A stretch of DNA of 51,011 bases. Origin: Yaniella sp. (GTDB taxonomy: Bacteria; Actinomycetota; Actinomycetes; Actinomycetales; Micrococcaceae). This document shows positions 1 through 51,011 of the stretch, one piece after another (the first letter of the stretch is position 1; each line of letters begins with the position of its first letter). A model generated the notes under the pieces. It saw only the letters and a program-made list of their open reading frames with translations. It searched no databases and had not been told where the DNA came from. The stretch spans positions 1-51,011 of the forward strand of contig NZ_JAKDKW010000010.1 of assembly GCF_030453185.1 (NCBI RefSeq), given 5' to 3'. Both the position numbers and the translations under genes were made by a program.

Positions 1-55
1 GAACCAGTAACCCCTCGATTAACAGTCGAGTGCTCTGCCGTTGAGCTATGGGGGA
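1..55 (-). tRNA. tRNA-Asn(GTT), 3' end cut off by the window edge
   Basis: Read on the minus strand, the acceptor 5' strand TCCCCCA starts at 55. It is followed by the D-arm (GCTC...GAGC) and an anticodon stem CTCGA/TCGAG enclosing loop CTGTTAA. The anticodon is GTT (plus-strand 21-23), which reads Asn codons. The start of the T-arm (GGTTC) reaches position 1, and the rest of the T-arm and acceptor lie outside the window. It matters here because gatCAB, the alternative route to Asn-tRNA(Asn), is also encoded in this window. Confidence 0.93.
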
Positions 56-185
56 AGGCAACAAATGAAAACTATATCAGACGCTTCTCACAGATGTCTA
101 ATCGGCCGAATGCTTCCAAAATCGGTTGTTGAAGATGCAGGACCGGTGCAAATTTTTTCGATGAACCCGTAGATTTTAATGTCAG

Positions 186-204
186 TTGGACCTTTCGAGG
201 ACCA
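186..204 (+). promoter_or_regulatory. Leader element shared with the second lipoprotein gene (copy 1)
   Basis: A 19-base motif, TTGGACCTTTCGAGGACCA, lies about 55 bases upstream of the first lipoprotein gene. It recurs with one mismatch at 2826-2844, upstream of the paralogue. It contains the direct repeat GGACC-N6-GGACC. It could be an activator or operator site, or simply conserved sequence from a duplication that included the leader. Confidence 0.45.
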
Positions 205-258
205 TCGTTGAAAACCAAATACAACGAAAGAACCGAAAGAACGAAGGAGCTAAACCCA

Positions 259-675
259 GTGTTTAAGAAAACCGATTCTAACCGTTCCAAGCTGTACGCA
301 GGTTTCGCAGGAGTCGCTGCGCTAGCCCTCTTCACCGCATGCGGTGGAGATGAACCCGCCCCAGAAGAAGAACCTGCAGATCCAGGAGTCGAACAAGAAG
401 ACCCAGCTCAGGAAGACCCAATGGGCGAGGATCCTGCAGAAGGTGACTCCCCAGCAGAAGATCCAGCCCAGGAAGACCCAATGGGTGAAGATCCAGCCGA
501 ATCACCGGCTGAAGGCGAAGACCCAGCCGAAGCGCCAGCTGAAGGTGACTCCCCAGCAGAAGATCCAATGGGTGAGGAAACTGGACAAGAAGGCGCTGAA
601 ATTGAAGGTGCTGGCGAAAGCAACGCCACGTCCATTGTCGGTCTAGCCGGTAACGCAGTTTCCTGGGCCCTCTAA
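259..675 (+). CDS. Small acidic, repeat-rich lipoprotein
   Basis: Predicted 138-aa secreted lipoprotein of unknown function. GTG at 259 is chosen because GAAGGAG (243-249) lies nine bases upstream and because the product then aligns from residue 1 with the paralogue at 2892 (VFKK versus MFKK). Residues 1-30 form a lipoprotein signal: basic N-end, hydrophobic core and lipobox LFTAC. After the Cys the chain is almost only Glu, Asp, Pro, Ala, Gly and Ser in imperfect repeats of DPMGEDPAE and EGDSPAEDP, with a short neutral tail. No folded domain is visible, so it may be a cell-wall spacer or a cation-binding stalk. Unlike its paralogue it has no PepSY modules. An upstream TTG at 208 is open but lacks a ribosome-binding site. 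Confidence 0.75.
   Translation: MFKKTDSNRSKLYAGFAGVAALALFTACGGDEPAPEEEPADPGVEQEDPAQEDPMGEDPAEGDSPAEDPAQEDPMGEDPAESPAEGEDPAEAPAEGDSPAEDPMGEETGQEGAEIEGAGESNATSIVGLAGNAVSWAL
439..465 (+). repeat. 27-bp direct repeat in the lipoprotein gene, copy 1
   Basis: This 27-base unit is repeated identically at 541-567. It encodes EGDSPAEDP. A related block encoding QEDPMGEDPAE also occurs twice nearby (around 410 and 471). It is coding low-complexity expansion, prone to slippage, and not a CRISPR. Confidence 0.85.
541..567 (+). repeat. 27-bp direct repeat in the lipoprotein gene, copy 2
   Basis: Identical to 439-465. The spacing keeps the reading frame, so gain or loss of a unit would change protein length without a frameshift. 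Confidence 0.85.
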
Positions 676-761
676 CTTCGTAACGACTTTGTTCGTTTCA
701 CAAAGTTAGCGACTTCAGAATACACATTCTTGAGGTCCCATCCCAGATACGTTCTGGCCTT

Positions 762-830
762 AAAACCGCGGCGTTTCTTGCCCCCTGACTTTATGTTAGT
801 CAATGGGGCGCAGGAAACGCCGTTGGTTTT
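762..830. terminator. Long imperfect hairpin across the 3' end of dnaG
   Basis: Arms 762-784 and 805-830 pair over most of their length (AAAACC, GGCGTTTC and GCCCC against GGGGC, GAAACGCC and GGTTTT), with small bulges and a 20-base loop. The dnaG stop codon (796-798) is in the loop, and one arm codes for the last residues of DnaG. On the minus strand the stem ends in GGTTTT, which suits an intrinsic terminator for dnaG. It may also stop plus-strand transcripts from the lipoprotein gene. Confidence 0.6.
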
Positions 831-2661
831 CTAATTCAACGAGACGTTGTTGGATCGCCTGAAAACCTTCTGGATCCTTTTCCGAATCACAGCGCTGCAA
901 TTTCCCAATGAGGTCCGCTTTTTGCTCGGTAATCTGCACTTCCAGTAGCCGATTCATAATATCTCGGCTGTACCGCATCACGTCTTCCTCTGTCGAAGCC
1001 GGCAACGGCGCCACCGCCAGTTCAGTCACAAACGAATACAGTGGCTGCGGTACTTCGGCCGTCACATGCTGAACCCAGTTCGAAGTGTCTTGCGCATTAC
1101 GCGCTGCCGCCAAGATGGCCGCCTGGATTGCGCTATACACCGGGACCTTGAACTGCGAGGTAAAGAGAGCCTTCCACTGCTCTTGCGACAATGATTCGGG
1201 TCGCTGAAGAATGACTTCCAACGCTTCTTTTTCCATCCGAGCCACTGGATCACGTAAATCAGGTCGGAAATTTTGTTCGGGAACAGCTTCCACCGCTTGC
1301 GACGCCTGATGACGATCCCCGCGTCTGTTCACGGCGGAAGCTTTGGGCGCCCGCTGCACGGCTCCATGCACCGAATCTACGTCCATTCCCAACCATCCTG
1401 CGAGTTCGCGAACATATCCATCTCGCATAACGGGATCACGAATTTCATTGACGATAGGTGCTGCATAGTGCAATGCGCCCGTTCGACCTTCCACCGAATC
1501 GAGGTTGTAGTCCTTCAGTCGCGTCTTAATCGCAAACTCGAATAGCGGTTCTCGTGATTCGATGAGTTGTCGTACTGCGTCGTCACCAAAATGCTGACGC
1601 AGGTCATTTGGGTCTTGTCCCTGCGGCGCTACGGCGACGAAGGTTTTCGCCACGATCTGGTTGTCGAATTCAAAGGCACGCATGGCCGCTTTTTGGCCGG
1701 CCTCGTCTCCGTCAAAGGTAAAGATTATTTCACCACCGGAGCCATCATCGGTGATGAGCCGACGGGCGATTCGCACGTGACCCTCCCCAAAAGCCGTTCC
1801 ACATGTCGCCACTGCCGTCGTGATTCCAGCAAGGTGTGCAGCCATAACATCGGTATAGCCTTCGACGACAACGAGCTGACGTTTCCGAGCCACGTCACTC
1901 TTCGCCAGATTCAGTCCATACAGAACCTGGGATTTCTTATAAAGGCTCGTTTCGGGCGTATTGAGGTACTTGGGGCCATTATCATCGGCAGCTAGCTGCC
2001 GAGCACCGAAGCCTATGGTGTTGCCCGTCATATCTTTAATCGGCCACATTAACCGATTACGGAACCGATCATAGAGACCACGACGGCCTTCTGAGAAAAG
2101 GCCTGTTTCGGTCAGTTCTTCAATCGAGAATCCGCGCTGCTGCAAATGGGACAAAAGATTGCTCCATCCCTCCGGCGCGTAGCCCACTCCGAAGTGTTCA
2201 GCATCCTCCTTGGTGAACCCTTTGTTTGCTAAGAATTTTCTGCCCTCAGCGCCCGCCGGCGAGTTGATTGCCGCTTGGTAGAATTCATCGGCAACTTGGT
2301 GTGCCTGGAGCATACGTTGACGTGTAGCAACCGTAGGACGATCCGGCACGTCCCCTTCTTCATATTCCAAGCTAATGTTGGTACCCACAGCAAGAATCTC
2401 TACGGTTTCAGTAAAAGACGTGTGCTGAATCTCCATCAGGAATTTAATAGCATCGCCCGATTCCTGGCAACCAAAGCAATGATAGAACCCTTTGGCGGGT
2501 GTCACATGGAAAGAAGGCGTGCGTTCATCATGAAATGGGCATAAGCCTTTATATGAGCCAATACCTGCAGTACGAAGTGAAACGTGTTCTTCAATCACGG
2601 ACTTCAGATCTGTTACTTCAAGTACCTTGTCGATTGATTGCCGAGTGATGCGTCCAGCCAT
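796..2661 (-). CDS. dnaG: DNA primase DnaG
   Basis: Synthesises RNA primers at the replication fork and works with the DnaB helicase. The 621-aa length is normal. The N-terminal CHC2 zinc-binding domain has C41, H44, C62 and C65. The Toprim catalytic core has the VVVEGYTD motif (264-271) with acidic E267, and the FDGDEAG motif near 316-322. The C-terminal third is the variable helicase-binding region. Start: ATG at 2661 (MAGRITRQ) matches actinobacterial DnaG; the frame remains open to 2733 but the extra residues do not look like DnaG. No Shine-Dalgarno is visible. A TAGACT hexamer seven bases before the ATG suggests a leaderless transcript. It sits alone between two plus-strand lipoprotein genes. 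Confidence 0.97.
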   Translation of the reverse strand: MAGRITRQSIDKVLEVTDLKSVIEEHVSLRTAGIGSYKGLCPFHDERTPSFHVTPAKGFYHCFGCQESGDAIKFLMEIQHTSFTETVEILAVGTNISLEYEEGDVPDRPTVATRQRMLQAHQVADEFYQAAINSPAGAEGRKFLANKGFTKEDAEHFGVGYAPEGWSNLLSHLQQRGFSIEELTETGLFSEGRRGLYDRFRNRLMWPIKDMTGNTIGFGARQLAADDNGPKYLNTPETSLYKKSQVLYGLNLAKSDVARKRQLVVVEGYTDVMAAHLAGITTAVATCGTAFGEGHVRIARRLITDDGSGGEIIFTFDGDEAGQKAAMRAFEFDNQIVAKTFVAVAPQGQDPNDLRQHFGDDAVRQLIESREPLFEFAIKTRLKDYNLDSVEGRTGALHYAAPIVNEIRDPVMRDGYVRELAGWLGMDVDSVHGAVQRAPKASAVNRRGDRHQASQAVEAVPEQNFRPDLRDPVARMEKEALEVILQRPESLSQEQWKALFTSQFKVPVYSAIQAAILAAARNAQDTSNWVQHVTAEVPQPLYSFVTELAVAPLPASTEEDVMRYSRDIMNRLLEVQITEQKADLIGKLQRCDSEKDPEGFQAIQQRLVELENQRRFLRPID

Positions 2662-2668
2662 GTGCATC

Positions 2669-2674
2669 AGTCTA
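2669..2674 (-). promoter_or_regulatory. Candidate -10 hexamer for leaderless dnaG
   Basis: Minus-strand TAGACT fits the actinobacterial -10 pattern TANNNT and lies seven bases before the chosen dnaG ATG. Transcription would therefore begin at or next to the start codon. No convincing -35 is seen. Confidence 0.4.
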
Positions 2675-2825
2675 TGCCGAATCTGGATTTTCGCGCAGCG
2701 TAACCCATTCGGCTGTGGACAACATATCAGCATCGGCTCACTGTTCCGCGCGTGGAGCGTCAGTCAGGGTAAAACACAACACAATTACAGACACGATGCT
2801 GGGAATTCGATAGGCTGGAGCTGAA

Positions 2826-2844
2826 TTGGACCTTTTGAGGACCA
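2826..2844 (+). promoter_or_regulatory. Leader element shared with the first lipoprotein gene (copy 2)
   Basis: TTGGACCTTTTGAGGACCA differs at one base from 186-204. In both genes it lies about 48-55 bases before the start codon and is followed by an A-rich, GAAA-containing stretch and a GAAGGA ribosome-binding site. Confidence 0.45.
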
Positions 2845-2891
2845 ATTTCGCAAAAACGAAAATCAACGAAATTACCGAAGGACACGATCCC

Positions 2892-3512
2892 ATGTTTAAG
2901 AAACCTGAACCAGGTCAATCCAAACTTTATGCTGGTCTCGCTGGCGTCGCCGCGCTAGCTCTCTTCACGGCGTGCACAGCGGAAGAACCAGCACAGGAAG
3001 AGCAGCCTGCTGATCAACAGACCGAGCAGCAAGACACCAGCGCTCCCGCAGATGATGAGACCACCACGGCCGATGACGAGACCGATGACCAAACTGATGC
3101 TTCGGACGAAGCCACCGAGAATGGCGAAGCCTCCGGAGATGACGAAGTTTATTCCATCATCGACGCCGTCGAGGCTGAATACAGCAACGGATTTATCGTC
3201 GACATCGACCGAGAAGATGACGGTTCAACATACGAAGTAGACGTCGTGGCTGATAACGAGGTCCACCAGTTGGATGTCACTGCAGATGGAACAATCACCG
3301 TCGATGAGACCGATACTGATGACGACGACATCCGTGAGGCAGAACAGGCAACGGTTACTGTGTCCGAAGCATTGGATAAGGCATTCAGCCAGCACGCTGA
3401 TGCACGCTTCGACCAGATCCAGCTCGACGAAGACGACGGATCGATTCACTGGGAAGTTGACTTTGAGGGCGACAATGACGAGGACATCGAGCTCGAAGTT
3501 CCTGCCACATAG
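2892..3512 (+). CDS. PepSY-domain lipoprotein
   Basis: Predicted 206-aa membrane-anchored lipoprotein. ATG 2892 has GAAGGA at 2877-2882. Residues 1-27 are a lipoprotein signal with lipobox LFTAC, nearly identical to the signal of the gene at 259. An acidic Asp/Glu/Gln/Thr-rich linker follows to about residue 80. Two PepSY-type repeats come next: roughly 83-135 (SIIDAVEAEY...) and 150-205 (VSEALDKAF...IHWEVDF). PepSY modules are typically extracytoplasmic and are proposed to inhibit peptidases or sense envelope conditions; the exact role here is unknown. The shared signal, linker style and leader motif point to a duplication flanking dnaG, after which the C-terminal domains diverged, were lost or were gained. 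Confidence 0.85.
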   Translation: MFKKPEPGQSKLYAGLAGVAALALFTACTAEEPAQEEQPADQQTEQQDTSAPADDETTTADDETDDQTDASDEATENGEASGDDEVYSIIDAVEAEYSNGFIVDIDREDDGSTYEVDVVADNEVHQLDVTADGTITVDETDTDDDDIREAEQATVTVSEALDKAFSQHADARFDQIQLDEDDGSIHWEVDFEGDNDEDIELEVPAT

Positions 3513-3671
3513 TACTAACGGTCGAAGTCAGCACTAGCCTGTACTTCACCAGGACGGCGTCTTGCATCGCTGGCTCATCAAGAGAGGGCGCACGATGCTA
3601 GGCGCCGTCGATCTTTAACTGCTTGAGACCATCTTGCGCCCCGAAAATTCGCCGCCACAATACGCCTGGCC

Positions 3672-3677
3672 TACAGT
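3672..3677 (+). promoter_or_regulatory. Candidate -10 hexamer for the leaderless SIR2 pair
   Basis: TACAGT lies exactly six bases before ATG 3684, and there is no Shine-Dalgarno. This is the geometry expected for a leaderless transcript starting at the A of the ATG. The -35 region is not recognisable. Confidence 0.4.
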
Positions 3678-3683
3678 GGTGGC

Positions 3684-4484
3684 ATGCGCAATGATTTACG
3701 TTCAGCAATTGGCAACGCTCGAGCCCACCTGAACGATGCTCAACGCATCGCAGTGCTCACAGGTGCAGGTATGTCAGCAGAATCAGGCATCCCGACCTAT
3801 CGCGATGCTCAGACTGGTTTGTGGGAGAAATATTCACCAGAACAACTGGCAACAGCCTAAGCCATGTCGGATCAACCTGAGCTCGTCTGGTCATGGATCT
3901 TGCATCAAGCACGTGTCATGCGCTCCGTAGAGCCCCATGAAGGACACAGCATCTTAGGCACATGGCAACAAGAACTGAGCAAAAATGGTGGTTCATTAGA
4001 TATCATCACTCAGAACATCGATGACCTCCACGAACGTGGAAACGCAGAAGTACTGGCTCATTTGCACGGTTCAACATTCACTTTTCGATGCTTCGAATGT
4101 GACGCGCCATCTGACTATGCACTTCAAACAGGCACCCCAGAACAATTAGCAGCCACTCCGGAACTCGACCAATTGATCCTGGAGGATCCGCCCTCATGTA
4201 CTAACTGTCAACACGGATTCATCCGACCAGACATTGTTCTGTTCGGTGAGATGCTGCCGCAACAGGCCATAGATGACGCCCTGGACGCCGTGCGATCCGC
4301 CGATGTTGCACTAGTCATCGGCACATCAAATATCGTGCAGCCGGCTGCTTCACTGCCCATTGCCGCTTCTGCAGCAGGTGCCAAGATCATCGAGATAAAC
4401 CCAAATGCTACTCCCCTATCCGAGGAGGCCGATGTTTATATTCAAGGCACGGCTCGCAACGTATTGCCTGAGCTCTACACATGA
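3684..4484 (+). pseudogene. SIR2-family NAD-dependent deacylase, interrupted by an in-frame stop
   Basis: The frame from ATG 3684 encodes the sirtuin N-terminus ([13 protein letters not shown]) for 58 codons, then meets TAA at 3858-3860. The same frame resumes at once and runs to 4484. Alignment with the neighbour shows the TAA at an aspartate in LATEDAF (here LATA-stop-AM). Only one or two codons are affected, and no frameshift is present. An ATG at 3864, one codon after the stop, could allow reinitiation but would give a sirtuin without its NAD-binding GAGMS loop. Downstream motifs are intact: TQNIDDLHERG, HLHG, the zinc cysteine pairs and FGEMLP. The YxxR acyl-selectivity pair of class III sirtuins is absent (I and Q at those positions). 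Its end overlaps the next gene (ATGA). A sequencing error cannot be excluded. Confidence 0.82.
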
Positions 4485-5272
4485 TGGCCGATATTGAAAT
4501 AGCGGCCAAATGGGTAGCCGAAGCACGTTCAGTCGTGGTGTTAACGGGCGCTGGTATGTCAGCGGAATCTTCCGTCCCTACGTTCCGTGATGCCCAAACC
4601 GGACTCTGGGAACGCTTTGAACCGGAACATCTAGCGACTGAAGATGCTTTCCGGGCCGACCCGTCTCTTGTATGGACCTGGTATGTGTGGCGATCCATGC
4701 TCATTGATACTGCCATACCGAATGCCGGCCATACGGCTATCGGTGCATGGCAAAAGCATTTGGCAGTCAATAATGGATCCTTGACCGTGGCCACGCAGAA
4801 TGTCGACGACCTCCATGAGCGTGGCGGAGCTGACGATGTATTACACCTGCATGGTTCGCTGCATAACTATCGGTGTCTCGAGTGCAGCCGACCAGCAGCG
4901 TTTGATCCGAGGGCTGCCGGGATTCGCGCCGAACGAGAATTCGATGAGGACAACATACTTGAGCCAGTAGCCTGTCCACATTGCGCTACCGGTATCCTTC
5001 GGCCCGGCGTCGTCTGGTTCGGTGAAATGCTACCGCAAGATGCTTTTAGCTCGGCAATACATGCGCTTCAGCAAGCCGACCTGGTCCTCGTGGTTGGGAC
5101 TTCAGGCCTGGTCCAACCAGCCGCCTCATTGCCGGTCATCGGCCAAGAAGCAGGGGCGAAGCTCGTTGAAATGAATCCGGTGCACACAGACCTGTCGAAC
5201 ACGGCGGATATTTACCTGAAATCAACCGCAGCAGCCATGATGCCACAACTGTTAGACGAACTACTGGCCTAG
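4481..5272 (+). CDS. cobB: SIR2-family NAD-dependent protein deacylase (CobB type)
   Basis: 263-aa sirtuin that would remove acyl groups from lysines using NAD. Visible motifs are GAGMS (23-27) for NAD binding, TQNVDDLH (105-112), catalytic H124 in HLHG, zinc cysteines C132, C135, C165 and C168, WFGEMLP (179-185), and GTSGLVQPAAS. Y68 and R71 form the YxxR motif that gives class III sirtuins (CobB, SIRT5) their desuccinylase/demalonylase activity. It starts at ATG 4481, overlapping the upstream copy's stop (ATGA), so translation may be coupled and the upstream stop could affect its expression. Its TAG overlaps the convergent dgt stop. An acyl-CoA-rich neighbourhood fits a deacylase, but that link is only inference. 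Confidence 0.93.
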   Translation: MMADIEIAAKWVAEARSVVVLTGAGMSAESSVPTFRDAQTGLWERFEPEHLATEDAFRADPSLVWTWYVWRSMLIDTAIPNAGHTAIGAWQKHLAVNNGSLTVATQNVDDLHERGGADDVLHLHGSLHNYRCLECSRPAAFDPRAAGIRAEREFDEDNILEPVACPHCATGILRPGVVWFGEMLPQDAFSSAIHALQQADLVLVVGTSGLVQPAASLPVIGQEAGAKLVEMNPVHTDLSNTADIYLKSTAAAMMPQLLDELLA

Positions 5273-6672
5273 AGCTGCATCCCATGCGGCAGCGTCGTTG
5301 GTTGGGCAGTCCCACGTACTAAGTTCCCGTGCCACACTAGGGCCGATGTATCGGTTAGAGAGGCCACCTGGTCGATGACCACGCGTTTTCGCACGGCATC
5401 GTTGGGCGCAGCTCGCCAGTCCTGAGCATGCATGGGTTCTAAAAACTGGGCATCAGTGTTGAGCAAGAATTCAACGAGCTCCAGGAGAATCTCTCGTTGC
5501 GCTTCGTACAGTGGCTGACGACGTGCAGAAGACATAACGTAGTGCGCAGCGATTCCCTTCATGGTCGCGATTTCGATTTCAGTTTCCTCTGGAACGATGA
5601 CGTCCGCTGTGTGGCGGGTGAGCGGATCATTGCCGTAAGCATCGCGGGTGGCTTCAAAAGCGGCGGTAGAGAACCGTCCGATGAGCTGCGAGGTCATATC
5701 TTTCAATGCAGCATGTGCATTGCGGGCCCCATCGGCGCTCATCACCCACGTGGGTGTTGCTTCAAGCCGAGACAACGCCGCCTCGATGGCCTCGAGTTCC
5801 GTGGCGGGTAGATACCACTGGCGGGTCGTCTCAATAGCACCCGCGCGCTGTTCGGGATCGGTGAGCCAGCCTAGTTGGAACATGCCTGAAACAATGCCGT
5901 CTTCTACGTCGTGGACACAGTAGGAAACGTCGTCGGCCAAGTCCATCACTTGGGCTTCCATGGATAACCGCTGGGTGCCGACGCCTTCCCGGAACCAGTT
6001 AAACACCGCTTCGTCGTCATCGTAAACCCCAAATTTTCGAGTGGGTTTGCCATCAGACTTTAGCGGCGCATCTTGTTTCAGCCACGGGTATTTGGTTGCC
6101 GCGTCCAGTGCGGCACGTGTGAGATTCAGTCCTGCCGGGGTGCCGTGGTCCGTCATTTTCTTTGGTTCAAGGCGGGACAATAACCGCAGGGTTTGCGCGT
6201 TTCCTTCAAATCCACCGATTTCAGCGGCAGCTTCGTCCAGGGCCTTTTCACCATTATGGCCAAACGGCGGGTGTCCCAAATCGTGTGAAAGACAAGCCGC
6301 CTCGACGACATCCGGGTCGCAGCCGAGCGAGCGCCCGAATTCACGCCCCACCTGGGCAACTTCTAACGAGTGCGTTAGCCGGTTACGGATGAAATCGTCA
6401 TCTCCCGGCGAAACCACCTGTGTTTTTGCAGCGAGGCGACGCAGTGCGGCCGAGTGCAGAATACGAGCGCGGTCGCGTTCAAAGTCCGAGCGGTACGTGG
6501 ATTTCTTGGGTTCTGGTACCCATCGGGCCATATCCCAGGGAGCATAGCCGGGGGTTTGGGTTGCTTCGCCGGCGTATGGTGGCCGATATTGCGGCCAGAA
6601 CAGGCTGGGCTGTTGCGAATTTCTAGGGGCTTTTGCATTCTGCCCGTTGAGTCCTTGACCGGTGTTGCTCAC
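5269..6672 (-). CDS. dgt: Deoxyguanosinetriphosphate triphosphohydrolase-like protein
   Basis: 467-aa HD-domain dNTPase that hydrolyses dNTPs to nucleoside and triphosphate. The HD signature is H101 (RNRLTHSLEVAQ) and H130-D131 (LSHDLGHPPFGHNGE), with a later DLADDVSY motif that would supply the final metal ligand. The protein is in the usual size range of the actinobacterial Dgt-like family. It starts at GTG 6672, three bases after the dusB stop, with AGGGGG upstream, so it is the second gene of a dusB-dgt unit. It overlaps the convergent SIR2 gene by four bases. Which dNTPs it prefers cannot be told from the sequence. Confidence 0.95.
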   Translation of the reverse strand: MSNTGQGLNGQNAKAPRNSQQPSLFWPQYRPPYAGEATQTPGYAPWDMARWVPEPKKSTYRSDFERDRARILHSAALRRLAAKTQVVSPGDDDFIRNRLTHSLEVAQVGREFGRSLGCDPDVVEAACLSHDLGHPPFGHNGEKALDEAAAEIGGFEGNAQTLRLLSRLEPKKMTDHGTPAGLNLTRAALDAATKYPWLKQDAPLKSDGKPTRKFGVYDDDEAVFNWFREGVGTQRLSMEAQVMDLADDVSYCVHDVEDGIVSGMFQLGWLTDPEQRAGAIETTRQWYLPATELEAIEAALSRLEATPTWVMSADGARNAHAALKDMTSQLIGRFSTAAFEATRDAYGNDPLTRHTADVIVPEETEIEIATMKGIAAHYVMSSARRQPLYEAQREILLELVEFLLNTDAQFLEPMHAQDWRAAPNDAVRKRVVIDQVASLTDTSALVWHGNLVRGTAQPTTLPHGMQL

Positions 6673-6675
6673 CGT

Positions 6676-7938
6676 TTAGCCCCCTGAGATATCCAGTTCT
6701 GCTTCGTGAATCTGTGCGCGATGTTCGTCTGTGATCTCTTGAGAGTCCAGCCAGCCGTCAGGCAAATGTGGTTTCTTCGGTGCTCCTGCTCGCCCCCGGG
6801 GTCCTTCGGCATCAGCGCCAGGATAAGGCACTGTGCGGTCAACGGTATCTAAGAGCTCTCGCAATCGGTCTAGTGTTTCGACTGCGGTCAGTGCTCGACG
6901 CATATCGCCGCCGACCGGGTAGCCCTTAAAATACCAGGACACGTGCTTGCGGATGTCGCGCAGAGCTTTGTCTTCATTGCCGCCGAACGTTTCAACCAGG
7001 AGTTCCGCGTGCCGGTACAGCACGTCGGTTACGGTGCCCTGGTCGGGATGGAAGCGTTGGTCAGAACCAGTGAAAGCGTTTTGGACATCTCCGAATAGCC
7101 AGGGGCGCCCCTGACAGCCGCGCCCGATGACAACGCCGTCAGCTCCCGTATATTCAATCATTGCCATGGCATCTTCGGCCGACCAGATGTCGCCGTTGCC
7201 GAGCACGGGTACTTCTGTCACCGCTTCTTTGAGTCGTGCGATGGAATCCCAGTTCGCTTCGCCGGAATAGTGTTGGCGCATAGTGCGACCGTGCAGTGCG
7301 ACTGCAGAGACTCCGACGTCTACTGCACGACGGGCGGCTTCGATATAAGTAAGGTGTTCTTCATCAATGCCCCGACGCATTTTGATGGTGACCGGGATAT
7401 TGGCGCGCTCGGCCTCTTTGACCGCACCGGCCACGATTGCGGTGAAGAGATCGATCTTCCACGGAAGCGCAGAGCCACCACCATTGCGGGTGACTTTAGG
7501 GACTGGACAGCCGAAGTTCAGGTCAATGTGGTCGGCACGGTCTTCTTCGACCAGCATCCGGACTGCTTTGCGCGTGTACACCGGGTCCACCGAGTACAGC
7601 TGCACTGAGCGTGGGACTTCATCTGCGTCGTGTTCGATGATGCGCATAGACTCCGGGTGACGTTCCACCAGAGCTCGCGCGGTCACCATCTCGGAGACGT
7701 AGAGGCCTCCCCCGTATTCGCGACATAGACGCCGAAACGCAGTATTGGTAATACCTGCCATGGGTGCCAAAACAACTGGCGTATCAATAGTCATGTTGCC
7801 AATCTGTAGCGGTGATAGGCGCATTGAAGTTACCGATGGTACAGGGTGTTGAGAACCCTGGTCTCCGCTGCCACGATCGCGGGTTGAAAAGGCGGGGCCC
7901 GGGCCTGTGGTCGCTGTCTTTGATGAAACGGTAGTCAT
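6676..7938 (-). CDS. dusB: tRNA-dihydrouridine synthase DusB
   Basis: 420-aa FMN-dependent enzyme that reduces uridines in the tRNA D-loop. It has the N-terminal FMN-binding APMAGITN motif (58-65), DLNFGCPVPKV with active-site C144, and RNGGGSAL. A TIM barrel and a helical C-terminal domain follow, ending in an actinobacterial tail. The frame is open to 8103, but ATG 7938 is preferred: it has AGG upstream and avoids running into the divergent LLM gene's promoter. A later Met (7824) would give a more compact product; the roughly 38-residue Ser/Thr/Gly-rich N-terminus has no visible function, so that alternative is possible. First gene of dusB-dgt. Confidence 0.93.
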   Translation of the reverse strand: MTTVSSKTATTGPGPAFSTRDRGSGDQGSQHPVPSVTSMRLSPLQIGNMTIDTPVVLAPMAGITNTAFRRLCREYGGGLYVSEMVTARALVERHPESMRIIEHDADEVPRSVQLYSVDPVYTRKAVRMLVEEDRADHIDLNFGCPVPKVTRNGGGSALPWKIDLFTAIVAGAVKEAERANIPVTIKMRRGIDEEHLTYIEAARRAVDVGVSAVALHGRTMRQHYSGEANWDSIARLKEAVTEVPVLGNGDIWSAEDAMAMIEYTGADGVVIGRGCQGRPWLFGDVQNAFTGSDQRFHPDQGTVTDVLYRHAELLVETFGGNEDKALRDIRKHVSWYFKGYPVGGDMRRALTAVETLDRLRELLDTVDRTVPYPGADAEGPRGRAGAPKKPHLPDGWLDSQEITDEHRAQIHEAELDISGG

Positions 7939-8068
7939 AACACACCTAGTATCCCAGACTCCAGCCCCAAACGCCCAGTCGACATCTGAGCCTGTGGAGA
8001 AATCATGGTGAAATAGTGTCCCGCACCTGAGCCGGAATACATTTATATGGCGCATCGTTGAGTCTTGT

Positions 8069-9091
8069 ATGCAGAAAAAACTTGGATTTTTGAATTTCGG
8101 CAACTTTGGTTACGACCGCGCAACGGGGACCGTCGACCCGAAAGCGGCTTTCGATGATCAACTCGCCATGACCGTGGCAGCCGAAGAAGAGGGACTGGAT
8201 GGTGCTTGGATTCGGGTCCACCATTTCCAGTGGATGATGTCAGCACCGTTTCCTACACTGTCTGCCATGGCCGCACAGACCAACAGCATCGAGTTGGGCA
8301 CCGGTGTGATTGACCTCCGTTATGAAAATCCCCTGTATTTTGCTGAACAGGCTGCTACCACCGACCTCATCTCAGATGGGCGCTTGCAGCTTGGTATCTC
8401 GCGCGGCTCACCTGAGGCAGCTATTGATGGTCAGAAACAATTTGGGTACACCCTAGAACCCGGTCAAACCTGGGCCGATCTCGCCCGAGAACGCGGACAA
8501 CGCATCCGCAACGCTGTGTCTGGCCATCCCGTAGCGACCGGTGACCCAAACTCGCCGTGGTCTCCGGGCGGAGCAACTCAACTTGTGACACAACCCCAGT
8601 CCCCCGGACTAGTGAATCGTCTCTGGTGGGGATCAGGTTCCACCAGCTCGGGAATCACCGCAGGGCAGCACGGATATAATTTGCTGTCTTCAACGCTATT
8701 ACTCCAAGATGACGGTCGCCCGTTCCACATTCAACAAGCCGACCAAATTCAGCAATACCAGGATGCCTACGCTGCGTCAGGATTCACAACCGGTGGCTTG
8801 GCGGCAGTCAGCCGCTCGATGTATGCGCTCCGCTCGATCCAAGACGAGCGAATGTTCGGCTATGCCGGCAACAGCCGAGACCAGGCCGGCCAACTCGAGG
8901 GCGGTCCCGCACGTTCTGGCCCAACGTATGTTGGCAACGTAGAGACGCTGGCTGAAATGCTGTCCCAGGACCAGGCTGTGGTCGATGCCGACTACGTTCT
9001 CTTCGCCAACCCCGCCCAGCTGGGGCCCGAACGGAATCGGGAAATCTTTGCCGGCTGGTATGAGGTCTTCAAGCTGCTGGGCTGGAAGTAA
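8069..9091 (+). CDS. LLM-class (luciferase-like) flavin-dependent oxidoreductase
   Basis: 340-aa flavin monooxygenase of the bacterial luciferase superfamily. The N-terminal strand KLGFLNFGNFGY, the block IELGTGVIDLRYENP, the ISDGRLQLGISRGSP block (about 101-115) and the C-terminal regions are typical. Members use FMNH2 or F420H2; the substrate here cannot be read from the sequence. It is divergent from dusB (130 bases apart), where an AT-rich stretch (TACATTTATATG, 8037-8048) may hold the promoter. The acyl-CoA ligase gene downstream starts 99 bases later with its own ribosome-binding site. Confidence 0.88.
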   Translation: MQKKLGFLNFGNFGYDRATGTVDPKAAFDDQLAMTVAAEEEGLDGAWIRVHHFQWMMSAPFPTLSAMAAQTNSIELGTGVIDLRYENPLYFAEQAATTDLISDGRLQLGISRGSPEAAIDGQKQFGYTLEPGQTWADLARERGQRIRNAVSGHPVATGDPNSPWSPGGATQLVTQPQSPGLVNRLWWGSGSTSSGITAGQHGYNLLSSTLLLQDDGRPFHIQQADQIQQYQDAYAASGFTTGGLAAVSRSMYALRSIQDERMFGYAGNSRDQAGQLEGGPARSGPTYVGNVETLAEMLSQDQAVVDADYVLFANPAQLGPERNREIFAGWYEVFKLLGWK

Positions 9092-9111
9092 AGTTTCCCA
9101 AGAGTTACTTG

Positions 9112-9139
9112 ACGACTCACATACCAACGTGTGCGTCGT
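9112..9139. promoter_or_regulatory. Inverted repeat upstream of the acyl-CoA ligase
   Basis: Arms ACGACTCACA (9112-9121) and TGTGCGTCGT (9130-9139) are complementary except for one base, around an eight-base spacer. No T-tract follows. It lies 51 bases before the ligase start and could be an operator for a dimeric repressor, or a weak stem after the LLM gene. Confidence 0.3.
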
Positions 9140-9190
9140 CGTTGATTAGAATGATCTTCGGATCTGACCTGTTGTTATGAAGGATGCTCA

Positions 9191-10948
9191 ATGAATGTGA
9201 CCGAACAATATCGTGCAGCGCGTGATCGTCTCATGGTGTTGGATCCAACCGATGTTGCCGAAAAGTTCACGTGGCCAGAGTTTGAGCACTTCAATTTTGG
9301 CTTGGACTGGTTCGATGCGATCGCCCAGAATCCAGCCCGAGGCGACCAACCAGCTCTGATCGTTACCGGAGACACTGGTACCCAGACTCTGACTTTTGCC
9401 GAACTGTCGGCCCGCTCAACACAAGTGGCGGGTTGGTTCCAGTCACTCGGTGTAGCTCGCGGCGATAAATTCATGATGATGTTGGATAACGAGATCGAGC
9501 TGTGGGAAGCGATGTTGGCCGCCATCAAAATTGGTGCTGTCATTCTCCCCACCACAGTGATGTTGGATTCCAAGGCGCTGGCCTCACGCGTCAAACGCGC
9601 GGGGGTGCAGTGGGCCCTGACCAACCAGCAAAACATTGGCAAATTCAGTGAGCTCGCCGATTTTGGCGTCGACTCGGCATCCGTAGGGTTGTTCGTCACC
9701 GGCCACGATCCCGTCGATGGCGCCTATGCCTATACCGATGCCTACGCTTCCACCCATGAGTTGACCATTGATGGGCCAACTCCCGCCGATGCAGAAATGC
9801 TGGTGTATTTCACCTCAGGCACCACCAGTGAACCAAAGATGGTTCTGCACACCCAAGAGTCGTATTCGGTCGGACATTTCTCCACCCTGTACTGGTTGGG
9901 GGTCAATGCCGACGACGTCCACCTGAACATTTCTTCGCCAGGCTGGGGTAAGCACGCATGGTCGTCATTCTTTGCCCCCTGGATCGGGGAAGCTACCGTA
10001 TTATCGGTCAACTACGCGCGTTTCGATGCCACCACGATGCTAAACGTGATCGAGGAATTTTCGGTGACCAGCCTATGCGCACCTCCCACAGTGTGGCGCA
10101 TGTTGATTCACTCGAATATGGCGCAAGTACAGAATCCACCGACCAATGCCCTATCAGCGGGCGAACCACTCAACCTTTCGACTCTGGAAAGTGTGCGCGA
10201 GGCCTGGGGCGTGACCATTCGTGACGGTTATGGTCAGACCGAAACCACCCTTCAAATTGCTACGACTCCGGGACTTCATGTACCTGCCGGGGCCCTGGGG
10301 AAACCATTGCCGGGTTTCCAAGTAGAACTCGTCGATGAGCTCACTGAGGAAGTCATCACCGGAGCTGGTACCGGACAAGTTGCCCTCCGTCTGGATCCCA
10401 AACCCGTTGGACTGACACCGGGATATTATTTGGATGAAGAACGCAACGTTCAGGCATTCGGTTCGGACCTGTATTTGACCGGGGATCTGATGTCCCGTGA
10501 TGACGACGGTGTGTACACCTACGTGGGCCGTGCTGATGATTTATTTAAAGCCTCGGACTATAAGCTGTCACCGTTTGAGCTGGAAAACGGCCTGATGGGC
10601 TACCCGTCTATTTCAGAAGTCGCGATTGTGCCTAGTCCGGACCCCATCCGTACAGCGGTGCCAAAAGCCTATATTGTGTTGGCACCCGGCTACTCCCCGA
10701 ACGCGGAAACCGCCGAGGCTATTTTTGTCCACGCTCGAAGTGCACTGCAACCGTACGCGCGGATCCGCCGTCTAGAATTTGTGACGGGCTTGCCCAAGAC
10801 TGTTTCGGGCAAAACACGTCGAGTCGCGCTTCGACATGACGAAGTTCAAGTGCACGGCGATCAAGGGCAGCACACAGCCACAGTCCTAGCCAATCGAACA
10901 ACAACTGAGGGCTACGGGCATGAATACTCCGATGCCCAGTTCCGCTAA
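9191..10948 (+). CDS. AMP-binding acyl-CoA ligase (medium-chain/MACS-like), paralogue A
   Basis: 585-aa ANL-superfamily enzyme that activates a carboxylic acid to its acyl-CoA through an acyl-AMP. It has the P-loop YFTSGTTSEPKMV (about 198-210), the aromatic-loop/A5 region DGYGQTET, the A7 motif YLTGDLMSRDDDG, hinge YVGRADDLFKASDYKLSPFELE, and a C-terminal PKTVSGKTRR with the adenylation lysine. The Ser after SGTT and the YKLSPFELE hinge resemble MACS-type ligases. ATG 9191 has AAGGA ten bases upstream. It is strongly similar over its full length to the ligase at 16107; the two bracket a fatty-acid operon. The substrate is unknown; a short, branched or aromatic acid is plausible. Confidence 0.9.
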   Translation: MNVTEQYRAARDRLMVLDPTDVAEKFTWPEFEHFNFGLDWFDAIAQNPARGDQPALIVTGDTGTQTLTFAELSARSTQVAGWFQSLGVARGDKFMMMLDNEIELWEAMLAAIKIGAVILPTTVMLDSKALASRVKRAGVQWALTNQQNIGKFSELADFGVDSASVGLFVTGHDPVDGAYAYTDAYASTHELTIDGPTPADAEMLVYFTSGTTSEPKMVLHTQESYSVGHFSTLYWLGVNADDVHLNISSPGWGKHAWSSFFAPWIGEATVLSVNYARFDATTMLNVIEEFSVTSLCAPPTVWRMLIHSNMAQVQNPPTNALSAGEPLNLSTLESVREAWGVTIRDGYGQTETTLQIATTPGLHVPAGALGKPLPGFQVELVDELTEEVITGAGTGQVALRLDPKPVGLTPGYYLDEERNVQAFGSDLYLTGDLMSRDDDGVYTYVGRADDLFKASDYKLSPFELENGLMGYPSISEVAIVPSPDPIRTAVPKAYIVLAPGYSPNAETAEAIFVHARSALQPYARIRRLEFVTGLPKTVSGKTRRVALRHDEVQVHGDQGQHTATVLANRTTTEGYGHEYSDAQFR

Positions 10949-10968
10949 ACAGCGGTTCCCGGCGTCGC

Positions 10969-12543
10969 CTATTTCAATTCACGTTTGAGCAGTTTGCCCG
11001 ACTGGTTCCGCGGTAGCTCCTCAACGAATTCGATATGTCCAGGCACTTTGTGCCGAGCCAAGGTCTCTCGTGTGAGGTCGCGGATCTCGTCAGGGCTGAC
11101 GGTTTCTATACCATCTTTAAGCACGATCACTGCGGTGACCTGTTCGATCCACTTTTCGTGTGCGCGGCCAACAACGGCCACTTCTGCAACTGCCGGATGC
11201 CGGTAAATGGCGTCCTCAACTTCACGGGATGCTACCAGGACGCCACCGGTATTGATAACGTCTTTGATCCGGTCCACGACTTCGATATAGCCGTCTTCAT
11301 CCATGACCACGAGGTCGCCAGAACGGAACCAACCATCCATAAAGGCTTCCGCGGTTTGTTCTGGTTTGTTCCAGTAACCTGAGAACAGTTGTGGTGAGCG
11401 ATATTGTACTTCTCCGGGAGTCCCAACACCGACTTCTTCACCCGTGGAAGGATCGACGACGCGGAGCTGTACCGTCACCACCGGACGGCCAGCCGAGGCA
11501 GGACGTTCGTCATGCTCTTCGGGGCGCAAAACTGTACACAACGGTGCCATTTCACTTTGACCAAAGCAGTTATAGAAGCCAATCTTGGGGTATTCCTCTC
11601 GTAGCCGTTGCAGCACAGTAACGGGCATGATGGAGGCCCCGTATTGAGCCTTCTGCAGCGAGGAAAGATCGCGCTTTTCTAGGTCCGGGTGCTGTGACAG
11701 CGGAACCCACACGGTTGGGGCCAAAAACAAGGAACCGATCTGTTCTTCTTCAATCCGCCGGAGGATCTCGGGAATATCTGGGATACGCATCAATCGGATG
11801 GTGGCACCCAGCATCAGATATGGTGCACTAAACACGTGCATGGCAGCTGAGTGATACAGCGGCATAGGAACCAGCGGATTATCATCTGCGGTCATGTCAA
11901 GCGACTGTATGGTGCCGTTGTAGTGGGCCAGCAGGGCTCGTTGTGTGAGCATTGCCCCCTTCGGAGCTGAGGTGGTGCCCGAAGTGTAGAGCAGCTGCGC
12001 CAGGTCTGCTTCTTCGGCAGTATCCCATGGTTCCAGTGCGAAGGCATCTTCTAGGGTCTGGTCATCTGCCAAGACCAACTCAATATCTTCAAGGATCTGA
12101 GAGATCTTCACGACATTGTCGAGTCCACTTGATTCGGCGATACCACGCACCGTGCCCTCGTACTCGTCGTCCACGATGATGGTAGCCGCCGCGCTGTCGT
12201 CAATAAGGTACTGCAGTTCAGGCCCGGTCAAGGCAAAGTTGATCGGTACGTGCACCACCCCGGCACGAGAAGCTGCGAAAAACAGTATGAGGAATGTATC
12301 TGAGTTCTTCCCCATGACTGCCAAGCGGTCACCGGCTTGTAGCCCCAAGCCACGGAGTTGTGCTGCTGCGGCAGTAATGGCCTGATTCAGCGCAGTGTAC
12401 GTCCAGCTACGGTCCTGGTACTTCAGCGCGATGTTGTCGCGCTGCGTTGCAGCAACTCGAGCTAGCTGCAATGAGACGGAATTTCGTTGGCTGGTTCGAA
12501 TCTGTTCTTCGACCGAAGACGAGCGTAGACCCGTGGTGTTCAT
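10969..12543 (-). CDS. Acyl-CoA synthetase (FadD-like AMP-binding protein)
   Basis: 524-aa ANL enzyme, a different subfamily from the two flanking ligases. P-loop LLYTSGTTSAPKGAML, GQSEM in the A5 position, WFRSGDLVVMDEDGY, the hinge VVDRIKDVI and the terminal PRNQSGKLLKR with the catalytic Lys are all present. ATG 12543 is chosen because CGGAG lies eight bases upstream; the frame is open to 12585. It is last of four minus-strand genes, 54 bases after the thiolase, so it probably supplies the acyl-CoA used by this operon. Convergent with the ligase at 9191, with only 20 bases between. Confidence 0.92.
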   Translation of the reverse strand: MNTTGLRSSSVEEQIRTSQRNSVSLQLARVAATQRDNIALKYQDRSWTYTALNQAITAAAAQLRGLGLQAGDRLAVMGKNSDTFLILFFAASRAGVVHVPINFALTGPELQYLIDDSAAATIIVDDEYEGTVRGIAESSGLDNVVKISQILEDIELVLADDQTLEDAFALEPWDTAEEADLAQLLYTSGTTSAPKGAMLTQRALLAHYNGTIQSLDMTADDNPLVPMPLYHSAAMHVFSAPYLMLGATIRLMRIPDIPEILRRIEEEQIGSLFLAPTVWVPLSQHPDLEKRDLSSLQKAQYGASIMPVTVLQRLREEYPKIGFYNCFGQSEMAPLCTVLRPEEHDERPASAGRPVVTVQLRVVDPSTGEEVGVGTPGEVQYRSPQLFSGYWNKPEQTAEAFMDGWFRSGDLVVMDEDGYIEVVDRIKDVINTGGVLVASREVEDAIYRHPAVAEVAVVGRAHEKWIEQVTAVIVLKDGIETVSPDEIRDLTRETLARHKVPGHIEFVEELPRNQSGKLLKRELK

Positions 12544-12597
12544 AAGGTAGCTCCGTAAATAATTATGTACAGTGGCTGACGTCAACGTCCGGGCCGG

Positions 12598-13752
12598 TTA
12601 GCTCTCGAGGCGCTCAATGATCGTCACGTTGGCTTGACCGCCGCCTTCACACATGGTCTGGAGACCATATCGTCCACCTGATTCTTCAAGTGAGTGCAGC
12701 AATGTCGTCATCAAACGAGCACCTGTCGCTCCGATAGGGTGGCCCAGTGCGATGGCTCCGCCATGCTTGTTGACCTTGGACATATCCGGCCCGAGCTCTT
12801 TCTCCCAGGCCAAGACGACGGAAGCGAAGGCTTCGTTAATCTCGATGGCGTCGAAGTCATCAATATCCATACCAGTGCGTTCCAGTGCAAAACGAGTCGC
12901 CCGGATTGGGGCTGACAGCATCATAACCGGGTCATCAGCGCGCGCTGAAATATGGTGAATACGAGCGCGTGGAACCAAACCGTATGCTTCAACGGCGTGT
13001 TCGGATGCGATTGTTAGGAGTGCGGCTCCGTCGCTAATTTGCGAAGCGCTTGCTGCGGTATGTATGCCATTTGGTCGCAGGGTTTGGAGTTCGCGCATTT
13101 TGGCACGGTTCGGTGTCCGAGGGCCTTCATCGTCGCGAAGTCCACCCAATGGAAGAATTTCCTCAGCAAAGAATCCGGCTTCTTGGGCTGCGAGCGCGCG
13201 GCGATGCGATTCTGCGGCAAAAGCTTCAGCTTGGTCGCGGGTAATCCCCCAGCGATTGGCGATCATTTCTGCACCGTGGAACTGAGAAATCACTTGGTCG
13301 CCGTAGCGATCAGCCCACGCCTTTGACCCAGCAAAGGGTGTCGGGAACCCCTGATCCTTCATAATCGAGTTCGAAGTGCCGAGGGGAATGGTCGACATAT
13401 TCTGGACGCCACCGGCGACAATCAGATCCGAGGTTCCCGACATGACGGCTTGTGCGGCATAGTGGATGGCCTGCTGGCCTGAGCCACATTGCCTATCGAT
13501 AGTAGTTCCAGGTACTGCTTCTGAACCACCGGCAGCGAGCCATGCTGTACGAGCGATGTCGAAACCTTGCGGTCCGATCTGGTCGATACAACCGAGAATG
13601 ATTTCGTCATATTCTTCGGTATCAACGCCCACCCGATCGAACATGGTCGACAAAGGCGCGGCAGCGAGGTCAGCGGAGTGGATATCCGCCAAAGCACCAT
13701 TGCGGCGTCCTACTGGTGTGCGAAGCGCATCAACGATAAATGCTTGTGTCAT
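12598..13752 (-). CDS. Thiolase (acetyl-CoA acyltransferase)
   Basis: 384-aa thiolase that cleaves 3-ketoacyl-CoA with CoA. The nucleophile is C89 in DRQCGSGQQA; the C-terminal catalytic residues are in GGAIALGHPIGATGARL (His) and CEGGGQANV (Cys). The family normally forms homotetramers or dimers in the cytoplasm. It follows the SDR gene by 44 bases and precedes the acyl-CoA synthetase, so it probably performs the last step of the pathway encoded here. Upstream (minus strand) the sequence CCAGGAGGAACCCG is a strong ribosome-binding site. Confidence 0.95.
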   Translation of the reverse strand: MTQAFIVDALRTPVGRRNGALADIHSADLAAAPLSTMFDRVGVDTEEYDEIILGCIDQIGPQGFDIARTAWLAAGGSEAVPGTTIDRQCGSGQQAIHYAAQAVMSGTSDLIVAGGVQNMSTIPLGTSNSIMKDQGFPTPFAGSKAWADRYGDQVISQFHGAEMIANRWGITRDQAEAFAAESHRRALAAQEAGFFAEEILPLGGLRDDEGPRTPNRAKMRELQTLRPNGIHTAASASQISDGAALLTIASEHAVEAYGLVPRARIHHISARADDPVMMLSAPIRATRFALERTGMDIDDFDAIEINEAFASVVLAWEKELGPDMSKVNKHGGAIALGHPIGATGARLMTTLLHSLEESGGRYGLQTMCEGGGQANVTIIERLES

Positions 13753-13796
13753 CGGGTTCCTCCTGGACCATTCATCAACTCTGTGGCTACACGCAA

Positions 13797-14558
13797 CTAA
13801 CGTGGTCCCATCCGCAGTGCGCCATCCATCCGAACGGTGTGACCATTAATGTAGTTATGGCCGATAAGATCAAGCACCAGTTGCGCGTATTCATCTGGAC
13901 GCCCCAGGCGAGCCGGGAACGGTACCGAAGCTTCCAGTGTTTCGCGGAACTCTGGAGTAATGCCCGCCATCATCGGTGTTTCAACGATCCCGGGTGCAAC
14001 GGTATTGACACGGATGCCGTGGGAGGCCAGGTCCCGGGCAGCTGAAATGGTGAGTGAGTGCACGCCACCTTTGGAAGCTGCATAGGCTGCCTGACCAATT
14101 TGTCCTTCAAATGCTGCCACGGAGGCGGTGTTGATGACAATACCGCGTTGGCCGTCATCGTCGACGGGTTCTTGTTTGGCAACCAATTCCGCGCCGAGGG
14201 TCATGACGTTGAACGTGCCCAAAAGGTTGACATTAATAACGTTGGCGAATTGATCCAGGTCGTGGGGCCCTTTTTTCGACAAGATACGACCGGGTGTCCC
14301 AATACCTGCGCAGTTGATGACCACTCGTAACGGTTCGCTTCCTTCTGCAATGTGGCTCATCGCTGTCCGGATTGAGTCGTGGTCGGTGACGTTGACTTCC
14401 AGGTACTCCACGTTGTCAACGGGCGGGGCCTGTTCAATTCCCTGAGCCAAGTCGAAGGCGTATACCTTCATGCCTTTTTCAGCCAGGGCCTTAGCGGTCG
14501 TTGCGCCGAGGCCGGAGGCGCCACCGGTAACAATTGCTGCTTGTCCTTGCATTTCCAT
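13797..14558 (-). CDS. SDR-family 3-hydroxyacyl-CoA dehydrogenase (HSD10-like)
   Basis: 253-aa short-chain dehydrogenase. It has the nucleotide-binding TGGASGLG motif (11-18), NCAG (82-85), catalytic S146, Y159 and K163 (YAASK), and PGIVETPM. The overall sequence resembles type II 3-hydroxyacyl-CoA dehydrogenase (HSD17B10), which oxidises 3-hydroxyacyl-CoA or 2-methyl-3-hydroxybutyryl-CoA with NAD. Its position between an acyl-CoA dehydrogenase (12 bases upstream) and a thiolase supports that role and hints at isoleucine-type branched or short-chain substrates. Confidence 0.92.
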   Translation of the reverse strand: MEMQGQAAIVTGGASGLGATTAKALAEKGMKVYAFDLAQGIEQAPPVDNVEYLEVNVTDHDSIRTAMSHIAEGSEPLRVVINCAGIGTPGRILSKKGPHDLDQFANVINVNLLGTFNVMTLGAELVAKQEPVDDDGQRGIVINTASVAAFEGQIGQAAYAASKGGVHSLTISAARDLASHGIRVNTVAPGIVETPMMAGITPEFRETLEASVPFPARLGRPDEYAQLVLDLIGHNYINGHTVRMDGALRMGPR

Positions 14559-14570
14559 ATTGATTCCTAG

Positions 14571-15773
14571 CTACACAAATGACGACATACCCGTGATGGC
14601 ACGTGCCACAATGAGTGAGTTGATTTCGTAGGTTCCTTCGTAAGTATGCACGATCTCTGCATCGGTAAAAATCTTGGCCGCTTCGTAGGTGGAGATGATA
14701 CCGTTGCCACCGAGCATGTTCCGAGCTCGCGCCGCGGAGTCACGCAACATTCGTGAGCCCGTAGATTTCGCCATGGCCGCATGGACCATCTGTACGCGAC
14801 CTTCCGCTTGCAAGCGTGCAACCTGGTGCATCAGTCCAAACGATGCCATGGCATTGGAAATCATCTCAGCAAGGTCCTGCTGTACGAGCTGGAATTTCGC
14901 GAGCGGTTGCCCAAACTGCTTCCGGCCAAGCACATAGTCGCGAGCAACGTCGAAAGCATGCATTTGTGCCCCGTAGGCCTGCCAGCCGACCCAGATTCGT
15001 GAGTTCCGAAGCATCTCGTTGGCCGCACTGAATTCTGCGGCACCGGGCAGTGCATCAGCATCGGAAAGTTCAACGTTGTCAAAGACGATGTCCGCATTCT
15101 GGATGACCCGTAGACCGATTTTGTCGGAGATCTTTTCAGCCGAAACTCCCGGCAGATCCATCCGCACGAGAAAGCCTTTCACGTTTTCCGTGTCCGTGTC
15201 ACGGGCCCAAACCAGGGCAAAGTCCGCAGATGTTCCGCCACCTATCCACCGTTTTTCGCCATGAATAATCCACCCGTTGGCTGTTTTCGTAGCGGTAGTT
15301 TCCATCCCTCCGGCAACGTCTGAGCCGTGGTCGGGCTCGGTCATGGCAAAACATCCAGTGGCTTCAAAATTGCGCAGCTTATCTAGCCACTGGGCACGTT
15401 GGGCATCGGAGCCGAGTTGGTGGACCATTCCCAGGATGAGCTCATTGTGAATACCAACCAGGGCGCACAAGGAGACGTCGACTCGAGCAACTTCTGCATA
15501 TACCAATCCCCGAAACAGCCATGAGCAGTCACTCACGGCGAGCTCGCCAAGCCCCAAATCCCCAAGTGCAGGGAGCATCTCGAAAGGAAACTCTTCCCGA
15601 TTCCAGTATTCAATGACCTGTTTGCGAATGTTGTCTTGCAGATGCTGACGAATCTCGAGCAGCTGTTCTTGCTCGTCTGGACTCAGCAGTGAGATAACGT
15701 CCAAAATGTCAGCATCGGGGAATGGTGCATCATGAACGTTATGAATAAGTCCATTCGATTCCACGGCTGTCAT
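14571..15773 (-). CDS. Acyl-CoA dehydrogenase (glutaryl-CoA dehydrogenase-like)
   Basis: 400-aa FAD enzyme that introduces the alpha-beta double bond in an acyl-CoA. It has FAMTEPDHGSDVAG in the flavin/substrate region, the KRWIGGG loop, RKQFGQPLAKFQ, and the C-terminal YEGTYEIN, where E379 is in the position of the catalytic base of the glutaryl-CoA dehydrogenase group. The Arg that binds the glutaryl carboxylate cannot be placed with confidence, so substrate use is open. ATG 15773 has AAAAGGA upstream; the frame extends to 15818 without support. First gene of the operon ACAD-SDR-thiolase-ligase, transcribed away from the ligase at 16107. Confidence 0.92.
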   Translation of the reverse strand: MTAVESNGLIHNVHDAPFPDADILDVISLLSPDEQEQLLEIRQHLQDNIRKQVIEYWNREEFPFEMLPALGDLGLGELAVSDCSWLFRGLVYAEVARVDVSLCALVGIHNELILGMVHQLGSDAQRAQWLDKLRNFEATGCFAMTEPDHGSDVAGGMETTATKTANGWIIHGEKRWIGGGTSADFALVWARDTDTENVKGFLVRMDLPGVSAEKISDKIGLRVIQNADIVFDNVELSDADALPGAAEFSAANEMLRNSRIWVGWQAYGAQMHAFDVARDYVLGRKQFGQPLAKFQLVQQDLAEMISNAMASFGLMHQVARLQAEGRVQMVHAAMAKSTGSRMLRDSAARARNMLGGNGIISTYEAAKIFTDAEIVHTYEGTYEINSLIVARAITGMSSFV

Positions 15774-16106
15774 ACGAGTCCTTTTCTCATTCCAAAAACA
15801 TGGTGATGCAACCCTCACTCATCACCTACTGCACAAGTGTACAGCGAGTGGGCCTCCACCGAAAATTCGAACGTCGAGATCGTCGTGCATTTCCTGCACA
15901 CGCCCTGTGCGGAAATTATATTCGCCCTTGTCAGGCTGCTATTTTGCGCGCAACTCAAGGGGCAAGCCGGGGACCAAAAGACCCCCGTTCAGCCCCGTCA
16001 AGCGAGTATGGCTCGGCACACAATCATGAATTTTTCTGTACGCTATGTCACAGCGCACTTAGTCTACTTCTGAAAAGAAGTTCTCTACCTCGAATGAAGG
16101 AGCCCC
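15774..16106. other. 333-bp divergent intergenic region
   Basis: This region separates the acyl-CoA dehydrogenase operon (minus) from ligase B (plus) and must contain both promoters. An imperfect inverted repeat at 15889-15916 (ATTTCCTGCACA, five bases, TGTGCGGAAAT) is the best candidate operator. AAGGAG before 16107 is the ligase ribosome-binding site. Open frames here resemble no protein I recognise. Confidence 0.5.
15889..15916. promoter_or_regulatory. Imperfect palindrome in the divergent promoter region
   Basis: ATTTCCTGCACA-CGCCC-TGTGCGGAAAT; one arm lacks a single base relative to the other. The central location between two divergent catabolic transcripts suits a shared repressor (TetR or GntR type), but no regulator gene is adjacent. 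Confidence 0.3.
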
Positions 16107-17867
16107 ATGTCTGTTACCGCTCAGTACCGCCAAGCTCGCGACGTGTTGCTTACGCACCGCACTGATATCGAAGCTGCTCGAAAAAGTTTCGATTGGCCGC
16201 GCTTTGAGAATTTCAACTTCGCATTGGACTGGTTCGACAAGATCGCAGCATCAGAAGAACGCGCGGATCAGGATGTCTTGGTCATTCTCGAGGAGGACGG
16301 CACGCGGTATTCCGCAACCTATGCTGAGCTCTCTGCGCGATCTTCTCAGGTGGCCAATTGGTTGCGCAATCTCGGTGTGAAACGTGGCGACGGCATCATC
16401 ATTATGCTCGACAACCAGTACGAGCTATGGGAAACGATGCTGGCAGGGTTCAAACTCGGTGCGGTGCTGCTCCCCACCACCGTCATGCTCGGGCCCGAAC
16501 AAATCGATGAACGCATCACACGATCAGAAGCCACTTGGGTTGTGACCAACCCAGAAAACACTGCAAAATTTGATAGCGTTCCTGGCGACTTTGAAGTCAT
16601 TACAACCTCAACAGATCAGCTGCCTTCCGTCACCGTCCACCCGCAGCACCTCTACGCCGATGCCGATATGGCACCGACACAATTTGAGGTTACCGAGCCC
16701 ACCCCAGCCGATGATGTTGCCCTAATCTATTTCACGTCGGGGACTACGTCTCGCTCGAAGATGGTCGCCCACACCCACACGACGTACCCGGTGGGGCACC
16801 TTTCGACCCTCTACTGGATTGGACTGGAACCAGGCGATGTTCACCTCAATGTGGCTTCGCCCGGGTGGGCAAAACATGCTTGGTCCAACTTCTTTGCGCC
16901 TCTGATCGGTGAAGCCACCATCTTCCTCTATAACTACGCTCGTTTTGACGCTCAGGAGATGATGTCGGTCATGGATGCTGAAGGAGTGACTTCGGTCTGT
17001 GCCCCACCAACGGTATGGCGCATGCTTATCCAAGCTGACATGACAAAGATGATTACTCCACCCAGAAAGGTCCTAGCCGCTGGAGAACCATTGAACCCGG
17101 TGGTCATCGAAGCAGTGAATACCGCGTGGAATGCTGACATTCGCGATGGTTTTGGACAGACTGAAAGCACACTACAAATTGCGAATACTCCCGGCCAGAA
17201 TGTTAAAGCAGGCTCCCTGGGGCGAGTACTTCCCGGCTATAACGTCGTGCTTATTGATCCCGCGACAGACGAAGTTGTCGAGGGTCCAGGCGAAGGCGAG
17301 GTCTGTTTGACTATCGATCCAAGACCCGTGGGACTCATGGCTGGTTACCACAAGGACCCAGCGAAGAATGCAGCTGCGTTCCGCGATGGCTATTACCGCA
17401 CCGGGGACATTATGAACCGAGACCAAGACGATGTTTTCACGTATATTGGCCGTTCCGATGACGTGTTCAAGGCATCCGACTACAAGCTGTCACCGTTCGA
17501 ACTTGAATCCGCGATCATCGAGCATCCCGGCGTATCTGAAGCAGCGGTTGTTCCCTCCCCAGACCCAATTCGCCTAGCAGTACCCAAAGCGTATGTTGTG
17601 CTTGCGGAGGGGTATACACCGAATGCAGAGACTGCTCAGGATATTTTGGCATTTACGGACAGCAAATTGCCGCCCTATGCAAAAATCCGTCGCCTGGAAT
17701 TCTCTGAGCTCCCGAAGACTATTTCTGGCAAAATTCGTCGCGTTGAATTACGGAAGAAGGAAGCCGAGTTCCATGGTGTAGATGGGGAAATGACTGAACC
17801 GTCGCTTGCGGCTCGGACAACAACTGGCGGGTATAACCACGAGTTTGCCGCATCGGACTTCAAGTAA
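16107..17867 (+). CDS. AMP-binding acyl-CoA ligase (medium-chain/MACS-like), paralogue B
   Basis: 586-aa paralogue of the ligase at 9191, colinear throughout. P-loop YFTSGTTSRSKMV has Ser where paralogue A has Pro. RDGFGQTEST, YRTGDIMNRDQDD, the hinge YIGRSDDVFKASDYKLSPFELE and PKTISGKIRR with the catalytic Lys are present. ATG 16107 is preceded by AAGGAG at ideal spacing. It is divergent from the acyl-CoA dehydrogenase operon and ends at a strong terminator (17915-17948). Differences from A in the middle third, where the acid pocket forms, suggest a different acid substrate; this is inference. Confidence 0.9.
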   Translation: MSVTAQYRQARDVLLTHRTDIEAARKSFDWPRFENFNFALDWFDKIAASEERADQDVLVILEEDGTRYSATYAELSARSSQVANWLRNLGVKRGDGIIIMLDNQYELWETMLAGFKLGAVLLPTTVMLGPEQIDERITRSEATWVVTNPENTAKFDSVPGDFEVITTSTDQLPSVTVHPQHLYADADMAPTQFEVTEPTPADDVALIYFTSGTTSRSKMVAHTHTTYPVGHLSTLYWIGLEPGDVHLNVASPGWAKHAWSNFFAPLIGEATIFLYNYARFDAQEMMSVMDAEGVTSVCAPPTVWRMLIQADMTKMITPPRKVLAAGEPLNPVVIEAVNTAWNADIRDGFGQTESTLQIANTPGQNVKAGSLGRVLPGYNVVLIDPATDEVVEGPGEGEVCLTIDPRPVGLMAGYHKDPAKNAAAFRDGYYRTGDIMNRDQDDVFTYIGRSDDVFKASDYKLSPFELESAIIEHPGVSEAAVVPSPDPIRLAVPKAYVVLAEGYTPNAETAQDILAFTDSKLPPYAKIRRLEFSELPKTISGKIRRVELRKKEAEFHGVDGEMTEPSLAARTTTGGYNHEFAASDFK

Positions 17868-17914
17868 CCAGCCAGGATGATGCGGCGAGCACCAAACTAA
17901 CCTGCATCAAACGC

Positions 17915-17948
17915 AAGACACCGGAAGCAAAAGCTTCCGGTGTCTTTG
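17915..17948 (+). terminator. Intrinsic terminator, probably bidirectional
   Basis: A perfect 14-bp stem (17915-17928 with 17933-17946) with an AAAA loop is followed by TGTCT. The stem begins with AA and ends with TT, so it can serve ligase B on the plus strand and the enoyl-CoA hydratase operon arriving from the right. Confidence 0.85.
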
Positions 17949-18054
17949 TCTCTGTGGTCGTCAGTTCTGTCTGGGCAATGAACACACCATCCGAGCCCCT
18001 GGCTAGTAGACCACAGCGGCCCTACCTAGACAGCACCACTATTGTTGGTGGTAA

Positions 18055-18828
18055 CTACCGATCCTTGAACTCAGGCTGACGCTTATTAGAAAACGCGTCC
18101 ATACCCTCTTTTTGGTCCTCGAGCGCAAACAACGAGTGGAAGGTACGCCGCTCAAACATCAGACCCTGCTGCAACGTGGTCTCGAATGCGTTGTTGACTC
18201 CCTCTTTGGCAGCCATCACCACAGGACGAGACTTCGAAGCTATAGTCTGTGCGATTTCCATGGCGGTATCGAACACCTGGCTATCTTCAACAAGTCGAGC
18301 AACGAGGCCAGCGCGTTCGGCTTCTTCTCCGTCAATCATCCGACCGGTAAGTACCAGGTCCATCGCCTTGGATTTACCAATCGCGCGCGTCAGACGTTGA
18401 GAACCGCCCATCCCAGGAATAACTCCCAGGTTAATTTCAGGCTGGCCGAATTTCGATTTCGGACCGGCGATGATCATGTCGGCCATCATCGCCAGTTCAC
18501 ACCCACCACCGAGTGCGTAGCCATTGACCGCAGCAATGATTGGTAGGCGGATCGCCGTGAAGCGGCTCCAATGCCCAAACCAGTCTGCCTGCTGCATGTC
18601 AATATAGGATTTGGTCTGCATTTCTTTGATGTCGGCTCCGGCGGCGAATGCCTTGTCATTGCCGGTGACGACGATGGCCATAATATTGGCATCGTCCTGG
18701 AATGCTTCGGAAGCGTCAACGATGGCATTCATGATGTCAACGTTCAGTGCATTCAGAGCGTCGGGCCGGTTAAGGCGAATGACGCCCACCCGATCGACGG
18801 TTTCGGTAAGTATCACTTGGTCAGACAC
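18055..18828 (-). CDS. Enoyl-CoA hydratase
   Basis: 257-aa crotonase that hydrates trans-2-enoyl-CoA. Both catalytic glutamates are present: E111 in GGGCELAMMAD and E131 in FGQPEINLGVIPG. The oxyanion-hole segment AFAAGADIKEM (about 60-70) is typical of EchA/FadB-like hydratases. It is the last gene of mmsA-hydrolase-mmsB-hydratase, starting two bases after the mmsB stop. In valine breakdown it would hydrate methacrylyl-CoA; the operon context supports that, but the enzyme may be generalist. Confidence 0.93.
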   Translation of the reverse strand: MSDQVILTETVDRVGVIRLNRPDALNALNVDIMNAIVDASEAFQDDANIMAIVVTGNDKAFAAGADIKEMQTKSYIDMQQADWFGHWSRFTAIRLPIIAAVNGYALGGGCELAMMADMIIAGPKSKFGQPEINLGVIPGMGGSQRLTRAIGKSKAMDLVLTGRMIDGEEAERAGLVARLVEDSQVFDTAMEIAQTIASKSRPVVMAAKEGVNNAFETTLQQGLMFERRTFHSLFALEDQKEGMDAFSNKRQPEFKDR

Positions 18829-18830
18829 AG

Positions 18831-19709
18831 TTAGCCTTTCTGCTTGGTGGCAATGATGGCGGAGAAGTCTTTGCCCGAAGTGTCTTCGGAGTTAAACTCA
18901 GTGTACGCACGGTACGCTGCCATCCCGAAGTCTGCAGGAGTGTTGGTCGATTCAATGGCTTCTCGTGCCAACGTCAAATCCTTTGCCATGAGTCCCGTCG
19001 CGAAACCGGGGCGATAATCATTTGATGCCGGTGATCCTGGTACCGGCCCGGGGACAGGACAATTCGTAGTGACGGACCACGACTGCGCGGCCGAAGTAGA
19101 CATGACGTCGTAAAGCGTCTGATGACTCAGACCCAGGTTCTTACCCAGAGTAAACGCTTCGGCAGTCCCAATGGTGTTGATAGCCAGTGCCATGTTGTTC
19201 ACGATCTTTGCCGCCTGTCCGGTACCGGACTCGCCCGCGTGGACAACCTGTCGGCCCATCACGTCAAATAATGGCTTGGCCTTATCAAACGCCTCCTGAC
19301 TGCCCCCAACCATAAACGTGAGGGTCCCTTTTTCAGCGCCTGTTGTACCACCGGAGACCGGTGCGTCTAAGGCCAAGTGTCCGGCATCGGTGGCCAGTTT
19401 AGCTGCTTGAACGGCATCGTCGACTGCAATCGTAGAAGAGTCGATAAACAATATTCCTGGATCGGCTGCTGCCAACAACCCACTGGAATACGCCTCTAAA
19501 ACGTGTTTTCCGGCGGGGAACATCGTGATAACGACGTCGGCACCATTTACAGCGTCTTCTGCTGTTTCAGCCGGGGTCACACCGTGTTCTGCTGCAACTT
19601 TGATCGCCGCCTGAACGACGTCAAAGCCGGTGACGCTATATCCTGCGTCAACGAGATTTCGGGCCATGTGGGAACCCATATTCCCAAGGCCTAGAAAAGC
19701 GATTTTCAT
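18831..19709 (-). CDS. mmsB: 3-hydroxyisobutyrate dehydrogenase
   Basis: 292-aa NAD-dependent beta-hydroxyacid dehydrogenase. It has a Rossmann motif FLGLGNMGSHMARNL (5-19), the substrate motif DAPVSGGTTGAEKGTL (115-130) and catalytic K168 in GTGQAAKIVNN. It converts 3-hydroxyisobutyrate to methylmalonate semialdehyde, the substrate of the mmsA product encoded upstream. Length matches the family. Lies 16 bases after the hydrolase gene. Confidence 0.94.
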   Translation of the reverse strand: MKIAFLGLGNMGSHMARNLVDAGYSVTGFDVVQAAIKVAAEHGVTPAETAEDAVNGADVVITMFPAGKHVLEAYSSGLLAAADPGILFIDSSTIAVDDAVQAAKLATDAGHLALDAPVSGGTTGAEKGTLTFMVGGSQEAFDKAKPLFDVMGRQVVHAGESGTGQAAKIVNNMALAINTIGTAEAFTLGKNLGLSHQTLYDVMSTSAAQSWSVTTNCPVPGPVPGSPASNDYRPGFATGLMAKDLTLAREAIESTNTPADFGMAAYRAYTEFNSEDTSGKDFSAIIATKQKG

Positions 19710-19725
19710 ACCGTGTCCTTACGTA

Positions 19726-20781
19726 TTAGACGGTGAGATCCTCGATGCCGTCTACGGGGCCGAAGAACGCTTGTACAGCGGCATCGGTGACATCAATCAG
19801 CCTCGCAGGGTCCCACTGAGGGTTTCGGTCTTTATCAATGATCTGGGCTCGAATGCCCTCTGCAAGGTCGACCCCTTCCATAGCGTGCATGGTGGTGCGT
19901 AAGTCTTGCGCCAGGACTTCAGCAAACTGCATGTCTTGGGCTCGACGAACAGCTTCCAAAGTGACTTTGAGTCCGGTCGGCGAGTGCCGTTGCAGAACTT
20001 TGAGCGCCTTTTGAGCAACCTCGTTGCCCTGCGCGGCAACTACCTCTACCGCGGTGAGGATTTCCTCAACGGTAGCGGCACCAAAGGCTTCATCGATCCA
20101 GGTGGATTCATTTTCTAGGGCGGATTCACCCGGTTCATGGAATTCCGCCAGAATTTCGTCGACCTGTTCTGGGGCGGTGACACTTTCGAGTCGTTCAATC
20201 AGCGCCTCGATCCGCGCGTCTGGTACCCGAACATCTGCCATACCCACATAAACTGCGTCTGCGCCAGAGACGTGAGTCGCGGTGAGTGCCATATAGTTGC
20301 CGACGTTTTGCGGTGCATTCGCTAGAAAATATGAACCCCCGACATCTGGGCTGAAACCAATACCTACTTCCGGCATTCCCAGTTTTGTAGAATCAGTGGC
20401 CACACGGTGCGAACCTGGCGAAGAGATACCTACTCCCCCGCCAAGTACCAGGCCATTCATGATGGCGATATACGGCTTTGGGTAGTTATAAATCCTGTTA
20501 TTGAGCGTGTACTCGTCACGAAAGAACGGCACCGCTGCGGCAAGATCATTTTTAATAGCGTTGTCGTGAATTGATACAACGTCACCACCGGCACACAGCC
20601 CACGGTCGCCCGAGCCACGGACCAGCACAGCGTGGACATCGTCGTTGTGTTCGAATTCTGTAAGGGCTTGGTCAATGAGCCCAATCATGTTGTACGAGAG
20701 TGCATTCACCGCTTTGGGGCGGTTGAGCGTTAAAACGCCCAACCCGCCCTGAACGGATGTCAGAAGTTCATCTTGTGACAT
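19726..20781 (-). CDS. 3-hydroxyisobutyryl-CoA hydrolase
   Basis: 351-aa crotonase-fold thioesterase of valine catabolism. The E138 and D146 pair in GMPEVGIGFSPDVGGS matches the catalytic Glu/Asp that distinguish the hydrolase from hydratases, and GLCAGGDV forms the oxyanion hole. ATG 20781 has AAAGGA upstream and lies eight bases after the mmsA stop; the frame extends to 20841 inside mmsA and that extension is rejected. It releases 3-hydroxyisobutyrate for the next gene's enzyme. Confidence 0.93.
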   Translation of the reverse strand: MSQDELLTSVQGGLGVLTLNRPKAVNALSYNMIGLIDQALTEFEHNDDVHAVLVRGSGDRGLCAGGDVVSIHDNAIKNDLAAAVPFFRDEYTLNNRIYNYPKPYIAIMNGLVLGGGVGISSPGSHRVATDSTKLGMPEVGIGFSPDVGGSYFLANAPQNVGNYMALTATHVSGADAVYVGMADVRVPDARIEALIERLESVTAPEQVDEILAEFHEPGESALENESTWIDEAFGAATVEEILTAVEVVAAQGNEVAQKALKVLQRHSPTGLKVTLEAVRRAQDMQFAEVLAQDLRTTMHAMEGVDLAEGIRAQIIDKDRNPQWDPARLIDVTDAAVQAFFGPVDGIEDLTV

Positions 20782-20789
20782 GAGGTCCT

Positions 20790-22286
20790 TTACTGCAGAG
20801 GCATTACGAAGCTGGCTTCTTCTTTGACACCCGAGGGCCACCGTGAAGTAACCGTCTTGGTTTTGGTGACAAATTTGAATGCATCAGCACCGTGCTGGTT
20901 GAGATCTCCGAAGCCTGACGCTTTCCAACCACCGAAGGTGTAGTACGCGATGGGTACAGGGATTGGTACGTTGACTCCGACCATGCCGACGTTTACCCGT
21001 CGGGTGAATTCACGAGCTGAATCCCCGTCACGGGTGAAGATGGCAACGCCATTGCCGTACTGGTGCTCTGTTGGCAGCGCAAGCGCTTCCTCGAAGTCAT
21101 CCGCACGAACGATCGTCAGGACCGGCCCAAAAATTTCGTCGAGGTAAACGGACATGTCCTTCGTGGCCTTATCGAAGATTGTGGCGCCTACGTAAAATCC
21201 CTTTTCGTGACCATCGACGGTGACACCGCGACCATCAAGTACAAGCTCTGCGCCTTCTTCGACGCCTGCCGCAATGGCAGCTTCGATGCGTTGTTTCGCT
21301 TCAGCGGTCACAACCGGGCCAAAGTCCGAGGAAGAATCCAGCGATGGTCCGACCTTGAGTTTCTTGGCTTTTTCGAGCACTTTAGCAACGAGGGCGTCGG
21401 CAGTTTCCTGACCAACTGGTACGGCCACCGACAGTGCCATGCAGCGTTCACCAGCAGCGCCGAATGCGGCACCGATCAATGCATCCGCAGCCTGATCGAG
21501 GTCAGCATCCGGCATGATGATGGCGTGGTTCTTGGCTCCGCCGAAGCACTGGGCACGCTTTCCGTTTACAGCGGCTGTGGTGTAGATCGACTGAGCGATC
21601 GGAGTCGATCCCACAAAGCCAACGCTTTGGACCTCGGGGTGATCCAAGAGCGCATCGACAGCGGCTTTGTCACCATTGATCACCTGGAAAACGCCATCTG
21701 GCATGCCGGCTTGTTTGAATAGCTCAGCAAGCATCAGGGGGACAGACGGATCGCGTTCCGAAGGCTTCAGGATAAAGGCGTTGCCGGCGGCTAGCGCAGG
21801 GCCAGCCTGCCAGAGAGGAATCATCGCTGGAAAGTTGAACGGTGAGATTCCGACACAGACTCCGAGTGCCTGGCGCATCGAATAGGTATCGATACCCCTA
21901 CCCGACTCATCAGAAAATTCGCCTTTCAACAGGTGCGGGGCACCCATGCAAAATTCGATGACCTCTAAACCGCGCTGCACGTCGCCTTTGGCATCGTCAA
22001 ATGTTTTCCCGTGCTCGTTTGACAGGGCGGTAGCCAAGTCATCCATGTTGTCGTGACAGAGATCCACAAAGCGGCCAAGTATCCGTGCCCGACGCTGTGC
22101 ATTAAGAGCTTCCCAGCCGAGCTGGGCTTTCGCCGCAATGCCAACAGCATTGTTGACCTCTTCAACCGAGGCCAAAGGTACCTGTGCTGCGACCTCTCCG
22201 ACCGCTGGGTGATACACATCGGCTAAGCGGCCCGAAGTGCCTTCTACGGCAGCACCGTTGATAAAGTGCGTAAGAGTCTGTGTCAT
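20790..22286 (-). CDS. mmsA: Methylmalonate-semialdehyde dehydrogenase (CoA-acylating)
   Basis: 498-aa aldehyde dehydrogenase that converts methylmalonate semialdehyde to propionyl-CoA with CoA and NAD. It has GISPFNFPAMIPLWQ (146-160), the FGGAKNHAIIMPDAD segment typical of MmsA, and catalytic C282 in GERCMALSV. First gene of the distal valine operon. ATG 22286 is preceded by AAGGGA. A perfect 11-bp inverted repeat lies 21-50 bases before the start (22307-22336) and is likely to matter for regulation. Confidence 0.95.
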   Translation of the reverse strand: MTQTLTHFINGAAVEGTSGRLADVYHPAVGEVAAQVPLASVEEVNNAVGIAAKAQLGWEALNAQRRARILGRFVDLCHDNMDDLATALSNEHGKTFDDAKGDVQRGLEVIEFCMGAPHLLKGEFSDESGRGIDTYSMRQALGVCVGISPFNFPAMIPLWQAGPALAAGNAFILKPSERDPSVPLMLAELFKQAGMPDGVFQVINGDKAAVDALLDHPEVQSVGFVGSTPIAQSIYTTAAVNGKRAQCFGGAKNHAIIMPDADLDQAADALIGAAFGAAGERCMALSVAVPVGQETADALVAKVLEKAKKLKVGPSLDSSSDFGPVVTAEAKQRIEAAIAAGVEEGAELVLDGRGVTVDGHEKGFYVGATIFDKATKDMSVYLDEIFGPVLTIVRADDFEEALALPTEHQYGNGVAIFTRDGDSAREFTRRVNVGMVGVNVPIPVPIAYYTFGGWKASGFGDLNQHGADAFKFVTKTKTVTSRWPSGVKEEASFVMPLQ

Positions 22287-22306
22287 CTTGTCCCTTCCGA
22301 CATGAC

Positions 22307-22336
22307 CCGAACCGTAGAGAATGCCCTACGGTTCGG
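22307..22336. promoter_or_regulatory. Perfect inverted repeat in the mmsA leader
   Basis: CCGAACCGTAG (22307-22317) and CTACGGTTCGG (22326-22336) are perfectly complementary around AGAATGCC. It lies just upstream of the mmsA ribosome-binding site, with no T-tract. Either a repressor operator or an RNA stem controlling mmsA translation would fit. Confidence 0.6.
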
Positions 22337-22458
22337 CAATGTTTCTGATGGTGCAGCATTGAACGTTTGCTGCATCCGCTAGTGTCCAATATGCCAGCTC
22401 GGTAGTGGTGTTGGCCACATTACAGCCAAGATCGTCGGTACCGAATGCTTCACAGCTC

Positions 22459-22476
22459 GTGTGCACATATGCACAC
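22459..22476. promoter_or_regulatory. Palindrome GTGTGCA-CATA-TGCACAC
   Basis: Perfect 7-bp arms around four bases, located between divergent mmsA and the methyltransferase gene, 66 bases before the latter. The size and symmetry are those of a dimeric transcription-factor site. No regulator gene is nearby to assign it. Confidence 0.4.
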
Positions 22477-22529
22477 AGGCGTCATCTACGCTGTGCGTCA
22501 AAAGGTCAGCCAACTTTCGTTAGGCTGCC

Positions 22530-22535
22530 TAGAAT
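22530..22535 (+). promoter_or_regulatory. Candidate -10 hexamer for the leaderless methyltransferase gene
   Basis: TAGAAT lies exactly six bases before ATG 22542. The intervening GAGGGC could also be read as a weak, too-close Shine-Dalgarno. A leaderless start is the simpler reading. Confidence 0.4.
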
Positions 22536-22541
22536 GAGGGC

Positions 22542-23234
22542 ATGTCCAACGAAGGTTTTGTTCCCACACCCCCCGGCGCTCGTGCCTTATCTCTGTCTGC
22601 AACAGACAAACCCGCTGCACCGCAGGAAATAAATAAGTGGCGTGCCGCCATGCAGGATCCAACGCATTCGACACGCTATGCCGAACGATGGGAACGCATG
22701 GAGACCGAAGGCAAAGATATCGACGGCGAAGGTCGTGCCATTGATGCCCTGGCGGACCGCGGCTCCACGATTCTGGATGCCGGTTCAGGCAACGGCCGGC
22801 TGGCAGGTTATCTTGCTCGCGCAGGTCATAAAACAATGGGAGTTGACCTTGACCCCTATCTGGTAGAAGTCGCCAACTCCAAATATCCTGAAGCTCACTT
22901 CGAAGTGGCGGATCTGGCTGACTTTGCGCTGTATGACGACGCAGGCGAACTGCAAACCTTTGACATCCTTGTTGCCGCCGGCAATGTGCAGACTTTTCTT
23001 GCAGACTGGGAACGTCTCCCGGCGCTTGAGAATATTGCCAAGCACATGCATGCCTCGTCGCGTTACGTCACCGGGTTCCAGTTGGCCCGAGGATATTCAA
23101 ATCAGCAATTCACAAACGATGCCGAAGCGGCCGGATTAGAGGTCGTTCAACGTTTCGGCACGTGGCAGTTCGAACCCTTCGTTGAGGATGGGGAATTTCT
23201 GCTGGCCGTGCTCTGCTTGAAATCCTCCCGTTGA
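22542..23234 (+). CDS. Class I SAM-dependent methyltransferase
   Basis: 230-aa methyltransferase. The SAM-binding motif I is ILDAGSGNGRLAGYLA (about 75-90), motif II is GVDLDPYLVEVA, and an acidic ADLADF follows. The substrate is unknown. The end overlaps the MFS gene (TTGA), so the two are probably cotranslated; a small molecule that is methylated and exported is one possible story but is not shown by the sequence. Confidence 0.87.
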   Translation: MSNEGFVPTPPGARALSLSATDKPAAPQEINKWRAAMQDPTHSTRYAERWERMETEGKDIDGEGRAIDALADRGSTILDAGSGNGRLAGYLARAGHKTMGVDLDPYLVEVANSKYPEAHFEVADLADFALYDDAGELQTFDILVAAGNVQTFLADWERLPALENIAKHMHASSRYVTGFQLARGYSNQQFTNDAEAAGLEVVQRFGTWQFEPFVEDGEFLLAVLCLKSSR

Positions 23235-24427
23235 CCACCTCTGCCCCTTCCCCAAAAATGCAGCGCACATTGACCCCAGCGTTGCTGGCCGTGATGTGCA
23301 TTGCTTTATTTGGCTTCGGTACGTTCTTCTTGAACTACTCAACCCTGGTCTCCATCGGCACCAATATGGGCTTGACTGCAGTCGCAGCGGGCACAATACT
23401 CACGATCATGATGGTAGCGGTCGTTGCAGTTCAACCACTGGCGCCGGTACTAAACAACCATTTTGGTCCGCGAATGACGTTTTTCGCTGCGCTCAGCCTA
23501 CAAGCCGCAGGAAATCTTTTGAGCCTGTTGACACATTTCCCCCTGTTTGCTCTCGTCTCAGGCAGTGTAGTTGGCGGTCTAGGGTTCGGCATTCTGGTGG
23601 TGATCGGAACAGCGGCCGTGCCTTCAACCGTGGCGCCAGAGCGATTAGGTAAAGCCTTGGGATATTTTGGTGTGACCACCTCAGGTGCTACGGCCATTGG
23701 TGCTCCTGCAGGGTTATGGCTCATAAACATCATGCCAGCCATCGGATTTCGATGGCTAGCATTCGGGTTCATTCTGTTAGCATTGCCCGCGCTACTAGCC
23801 ATTCCACAGCAACATCAGACGAGCAATACTGCGTCACGAGATGTTGAGCAGCCAGTCGATGGGCGTATGCGGTGGGGCGGTCTCATTACAGTATTACTGC
23901 CTGTCTCTATCGTGCTCACAACATTCGGCTTGCTCCTAGCGTTTGGGCCAGCAGCACACAGCGTATCTCCAGCGCTCTACATCGTGAGCATGCAGATCTT
24001 TGCAATCATCGGCAGATTCCTTGCCAGCTCGTCATTGGATCGGCGAGCCCCCGTATCGGTCATGAGTGCAGGAATCGTGGTCACGCTAATCGGTCTCATA
24101 TTTACTGCCCTCTTACCTGCAGGCACAGCTCTGATTATCGCCATGATGGTCTTAGGCTTTGGCATCGGTGCTGTACAGGCCTCAAGTTTATTGCTGTGCT
24201 TTGAGCAGTCCGGTAGCACCAATCGTGGAAGTGTCGCTTGGAATATGACGTTCGATATTGGATTAGGCGTCGCCGGACTGGTAGGCGGTTTTGGCTTCAC
24301 ATACTGGGGCCCCGCGATAACCTATATCGTCTGTGCCATCGCATTGACGATGGTAGGCCTCTTTTTTGTTTTGTATTTCTTGTCGCCGAAAAGTCCGCAG
24401 GCAGAGCAAGCTCCAGCAAAGCGCTAA
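23231..24427 (+). CDS. MFS transporter
   Basis: 398-aa major facilitator protein with about twelve hydrophobic segments: the first at residues 17-38, a hydrophilic central loop near 195-210 (QHQTSNTASRDVEQPVDG), and a short charged C-terminus. Substrate not identifiable. The start is uncertain: TTG 23231 overlaps the methyltransferase stop and would be coupled, while ATG 23258 (MQRTLTPA) would give a nine-residue shorter protein. Neither has a clear ribosome-binding site. Confidence 0.85.
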   Translation: MTTSAPSPKMQRTLTPALLAVMCIALFGFGTFFLNYSTLVSIGTNMGLTAVAAGTILTIMMVAVVAVQPLAPVLNNHFGPRMTFFAALSLQAAGNLLSLLTHFPLFALVSGSVVGGLGFGILVVIGTAAVPSTVAPERLGKALGYFGVTTSGATAIGAPAGLWLINIMPAIGFRWLAFGFILLALPALLAIPQQHQTSNTASRDVEQPVDGRMRWGGLITVLLPVSIVLTTFGLLLAFGPAAHSVSPALYIVSMQIFAIIGRFLASSSLDRRAPVSVMSAGIVVTLIGLIFTALLPAGTALIIAMMVLGFGIGAVQASSLLLCFEQSGSTNRGSVAWNMTFDIGLGVAGLVGGFGFTYWGPAITYIVCAIALTMVGLFFVLYFLSPKSPQAEQAPAKR

Positions 24428-24567
24428 ACACCTCTGCATTTTTGCAAGCCACCAATGCGGTCACTCTATAAAAGACCGTCACTCCCCACCCCAGGTCAAC
24501 CACGCTCTACACGATGACATGCATCACACTTTGCGTGGTGTTTGAGCACCTTGTTGAGAAACAACCT

Positions 24568-24885
24568 ATGCAGAACTCATGGCCTTTGGGGTTCTTCGGA
24601 CTCCGTGCGGGGCAAATTGTTGGCATCGTATCGCTGGTCATCACAGCACCCTTTGCCTTCGGCATCCTACGCGACTACGAAACACTGAGTGCCTCGTTGC
24701 TTGCATACCCCGTGAGTACGCTCGTGTGCTTCTTCATGTCGGACCCCAGTAAACAGAATTTCGACATCGACGTGATTCAGTACCGCACCGGCGACTTCGA
24801 TCCGTCAGAGGAACAGGAACTCGTGTTGCAAGCTGTCAAACGCGGTAAAAAACATGGATCTACCGACGAGCAACCAGACGATTAA
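24568..24885 (+). CDS. Small membrane protein of unknown function
   Basis: 105-aa protein with two likely membrane segments (about 10-32 and 40-57) followed by a soluble acidic/basic tail (DPSEEQELVLQAVKRGKKHG). I do not recognise the family. ATG 24568 places the start just before the first membrane segment; an in-frame ATG at 24514 is also open. No strong ribosome-binding site is seen for either. Convergent with the YibE/F gene, with 39 bases between. Confidence 0.6.
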   Translation: MQNSWPLGFFGLRAGQIVGIVSLVITAPFAFGILRDYETLSASLLAYPVSTLVCFFMSDPSKQNFDIDVIQYRTGDFDPSEEQELVLQAVKRGKKHGSTDEQPDD

Positions 24886-24924
24886 TTCCGCTCCACCGTT
24901 TACCCGGTGGTGATCCCTTGTTTG

Positions 24925-26145
24925 CTAGTGCACCTGAGGTTCAGTGGCTCGTGAGATTTGACCCGTCGGCTCTGCCACTGCATTGGCCACCGCAACAGCG
25001 ATACCGGTGGTTATGGGGATCGCCAGCACGAGACCAACAGAACCAACAAGGATACGAACGACCTCTTCAACCATCTCTGCTGACATGAGCGTATCGAGCA
25101 TAGACCTGTCGTACAGCGAAACCACGATGAGCATCGGCAAAGCCGCCCCAGCGTAGGCGAAGGCAATGGTATAGACCGTTGAGGCAATGTGGTCCCGGCC
25201 AATTCGCATACCAGCGGCAAAAAGATTGCGCGGCGAGATAGTCGGTTGTGCGGCTTTGATTTCCCAGACCGCCGAAGACTGAGTAATCGTGACATCGTTG
25301 AGCACACCCAGACCGGCGACCAGTAATCCGGTCAGCACGATACCGGAAAGTCGTATTTCCGGTACGACCGAGGCCAACATATAGGAATATTCTTCACCAA
25401 GCCCGATCAGATAAGCCGAATCAGATGCCCAGGCAGCAAGCCCCGCGGTAAGCAGCAATCCAATAAAGGTGCCCAGGAGCGCTGTAGTAGTACGCAGCGA
25501 AAATCCGTGGGCAAAATACAGCACCACCAACATGATCAACATGCTGCCGATAAGCCCTACCCAGAAAGGCGGCCTGCCCTCCAACAGTGCTGGGATCATA
25601 AACCCGAAAAGCACGACAAACGACAGGACCAGTCCACCGATCGCGCGTACACCTCGCCACCGTGCAACGACTATGACAACTACTGCATACAGTGCGGCCA
25701 GGAGACCGACCGGAATCGTTCGCTCAAAGTCGACAAAGACTCCGGTCTCAGCTAGATCCTCGCCCACGAGAATCTTGACATTATCGCCGCGCACTACTTC
25801 TGATGAAGCTGAGACTTGGACGGGAATCTCCACGTCATAAGTGCCCGAGTCGGTCCCAACCTGTGCGGTTTGACACTCGATATCGACTTGCACGTCCGTG
25901 GGGCTACCGGTATCGGAAGCATCTTCGCATGCGTTAGCCGCAACCGACGTCACCGATCCAGATTCTACCGCGAAGCTCTCGGTGGTCCCGTACGGATCAT
26001 CGAGTGAGAGTTCTTGATGAACACCGGACGGCCAAAGCCAGATCATGGCACCAATGAGGGCAATGCCCATGGGCACCAAGATACTGACCATCCAGATGAT
26101 CACCCTGCGCCGCGTGGCAGGAATACTCGAGGGTACGTTATGCAT
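24925..26145 (-). CDS. YibE/F-family membrane protein
   Basis: 406-aa integral membrane protein. An N-terminal transmembrane helix (about 15-40) is followed by an extracytoplasmic domain of roughly 115 residues with two cysteines, then seven or so membrane segments in the pattern of YibE/F. The GVLNDVTITQSSAVWEI stretch is characteristic. Function is not established for the family. Start ATG 26145 overlaps the upstream GNAT gene by eight bases; ATG 26181 would overlap it by 44 and is less likely. Last gene of glyS-GNAT-yibE/F. Confidence 0.87.
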   Translation of the reverse strand: MHNVPSSIPATRRRVIIWMVSILVPMGIALIGAMIWLWPSGVHQELSLDDPYGTTESFAVESGSVTSVAANACEDASDTGSPTDVQVDIECQTAQVGTDSGTYDVEIPVQVSASSEVVRGDNVKILVGEDLAETGVFVDFERTIPVGLLAALYAVVVIVVARWRGVRAIGGLVLSFVVLFGFMIPALLEGRPPFWVGLIGSMLIMLVVLYFAHGFSLRTTTALLGTFIGLLLTAGLAAWASDSAYLIGLGEEYSYMLASVVPEIRLSGIVLTGLLVAGLGVLNDVTITQSSAVWEIKAAQPTISPRNLFAAGMRIGRDHIASTVYTIAFAYAGAALPMLIVVSLYDRSMLDTLMSAEMVEEVVRILVGSVGLVLAIPITTGIAVAVANAVAEPTGQISRATEPQVH

Positions 26146-27004
26146 GTGGTGGGACGTCAGTCGCCCAAATGGTGGACTCATGTTCGACGATGGCGGTATC
26201 CGATTCGACCGCCGTCTCGATCAACGAATTCAGCACCGTAGTGGAGTTGTCGATCTCGATGGCTAAGCTACGTTCTTCACCTGCAGTGGACAGTAGCGCC
26301 CGGATATGATCGGTCGGATCCGGGTGGTTCGGATCGTGTCCGATGAATAAGTCAACCACGTTTGGCACCGGCCCAGGATATGCAATCGCAAAAGCTGTGA
26401 TGCCCGTGTCTTCACGCGTGATAAACGCTTGCTGCGCACCCGTTTGTGGGGCAAGCAATAACTGCTGTGCCTGAGTGAGTGTGAGATGAGAAGGGTCCCA
26501 ATCGTGAGTAGCGTTGTAGTACTCAGCGACCACTTTGGACAATTCGACCGAGCCTGTCGCTAGCTGTTGGACTTCAAAATCCTTGGATTCAAATGACTTT
26601 GAAGCCACAATTACGCGTTGTGTGTGCTGAATCGGCGAAAAACCCTGATTCGTCAACCAGTTGGCCGTCGTCAGGTCCGTGGAGGCTGATCGGGTTTTCA
26701 GTTCTATATTTTCTGGGGCGCGTTCCAGCAGTTGATTTAGCAGTGCAGTGGCGATGCCGCGTTGGCGTTGCAGCGGGGCGGTTTCGATATAACACCACAT
26801 CCGTTGCGGGTGGATAGCCTGGGCTCGAAGAGCCCCGGCTGCAACCGGGATCTCATCGTCGACGGCCACCAGGCCCACGCCGAAGGGTTTCTGCGTCGAG
26901 GGACCCAACATGGCGCGGTCATGGTGATGTTGTGCGTTGTGTGGATCTGAAAACAGTTCCAGCAGACGAAGGTCATCGCCGTCGTGCCAATCGCGGAATT
27001 CCAC
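26138..27004 (-). CDS. GNAT-family N-acetyltransferase
   Basis: 288-aa protein. The first half carries the acetyl-CoA motif A as QRQRGIATALLNQLLE (about 78-93), and the second half looks like a degenerate second GNAT fold, giving a tandem arrangement. GTG 27004 directly follows the glyS stop (TAAGTG), so translation is coupled. The substrate is unknown. Confidence 0.82.
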   Translation of the reverse strand: MEFRDWHDGDDLRLLELFSDPHNAQHHHDRAMLGPSTQKPFGVGLVAVDDEIPVAAGALRAQAIHPQRMWCYIETAPLQRQRGIATALLNQLLERAPENIELKTRSASTDLTTANWLTNQGFSPIQHTQRVIVASKSFESKDFEVQQLATGSVELSKVVAEYYNATHDWDPSHLTLTQAQQLLLAPQTGAQQAFITREDTGITAFAIAYPGPVPNVVDLFIGHDPNHPDPTDHIRALLSTAGEERSLAIEIDNSTTVLNSLIETAVESDTAIVEHESTIWATDVPPHA

Positions 27005-28381
27005 TTAAACTCCCAGGTGTTCCGATAGGTAGCTTTCGACCTTATCGAGTGAAACGCGTTCTTGAGCCATGGTGTCACGGTCGCGAATTGTCACGGCGTT
27101 ATCGTCGAGCGAGTCAAAGTCGAAGGTCACACAGTACGGTGTACCAATTTCATCGTGACGACGGTAACGGCGCCCGATAGCCCCGGCGTCGTCGTAGTCG
27201 ACATTCCAACGCTTACGCAGATCGGCGGCAAGCTTATTGGCTGGTTCTGCCAGTTCTGCCTTCTTCGACAGCGGGAGGACAGCAGCTTTCACAGGCGCCA
27301 AGCGAGGATCCAGACGCAGCACGGTACGTGTATCAATGCCACCTTTTGTATTCGGAGCTTCATCTTCAGAGTAGGCATCAACGAGGAAGGCCATGAGCGA
27401 GCGTGTCAGACCCCATGATGGTTCGATGACGTACGGTGTGTACCGCTCACCAGAGGCCTGGTCGAAGTACTGCATCTTGGTGCCGGAGCCCTCGGTGTGA
27501 TTACTCAGGTCGAAGTCACCACGATTGGCGATACCCATGAGTTCGCCCCAGTCGCCGCCAGCAAAACCGAATTTGTATTCGAGGTCGATGGTCACCGAGG
27601 AGTAATGCGCGCGTTCGCCGTCTGGCACATTATATTGGCGCAGGTTTTCTGGGTTGAGGCCAAGGTCAAAGAACCAATCTTGTGCTTGGTTGACCCAGGT
27701 ATCGAACCAGGTATCCGCTTCAGCAGGTGGGATAAAGAATTGGATTTCCATCTGTTCGAATTCACGGGTGCGGAAGATGAAGTTTCCGGGGGTGATTTCG
27801 TTGCGGAAGGCTTTACCAATCTGACCGATGCCGAATGGTGGCTTCTTTCGAGAAGTATTTACCACGTTCAAGAAGTTCAGGTACATGCCCTGTGCGGTTT
27901 CTGGCCGCAGGTAGTGTAGCCCGTCTTCGTCAGCTACTGGGCCGAGGAAGGTCCGGATCAGACCTGAGAAGGTGCGCGCTTCGGTCATTTTGCCGCGGGT
28001 GCCACAGTTTGGGCAGACGAGTTCTTCACGTGCCGGGGTGCGGCCGTGCTTGTCTTCGAATGCTTCAATCAAGTGGTCGTCACGGTGGCGGTGGTTACAT
28101 GCGGTGCACTCGGCCAGCGGATCGACGAAAGTTTCGACGTGGCCGGATGCTTCCCAGACTTTACGGGGCAGGATAATGGAAGAGTCCAGACCGACCATGT
28201 CGCCGCGACCTCGAACAAAGTTGTTCCACCACTGAGATTTGATGTTTTCTTTGAGTTCGACGCCGAGTGGACCGTAGTCCCATGCTGAGCGTGAACCGCC
28301 GTAAATCTCACCGGCCTGGAAGACGAATCCGCGGCGTTTTGCCAGGTTAATGACCTGGTCGAGAGTGGACGGTTGTGCCAT
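27005..28381 (-). CDS. glyS: Glycine-tRNA ligase (alpha2 type)
   Basis: 458-aa class II aminoacyl-tRNA synthetase that charges tRNA(Gly). Motif 1 and Gly recognition lie in [23 protein letters not shown]; motif 2 is [21 protein letters not shown]; motif 3 is near the C-terminus with the anticodon-binding domain after it. A zinc-type cluster (CTACNHRH and CPNCG) is visible around 95-130. Start: ATG 28381 (MAQPSTLD) matches homologues and has GGAAAG upstream. ATG 28399 is open and has TAATTT seven bases before it, so a leaderless longer form is a real alternative. First gene of its operon. Confidence 0.96.
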
Positions 28382-28496
28382 GGAGGTATCACTTTCCATT
28401 ATCGAAAAATTACACGTTTGATGGTGAGGTCATGAATAGACCTGTAGCTAGTTTAGGTTAGTCGATTCTTTCGCGCTTGTGGGTGACAATGGAGGT

Positions 28497-28727
28497 ATGA
28501 GCACCAATAGCGAAACACTTGTGATCCGTGACGATATGATCCGCCTTGGTCAGGCTTTGAAGCTGGCCAATGTAGTGGAAGACGGGGTTGACGCCCGGGA
28601 TATGATTACGGCCGGAGAAGTTCTGGTTAATGGGGAAACGGAGACGCGCCGCGGACGACAACTTTTTGCCGACGACGTGATTACCCTCGACAAACTTGAG
28701 CTCGATGTCGTGATCGAAACCGAGTAG
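28497..28727 (+). CDS. S4-domain RNA-binding protein
   Basis: 76-aa protein made of one S4 fold: MIRLGQALKLANVVEDG, then MITAGEVLVNGETETRRGRQL and a final DVI strand. It resembles the YaaA/YbcJ-type small S4 proteins that bind structured RNA. The start is debatable. ATG 28497 fits homologues, but GGAGG lies only one base upstream, too close to work, and GACAAT sits six bases before the ATG, so a leaderless mRNA is possible. GTG 28479 is an alternative. Divergent from glyS. Confidence 0.85.
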   Translation: MSTNSETLVIRDDMIRLGQALKLANVVEDGVDARDMITAGEVLVNGETETRRGRQLFADDVITLDKLELDVVIETE

Positions 28728-28750
28728 CCTGCGATGCTCGCAGGGTTTCG

Positions 28751-29386
28751 CTACATGTGTTCGTTGAGAAACGTCATGAAGTGTGCGATTTCCTGCGGGT
28801 GAATGCCGTGACCGATCCCGTTATAGGTACGTTCTTCGAGATTGACGCGTGGTCGTAGCCAGGCACCAGTTTCCGCGATCCGATCGGATGCTACGATCGG
28901 GTCGCCTGGGTCATAGCCCCAAAAGAAGGGCTGCTTGGTTGCGGCAACCTGGTCGTCCTGGAACAGGGATTGCAGTTCAGGTGTGCCAGTAGCGTCCACA
29001 ACAAAGCCTGAGAGACCAATAATGGTCGCGTATGCGCCCGGCCGCATGCGCATCAGCGACGTAGCCATGGCCATGCCCTGGGAGAATCCGAGCAGAGATA
29101 CGCTGCGATAGTCGGAAGCTACGGATTGCACCCAGTCATCGAGCTGCTTCACCGGAGTAACGATGTCTTGGCCATTGGCTTCAAGCTCGGTCGAGATCGG
29201 AAACCAGCAGTAACCCCCGAAGTGTTCTGGCAGTTTTTTGGGTGCTTGCACGCTCGCGATCGTATACCGGTCGTCGAAAGAATTTCCCAGTGGGACCAGA
29301 TCATTTTCGTCTGCTCCGAACCCGTGGAGAAAGACAACGAGATCCGATTCGGGGCGGGGTGTTTCGTGCGACCAACGAACGTGCAT
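28751..29386 (-). CDS. Alpha/beta hydrolase (carboxylesterase/phospholipase family)
   Basis: 211-aa serine hydrolase with HGFGADENDL after the first strand, nucleophile S102 in GFSQG, and likely acid D162 and base H193 (GIGHG). The size and HGFGADE motif match the small carboxylesterase/lysophospholipase group. It lies six bases after metX and is probably cotranscribed, but no methionine-related function is obvious. Confidence 0.88.
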   Translation of the reverse strand: MHVRWSHETPRPESDLVVFLHGFGADENDLVPLGNSFDDRYTIASVQAPKKLPEHFGGYCWFPISTELEANGQDIVTPVKQLDDWVQSVASDYRSVSLLGFSQGMAMATSLMRMRPGAYATIIGLSGFVVDATGTPELQSLFQDDQVAATKQPFFWGYDPGDPIVASDRIAETGAWLRPRVNLEERTYNGIGHGIHPQEIAHFMTFLNEHM

Positions 29387-29392
29387 GCTTAT

Positions 29393-30526
29393 TCAGAGTC
29401 CTAACGTATCGATCATGGCATCAGCTACCTGGTGTAGATCTGTCAAAAACCCGTCGTGGCCGATGGGCGAATCGATCAGGTGCACCGGAGTGTGAGGCCC
29501 GAAGTCAGCGGCCAATTGGTAGCTCTGTTCTGGGAAATATAGCCTATCCGAGTTGACCGCCACAATGAACGGTGTTGCGGTAATCCCGGAAACAGCAGCG
29601 GCCTGTCCCCCACGTCCTCGACCGACGTCATGCGACATTAAGGCTTCCGTAAGCGCAACATAAGAATTCGCATCAAACCGTACGGCCAGATCTTTGGCTT
29701 TGTAATCCAGATACGACTCGATTTGATACCGGCCGCTTCGCTCAGAAACCGGTGAACTCAGTGGGTCTTCCTCATTCTGGAATTTGCGCCCAAAACGAGC
29801 GTTCAGTTCTGATTCAGAGCGGTAGTTAATATGGGCGATACGACGGGCGATTCCGAGTCCTTGTACGGGAGCGGGGCCGTCATAGTAGTCACCGTTGTTG
29901 AAGTTCGGGTCCAGCCGGATGGCTTCAACCTGTGCTTGAGCAAACGCGATTTGCTCTGCGGTGGAATACCCACCACATGCGATAACACCTACCCCTGCCA
30001 CACGAGCTGGATACATTGCTGCCCATTCAAGTGCACGCCCGCCGCCCATGGAACCGCCTATTACCGCGTGGAACCGTTCGATTCCCAAGATATTGGCGAG
30101 TTTGGCTTCGGCATTGACCGAGTCCCGAATGGTAACAAATGGGAATCGTGCACCATAGGGCTGCTGGTCTTCGTCTAAGGATGAGGGCCCTGTCGAACCG
30201 TAGCAACCACCTATCATGTTGGTGGCGATGACGAACCACTTATCCGTGTCGATAGGTTTACCCGGGCCAACGAGATATTCCCACCAGCCGGGTTCGGGTA
30301 GCTGTGCAGACGAGGCAACGTGGCTATCACCGGTCAAGGCATGCTGAATGAGTACCGCGTTAGTTTTTTCAGTGTTGAGTTTGCCCCATGTTTCATATGC
30401 GACCTCGACCTGCGGCAAATACCCACCGGTTTCAAAATGCAGCTCACCGATAGCTACTGTCTTGAGGGCAGATCCTGCTGCCACATAAGTTGCCGGGTCG
30501 GTCACAGATTCAAGATCCAATGACAT
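29393..30526 (-). CDS. metX: Homoserine O-acetyltransferase
   Basis: 377-aa alpha/beta-hydrolase-fold enzyme that acetylates homoserine from acetyl-CoA, the entry step of direct-sulfhydrylation methionine synthesis. It has nucleophile S159 in GGSMGGGRALEW, HALTGDSHV in the N-terminal core, TNMIGGCYGSTGP, and the terminal His in IGHDGFL. ATG 30526 has AAGGAG upstream. Acetyl versus succinyl specificity is set by few residues, so acetyl is inferred from the metY partner. Second gene of metY-metX-hydrolase, under the SAM-IV riboswitch. Confidence 0.94.
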   Translation of the reverse strand: MSLDLESVTDPATYVAAGSALKTVAIGELHFETGGYLPQVEVAYETWGKLNTEKTNAVLIQHALTGDSHVASSAQLPEPGWWEYLVGPGKPIDTDKWFVIATNMIGGCYGSTGPSSLDEDQQPYGARFPFVTIRDSVNAEAKLANILGIERFHAVIGGSMGGGRALEWAAMYPARVAGVGVIACGGYSTAEQIAFAQAQVEAIRLDPNFNNGDYYDGPAPVQGLGIARRIAHINYRSESELNARFGRKFQNEEDPLSSPVSERSGRYQIESYLDYKAKDLAVRFDANSYVALTEALMSHDVGRGRGGQAAAVSGITATPFIVAVNSDRLYFPEQSYQLAADFGPHTPVHLIDSPIGHDGFLTDLHQVADAMIDTLGL

Positions 30527-30542
30527 GACCTTTCACTCCTTG

Positions 30543-31880
30543 TTAAACAGCTGCAGCGGCGGCAAAGCCGGACTGCAGGTCGTCCAAAATGTCTGTGATA
30601 TCTTCCAGGCCAACCGAAAGTCGTACTAGCCCGGGGTTGACACCCGCGGCAAGCTGTTCTGCTTCGGAGAGTTGAGCGTGGGTGGTGGTGGCAGGATGTA
30701 CAACCAGGGAACGCACATCGCCGAGGTTTGCAACCAGTTTGTGCAATGTCAGAGATTCCGCAAACTTTTGGCCTGCATCCTTGCCACCTGCGATGTTGAA
30801 GGCAACGATGCCGGAGGTCCCGTTTGGCAACAACTGCTGCGCACGGTCGTAATACGGTGAGGATTTCAAACCGGCGTACTGCACGCTTTCGACTTGTGGA
30901 TGCGCCTCGAGCCATTCGGCAACACGCTGAGCGTTCTCCAAATGGCGCTCCATCCGCAGTGACAGCGTCTCTAGCCCGAGGTTCAGTAGGAAGGAGTTGA
31001 AGGGCGAAGCGGAATTACCCAGGTCGCGCAGCAATTGTGTGCGTATGCGAAGGATGTAGGAGAGGTTGGCCCCTAGTGGCCCATTTGGACCAAAATCGGT
31101 GCCGAAAACTACACCGTGGTAGGACTCGTCTGGCTCATTGAACCAAGGGAATTTATCCGGGTTTGCGGTCCAGTCAAAGTTCCCAGAATCAACAATCACT
31201 CCCCCAACCACGGCGGCATGACCACTCAGGTACTTCGTGGTGGAGTGCACAGTGATATCGGCCCCATGCTCGAAGGGACGAAATACCGTCGGTGGGGTCA
31301 ACGTTGAATCGATAATGAGCGGGACCCCAGCGTTGTGTGCCACATCGGATACTGCGCGAACATCGAGTACATCAGCCTTTGGGTTACCCAAGACTTCAGC
31401 AAACACAGCTTTGGTGTTTGGTTTGATGGCATTGCGCCACTCATCCAGGTCTTCTGGATTCTGCACAAAAATAGTCTCAATGCCAAGCCGAGGAAGCGTG
31501 TGTTTAAATAGGTTTTGTGTACCGCCATACAACGACGTAGACACCACGACAGAATCACCCGCGCCAGCAACATTTAGCACACTCAGTGTGGTTGCAGACT
31601 GTCCTGAGGACAGTAGAACTGCACCGACGCCGCCTTCGAGTGCTGCGATTTTGTTTTCAACAGCATCATTGGTGGGGTTGGTGAGTCGCGAGTAGATAGG
31701 ACCCAGCTCTGACAGCCCGAATCTTCCGGCTGCCGTAGCCGTATCTGGAAAGTTAAAACTCGTTGACTGATAAATGGGCAGTTGTGTTGCCCCAAAGTCT
31801 GTGTCTTCGACCATCCCGGAATGAATCTGACGGGTAGTCAATCCCCAGGTGGACTGGTCGGTGATATCACGTTGTGTCAA
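30543..31880 (-). CDS. metY: O-acetylhomoserine aminocarboxypropyltransferase (sulfhydrylase)
   Basis: 445-aa PLP enzyme that makes homocysteine from O-acetylhomoserine and sulfide. The PLP lysine is K216 in HSTTKYLSGHA; SSGQSATTL binds the phosphate, and YSRLTNPTNDAVENKIAALEGG is typical of the Cys/Met-metabolism family. The long (445-aa) form and lack of cystathionine-synthase features favour MetY. It starts with TTG at 31880, AAGGAG nine bases upstream, and that ribosome-binding site is held in a predicted hairpin (31884-31914) below a SAM-IV riboswitch. Expression should fall when SAM is plentiful. Confidence 0.94.
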   Translation of the reverse strand: MTQRDITDQSTWGLTTRQIHSGMVEDTDFGATQLPIYQSTSFNFPDTATAAGRFGLSELGPIYSRLTNPTNDAVENKIAALEGGVGAVLLSSGQSATTLSVLNVAGAGDSVVVSTSLYGGTQNLFKHTLPRLGIETIFVQNPEDLDEWRNAIKPNTKAVFAEVLGNPKADVLDVRAVSDVAHNAGVPLIIDSTLTPPTVFRPFEHGADITVHSTTKYLSGHAAVVGGVIVDSGNFDWTANPDKFPWFNEPDESYHGVVFGTDFGPNGPLGANLSYILRIRTQLLRDLGNSASPFNSFLLNLGLETLSLRMERHLENAQRVAEWLEAHPQVESVQYAGLKSSPYYDRAQQLLPNGTSGIVAFNIAGGKDAGQKFAESLTLHKLVANLGDVRSLVVHPATTTHAQLSEAEQLAAGVNPGLVRLSVGLEDITDILDDLQSGFAAAAAV

Positions 31881-31883
31881 TGC

Positions 31884-31914
31884 AAAGACTCCTTCTGAAT
31901 TTCAAGGGGTCTTT
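31884..31914 (-). promoter_or_regulatory. Hairpin that sequesters the metY ribosome-binding site
   Basis: On the minus strand AAAGACCCCTT (31904-31914) pairs with AAGGAGTCTTT (31884-31894), with one mismatch and a nine-base loop. The second arm holds the AAGGAG Shine-Dalgarno. The first arm can alternatively pair with GGGTCTT (31954-31960) at the 3' end of the riboswitch, giving mutually exclusive structures. Confidence 0.65.
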
Positions 31915-31955
31915 CAACGCTACGTCTACCGCGCAGGTTATATGACGTGCGCGAA

Positions 31956-32067
31956 GACCCGCGCTTGTCCCAATTTGCCATGAGACCTGGTCCTCACCCG
32001 GGGCACCCCACCGCGGAGGAGGGTTGCCGGTCAGTAAGCCGGGGCATTACTACTGACACTCGTGACC
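31956..32067 (-). promoter_or_regulatory. SAM-IV riboswitch
   Basis: Read from 32067 down, the sequence matches the SAM-IV consensus as I recall it: GGTCACGAGTG at the 5' end, GCCCCGGC, CCGGCAACCCTCC, CCGCGGTGGGGTGCC, CCGGGTGAGGACC, and the conserved 3' segment ACAAGCGCGGGTC. SAM-IV aptamers bind S-adenosylmethionine and are known from Actinomycetales upstream of methionine genes. Here it sits 76 bases before metY. No terminator with a T-tract follows, so control is probably translational. Confidence 0.93.
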
Positions 32068-32201
32068 AATACCCACTACTATGCCAGAAAAAGCCTCGAA
32101 TGGCGACTTACCACCGAGCGGCGCCAGACGACTCTCTCACTTTAAGCCGGTAGCAACGAATTGGACGGTTTTGAACCCTGCAAAAGCTGGATTACTCGTT
32201 G

Positions 32202-32207
32202 TAGTGT
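32202..32207 (+). promoter_or_regulatory. Candidate -10 hexamer for the leaderless baeRF gene
   Basis: TAGTGT lies six bases before ATG 32214, and no Shine-Dalgarno is present. It matches TANNNT with leaderless spacing. Confidence 0.4.
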
Positions 32208-32213
32208 TGATGC

Positions 32214-33308
32214 ATGGAACAACTCGGATACTTTGATGACATCACAGCTGATGACTTGAAGGCGATGGCTGCAGCCACAGGCCCGAAGGTCACTATCTAT
32301 CTGCCCACTGCACCTCCGCAACATCAACCGCAAGACACGGCCACACGTGTCAAGTCGCTGGTGAACGAGGCTCGTCGAAAACTCGTCAATGCTGGCGTAC
32401 CCGAATCAGATGCCAAAGACATGATGGCATCCTTTGACGCAATAGCCACCGATGCTCCTTTCCTACGCCAGCAAGGAGAATCCCTTGCGCTATTCGCAGC
32501 GAAAGGACTCAACCTGGTCTACCGCTTGGGGGTCCCGGTCGCCGAATATACTCACGTTGCCGAACATTTCGTACTTCGCCCGATCTCAGAAACTCTAACG
32601 AAATCCCACTCGTTCTATATTCTCGGTGTTTCGCAGAATAAAGTTCGCTTACTCGACGCCACTAAAGATTCCGTCGTTCAACTAGATCTGCAAGACATCG
32701 TTCCTGAATCGTTCGAGGAAGTTACCAACACGGATGATCGCCAGGCGACGCTGCAAAATCGCTCCGTGGGCAGCAATGGCACTATGTTCCATGGCCATGG
32801 CGGCATCGCTGATAGTCAAGATGCCGAAGTATCTCGCTATTTCCACAAGGTCGGCGACTCGCTCGGTGATCTCTTGGGACGTGCTCGTTCCCAGCCGATG
32901 GTCCTGGCTGGTGTCGCAGAAAATGTGACTGCTCTGAAAGCTTCATCCTCCTACCCTGTTGTAGCAGAGGATTTCATCTCAGGTAATCCAGACTCAGTAT
33001 CTAATCGCGAACTCCAGAAGTCTGGTTGGGAAGTTGTTCGGCCCCACTTCGCGGCAAACGATGACGCTGCATTCGGTCGATTCGCAGATGTCTCCGGTAC
33101 GGGCCTTGGCGAAACTCAACCGGATGTGATCCGTGAAGCAGCTGTAGCAGGTCGTATCGATACCCTATTCATCAATCCATCGCTCAACGCCTCCGACGGT
33201 ACCGGCGATGTGAATACGGCAATTCTGCACACCAAACTAAATTCAGGCGATATCGTGATCATCTCTGATGGACGCGTTGAAAACGTTGCCGCACTCATGC
33301 GCTACTAA
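32214..33308 (+). CDS. Bacterial eRF1-related protein (baeRF family; possible Balon-type ribosome hibernation factor)
   Basis: 364-aa soluble protein with the three-part layout of bacterial eRF1-like proteins. The N-terminal region (1-115) contains VTIYLPTAPPQ. The middle region (about 125-245) has FYILGVSQNKVRLLDA, MFHGHGG and a SRYFHKVGDSLGDLLG helix. The C-terminal region (about 245-364) resembles eRF1 domain 3 (PMVLAGVAENV, REAAVAGRIDTLFINP, GDIVIISDG). There is no GGQ tripeptide, so it is not a peptide-release enzyme. Relatives include Balon, which occupies the A site of idle ribosomes; that role is inferred here by family, not shown. Monocistronic, with a probable leaderless start and a strong terminator. 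Confidence 0.78.
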   Translation: MEQLGYFDDITADDLKAMAAATGPKVTIYLPTAPPQHQPQDTATRVKSLVNEARRKLVNAGVPESDAKDMMASFDAIATDAPFLRQQGESLALFAAKGLNLVYRLGVPVAEYTHVAEHFVLRPISETLTKSHSFYILGVSQNKVRLLDATKDSVVQLDLQDIVPESFEEVTNTDDRQATLQNRSVGSNGTMFHGHGGIADSQDAEVSRYFHKVGDSLGDLLGRARSQPMVLAGVAENVTALKASSSYPVVAEDFISGNPDSVSNRELQKSGWEVVRPHFAANDDAAFGRFADVSGTGLGETQPDVIREAAVAGRIDTLFINPSLNASDGTGDVNTAILHTKLNSGDIVIISDGRVENVAALMRY

Positions 33309-33318
33309 ATAAGACAGT

Positions 33319-33367
33319 CAAACAAACTTGCCCCTCGGTTTTGAAACCGAGGGGCAAGTTTGTTTTA
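33319..33367 (+). terminator. Intrinsic terminator after the baeRF gene
   Basis: A 21-bp near-perfect stem (33321-33341 with 33344-33364) rich in GC at its centre is followed by TTT. It begins 13 bases after the stop. Confidence 0.9.
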
Positions 33368-33449
33368 GTCATCTTCACAAAGTGTGGCTTTAACCCCATT
33401 TCATGACTTATTTCATTTTCATGGACTGAAGCGTGAAAAACTGTTGACT

Positions 33450-34094
33450 ATGCGCTTGGATCATGTTTCTTATGCTGTAGGTCCCGAAGGACTCGTTGCT
33501 ACCGCTGACAAAATTGCTCAGCAACTCGGTATCAACTGGGTCAATGGTGGTATCCACCCGCGCTTTGGGACACGTAATCTCTTCTTCCCGATGAAAAACC
33601 GTCAATACTTTGAAATTGTTGAAGTTCTCGAACACCCAGCAGCTGAAAAAGCACCGTTCGGACAGGCCGTTCGTGCCCGCTCGAAAATGGGTGGAGGCTG
33701 GATGGGCTGGGTCGTCTCTGTTGATGACATGACGCCTTTCGAAGAACGTCTCGACCGCCGTGCCGTACCCGGCGGGCGCACATTCCCCGACGGTCGCACA
33801 CTGGAATGGGAGCAGATCGGTATCAAAGGCCTCATCGCCGATCCGCAGGTGCCCTACATTCTGCGTTGGCTCGAGGACACCGAAGATCTGCACCCATCCC
33901 AAGCAGAACCGGCAAACGCCTCGATCGAATCCATCACAATCGCGGGGAACCGACCACGCGTACGTGATTGGTTGGGTCTGGGCGACACCGATGAGCTTGT
34001 CGACGACCTCAACATCAAATACTTAGCCCCCTCAGGGACGCCCGGGATTGCAGAAGTATCCTTCTCGACGCCCAAGGGCACCGTCACCATCTAA
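33450..34094 (+). CDS. VOC/glyoxalase-like domain protein
   Basis: 214-aa protein beginning MRLDHVSYAVGPEGL and containing the FGTRNLFFPMKNRQYFEIVEVLE segment typical of glyoxalase-like (PF13468-type) proteins. The first metal-ligand His is in LDHVSYAV and a Glu is in YFEIVEVL. The substrate is unknown. ATG 33450 is chosen because the family begins there; the frame extends upstream to 33384. No good ribosome-binding site is visible. Flanked by strong terminators, so monocistronic. Confidence 0.82.
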   Translation: MRLDHVSYAVGPEGLVATADKIAQQLGINWVNGGIHPRFGTRNLFFPMKNRQYFEIVEVLEHPAAEKAPFGQAVRARSKMGGGWMGWVVSVDDMTPFEERLDRRAVPGGRTFPDGRTLEWEQIGIKGLIADPQVPYILRWLEDTEDLHPSQAEPANASIESITIAGNRPRVRDWLGLGDTDELVDDLNIKYLAPSGTPGIAEVSFSTPKGTVTI

Positions 34095-34151
34095 TACTCT
34101 CCAACCTGTGTCGCTTGCCAGCTTCGTATGCTCGGCTTCGACACTGAGCGG

Positions 34152-34190
34152 ATAAAGCGACCATGACATCTCACGTCATGGTCGCTTTCG
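34152..34190. terminator. Bidirectional intrinsic terminator
   Basis: A perfect 14-bp stem (34154-34167 with 34175-34188) starts with AAA and ends with TTT, between two convergent VOC genes. It can serve both directions. Confidence 0.85.
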
Positions 34191-34210
34191 TCTACCGTGA
34201 GTATTCGACT

Positions 34211-35098
34211 CTAAGCTTCCGAGGTTTGTAATCGCAGGACATTCGCCCAAGGGTCTTCGAATCGCAGGGTGTGGCCGTCATCAGCGACTTTAACGCCGTA
34301 ATGCTGAACTCTTTCGGCAACCTCACCAATCTCTTCCTTGGTCGGCAATACGATATCGATCTCGCCAAGGCCGAGGGTATTATCGCGGCGGCCCGAGCCA
34401 CTGCTGTTCCAGACGTTCATAGCCATGTGGTGGTGATATCCGCCGGCGCTAACGAAAAGGGCACCTGGAAAGTTAGCTTGTGTAGCGTCGAAGCCGAGCC
34501 AATCTACATAAAATTTCTGTGCCCCTTCAAGGTTTCCAACCTGGAGGTGCACATGCCCAATGGTGGCATCACCGATTGCTGGATTGCTCATGGCTTCTTC
34601 AGTCATGTAGTCCTGAAGGTACTGGTTGGGGTCTAGGAAGAGGCTATCCATTTCCACCTGTCCGTGAACCCAGCTCCACTCGCTGCGATCGCGGTCCCAG
34701 TACAGTTCAATACCGTTACCTTCCGGGTCGTTGAAATAGAAAGCCTTGCTCACGAGATGGTCAGAACTGCCGGTAAAGGTATTAGGCGCGTATTGTGCTA
34801 CCGAATACACCGCAGCCGCCAAGGCAGTTTCTGTTTCAAACAGTATCGCTGTGTGAAACAAGCCCGCTGCACGTGGGGAAGCGTGCTTGAGTTCTGGCGA
34901 ATGTTCCAGAATAACCAGCGGACGGTTTCCTCGGCCGATAATGGCTGACGGACCCTGCTGATCGATGACGTTCAGAGGTAACGCCTGAGTATAATACCGA
35001 ATCATGTTATCGAGGTCAGCGACTTTCAAGGTCACCGCCCCCATTTCTGTTTCAGTGGCAAGGCGGGTCTTCGTCTGGGTCATTCCATCCTGAGTCAT
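34211..35098 (-). CDS. Two-module VOC protein, CatE-like extradiol dioxygenase/glyoxalase
   Basis: 295-aa protein with two VOC repeats: residues about 15-130 (MGAVTLKVADLDNMIRYY) and 170-290 (IGHVHLQVGNLEGAQKFYVDWLGFD). Likely metal ligands are the His in IGHVHLQV, HHHMAMN, and a terminal Glu. It resembles Bacillus CatE catechol-2,3-dioxygenase and quinone-detoxifying relatives. ATG 35098 has TAGGA upstream; the open frame to 35155 is not supported. A TTCAAATTTGAA palindrome and a TATAGT hexamer lie upstream. Confidence 0.85.
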   Translation of the reverse strand: MTQDGMTQTKTRLATETEMGAVTLKVADLDNMIRYYTQALPLNVIDQQGPSAIIGRGNRPLVILEHSPELKHASPRAAGLFHTAILFETETALAAAVYSVAQYAPNTFTGSSDHLVSKAFYFNDPEGNGIELYWDRDRSEWSWVHGQVEMDSLFLDPNQYLQDYMTEEAMSNPAIGDATIGHVHLQVGNLEGAQKFYVDWLGFDATQANFPGALFVSAGGYHHHMAMNVWNSSGSGRRDNTLGLGEIDIVLPTKEEIGEVAERVQHYGVKVADDGHTLRFEDPWANVLRLQTSEA

Positions 35099-35405
35099 AT
35101 CTGTTCCTAAACTATGGCGTCGAAACACACGCGTTTCATGAGTACATGCGTTCAAATTTGAAGCATTTCACTTACTATAACTCACTTGCTGCGGAAAGTA
35201 TTCCGGCAGTGGTGAAGAGCATACGGAACACGTCGATCGCGTGCTACGCCGCGCAGAACCTCAGTAGTTGATCAGAACGCCAAAGTACTTGAACCTTCCG
35301 CCCCGGGACTACATCATCAAGGCACCTTCGAGGATAAGCAAAGGCGTGATGCCCACGGTTACATAGTGTTTTAGTACGTCTGACGCAGAAGTGAAGGTCA
35401 TTCCA
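35099..35405. other. 307-bp intergenic region
   Basis: Contains the promoter region of the CatE-like gene (palindrome at 35151-35162, TATAGT at 35174-35179). From about 35200 to 35405, the region downstream of the PAQR gene, I see no gene and no clear terminator. Confidence 0.5.
35151..35162. promoter_or_regulatory. Perfect palindrome TTCAAATTTGAA upstream of the CatE-like gene
   Basis: A 12-bp perfect palindrome, extended by ATGC and GCAT on either side (35146-35166). It lies 11 bases downstream of a TATAGT -10-like hexamer (35174-35179, minus strand), where a repressor would block transcription. AT-rich palindromes of this kind are typical of MarR-family operators, which often control quinone/catechol detoxification genes. 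Confidence 0.5.
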
Positions 35406-36092
35406 TCACCAGGATGCCACGATCGCTAAAAAGTGTAGCGCCCACCCGATGACCGTACAGACGTGAAAGGCTTCATGGAATCCAAAGGTGTATCGAAACC
35501 AATTCGGTCGTTTTAATGCATAGATCAGCGCGCCGGCGGTATACATGAGCCCTCCTAGGACTACGAACCACACGACGGCACTTCCGCCGGCATGGTAGAT
35601 ATCCGGGAGGAACCAGATCGCCACCCACCCCAGTACCACATAGATCGGGACATATATCCACCGCGGTGCAGAAATCCAGAACTGTCGCACGGCAATGCCC
35701 AAGAAGGCGCCTGGCCAGATAATCCCTAGGAGCAAGGCTCTTGTGTCTGGTTCGAGCAGTAGCACCGCCAACGGAGTGTACGTGCCAGCAATGAGTAGAT
35801 AAATATTGGAATGATCAATGCGTCGAAGAATCGCCCGACGAGTGGGCTCCCAATTACCAAGATGATAGACAGCCGATGCTCCGAAGAGGACGACTGAACA
35901 CAGGACAAACACTGCCACACTGAGCCGATCGTAGAGTTCAGCGGGTTGCGCAACTGCTATGAGGCCGGCTATCAGAGCCACTGGTGTAGCGATCAGATGA
36001 ATCCAACCCCGCAGCAGTGGTTTCTGGACGACAGCCGGAACAGAATCCTGCTGAACATCATTGACAGAGTCGGCCGCTTCGTGAGACGTCAT
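35406..36092 (-). CDS. Hemolysin III/PAQR-family membrane protein (TrhA)
   Basis: 228-aa protein with seven predicted membrane helices. The family signatures are present: SAVYHLGNW (first metal His and Ser region), RRIDHSNIYLLIAGTYTPL, and the C-terminal GFHEAFHVCTV with two His. The PAQR family is distantly related to alkaline ceramidases and adiponectin receptors. In bacteria TrhA affects membrane energetics and haemolysis, but its reaction is not settled. ATG 36092 has AAGGA at good spacing. Confidence 0.93.
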   Translation of the reverse strand: MTSHEAADSVNDVQQDSVPAVVQKPLLRGWIHLIATPVALIAGLIAVAQPAELYDRLSVAVFVLCSVVLFGASAVYHLGNWEPTRRAILRRIDHSNIYLLIAGTYTPLAVLLLEPDTRALLLGIIWPGAFLGIAVRQFWISAPRWIYVPIYVVLGWVAIWFLPDIYHAGGSAVVWFVVLGGLMYTAGALIYALKRPNWFRYTFGFHEAFHVCTVIGWALHFLAIVASW

Positions 36093-36620
36093 GTGGTTTT
36101 CCTTCGTATCATTCGGTCACGCTCCTCTGTATAAGGATTCGACCCTGCGGCTAAACCAAAATCTGAACAGTTTCTGGCCTCTTCCCAGGTAATTTTGCCG
36201 AATCGTGCTCATACTTTGTTCACTCTGTTGTAGCGCTAATGAGGACCGCGGATACTTCCACTCTAATGATCTTGTCCGCATTCACGCCGATGCCGCTACA
36301 TGTTCTGGACATAGGGTCCTACCGTAGGCCCGATTGTTCATGGACGTGTTGATAATCAATGCAGACCAACTCGTGGTGGTTGGAGGCCAGCAAGGTACAG
36401 ATGAAGCAGGCAATCTGGTCGACACAAACTTGACTGCTATACGATGCCGAAAATGGCTATGGATCAGCGTTCCAAATGTGGTGGCAAACCCGACAACAGT
36501 TACCGTGTTACAGATCCAGGGGTTCTCTAGGCCACGAATCCTGGTTGAAATCGAGGGCGCTAGCAAGGGTTTCTCACATGCCGTGAAGAGGACAGTTTCT
36601 GCGGCGTATACAATCGAATC
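36093..36620. other. 528-bp region without a recognisable gene
   Basis: Both strands carry short open frames (36334-36684 plus, 36282-36653 minus), but they overlap each other and the kinase start, lack ribosome-binding sites and match no family I know. The right end holds the candidate promoter of the kinase gene. This could be remnant coding sequence or a long regulatory region. Confidence 0.4.
36609..36614 (+). promoter_or_regulatory. Candidate -10 hexamer for the leaderless kinase gene
   Basis: TACAAT lies exactly six bases before ATG 36621, with no Shine-Dalgarno between. Confidence 0.45.
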
Positions 36621-37454
36621 ATGCCTGCCACTCATGCTCAGAAACTGGCTCATCAGCTCCTTGATACGGTGCCCACTTCACTAGCATCGCAAATCCAGAC
36701 CTATGACTGGCAGCAAGCCAAAGTTGTAGAGCGCGGCAAAGATCATGTTCTCGTGATTGCTGAAGGGCTTGCCGTCGCCCGACTGCCTCGTCGTGTTGAG
36801 CCAGAACTTGCCCGTAGGACCCGCCTGCTGGAACAACTCGAGCTGCCTTGGAAAGTGCCGACTCCCCTATCTGCTGTCGACCACGGAGTCTTGCAAACTT
36901 ATATTCCGGGTTCGGCGCACGCACATCATAGCGGTAACGCGGCAACCCTGGCGGCGGTCGTAGAAACGCTGGCACAATACGACACCTCGAACTTGAGCTT
37001 AGGACAACCATTTGCCCAACGCGGTCGGATCACCGAACAGATGCTCACCCGCTTAGACACGGCCGTTGAAAACGATATGCACCGTGCGATAGCCGAGCAC
37101 ATTCACGCTTGGACAGACGAGGGTATGGGAGCTGGGTTAGTTCACGGCGATTTGGCTGGTCACAATATGCACTGGGTAGATGGTGAGCTTGTCGGGATTC
37201 TGGACTGGGATTACGCAGCAGTCTGGGATACAGCACTCAACGCGACCTACCTGAATCTTTGGCATGGGATTGCTTTGGAAGACATCACGGACCAGCCAAA
37301 CCGAGCGCGAGTCTGGTCAGGCGCGCTTGGCCTGTATGCCCTGGCTGATGCACTGAGCTGGAACGTGTCGCCGGCTGGCTGGCGTCGGCTCAACGCAAAG
37401 GTTCAACCGCGGATCCAGTTAGCCTACGAATCGTTGCAGCACGCTGAGCCTTAG
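36621..37454 (+). CDS. Aminoglycoside phosphotransferase (APH)-family kinase
   Basis: 277-aa protein kinase-fold phosphotransferase. The catalytic loop is LVHGDLAGHNMHW with D177 and N182; the metal-binding motif is GILDWDYAA with D195. The N-lobe is short, as usual in the family. Such proteins phosphorylate small molecules (antibiotics, choline, fructosamines or others); nothing here shows aminoglycoside resistance. Convergent with the FAD oxidoreductase gene, overlapping by four bases. Confidence 0.87.
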   Translation: MPATHAQKLAHQLLDTVPTSLASQIQTYDWQQAKVVERGKDHVLVIAEGLAVARLPRRVEPELARRTRLLEQLELPWKVPTPLSAVDHGVLQTYIPGSAHAHHSGNAATLAAVVETLAQYDTSNLSLGQPFAQRGRITEQMLTRLDTAVENDMHRAIAEHIHAWTDEGMGAGLVHGDLAGHNMHWVDGELVGILDWDYAAVWDTALNATYLNLWHGIALEDITDQPNRARVWSGALGLYALADALSWNVSPAGWRRLNAKVQPRIQLAYESLQHAEP

Positions 37455-38515
37455 CGCAACCGACTCGGCTTCAAATCTGTCACAGCTTGCTGGCTGACCC
37501 AGTCCCCCGCTTTCGCATCGATCAAAAGATCGGCTGCAAGTTTGGCAAAGCCTAAAGCTGTTTGGAAGCCGTAGCCGGATTGTCCTGCCAACCAGAAATA
37601 ACCCTGCCGTTTATCAAAACCAACGACCGGTACACCGTCGGAGGCTTCGGTGCGAAGTCCCGTCCACGCATTGCGGATCCCCGTGATGCGCAGTGTCGTA
37701 TCAGCTTGGATCTCCTCGATCATCGCGGAAATATCGACGTCTCTGGGTTTCGCGTCTTCGGGAATGGATGGCTTAGCTTCTTGTGGGGAGGCTAAGACGG
37801 CATACTCATCTTCGTAGCGGTAGTAATATCCGCCGATCTTCATCACCATGCAACGGTCCATCGGAATCGCTCTATCGACTTCCAAGATGGCTGCGCTACG
37901 ACGCAGCGGCGTCAGGCCTAGTGGCTCGATCCCAAAAAGTTCAGCCACCGGGTCGGCCCAAGCGCCAGCGGCGTTGATGACCGTTTGCGCTGTATACGTG
38001 TTCCGGTTTGTTGTGACAGACCAGGTCCCATTCTCGAACACGGCGTCGAGAACTCGCTCACCGAGCCGGATGTCCAGATGCTCCGCTTCTGCTACCAGCC
38101 AGTCGATCATGGCAATCGCTCTGATGCGCAACGACCGGGTGTCTAGCGATCCTGCAGTAAACCGTTGAGGCCGCAACTCTGGGACCATTGCATGCAGAGC
38201 ACTGGCGCCTTGATGAATCTGGCCGGGGTACGCATGAGTGTCGACCTCAGCATCGGTACCAACCATCATGAACGACGATGGCCACACCACTGGTGTATCT
38301 AATACTCGCTGTTGCGACTCAAGCATGCTGACGGTGAGGTCAGTCAGTTCACGGACCGCTGGTGGGCCATAGCCTAAAACCAGTTGCTGGGCAGAGCGTC
38401 CTGAGGTGTGGTACGCTAATTCATCTTCGGCTTCGAGCAGTGTGGCCTGCTGACCGCGCTTGGATAGCTCGCGTCCCAGTGAGATGCCAGCTATCCCACC
38501 GCCAATAATAATCAT
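37451..38515 (-). CDS. FAD-dependent oxidoreductase, D-amino-acid dehydrogenase (DauA-like)
   Basis: 354-aa DAO-fold flavoenzyme. The N-terminus MIIIGGGIAGISLGRELSKR is the FAD Rossmann motif; HTSGRSAQQLVLGYGPPAVRELT closely follows the pattern of D-arginine dehydrogenase DauA; GIRNAWTGLRTEASDGVPVVG and YFWLAGQSGYGFQTA are the C-terminal FAD contacts. It probably oxidises a D-amino acid to the keto acid, with the substrate unverified. ATG 38515 has no Shine-Dalgarno but has TAGGAT six bases upstream. Confidence 0.88.
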   Translation of the reverse strand: MIIIGGGIAGISLGRELSKRGQQATLLEAEDELAYHTSGRSAQQLVLGYGPPAVRELTDLTVSMLESQQRVLDTPVVWPSSFMMVGTDAEVDTHAYPGQIHQGASALHAMVPELRPQRFTAGSLDTRSLRIRAIAMIDWLVAEAEHLDIRLGERVLDAVFENGTWSVTTNRNTYTAQTVINAAGAWADPVAELFGIEPLGLTPLRRSAAILEVDRAIPMDRCMVMKIGGYYYRYEDEYAVLASPQEAKPSIPEDAKPRDVDISAMIEEIQADTTLRITGIRNAWTGLRTEASDGVPVVGFDKRQGYFWLAGQSGYGFQTALGFAKLAADLLIDAKAGDWVSQQAVTDLKPSRLR

Positions 38516-38521
38516 GTTCGT

Positions 38522-38527
38522 ATCCTA
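38522..38527 (-). promoter_or_regulatory. Candidate -10 hexamer for the leaderless oxidoreductase gene
   Basis: Minus-strand TAGGAT lies six bases before the ATG at 38515. Because AGGA is contained in it, a Shine-Dalgarno reading is also possible. Confidence 0.35.
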
Positions 38528-38573
38528 CGTCTGGGGTTGTTCGGGATGCCGCAGGTGCACGCCAGTTTGCGGT

Positions 38574-38607
38574 CAAAAAGCGGGCAGCCCGGATTGGACT
38601 GCCCGCT
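38574..38607 (-). terminator. Intrinsic terminator of the birA-gatB operon
   Basis: A 9-bp perfect stem AGCGGGCAG/CTGCCCGCT (38579-38587 with 38599-38607), read on the minus strand, ends in a run of T (38574-38579). It lies 15 bases after the gatB stop. Confidence 0.85.
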
Positions 38608-38622
38608 ACAAGTTGGCTTCAA

Positions 38623-40095
38623 TTAGCCGATTTTTTCCAGAATGATTTCGCGGACGCGGCCAGCATCGGCTTGTCCTTTGGTCGCCTTCATAACGGGTCC
38701 AATTAGGGCGCCAACGGCTTGCATGTGACCGCCTTTGATGCGCTCAACGACATCCGGGTTGGCGGCCATCGCCTCGTCCACCGCGGTCGTCAGAGCGCCG
38801 TCGTCAGACACCACGGCTAGTGAGCGTGCTTCGACAACCTCTGTGGGACGTCCTTCGCCGTCGGCCACATAGCCTACCACCTGGCGGGCGATCTTGTCAT
38901 TGATCGTCTTGTCGGCGATCAGACGTTCGATTTCGACCACATCGGCGGGGGTAACACCTAGACCTTCTGGTGAGACGCCCTTTTCATTGGCGATGCGCGC
39001 GATCTCGCCCATCCACCATTTGCGTGCTGCTTCAGCTGTCGCGCCTTCCACGATGGTCGCTTGAATTTCATCGAGTACACCGGCGGCAACGACGTCGCGG
39101 AATTCAGATTCCGAAAACGCCCACTCCTCGCGTAGACGACGGCGGCGTTCTAACGGATTCTCTGGCAGCTCAGCACGTAGGCGCTCAATCCAGGCTTCAT
39201 CAGTAACGATTGGCACCAGGTCTGGGTCAGCGAAATACCGGTAGTCATCGGCATCAGATTTTGGTCGTCCGGACCGAGTAGACCGGGCTTCTTCATCCCA
39301 GTGACGTGTTTCCTGAGTGATAGATTCGCCCGTGTCTAAAGCTTTGGCCTGACGAATGATTTCAGATTCCACGGCAGCCGCGACGGCGCGTGTGGAGTTC
39401 ACGTTTTTGGTCTCTGTGCGGGTACCAAAAGTTTCAGATCCAATCGGCATCACCGAGACATTGGCGTCACAACGGATGTTGCCGCGTTCCATGCGGGCAT
39501 CGGATACGTTCAGTGCTTTGACGATGTCTCGGATGGTGGCCAGGTAAGCACGAGCGAGTTCTGGTGCACGTTCGCCTGCTCCGGTGATGGGGCGCGAGAC
39601 AATTTCTACCAGGGGCACTCCGGCCCGGTTGTAGTCAACCAGCGAGGCTGATGCATCATGGATGCGACCGGTAGAACCCATGTGTGTGAGCTTGCCGGCG
39701 TCTTCTTCGATGTGGGCGCGTTCGATTTCGACACGGAAAATTTCGCCATCGTCGAGTTCCACGTCCACGTAGCCGTCATAAGCGATGGCCGGTTCTAACT
39801 GGGATGTTTGATAGTTCTTGCCCAGGTCCGGGTAGAAATACTGTTTGCGGGCGAAACGAGATTCCGGCGCGATCGTACAGTTCAGTGCCAAACCAAGTTT
39901 GATGCCGTAATCGATACCGGCCTGGTTGATGGTTGGCAGGGTGCCCGGCATTCCCAGGTCCCCTGCGGTCACGTTGGAGTTGGGTTGATCTCCGAACGCG
40001 TTGGTGGCCGTGGAGAACATTTTGGTCGCGGTATTGAGTTCTACGTGAACTTCAAAGCCGAGAACGGGTTCGTAGGTTTGTAATGCGGTTTTCAT
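38623..40095 (-). CDS. gatB: Aspartyl/glutamyl-tRNA(Asn/Gln) amidotransferase subunit B
   Basis: 490-aa subunit that phosphorylates the misacylated Asp/Glu-tRNA carboxylate and then transamidates it with ammonia. The conserved LGFEVHVELNTATKMF (13-28), FARKQYFYPDLGKNYQTSQ, HIEEDAGKLTH, DYNRAGVPLVEIV and RCDANVS blocks are all present, so the kinase/transamidase site looks intact. The helical and YqeY-like C-terminal tail domains run to the end (ALIGPVMKATKGQADAGRVREIILEKIG). The start overlaps gatA (ATGA). It contrasts with the degenerate gatA next door. Confidence 0.95.
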   Translation of the reverse strand: MKTALQTYEPVLGFEVHVELNTATKMFSTATNAFGDQPNSNVTAGDLGMPGTLPTINQAGIDYGIKLGLALNCTIAPESRFARKQYFYPDLGKNYQTSQLEPAIAYDGYVDVELDDGEIFRVEIERAHIEEDAGKLTHMGSTGRIHDASASLVDYNRAGVPLVEIVSRPITGAGERAPELARAYLATIRDIVKALNVSDARMERGNIRCDANVSVMPIGSETFGTRTETKNVNSTRAVAAAVESEIIRQAKALDTGESITQETRHWDEEARSTRSGRPKSDADDYRYFADPDLVPIVTDEAWIERLRAELPENPLERRRRLREEWAFSESEFRDVVAAGVLDEIQATIVEGATAEAARKWWMGEIARIANEKGVSPEGLGVTPADVVEIERLIADKTINDKIARQVVGYVADGEGRPTEVVEARSLAVVSDDGALTTAVDEAMAANPDVVERIKGGHMQAVGALIGPVMKATKGQADAGRVREIILEKIG

Positions 40096-41366
40096 GCTGT
40101 TGCTCCTGCCGTGGTTTCAACGACGGCGCTGATGCGGTAGACCAGTTCGTCTGCATAGGTTGGTGCACAAATGTGTACGCCGGCCACGCTTGCAGCGGGC
40201 AGGCCTGCCAATGAGGCACCGATACCTGCGTTGGTGGATTCGAATTCTTCGCCCTGTTGTATTGCCGCTGGTACGGCAATGGCATCAACGGTGTTAAACG
40301 CGGTGTTGTATTCGTTGATGATGGCTGTGCGGATCTTTTGTGCCGGATAGAAGTGGGAGTGAATGATCCCCGAGGACAGCATGTGTGTCCCGACGATAAT
40401 GCGGCGCTTGGTTTCGTACCCGAATCCGGCACCGCGCGATGCCATGATCACGTCCTGGACCGTGCCGTTGTCCGGAGTAACGCGGTTCCCAAAGCGAATG
40501 CCGTCGAATTTTGCCAGGTTGGCTGAAAATTCTGCGGCCCCGATAATATGGGCTGCCTGAGATGCCTGTGACAGGGTATCCATGGTGATCTCAGTCGTGG
40601 CGATTCCAGCGTCTTGCAGGGTTTTCAAACCGGTCTGATATGTTGCCCAGGATTCGACAGAGACGTTGGCTGGTTGTTCATTCAGCACGCCAACGGTGCT
40701 GCCTGAGATCGCTGAATCAGCGGAAAAGTCCCAGTCGTATTCCACGCTGGTCGGGTCCAATTCGTCTGACCCGACCATGACTTCGTGCAACGCTTTAGCA
40801 TCAGCGGTATTTCGTGCAATCGGCGTGACAGTGTCCATCGAAGAGACGGCTGCAACGAGACCGAAGCGCGAGATCGCACCGTAGGTCGGTTTGACGGCGA
40901 CGACGCCGGTTTCTGCAGCAATTTGACCCGCTGTGCCTGCGGTATCTGACACCACTGCGAAAGGCGCTTGGTGATTGGCTACAGCTTCGTGAGCTCCTGA
41001 GTCTTGTCCCATACCGAATTCGGAAACCCGAGCCTTGGCCAGAATTGGTAAGCCGGCTGCTCGTAGGCGCGCCACAGCGGTGGCTTCATAGGGGGCAACC
41101 CAACCGTCGAGGTAAGCGGATCCGGCAGCAGTTGGCATGTTCTCAGTGACCAACACATCCGACAGGACTACCGGGACACCAGCCAGCGAATGATCATAGT
41201 TGCCGGCATCGACGTCTGCGGCGGCAGCTAGTGCGTCGTCAGCGTTAATGTAAACGAATGCGGTCGAGGCTGCATCCAGGTGGGCTTGTACGAGCTCGAC
41301 GGCCGTTGTTTCACCGGCACGAAGTTTTGCCGCCATTTGGGTGGCAGTCAGTTGTGTGAGATGCAT
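40092..41366 (-). CDS. gatA: GatA-like amidase subunit lacking the catalytic triad
   Basis: 424-aa homologue of GatA, the glutaminase subunit of GatCAB, normally about 480-510 aa. Flanking framework is clearly GatA: LAGVPVVLSD, PILAKARVSEFGMG, VAVKPTYGAISRFGLVA, NLAKFDGIRFGNR and KRRIIVGTHMLSSG. The active site is gone. The catalytic Lys of LKD is Ser69; the GGSSGGSAAA loop with the cis-Ser is deleted (between GQDSGAHEAVA and APFAVVSD); the nucleophile motif DTGGSIRQP reads DTAGTAGQI (141-149). The C-terminal glutamine-pocket segment is also shortened. The frame is open and coupled to gatC (TAATG) and gatB (ATGA), so it is translated as a pseudoenzyme rather than broken by frameshift. Confidence 0.88.
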   Translation of the reverse strand: MHLTQLTATQMAAKLRAGETTAVELVQAHLDAASTAFVYINADDALAAAADVDAGNYDHSLAGVPVVLSDVLVTENMPTAAGSAYLDGWVAPYEATAVARLRAAGLPILAKARVSEFGMGQDSGAHEAVANHQAPFAVVSDTAGTAGQIAAETGVVAVKPTYGAISRFGLVAAVSSMDTVTPIARNTADAKALHEVMVGSDELDPTSVEYDWDFSADSAISGSTVGVLNEQPANVSVESWATYQTGLKTLQDAGIATTEITMDTLSQASQAAHIIGAAEFSANLAKFDGIRFGNRVTPDNGTVQDVIMASRGAGFGYETKRRIIVGTHMLSSGIIHSHFYPAQKIRTAIINEYNTAFNTVDAIAVPAAIQQGEEFESTNAGIGASLAGLPAASVAGVHICAPTYADELVYRISAVVETTAGATA

Positions 41367-41632
41367 TATTCTCCGTCCAGGATTGCGGGAACCATGAATT
41401 GTCCATCTTGGGCTTCTGGGGCTGCTGAGAGCGCCTGCTCGTTGGACAGCTCGTTCGCGACGACGTCAGCGCGGAGCTTGTTGGTGACGGGCAGCGGGTT
41501 AACGGTGACTGGTAGCTGGTCATCTGCGGTCACTGCCAGCGAAGCAATAATCGGGTCGAACTCTGTGATCAGACGTTGACGATCTTCCTCCGTCAGGGCT
41601 ATATGGGCGGTCGCTGCTATGTTGTCAACCAT
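41366..41632 (-). CDS. gatC: Aspartyl/glutamyl-tRNA amidotransferase subunit C
   Basis: 88-aa subunit that wraps around GatA and GatB and stabilises the complex. The C-terminal PLPVTNKLRADVV and ALSAAPEAQDGQFMVPAIL blocks are canonical GatC; the N-terminal helix (ALTEEDRQRLITEFD) is shorter and more divergent than usual. It overlaps the upstream GNAT stop by eight bases and gatA by one (TAATG). Confidence 0.92.
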   Translation of the reverse strand: MVDNIAATAHIALTEEDRQRLITEFDPIIASLAVTADDQLPVTVNPLPVTNKLRADVVANELSNEQALSAAPEAQDGQFMVPAILDGE

Positions 41633-42157
41633 GATTCTCCTTTACTAGATGTCCTAAGTTTAAAGGGTGGACATAGACGAAGAAGGTTTCAAGTCCTTGT
41701 TCGTAGTCCACGATACCGGCGGTGTATAGATTCCAATCTCGGTCTGGTGCACGTTGGAACCCTAAGCTGGTGTACATCGCCTGGGCGGTGGTCATTGAGG
41801 CCATGGTGGTCATGACCACCTGGGAAAGGTCGTTTTTTCGAGCGTAGTCCAGCACGAACTCCACTAGCGCACGGCCAATGCCCTGACCTTGGTAGTCCGG
41901 GTGGACGGCCAACATGCGAAATTCGAGTTCATTGCCGTTGGCAACCTCGATCAATGATGACCCGGGGGTGGCGATATTCACGCTACCGGTTATTTGACCA
42001 TCAACGTCGGCAACGAAAAGCTGTGCTGCACGAGCTTCAATATCCGTCAGTTGTGCAGCGTATGGATCTGAAGCGGCGACGTGTCCAGATTCGACATATG
42101 CTCGATATGTCAGTTCCGCAACGGCGGGATAATCTCGTACCGTAGCAGGTCGGATGG

Positions 42158-42164
<7 letters not shown>
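41625..42164 (-). CDS. GNAT-family N-acetyltransferase
   Basis: 179-aa acetyltransferase. Acetyl-CoA motif A is VHPDYQGQGIGRALVEFVL, preceded by LEFRMLAV, and motif B is MYTSLGFQR. The start is taken as TTG 42164, which has GAAAGAGG upstream and overlaps the IMPase stop (TTGGTAA), giving VTIRPATVRDY, the usual GNAT beginning. The frame upstream to 42254 lies inside the IMPase gene and is rejected. The substrate is unknown. Confidence 0.84.
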
Positions 42165-46158
<3,994 letters not shown>

Positions 46159-46159
<1 letters not shown>

Positions 46160-47316
46160 TAGTCAACCTCTATCCCATCTCCGGCGCCGCGCAAGAGCAT
46201 TGATGGATTAATCGGACCAAATCCACGTACCGATTGCGGCGGTTGTGGAATAAGAATATACCGTTCGTCGTCGGCCAGAACGTTTGCGGTGAGCTGGTCC
46301 ACCAACACAGTCCCGGGGTCGGCCAGTGCAGTCAAGCGGGCCGCCAAATTCACAGTGGGCCCATAAATATCGCCCAAGCGGGAGAGCACACGACCCCACA
46401 CCACAGAAACACGAGCCGAAGGAAGCACCGGGTCTTCGCTCAGCGCCTGCGATAACGCCAAGCCAATGTCGGCGCCGGCTTCTGGGGTTTCCGCGTTGAA
46501 GAGCACTTCATCACCTACGGTTTTGACCAAGTGCCCACCACCGACCGCGATGATTTCGGCACAGGTTTGTTCAAATCGCTGCACCATTTGCGCAAGCGTG
46601 CGCTCGCTCATCGTGCGAGAGAGCGCCGTGTAGGAAACCATATCGGCGAAACCAACGGCCCGCGCTAACGGCAACGGCGCGTCATCTTCTGTACCGTCGC
46701 GCCCTTCTTCCGATGCCACTAAGCCTGCTTCGACCCGTACGGTCAGGCGTTGCAGTGCCGAATTCAGTTGTCTGCGGTACGAGTACGTGACTACGTCTTC
46801 GAGTGATTCGATCACCGATGGCAAAAGACGGACGACCTCACGCCGAGCCACTGGATCTGAAAGCTGTTCTGCGTTCATCTTGTCTTCAACCAGCGCTTCA
46901 ATCTGCCAGACCACCATGCGGTCGGTCATCTGGCCGATTGAACGAGCCACTGAAATGGCGGTTTCTTCGTTCAGGACATCTTCACGCACCAGTTCCACGA
47001 TTGTGGCCATTGCTGCCACATCCTGCTCAGTAAACATCTTTTCATCGGCTTTAATATTGGGAAAGCCCATCGCACGCCAGATCTTGCGAGCCGAGACCAC
47101 AGAAACACCCAGTTCCTTGGCGAGGGCTCGTGGGGTCAAATAGCGCGGGCCGCCGATGAGTTCCTCGTCGAGCACCTTGATCGCTTGGGTCCAGGTTTCA
47201 GAAAATGGCTCGGCATCTCCGAGGTCAGCAGATGTCGGTGAGCCCGATTGGACAATGTCCAGGGGCTTGGTGGGTGTGGGATCCGTGTAGATACCATCGG
47301 TTGAATCGTTGCTCAC
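46159..47316 (-). CDS. Class III adenylate/guanylate cyclase with MerR-like N-terminal domain
   Basis: 385-aa cytoplasmic cyclase. Residues about 55-105 (YLTPRALAKELGVSVVSARKIWRAMG...FTEQDVAAM) look like a helix-turn-helix/MerR-like fold, followed by a helical linker and the catalytic domain (about 215-385). Both metal aspartates, D225 (VGFADMVSYT) and D269 (KTVGDEVLF), and the transition-state N323 and R327 (NLAAR) are present, so it should be active. The N-terminal layout resembles the pH-sensing Rv1264 type. The start is GTG 47316, overlapping the PH-protein stop (GTGA). Confidence 0.92.
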
Positions 47317-47852
47317 ATGCCCCTACTTTCACTGAGCGGACCGCTGGTGTACCGACCATAGGAACCAAACCGTTCTGTATCGACCAGCGTCTGAAATTCT
47401 AAAACTTTTGGGATGTCATGCAATACCCACGTTTGACCGCGGGAGTTCATCAAATGTAGATCCCCGGATCCTTTGCGACGCTGACTGCGTGACTGGCGAA
47501 CTTGTAGCGAGACGAGCGAGTGCAGGGCAACCCAGTGGCGTTTGACCGCGATAGCTCCGAGTTTATGTGCCACCCGGTGAGTTGTGATTTCATATCGAGA
47601 AACCAACCACTGCCACACCGGACGTACCACGCTCAGAAACACGCCGATAGCGATGAGTCCAAGACCAATAGTGGTCAAGGTCGTCGCTGCGGTTCGCAGA
47701 AATTCTGGCAGGGCGTAGCTGGATAACACACCCGAGATGAAACCGGCCGCGGCGGCCCAGAGCACCAGATTCCAGGCAGGCCGAACTAGCACCGACGGGT
47801 GCGCTCGGGTGCGCACCAGCAGGTGTTCACCTGTCACATAATGTGATCGCAT
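47313..47852 (-). CDS. PH-domain-containing membrane protein
   Basis: 179-aa protein with a short cytoplasmic N-terminus, two membrane helices (about 27-50 and 58-80), and a bacterial PH-like domain (RYEITTHRVAHKLGAIAVKRHWVALHSLVSLQVRQS...). The function of this family is unknown. ATG 47852 has AAGGAGG five bases upstream; the frame extends to 47903 into birA and is not preferred. Confidence 0.87.
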   Translation of the reverse strand: MRSHYVTGEHLLVRTRAHPSVLVRPAWNLVLWAAAAGFISGVLSSYALPEFLRTAATTLTTIGLGLIAIGVFLSVVRPVWQWLVSRYEITTHRVAHKLGAIAVKRHWVALHSLVSLQVRQSRSQRRKGSGDLHLMNSRGQTWVLHDIPKVLEFQTLVDTERFGSYGRYTSGPLSESRGM

Positions 47853-47880
47853 GCCCCTCCTTGAAACCAATAGCACCGCG

Positions 47881-48612
47881 TCACGCAGGGCGTAAATGCA
47901 CAATATCTGCGGCGAAAACTTCGTGCACCGCTTCGTCTTGTATTAATAGGCTACCCGTCCTTCCCAGACCAATAGCCGTTCCGACAACATCTTTACCATC
48001 CGGCAAGATCGCCTTCACGCGCTGCCCGATCGTTAACATGGTCGGTTCTACACGCTGTGCAACCGGATCAGCGACAAATTCTTCTACCGCATCCATCACC
48101 TGCTGGCGGGCTGTCTTCACAAAGTCTTGTGCCGCCAAAGTCACACCGTAGTCGGCCAGCGCAGCAGCGGTATCCACGGCTCTGGTTTCGCCAAACTCTA
48201 AGTTGGTGCCTATACCAACCACCACGGTATTGGTTTGAGGTAACCACTGCGCCAAAATGCCGCACAGTTTCCTGCCATCTGCACCCAGCACATCATTGGG
48301 CCATTTGACGCCGGCATCCACACCAAGTTCACGAAACCATCGCACCAACGCGTCGGCAACCACGAGTGTTAGCATGCCAAGCAGCTGCGGCTCAAGGTTG
48401 GGACGAAGGACCAGGGACATGGCGGCAGCGGTGCCAGCCGGGGTATCCCAGTGGCGATCCAGTCTACCTCGCCCGGCCGTCTGGTTGTCTGTTGCGAACA
48501 CGTCCCCATGAGCAAAATCTGTGTCAGCAGCTACAACAACGTCCTGAGTGGAGGCTACTTGATCAGCCCAATACACGCCTGAGGCGATCCATCGATGGTC
48601 CTTTTTCGCCAC
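47881..48612 (-). CDS. birA: Biotin-[acetyl-CoA-carboxylase] ligase
   Basis: 243-aa monofunctional biotin protein ligase that biotinylates acyl-CoA carboxylase. It has the biotinyl-AMP loop TAGRGRLDRHWDTP, KWPNDVL with the catalytic Lys, and a C-terminal SH3-like domain. There is no N-terminal DNA-binding domain, so it does not regulate biotin genes. GTG 48612 has GAAGG upstream. It heads the ten-gene operon to gatB and is divergent from the acyl-CoA carboxylase beta gene, whose complex needs biotin. Confidence 0.95.
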   Translation of the reverse strand: MAKKDHRWIASGVYWADQVASTQDVVVAADTDFAHGDVFATDNQTAGRGRLDRHWDTPAGTAAAMSLVLRPNLEPQLLGMLTLVVADALVRWFRELGVDAGVKWPNDVLGADGRKLCGILAQWLPQTNTVVVGIGTNLEFGETRAVDTAAALADYGVTLAAQDFVKTARQQVMDAVEEFVADPVAQRVEPTMLTIGQRVKAILPDGKDVVGTAIGLGRTGSLLIQDEAVHEVFAADIVHLRPA

Positions 48613-48686
48613 GCACTACAACCTTCACAAAATACAACCGGTAGTATTATCCACGATACAGGCCATACTCTACCCTGGAGGACCCG

Positions 48687-50306
48687 TTGACCAACCCCGA
48701 ACGCACTGGTGAAAACCTGGGTGTTACCACCCCGGACATCACTACGACGGCTGGCAAACTTGAAGACTATTTCCACCGGCGCGAAGCAGCAGTGTTGCCG
48801 ACTGGACAAGGACCCGTCGATCGCCAACACTCCCGGGGCAAACAAACCGCACGCGAACGCATCGACGCCCTGCTGGACGACGACTCTTTTGTCGAATTCG
48901 ACCAGCTGCGCACCCACCGGACCACCGCGTTCGGTATGGACGCCCGTCATCCAGAAGGCGACGGCGTCGTCGCCGGCTACGGCACCATTGACGGTCGTAA
49001 TGTGGCAGTTTTTGCACAAGACTTCACCGTCTTTGGGGGTTCGCTGTCCAAGGTCAACGGCGAGAAAATTGTTAAAACCCAGGAATTTGCTGCAACCAAT
49101 GGTTTCCCGCTGATCGCTATCAATGACGGCGGTGGCGCTCGCATCCAAGAAGGTGTGGATTCGCTGGCCATGTTTGCTGATATCTTCCGCAATAACGTGA
49201 TGGCTTCCGGAGTGGTCCCACAGATCTCTATCATCATGGGACCTGCCGCCGGCGGTGCAGCCTACTCGCCAGCCCTGACAGATTTCGTGGTCATGGTCGA
49301 TCAAACATCGCACATGTTCATTACGGGTCCTGATGTCATCAAATCGGTGACCGGTGAAGAAGTCGACATGGAAACCCTGGGTGGTGCTCGTCAGCATAAT
49401 GAGACCTCCGGTACTGCCGCATATATGGCAGCCGATGAACAGGATGCCTTTGACTGGGTCTCTGAATTGCTGGATTACCTTCCAGCCCACAACTTCATCT
49501 CCCAGGAAGCCACGTTCCACCAGGATCTAGAAACTACCGTTGACGATCTGGCACTCGATACCATCATCCCGGATTCAGCCAACCAGCCCTATGACATGTT
49601 GGACGTTATTGCCACCATCGTCGATGACGGCGCGCTCCTGCAAGTACAGGAACGCTACGCTCCCAACATCATTGTTGGACTGGGTCGCATCGAAGGACGC
49701 ACCGTTTCCGTGGTTGCCAACCAGCCATCCCAGTTGGCCGGCACCTTAGACATTGCTGCCTCCGAAAAAGCGGCACGGTTCGTGCGCTTCTGTGACGCCT
49801 TCAATATTCCGATCGTCACCCTTGTCGACGTCCCTGGATTCCTCCCGGGCGTGGACCAGGAGCATTCCGGTATTATTCGTCGTGGCGCCAAGCTCATTTA
49901 TGCTTACGCTGAGGCTACCGTCCCAAAAATCACAATCATCACGCGCAAGGCCTTTGGCGGCGCGTACATTGTGATGGGTTCTAAGAAACTCGGTGCCGAT
50001 CTCAACCTGGCATGGCCGACAGCACAGATTGGCGTGATGGGCGCACAGGGTGCCGTTAATATTTTGTATCGTCGTGATCTCATCGCCACAGAGGAAGCCG
50101 GCGACGATGTCGAAGCGCGTCGCGCTGAGTTGATCGAGGACTACGAAACGGCACTGCTGAATCCGTACGAGGCAGCAGACTCTGGATATATTGATGCAGT
50201 CATTGCCCCGTCAGAAACTCGTGCTCAGGTGGTTCGTGCACTTCGCGCCACCGCAGCGAAACGTCAATCCCGTCCTGCCAAGAAGCATGGAAATATCCCT
50301 CTATGA
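48687..50306 (+). CDS. Acyl-CoA carboxylase beta subunit (propionyl/acetyl-CoA carboxylase)
   Basis: 539-aa carboxyltransferase that moves CO2 from biotin to acetyl- or propionyl-CoA. Oxyanion-hole motifs are [12 protein letters not shown] (N-terminal half) and [14 protein letters not shown] (C-terminal half). The two-half crotonase-like layout and length are normal. TTG 48687 has GGAGG at 48677-48681. Divergent from birA. If its substrate is propionyl-CoA, it would take the product of the mmsA-encoded enzyme in this same window. Confidence 0.94.
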
Positions 50307-50509
50307 CCACGCAACCTGAATCCACCGGCATTACAGTCCACGGCACACACCTGTCCGAAGAAGAAACCGCCGCCCTACTGGCAGTCGTTAACACACAACT
50401 GATCGACACTCCCCCGGCACAGCCGCCTGTTGATGATGCGACTCAACGTCGGGTCACCTCGACCTGGACTGACGTGGAATCCTGGCAGTCCTTGCCGAAA
50501 GGCCACTAA
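50303..50509 (+). CDS. Acyl-CoA carboxylase epsilon subunit
   Basis: 68-aa accessory subunit found in actinobacteria that binds the alpha-beta carboxylase. The pattern [18 protein letters not shown] and the terminal [14 protein letters not shown] are typical. It overlaps the beta gene (ATGA), so it is made in stoichiometric coupling. Confidence 0.87.
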
Positions 50510-50562
50510 GCTAGGCTGTTCTGCCGTCATTTCGTCCGGTCTTGGCGAATAATTGCCTGAGC

Positions 50563-50908
50563 TTATGTAGTTGACATATTGTCATGTTCATCTGGTGCAT
50601 TCGCGGCAAAATTCACCATCCCGGGGGATGCCCCATCGCCCACTGCCATTGCCTGCAGAATGTTGCCATAGCCGGCACCAAGATGCCTACAATAGCGCAG
50701 TAACTCAGAAAAGCCGATGATATAACCCAGTGCTGAGTCCCTGAGGATAATCACAAACTGCGCGACCAAAGACGGCAGCATCGCTACGAGCGATTGTGGG
50801 ACTTCTACGACTCGAAGCGATCCTGTCGGCGTCATGCCCACAGCCATGGCCGCTTCACGCTGCCCTTGGCAGCGATCGCACCCCGAGCGCAACAATCACC
50901 GCATAATA
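50563..50908 (-). pseudogene. Remnant of an amino-acid ABC transporter permease (C-terminal part)
   Basis: Minus-strand frame GQREAAMAVGMTPTGSLRVV, PQSLVAMLPSLVAQF, ILRDSALGYIIGFSELLRYC is the C-terminal half of a His/Glu/Gln ABC permease (EAA loop and following helix). The preceding RSLPR is in another frame (a two-base deletion or equivalent before QREAAM), and the end (AVGDGASPGMVNFAANA) is scrambled. There is no start or N-terminal half. Clear decay; it could be an old gluD-like gene. Confidence 0.8.
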
Positions 50909-51011
50909 AGCAGAGTCCGGGGCCGGAGGTCCCACGACAATACAGACCTGGCCGGCTGGTATTTCCACACCTATATCAGTGAGCGCTTGAAACGCCCCAA
51001 ACAGCACAGCA
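50909..51011 (-). pseudogene. Remnant of an ABC transporter ATPase (N-terminal piece), cut by the window edge
   Basis: Minus-strand frame from 51010 reads LFGAFQALTDIGVEIPAGQV, then CIVVGPPAPDS. This matches the start of amino-acid ABC ATPases (FGxxxALxDIxxxIPAGQV then GPSGSGKS), but the Walker A is already altered to GPPAPDS. The reading then passes directly into permease-like AVIVALGVRSLP. A deletion that fused the ATPase start to the permease end would explain this. The upstream part lies outside the window. Confidence 0.7.

Follow-up and report, generated by a model that had tools for sequence, protein, structure and literature searches.

Strand exchange between pseudoknot tail and Shine-Dalgarno sequence as the proposed expression platform of a SAM-IV riboswitch ahead of metY in Yaniella

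Strand exchange at the ribosome-binding site (RBS) is one of the standard ways in which riboswitches act (PMC10907184). In the strand-exchange riboswitches of group 3, one switching strand takes part in two exclusive helices, the RBS is hidden in the ligand-bound state and the change proceeds by toehold exchange, the shared bases usually belonging to helix P1 (PMC10907184). The direct-occlusion riboswitches SAM-II, SAM-III and SAM-SAH also close the RBS to translation upon SAM binding, with the RBS located in or beside the aptamer (PMC10907184). Within the Actinobacteria, the translational T-box of ileS relies on sequester and anti-sequester hairpins on the Shine-Dalgarno (SD) sequence, although it senses tRNA and its aptamer is unrelated to SAM-IV (PMC1262725). 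For SAM-IV itself, a leader preceding O-acetylhomoserine sulfhydrylase has been reported in Mycobacterium avium (PMC3774663), and cryo-EM has described the aptamer, its two pseudoknots and a fold that SAM leaves unchanged (PMC6890682). A text search of the cryo-EM paper found neither "expression platform" nor "Shine" (PMC6890682), and the Rfam model of the class (RF00634) reaches only the opening bases of the tail discussed below and leaves out the expression platform. A description of the SAM-IV expression platform was not found in the literature searched, which excluded the original 2007 and 2008 SAM-IV papers; such a description may therefore already have been published.

The window, that is, the whole 51,011-nt stretch of Yaniella sp. 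DNA analyzed here, contains a match to the SAM-IV covariance model at 32067-31956 on the minus strand, scoring 99.8 bits against a gathering score of 38 and spanning the full model (positions 1-116). Helices P1, P2, P3 and P5 are present in the covariance-model alignment, and PK-1, read off the sequence only, joins CCCGG of the P2 loop to the CCGGG that precedes the P1 3' strand. The PK2 loop and tail strands covary among 152 SAM-IV RNAs. The aptamer ends 75 nt before the start of metY, which is followed by metX, in agreement with the earlier note that placed a SAM-IV riboswitch before metY. The locus thus shares with the described class the full model match, the PK-2 topology, the met gene context and the actinobacterial host. 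Judged by its sequence, the metY leader is a genuine SAM-IV-class riboswitch, which presumably binds SAM. The features of the locus are as follows.

31956 to 32067, minus strand: SAM-IV riboswitch aptamer (Rfam RF00634, 99.8 bits)
32012 to 32016, minus strand: PK2 5' strand CCGCG, in the P3 loop, complementary to 31963-31959
31959 to 31963, minus strand: PK2 3' strand CGCGG, with a topology like that of the SAM-IV cryo-EM structure (PMC6890682)
31954 to 31960, minus strand: tail, or anti-anti-SD strand, GGGTCTT, invariant in nine genomes of the genus and covarying with the arm across genera and families
31948 to 31958, minus strand: 5' strand of a competing hairpin, GUCUUCGCGCA, in the minimum-free-energy fold of the mature leader, able to coexist with PK2 and a closed SD
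31944 to 31952, minus strand: 5' strand of a helix nested in the ON form, from the fold of the pre-SD transcript, partner 31926-31917
31924 to 31935, minus strand: 3' strand of the competing hairpin, partner of 31958-31948
31917 to 31926, minus strand: 3' strand of the nested ON-form helix, partner of 31952-31944
31904 to 31914, minus strand: switching arm (anti-SD), AAAGACCCCTT, forming either 7 bp with the tail or 10 bp and one mismatch with the SD side
31884 to 31894, minus strand: SD side, AAGGAGTCTTT, containing AAGGAG and complementary to the arm
31889 to 31894, minus strand: SD AAGGAG, 8 nt ahead of the TTG start
30543 to 31880, minus strand: metY, O-acetylhomoserine sulfhydrylase, the regulated gene, with its TTG start at 31880 (TIGR01326, 596.9 bits, above cut-off)
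29393 to 30526, minus strand: metX, homoserine O-acetyltransferase, the gene after metY (NF001209, 440.9 bits, above cut-off)

The genome from which the window derives is related to Yaniella and Enteractinococcus and holds four SAM-IV copies. The others (L012, L021 and L028, on contigs C72, C34 and C103, with relatives in the genus among L010-L030) precede open reading frames (ORFs) that by eye resemble an LLM-type flavin-dependent monooxygenase, an acyl-CoA-dehydrogenase-like protein and a flavin reductase. These copies have other PK2 strands (UACAG with UUGUA, UAUGG with CCGUA) and other platforms. The metY start codon is TTG in eight of nine genomes of the genus and GTG in one, while metY in other Micrococcaceae leaders starts nearly always with ATG. 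At the edge of the window, positions 1-55 of the minus strand hold a truncated tRNA gene whose anticodon loop resembles tRNA-Asn (GTT).

Three short strands make up the platform. The arm (31914-31904) pairs with the SD side (31894-31884) through 10 base pairs and one C.A mismatch, and its portion AAGACCC (31913-31907) forms seven pairs with the tail GGGTCTT (31960-31954); the coordinates bear out both pairings as the earlier note had drawn them. Since the model match reaches 31956, the first five tail bases fall within the SAM-IV model, and the first two (31960-31959) are the last two of PK2. Full PK2 and a full tail:arm helix consequently cannot coexist, because they have these two bases in common. 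The mutually exclusive arrangement of the three strands, another claim of the note, is upheld, and both helices covary across genera and families. The proposed overlap between tail and aptamer 3' segment exists, but with the paired aptamer it amounts to only 2 nt, in PK2, rather than all 7 nt, and for this reason we infer that SAM acts by holding PK2, the two-nucleotide overlap working as a toehold lock. The window platform has both helices of a strand-exchange riboswitch, one hiding the SD (arm:SD) and one freeing it (tail:arm), with the shared bases in the PK2 3' strand instead of P1 and, unlike in SAM-II, SAM-III and SAM-SAH, with a separate arm. No intrinsic terminator was found in 31500-32300, which agrees with the note's statement that a poly-T terminator is absent; a rho-independent terminator was named there as a possible refutation.

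We propose, with a probability of about 0.82, that the SAM-IV riboswitch shuts metY, and probably metX too, at translation initiation via strand exchange. In the absence of SAM, the tail (31960-31954), located just 3' of PK2, would pair with the arm (31913-31907) once the latter is transcribed, and this helix would keep the arm off the SD, which is made later, so that metY would be translated. When SAM is bound, the aptamer would hold PK2, which shares bases 31960-31959 with the start of the tail; with the GG toehold then unavailable, tail:arm pairing could not begin, and the free arm would pair with the SD and close it. The predicted direction is thus OFF with SAM, and the predicted order of events is co-transcriptional. 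Since the SAM-IV aptamer keeps PK2 without SAM in the cryo-EM work (PMC6890682), SAM would lock this pseudoknot, not create it.

Comparison with relatives bears directly on this proposal. SAM-IV is present in all 120 Micrococcaceae genomes searched, and 80 metY leaders were among those fetched, of which 78, from 27 genera, were used, the remaining two (genus g7) having no arm. In the nine leaders of the genus, all three strands are kept and loop lengths vary; the sole arm change, an A-to-G substitution in L005, leaves both pairings possible as G.U. Swapping tails between genera weakened the tail:arm helix (0 of 20,000 permutations as good, with z from -5 to -9 according to tail length); permuting at the level of genera lessens the influence of shared ancestry and base composition on these values, although some remains. 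In the genus of the window, the native tail ranks 1 of 27, and in a few genera (g21, g25) the own tail pairs no better than foreign tails. Placing the arm by best pairing was rejected as circular, with odd choices in L127, L161, L171, L193 and L195. When the arm was placed instead by its C-run only, independently of pairing, own tails were still better (4 of 20,000 permutations as good). Pair types vary at tail position 4 (U-A, C-G, A-U, U-G) and at position 5 (C-G, U-A, A-U, G-C). The equivalent swap for the arm:SD helix also gave 0 of 20,000, and the base adjoining the SD core covaries (19 of 5,000 permutations). The compensatory changes that the earlier note proposed to look for in related species, their lack counting against it, thus occur in both helices. 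In two leaders of genus g7 (L199, L200) and one of family f3 (L240), SAM-IV precedes metY with the PK2 tail nearly touching the SD and no arm; from this layout they are probably a direct-occlusion version, and those of g7 resemble the direct-occlusion riboswitches mentioned above.

In this genus, the folding calculations favor the tail:arm helix only until the SD is made. The platform (31876-31963) is more stable than its shuffles (z = -3.3, 0 of 200 as good), as is, by itself, the SD hairpin (z = -2.4, 6 of 200), whose closed form has an energy of -9.1 kcal/mol. When the transcript of the window leader ends before the SD, its most stable structure is the tail:arm form (-25.5 kcal/mol), with a penalty of about 7 kcal/mol for holding the PK2 strand; over the 27 genera this penalty is about 6.4 kcal/mol. 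The energy difference alone was used; the drop in tail:arm probability under blocked PK2 was set aside, since blocking takes two of the seven tail bases out of play and so produces part of the drop by itself. Once the window leader is complete, the closed form is ahead by about 5 kcal/mol (-34.2 vs -29.0) even with PK2 free, and at equilibrium the tail:arm probability is near 0. Folding with and without the aptamer constraint, the check proposed in the earlier note, gave the effect of about 7 kcal/mol in the pre-SD transcript and an SD accessibility of 0.185 in the mature leader with PK2 free or blocked. The corresponding equilibrium difference over the 27 genera was small (mean 0.03, p = 0.08), and in several other genera (g2, g4, g15, g31) the open form is the stable one. 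Given these small changes in accessibility, a purely equilibrium switch lacks support from the energy model. As the calculation leaves the mature leader of this genus mostly closed regardless of PK2, the ON state would be reached co-transcriptionally or with the help of the ribosome. Switching in this genus is probably co-transcriptional, the tail:arm helix being the predicted best fold only until the SD is transcribed. The competing hairpin, whose two strands are nearly invariant in the genus (nine genomes), uses the tail and allows both PK2 and a closed SD, and it would strengthen the OFF state.

The same pairings were found in a wider set of 45 SAM-IV leaders from 16 other actinobacterial families. 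Here, an eight-base stretch that opens with the same two bases of PK2 finds a partner a short way downstream, mostly through six to eight contiguous pairs (0 of 20,000 in the tail:arm swap test), and the examples differ in sequence: GGAUCCCU with AGGGGUCC, GGAACACC with GGUGUUCC, and GGGACGC with GCGUCCC. This downstream partner shows complementarity to the SD as well, or to a tail-like word immediately ahead of it, as in GUGGGU with ACCCAC (L209) and CCGGGU with ACCCGG (L222), and the arm:SD swap test gave 0 of 20,000 in 41 of the 45 leaders. Because these pairings recur across families, the arrangement looks like the usual SAM-IV platform and not one specific to the window, and the strand-choice wiring appears common to most of the class. 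It is conceivable, if somewhat less than an even bet, that the whole class has one undescribed platform, in which the SD and an 8-nt tail that starts from the final two bases of PK2 compete for one arm and SAM controls translation by locking the pseudoknot toehold.

Outside the Micrococcaceae, the SD controlled by the platform often belongs to a very short ORF ahead of the sulfur gene (L206, L208, L210, L212, L215, L224, L238 (f21); L201, L203, L226, L228, L231, L247, L250). The encoded peptides, such as VSKRMR*, MCCCRMQQVTGA*, MCIRRMCCR* and MHCCCTSIYT*, are rich in Arg-Met or Cys codons, which suggests a possible coupling of SAM-IV to a leader peptide. In Actinobacteria, cysteine leader peptides are known on their own (PMC1262725).

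Other explanations of the locus must be weighed against strand exchange at translation initiation. SAM-bound leaders might stop transcription, either at the closed SD hairpin, which is stable at -9.1 kcal/mol, or through pausing and Rho, which can gain access to RNA in leaders that are not translated. This is unlikely, as the region around the leader (31500-32300) lacks a terminator-like site, the conserved partner of the arm in 27 genera and 16 families is the SD itself, and in genus g7 (L199, L200) the PK2 tail directly adjoins the SD and a hairpin is absent. An equally improbable reading is that the aptamer acts while the tail:arm helix goes unused in this genus, with a closed SD hairpin as the default state and SAM acting either by drawing the folded PK2 domain near the ribosome site or by altering hairpin dynamics. 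The near-zero tail:arm probability at equilibrium in the mature leader and the strong competing hairpin (31958-31948 with 31935-31924) would fit this reading, but it sits poorly with a GGGTCTT that is invariant in nine genomes, with an arm change in L005 that keeps both pairings, with tail:arm as the best pre-SD fold and with the first rank of the native tail.

That the complementarities are mere GC-rich words, SD-like and anti-SD-like, with no switch behind them, is very improbable. With GG(G) at the start of every tail and CC(C) in every arm, a degree of pairing is unavoidable, as reflected in the swapped-partner mean of -8.6 kcal/mol for 7-nt tails. However, native partners exceed swapped ones beyond this core in two taxon sets and in both helices, and slid registers pair less well than the native one.

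An aptamer structure that is the same with and without SAM does not in itself explain how genes are switched, and the covarying three-strand platform offers a concrete mechanism for it. Strand exchange through the PK2 tail names the bases to mutate, and it would apply across many actinobacterial families.

Follow-up and report, generated by a model that had tools for sequence, protein, structure and literature searches.

Members of the genus Yaniella carry a gatCAB operon whose GatA has lost its catalytic residues, and its product is most likely the housekeeping enzyme by which they make Gln-tRNA(Gln) and Asn-tRNA(Asn). The disarmed GatA (pseudo-GatA) was noticed in a first-pass annotation of what we call the window, the whole 51,011-nucleotide stretch of a Yaniella sp. 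contig that was analysed (NZ_JAKDKW010000010.1, assembly GCF_030453185.1), and the observation is real and extends beyond the window to the genus. Our preferred reading, to which we give a probability of roughly 0.6, is that the pseudo-GatCAB is the working housekeeping tRNA-dependent amidotransferase (AdT) of Yaniella, that it would take free ammonia as its donor and that its GatA is kept as a pseudo-glutaminase. The features of the locus are as follows.

38623..40095 (-): gatB (490 aa), TIGR00133 at 434.8 bits (cut-off 314.8), with GatB_N and GatB_Yqey
40092..41366 (-): pseudo-GatA (424 aa), an amidase-signature protein without the catalytic triad
40233..40235 (-): Thr378 codon at the place of Asp425, the glutamine-amide ligand
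40353..40355 (-): His338, new in 8/8 pseudo-GatAs, Tyr374 in canonical GatA
40548..40550 (-): His273, new in 8/8 pseudo-GatAs, Tyr310 in canonical GatA
40926..40946 (-): DTAGTAG (residues 141-147) replacing DTGGSIR, with Thr145 at the position of the nucleophile Ser178
40989..40991 (-): His126, new in 8/8 pseudo-GatAs, Ala in canonical GatA
40995..41000 (-): approximate junction of a 23-residue deletion (aligned residues 123/124) that removed the GGSSGGS loop and cis-Ser154
41160..41162 (-): Ser69 codon at the place of the catalytic Lys79 (S. aureus numbering), from the alignment
41366..41632 (-): gatC (88 aa), TIGR00135 at 51.1 bits (cut-off 47.1)
41625..45429 (-): GNAT, IMPase-like and ligA genes, which form the ancestral surroundings of gatCAB

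For the residue comparison the pseudo-GatAs were set beside 25 canonical GatAs of actinobacteria and that of S. aureus (2df4_A); all 25 have the Lys79, Ser154 and Ser178 triad that is lost in each of the eight pseudo-GatAs found. The losses that had been read from the window (Lys79 to Ser69, Ser154 deleted, Ser178 to Thr145) were thus borne out in every one of them, as was the 23-residue deletion with its GGSSGGS loop. The DTAGTAG reported at the nucleophile motif stood for the window, but its final Gly is peculiar to that sequence, the other seven having DTAGTAR, and it is Thr145 and DTAGTA that are invariant. Asp425 is lost from all eight, whereas the other Gln-binding residue, the carboxylate ligand Arg358 (Arg322 in the window), is kept in all eight. 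The proteins are also short, as had been noted, with a reduced C-terminal segment in the alignment and lengths of 423-425 aa versus at least 500 in the 25 canonical ORFs. Pseudo-GatA retains 99 of the 161 positions that are invariant in the canonical GatAs, and the best family of the window's copy is TIGR00132 (gatA) at 264.7 bits, which is below the cut-off of 481.1 (two other pseudo-GatAs scored 255.7 and 271.1, and four canonical Yaniella GatAs 564.8-579.5). The Pfam Amidase model (PF01425) matched the window's copy in two stretches at 196.5 bits, against a gathering cut-off of 27. Structure prediction from two sequences gave a pLDDT of 32.9, unusable for the pocket or tunnel.

Of the partners of pseudo-GatA, GatB is nearly unchanged in sequence; it carries its kinase/transamidase and tRNA-binding (YqeY) domains and had been described as intact-looking, a description upheld by its score and by its retention of 138 of the 146 positions invariant in 24 canonical GatBs. 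The motifs GFEVHVEL, H(I/L)EEDAGK, DYNRAGVPL, RCDANVS and DYRYF are present in the GatBs of all eight pseudo operons. GatC is above its cut-off, yet 6 of 23 outgroup-invariant residues are changed in all eight. The coupling of the genes was confirmed, with gatC and gatA overlapping as TAATG and gatA and gatB as ATGA. The window's operon, the only gatCAB of its genome, stands at the ancestral ligA-linked locus, the order ligA-IMPase-GNAT-gatCAB being common to other Micrococcaceae (e.g., L089, L093 and L097), some with extra genes interposed; ligA was present on the examined stretch at 13 of 20 outgroup loci, the outgroup having been taken from 35 non-Yaniella genomes. In the family tree the pseudo GatB is nested beside G024 (support 96/83), so that orthology and operon position are both those expected of a GatCAB.

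One pseudo-GatA was found in each of 8/9 Yaniella genomes, the ninth being 71% complete. The gatA frame is open in all eight, none of the seven copies outside the window is frameshifted, and dN/dS of 0.07-0.157 (median 0.09, 28 pairs) indicates purifying selection, all of which favours the annotation's suggestion of a pseudo-glutaminase with a retained function. As the same losses of Lys79, Ser154, Ser178 and Asp425 recur in eight separate genome assemblies, between which synonymous divergence is high (median pS 0.66 among the pseudo-GatA genes), they are not assembly error or chance. A sweep of 395 family genomes from 32 genera, drawn evenly from a larger group, found carriers only in Yaniella at E 1e-70, a threshold that would miss independent, more diverged losses. 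The one further match, G309 from outside the genus, was rejected as a pseudo-GatA since it has GGSGGGS and DTGGSIR, and L011 (Hydrogenedentota), whose listed ORFs held no amidase when read by eye, was taken as a chance peptide match. A search of open-licence PMC literature, extending over titles and the openings of abstracts, returned no GatCAB with a dead GatA.

The annotation had allowed that a complete second gatCAB elsewhere would make this a decaying copy. Such an operon, of canonical type, is present in four congeners (with a canonical fragment in a fifth genome) and absent from the window's own genome, where five other amidases scored 173.5-355.4 bits, all under the gatA cut-off of 481.1, and no glnS passed its cut-off, so that the searches of this genome gave the predicted combination of no second gatA and no glnS. 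Retention of a canonical gatCAB by four species is a point against the pseudo operon as the housekeeping AdT. The pseudo operon stands alone, with a single gatB, in four genomes (G000, G002, G003 and G006), of which G002 is 88% complete and G006, Y. halotolerans, is 100% complete in six contigs. In the ligA tree these pseudo-only species are split over two lineages, and Yaniella has probably seen two or more losses of the canonical operon; the tree has 21 rows because ligA was outside 7/20 outgroup stretches and G008 is without a pseudo locus (G008 contributed GatA and GatC to alignments, its cut GatB being left out). Model searches found neither glnS nor asnS over the cut-off in any of the nine Yaniella genomes, the same models passing in 4/14 and 7/14 controls, respectively, and there was no further match to the gatB model in any of the four pseudo-only genomes, the window's among them. 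Going by the known pathways, cells of G000, G002, G003 and G006 should therefore need the pseudo operon for decoding Gln and Asn codons. Decay after a takeover by GlnRS and AsnRS, which the annotation had also proposed, was rejected because neither synthetase was found and gatA is open and constrained; the annotation's interpretation as a whole is partly supported. The Yaniella pseudo-GatCAB looks like the main, and in some species the only, enzyme for loading Gln- and Asn-tRNA.

The four two-operon species allowed both copies to be compared in the same cells. In all six pairs (which are not independent) dN was lower in the pseudo than in the canonical operon for gatA, gatB and gatC. For gatB the values were 0.031-0.065 versus 0.059-0.232, two to five times below those of its canonical counterpart in these species, and the pseudo-operon GatB was also below ligA in 6/6 pairs. 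For gatA the difference was small (0.055-0.172 versus 0.069-0.212), protein identity was about the same for both GatAs in some pairs (0.752 and 0.753 for G001-G004), end branches within the genus were similar in the GatA tree (0.02-0.32 versus 0.05-0.24), and 245 of 424 aligned columns were invariant in eight pseudo-GatAs versus 272 in five canonical ones, row numbers that are unequal. The slower rate of the pseudo operon is thus clear for GatB and GatC, and not for GatA.

The loss of the catalytic residues suggests that ammonia for tRNA amidation comes from elsewhere. From the sequences we infer an active complex that uses ammonia and in which GatA acts as a funnel. GatB, because its sequence is nearly unchanged, would still phosphorylate Glu-tRNA(Gln) and Asp-tRNA(Asn) and then amidate both, with ammonia drawn from the free NH3/NH4+ pool of the cell and not cut from glutamine. 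GatA and GatC would remain to scaffold GatB and, probably, to funnel ammonia into the old tunnel. With the GGSSGGS loop deleted and pocket tyrosines changed to Ala or His, the pocket that once took glutamine would be opened and given a new lining. A point against free ammonia is that Arg358, which a pure ammonia funnel would not need, is kept in all eight; it may be structural. We consider it an even bet that an obligately ammonia-driven GatCAB is the main or sole route by which the genus decodes Gln and Asn codons, with GatA as a non-catalytic, histidine-lined ammonia funnel.

Of the other explanations, the least unlikely is that the pseudo-GatCAB works on ammonia that a separate amidase or glutaminase, docked to it or acting nearby, releases from glutamine or some other amide. 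A candidate was observed in G000, G003 and G006, a GatA-like amidase (C2) that was omitted from the main GatA alignments and tree, its three sequences being included in the alignment of triad and ligand residues. Its Lys-Ser-Ser triad is intact, and it occurs (83-100% identity) in 3/4 genomes without a canonical gatCAB, the fourth being the incomplete G002, in none of the five with that operon or part of it, and across both ligA-tree lineages. However, all three copies lack the two Gln-binding residues, with Phe aligned at Arg358 and Leu at Asp425, which weakened C2 as a replacement GatA, although we kept it as a rival. It is unlinked to gatC or gatB, adjoins in G000 and G006 an AmiS/UreI family transporter, which fits ordinary amide use, and scores 355.4 bits with TIGR00132, under the cut-off and about equal to AtzE (353.8). 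It was also not found in four species that conserve the pseudo operon, has relatives at 43-45% in 2/188 other family genomes searched, and its pattern rests on few genomes. Rather less probable is a rebuilt amidase site in GatA that still hydrolyses glutamine, with Thr145 in the position of the nucleophile and the new histidines. The invariance of Thr145, DTAGTA and histidines 126, 273 and 338 would fit this, as would the retained Arg358, but against it stands the joint loss of the catalytic Lys, of the Gly/Ser-rich loop that bears the cis-Ser and of the Asp that binds the amide, and we know of no amidase-signature enzyme that functions without Lys and cis-Ser.

Many genus-specific changes in GatA and GatC might suggest that the complex does something else altogether, with some synthetase or AdT that escaped recognition supplying Gln- and Asn-tRNA; this seems improbable given that no glnS or asnS passed the cut-off in the nine genomes, that the four pseudo-only genomes gave no second gatB match, and that GatB is conserved. 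That the operon is a decaying duplicate, a pseudogene or an assembly error we regard as very improbable indeed. The canonical operons of the four congeners and the very long pseudo-GatA stem branch (2.22 and 1.54 changes per column on the two sides of the midpoint root) could be read that way, but gatA is open and under purifying selection, its GatB partner evolves more slowly than ligA, in the four congeners it is the canonical GatB and GatC that evolve faster, and in the four pseudo-only genomes the canonical copy is the one missing. With conserved losses, purifying selection and no GlnRS or AsnRS match over the cut-off, a housekeeping enzyme is the most likely reading.

Set against the solved bacterial GatCAB structures 2df4, 3kfu and 3h0l (S. 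aureus, T. thermophilus and A. aeolicus), Yaniella has the same three genes, the GatB motifs, the GatA framework and Arg358, but not Lys79, Ser154, Ser178, Asp425, the GGSSGGS loop or part of the C-terminal segment. In the GatCAB and GatFAB enzymes described in the literature consulted, GatA supplies glutamine-derived ammonia. CPS1 offers a precedent from nature, an enzyme that has retained a glutaminase-like domain with no activity and draws its ammonia from the surroundings (PMC4655335); human CPS1 differs in having a catalytic Cys changed to Ser, where Yaniella GatA loses the whole Lys, cis-Ser and Ser triad as well as the amide ligand, and it is a different enzyme with a different substrate, for which ammonia use was demonstrated, whereas for Yaniella we infer it. 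An ammonia-dependent NAD synthetase likewise amidates with ammonia as the physiological donor (PMC3376133), but that enzyme is single-domain and the glutaminase domain is absent, not kept and conserved as in Yaniella. For yeast mitochondrial GatFAB, NH4Cl served as donor in vitro, and a truncated N-terminal domain of GatF, which disturbs the glutaminase site of GatA, reduced glutaminase activity and raised NH4Cl-dependent transamidation (PMC4027206), although this was a laboratory mutant of GatF and the catalytic residues of GatA are described there as conserved. Enteractinococcus, one species of which was formerly a Yaniella, grows at pH 7-11, and E. helveticum was isolated during selection for ammonia-tolerant nitrifiers (PMC4966478).

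Yaniella thus offers an enzyme without a glutaminase site that is conserved across the adequately complete genomes of the genus and is the sole AdT found in four species, and with it a test set up by nature: does indirect tRNA charging in vivo require ammonia that is derived from glutamine and channelled? If the obligately ammonia-driven reading is true, translation fidelity would be tied directly to environmental ammonia; it would connect the accuracy of the proteome with ambient ammonia, and would show evolution within the translation machinery running parallel to that of CPS1.

On the minus strand of the window lies a gatCAB operon whose gatA homologue, as the first-pass annotation had claimed, has lost all three amidase catalytic residues and is still coupled to gatC and gatB. 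The source assembly comprises 2.58 Mb in 156 contigs, is 97.4% complete, and has the window as its contig 45, with these features:

minus strand, gatC, gatA homologue and gatB in that order, with junction overlaps TAATG and ATGA
40092-41366, minus strand, the gatA homologue, 424 aa (pseudo-GatA)
41366-41632, minus strand, gatC, shortened to 88 aa
31956-32067, minus strand, SAM-IV riboswitch, 99.8 bits
1-55, minus strand, tRNA gene truncated by the contig end

The eight pseudo-GatAs were aligned with five canonical (triad-bearing) Yaniella GatAs, 20 outgroup GatAs and three C2 amidases (GatA-like, with an intact triad), and K79, S154, S178, R358, Y309, Y310 and Y374 were numbered by counting along the alignment to S. 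aureus GatA (2df4_A); D425 is the number that we take to belong to the amide-ligand position of that enzyme. K79, S154, S178 and D425 are kept in 25/25 canonical rows and lost in 8/8 pseudo rows, being replaced by Ser/Ala, deletion, Thr and Thr/Ala, respectively. R358 is retained in all eight, in which Tyr310 and Tyr374 have become His, and a third new histidine, His126 (pseudo-GatA numbering), is invariant among them. The residue roles follow the yeast equivalents K52, S130, S154, R334 and D418, as described in PMC4027206. Of 180 positions invariant in the outgroup GatAs, 62 are changed in every pseudo-GatA, 18 of them by deletion, and 2 in the canonical Yaniella copies. The window's GatB and GatC score above their curated cut-offs and its GatA below (264.7 vs 481.1 bits), while four canonical Yaniella GatAs reach 564.8-579.5 bits. 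In the partner subunits, the invariant positions changed number 7 of 165 in pseudo-operon GatB (1 in canonical Yaniella copies) and 6 of 23 in GatC (again vs 1). The GatC losses include L8T, L18R, S44V and H45N, in step with GatA.

Pseudo-GatA occurs in 8/9 Yaniella genomes, missing only from G008 (71% complete), and the window's copy matches that of Yaniella halotolerans DSM 15476 at 89% identity in a search of named genomes. Among 395 family genomes, an even draw from a larger group that covers 32 genera, the only matches at E 1e-70 were the eight pseudo-GatAs and one canonical GatA, in G309, outside Yaniella. The gene order around it, ligA-IMPase-GNAT-gatC-gatA-gatB, also occurs in other Micrococcaceae (e.g., loci L089, L093 and L097, with PP2C additionally present at L089 and L097). 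A second, canonical gatCAB is found elsewhere in G001, G004, G005 and G007, and a partial one in G008; at 4/5 loci (L078, L079, L081, L029) it adjoins the same conserved gene. A single gatB is present in G000, G002 (only 88% complete), G003 and G006 (Y. halotolerans, 100%, 6 contigs). These pseudo-only species are not together in the ligA tree: G003 stands apart from a clade formed by G000, G002 and G006, with G004, a carrier of both operons, between them (node 94/93). The simplest reading, with moderate support, would be one early duplication or acquisition, with the canonical copy lost on two or more later occasions, although the canonical copy of G004, at a different locus (L080), may be a separate gain.

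In the GatB tree, support is 100/100 for a group made up of the pseudo copies and 99/97 for one made up of the canonical Yaniella copies; end branches inside the genus are 0.006-0.08 and 0.06-0.33, respectively. Six pairs among the four species carrying both operons, which are not independent, gave lower dN for the pseudo operon in 6/6 for each of gatA, gatB and gatC: gatB 0.031-0.065 vs 0.059-0.232 (ligA 0.035-0.124), and gatA 0.055-0.172 vs 0.069-0.212, a small difference, protein identities being about equal in some pairs and within-genus branch lengths similar. Canonical-operon GatB and GatC are the faster-evolving. Pseudo gatA dN/dS was 0.07-0.157 over 28 pairs, rough values since synonymous divergence is high.

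Cells without GlnRS or AsnRS need a tRNA-dependent amidotransferase for both amino acids. Model searches found neither glnS nor asnS above cut-off in 9/9 Yaniella genomes, and the weaker matches, judging by size and score, are probably related synthetases. As the only amidotransferase candidate found in four genomes, pseudo-GatCAB is most likely active. Its nitrogen would not come from glutamine cleavage by its own GatA; free ammonia would be the simplest donor, and ammonia dependence is the leading candidate mechanism.

Pseudo-GatA might possibly have rebuilt a glutaminase site from Thr and His, for which we know of no precedent. A C2 amidase acting in trans as ammonia source would fit its distribution, in 3/9 Yaniella genomes, G000, G003 and G006 (loci L001, at G000:C2:23065-24477, L076 and L077), all lacking the canonical operon, and its absence from the five with a full or partial one. 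However, since both Gln-binding residues (Arg, Asp) are missing, its gene is unlinked to gatC or gatB, and an AmiS/UreI family transporter adjoins it in G000 and G006 (none was evident among ORFs at the G003 locus), a role in amide use is likelier. A CitMHS-like transporter also adjoins it in G006. Decay of the pseudo operon is contradicted.

Bacterial GatCABs can accept NH4Cl. Yeast GatFAB likewise takes it in vitro, and a variant whose GatA site is disturbed makes better use of it (PMC4027206). A comparable evolutionary step, but in another enzyme, is described for CPS1 (PMC4655335). Enteractinococcus helveticum UASWS1574 (3,670,653 bp, 118 contigs) was obtained during selection for ammonia-tolerant nitrifiers, and its genus grows at pH 7-11 (PMC4966478). 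Papers mentioning Yaniella deal with washed-rind cheese and broiler litter, among others. Both of those materials are ammonia-rich. Habitat fits ammonia use and proves nothing. By its GatB and GatC, its locus and its orthology, the predicted complex is a GatCAB, while pseudo-GatA does not qualify as GatA in the sense of a glutaminase; the Yaniella pseudo operon is a new GatCAB variant.
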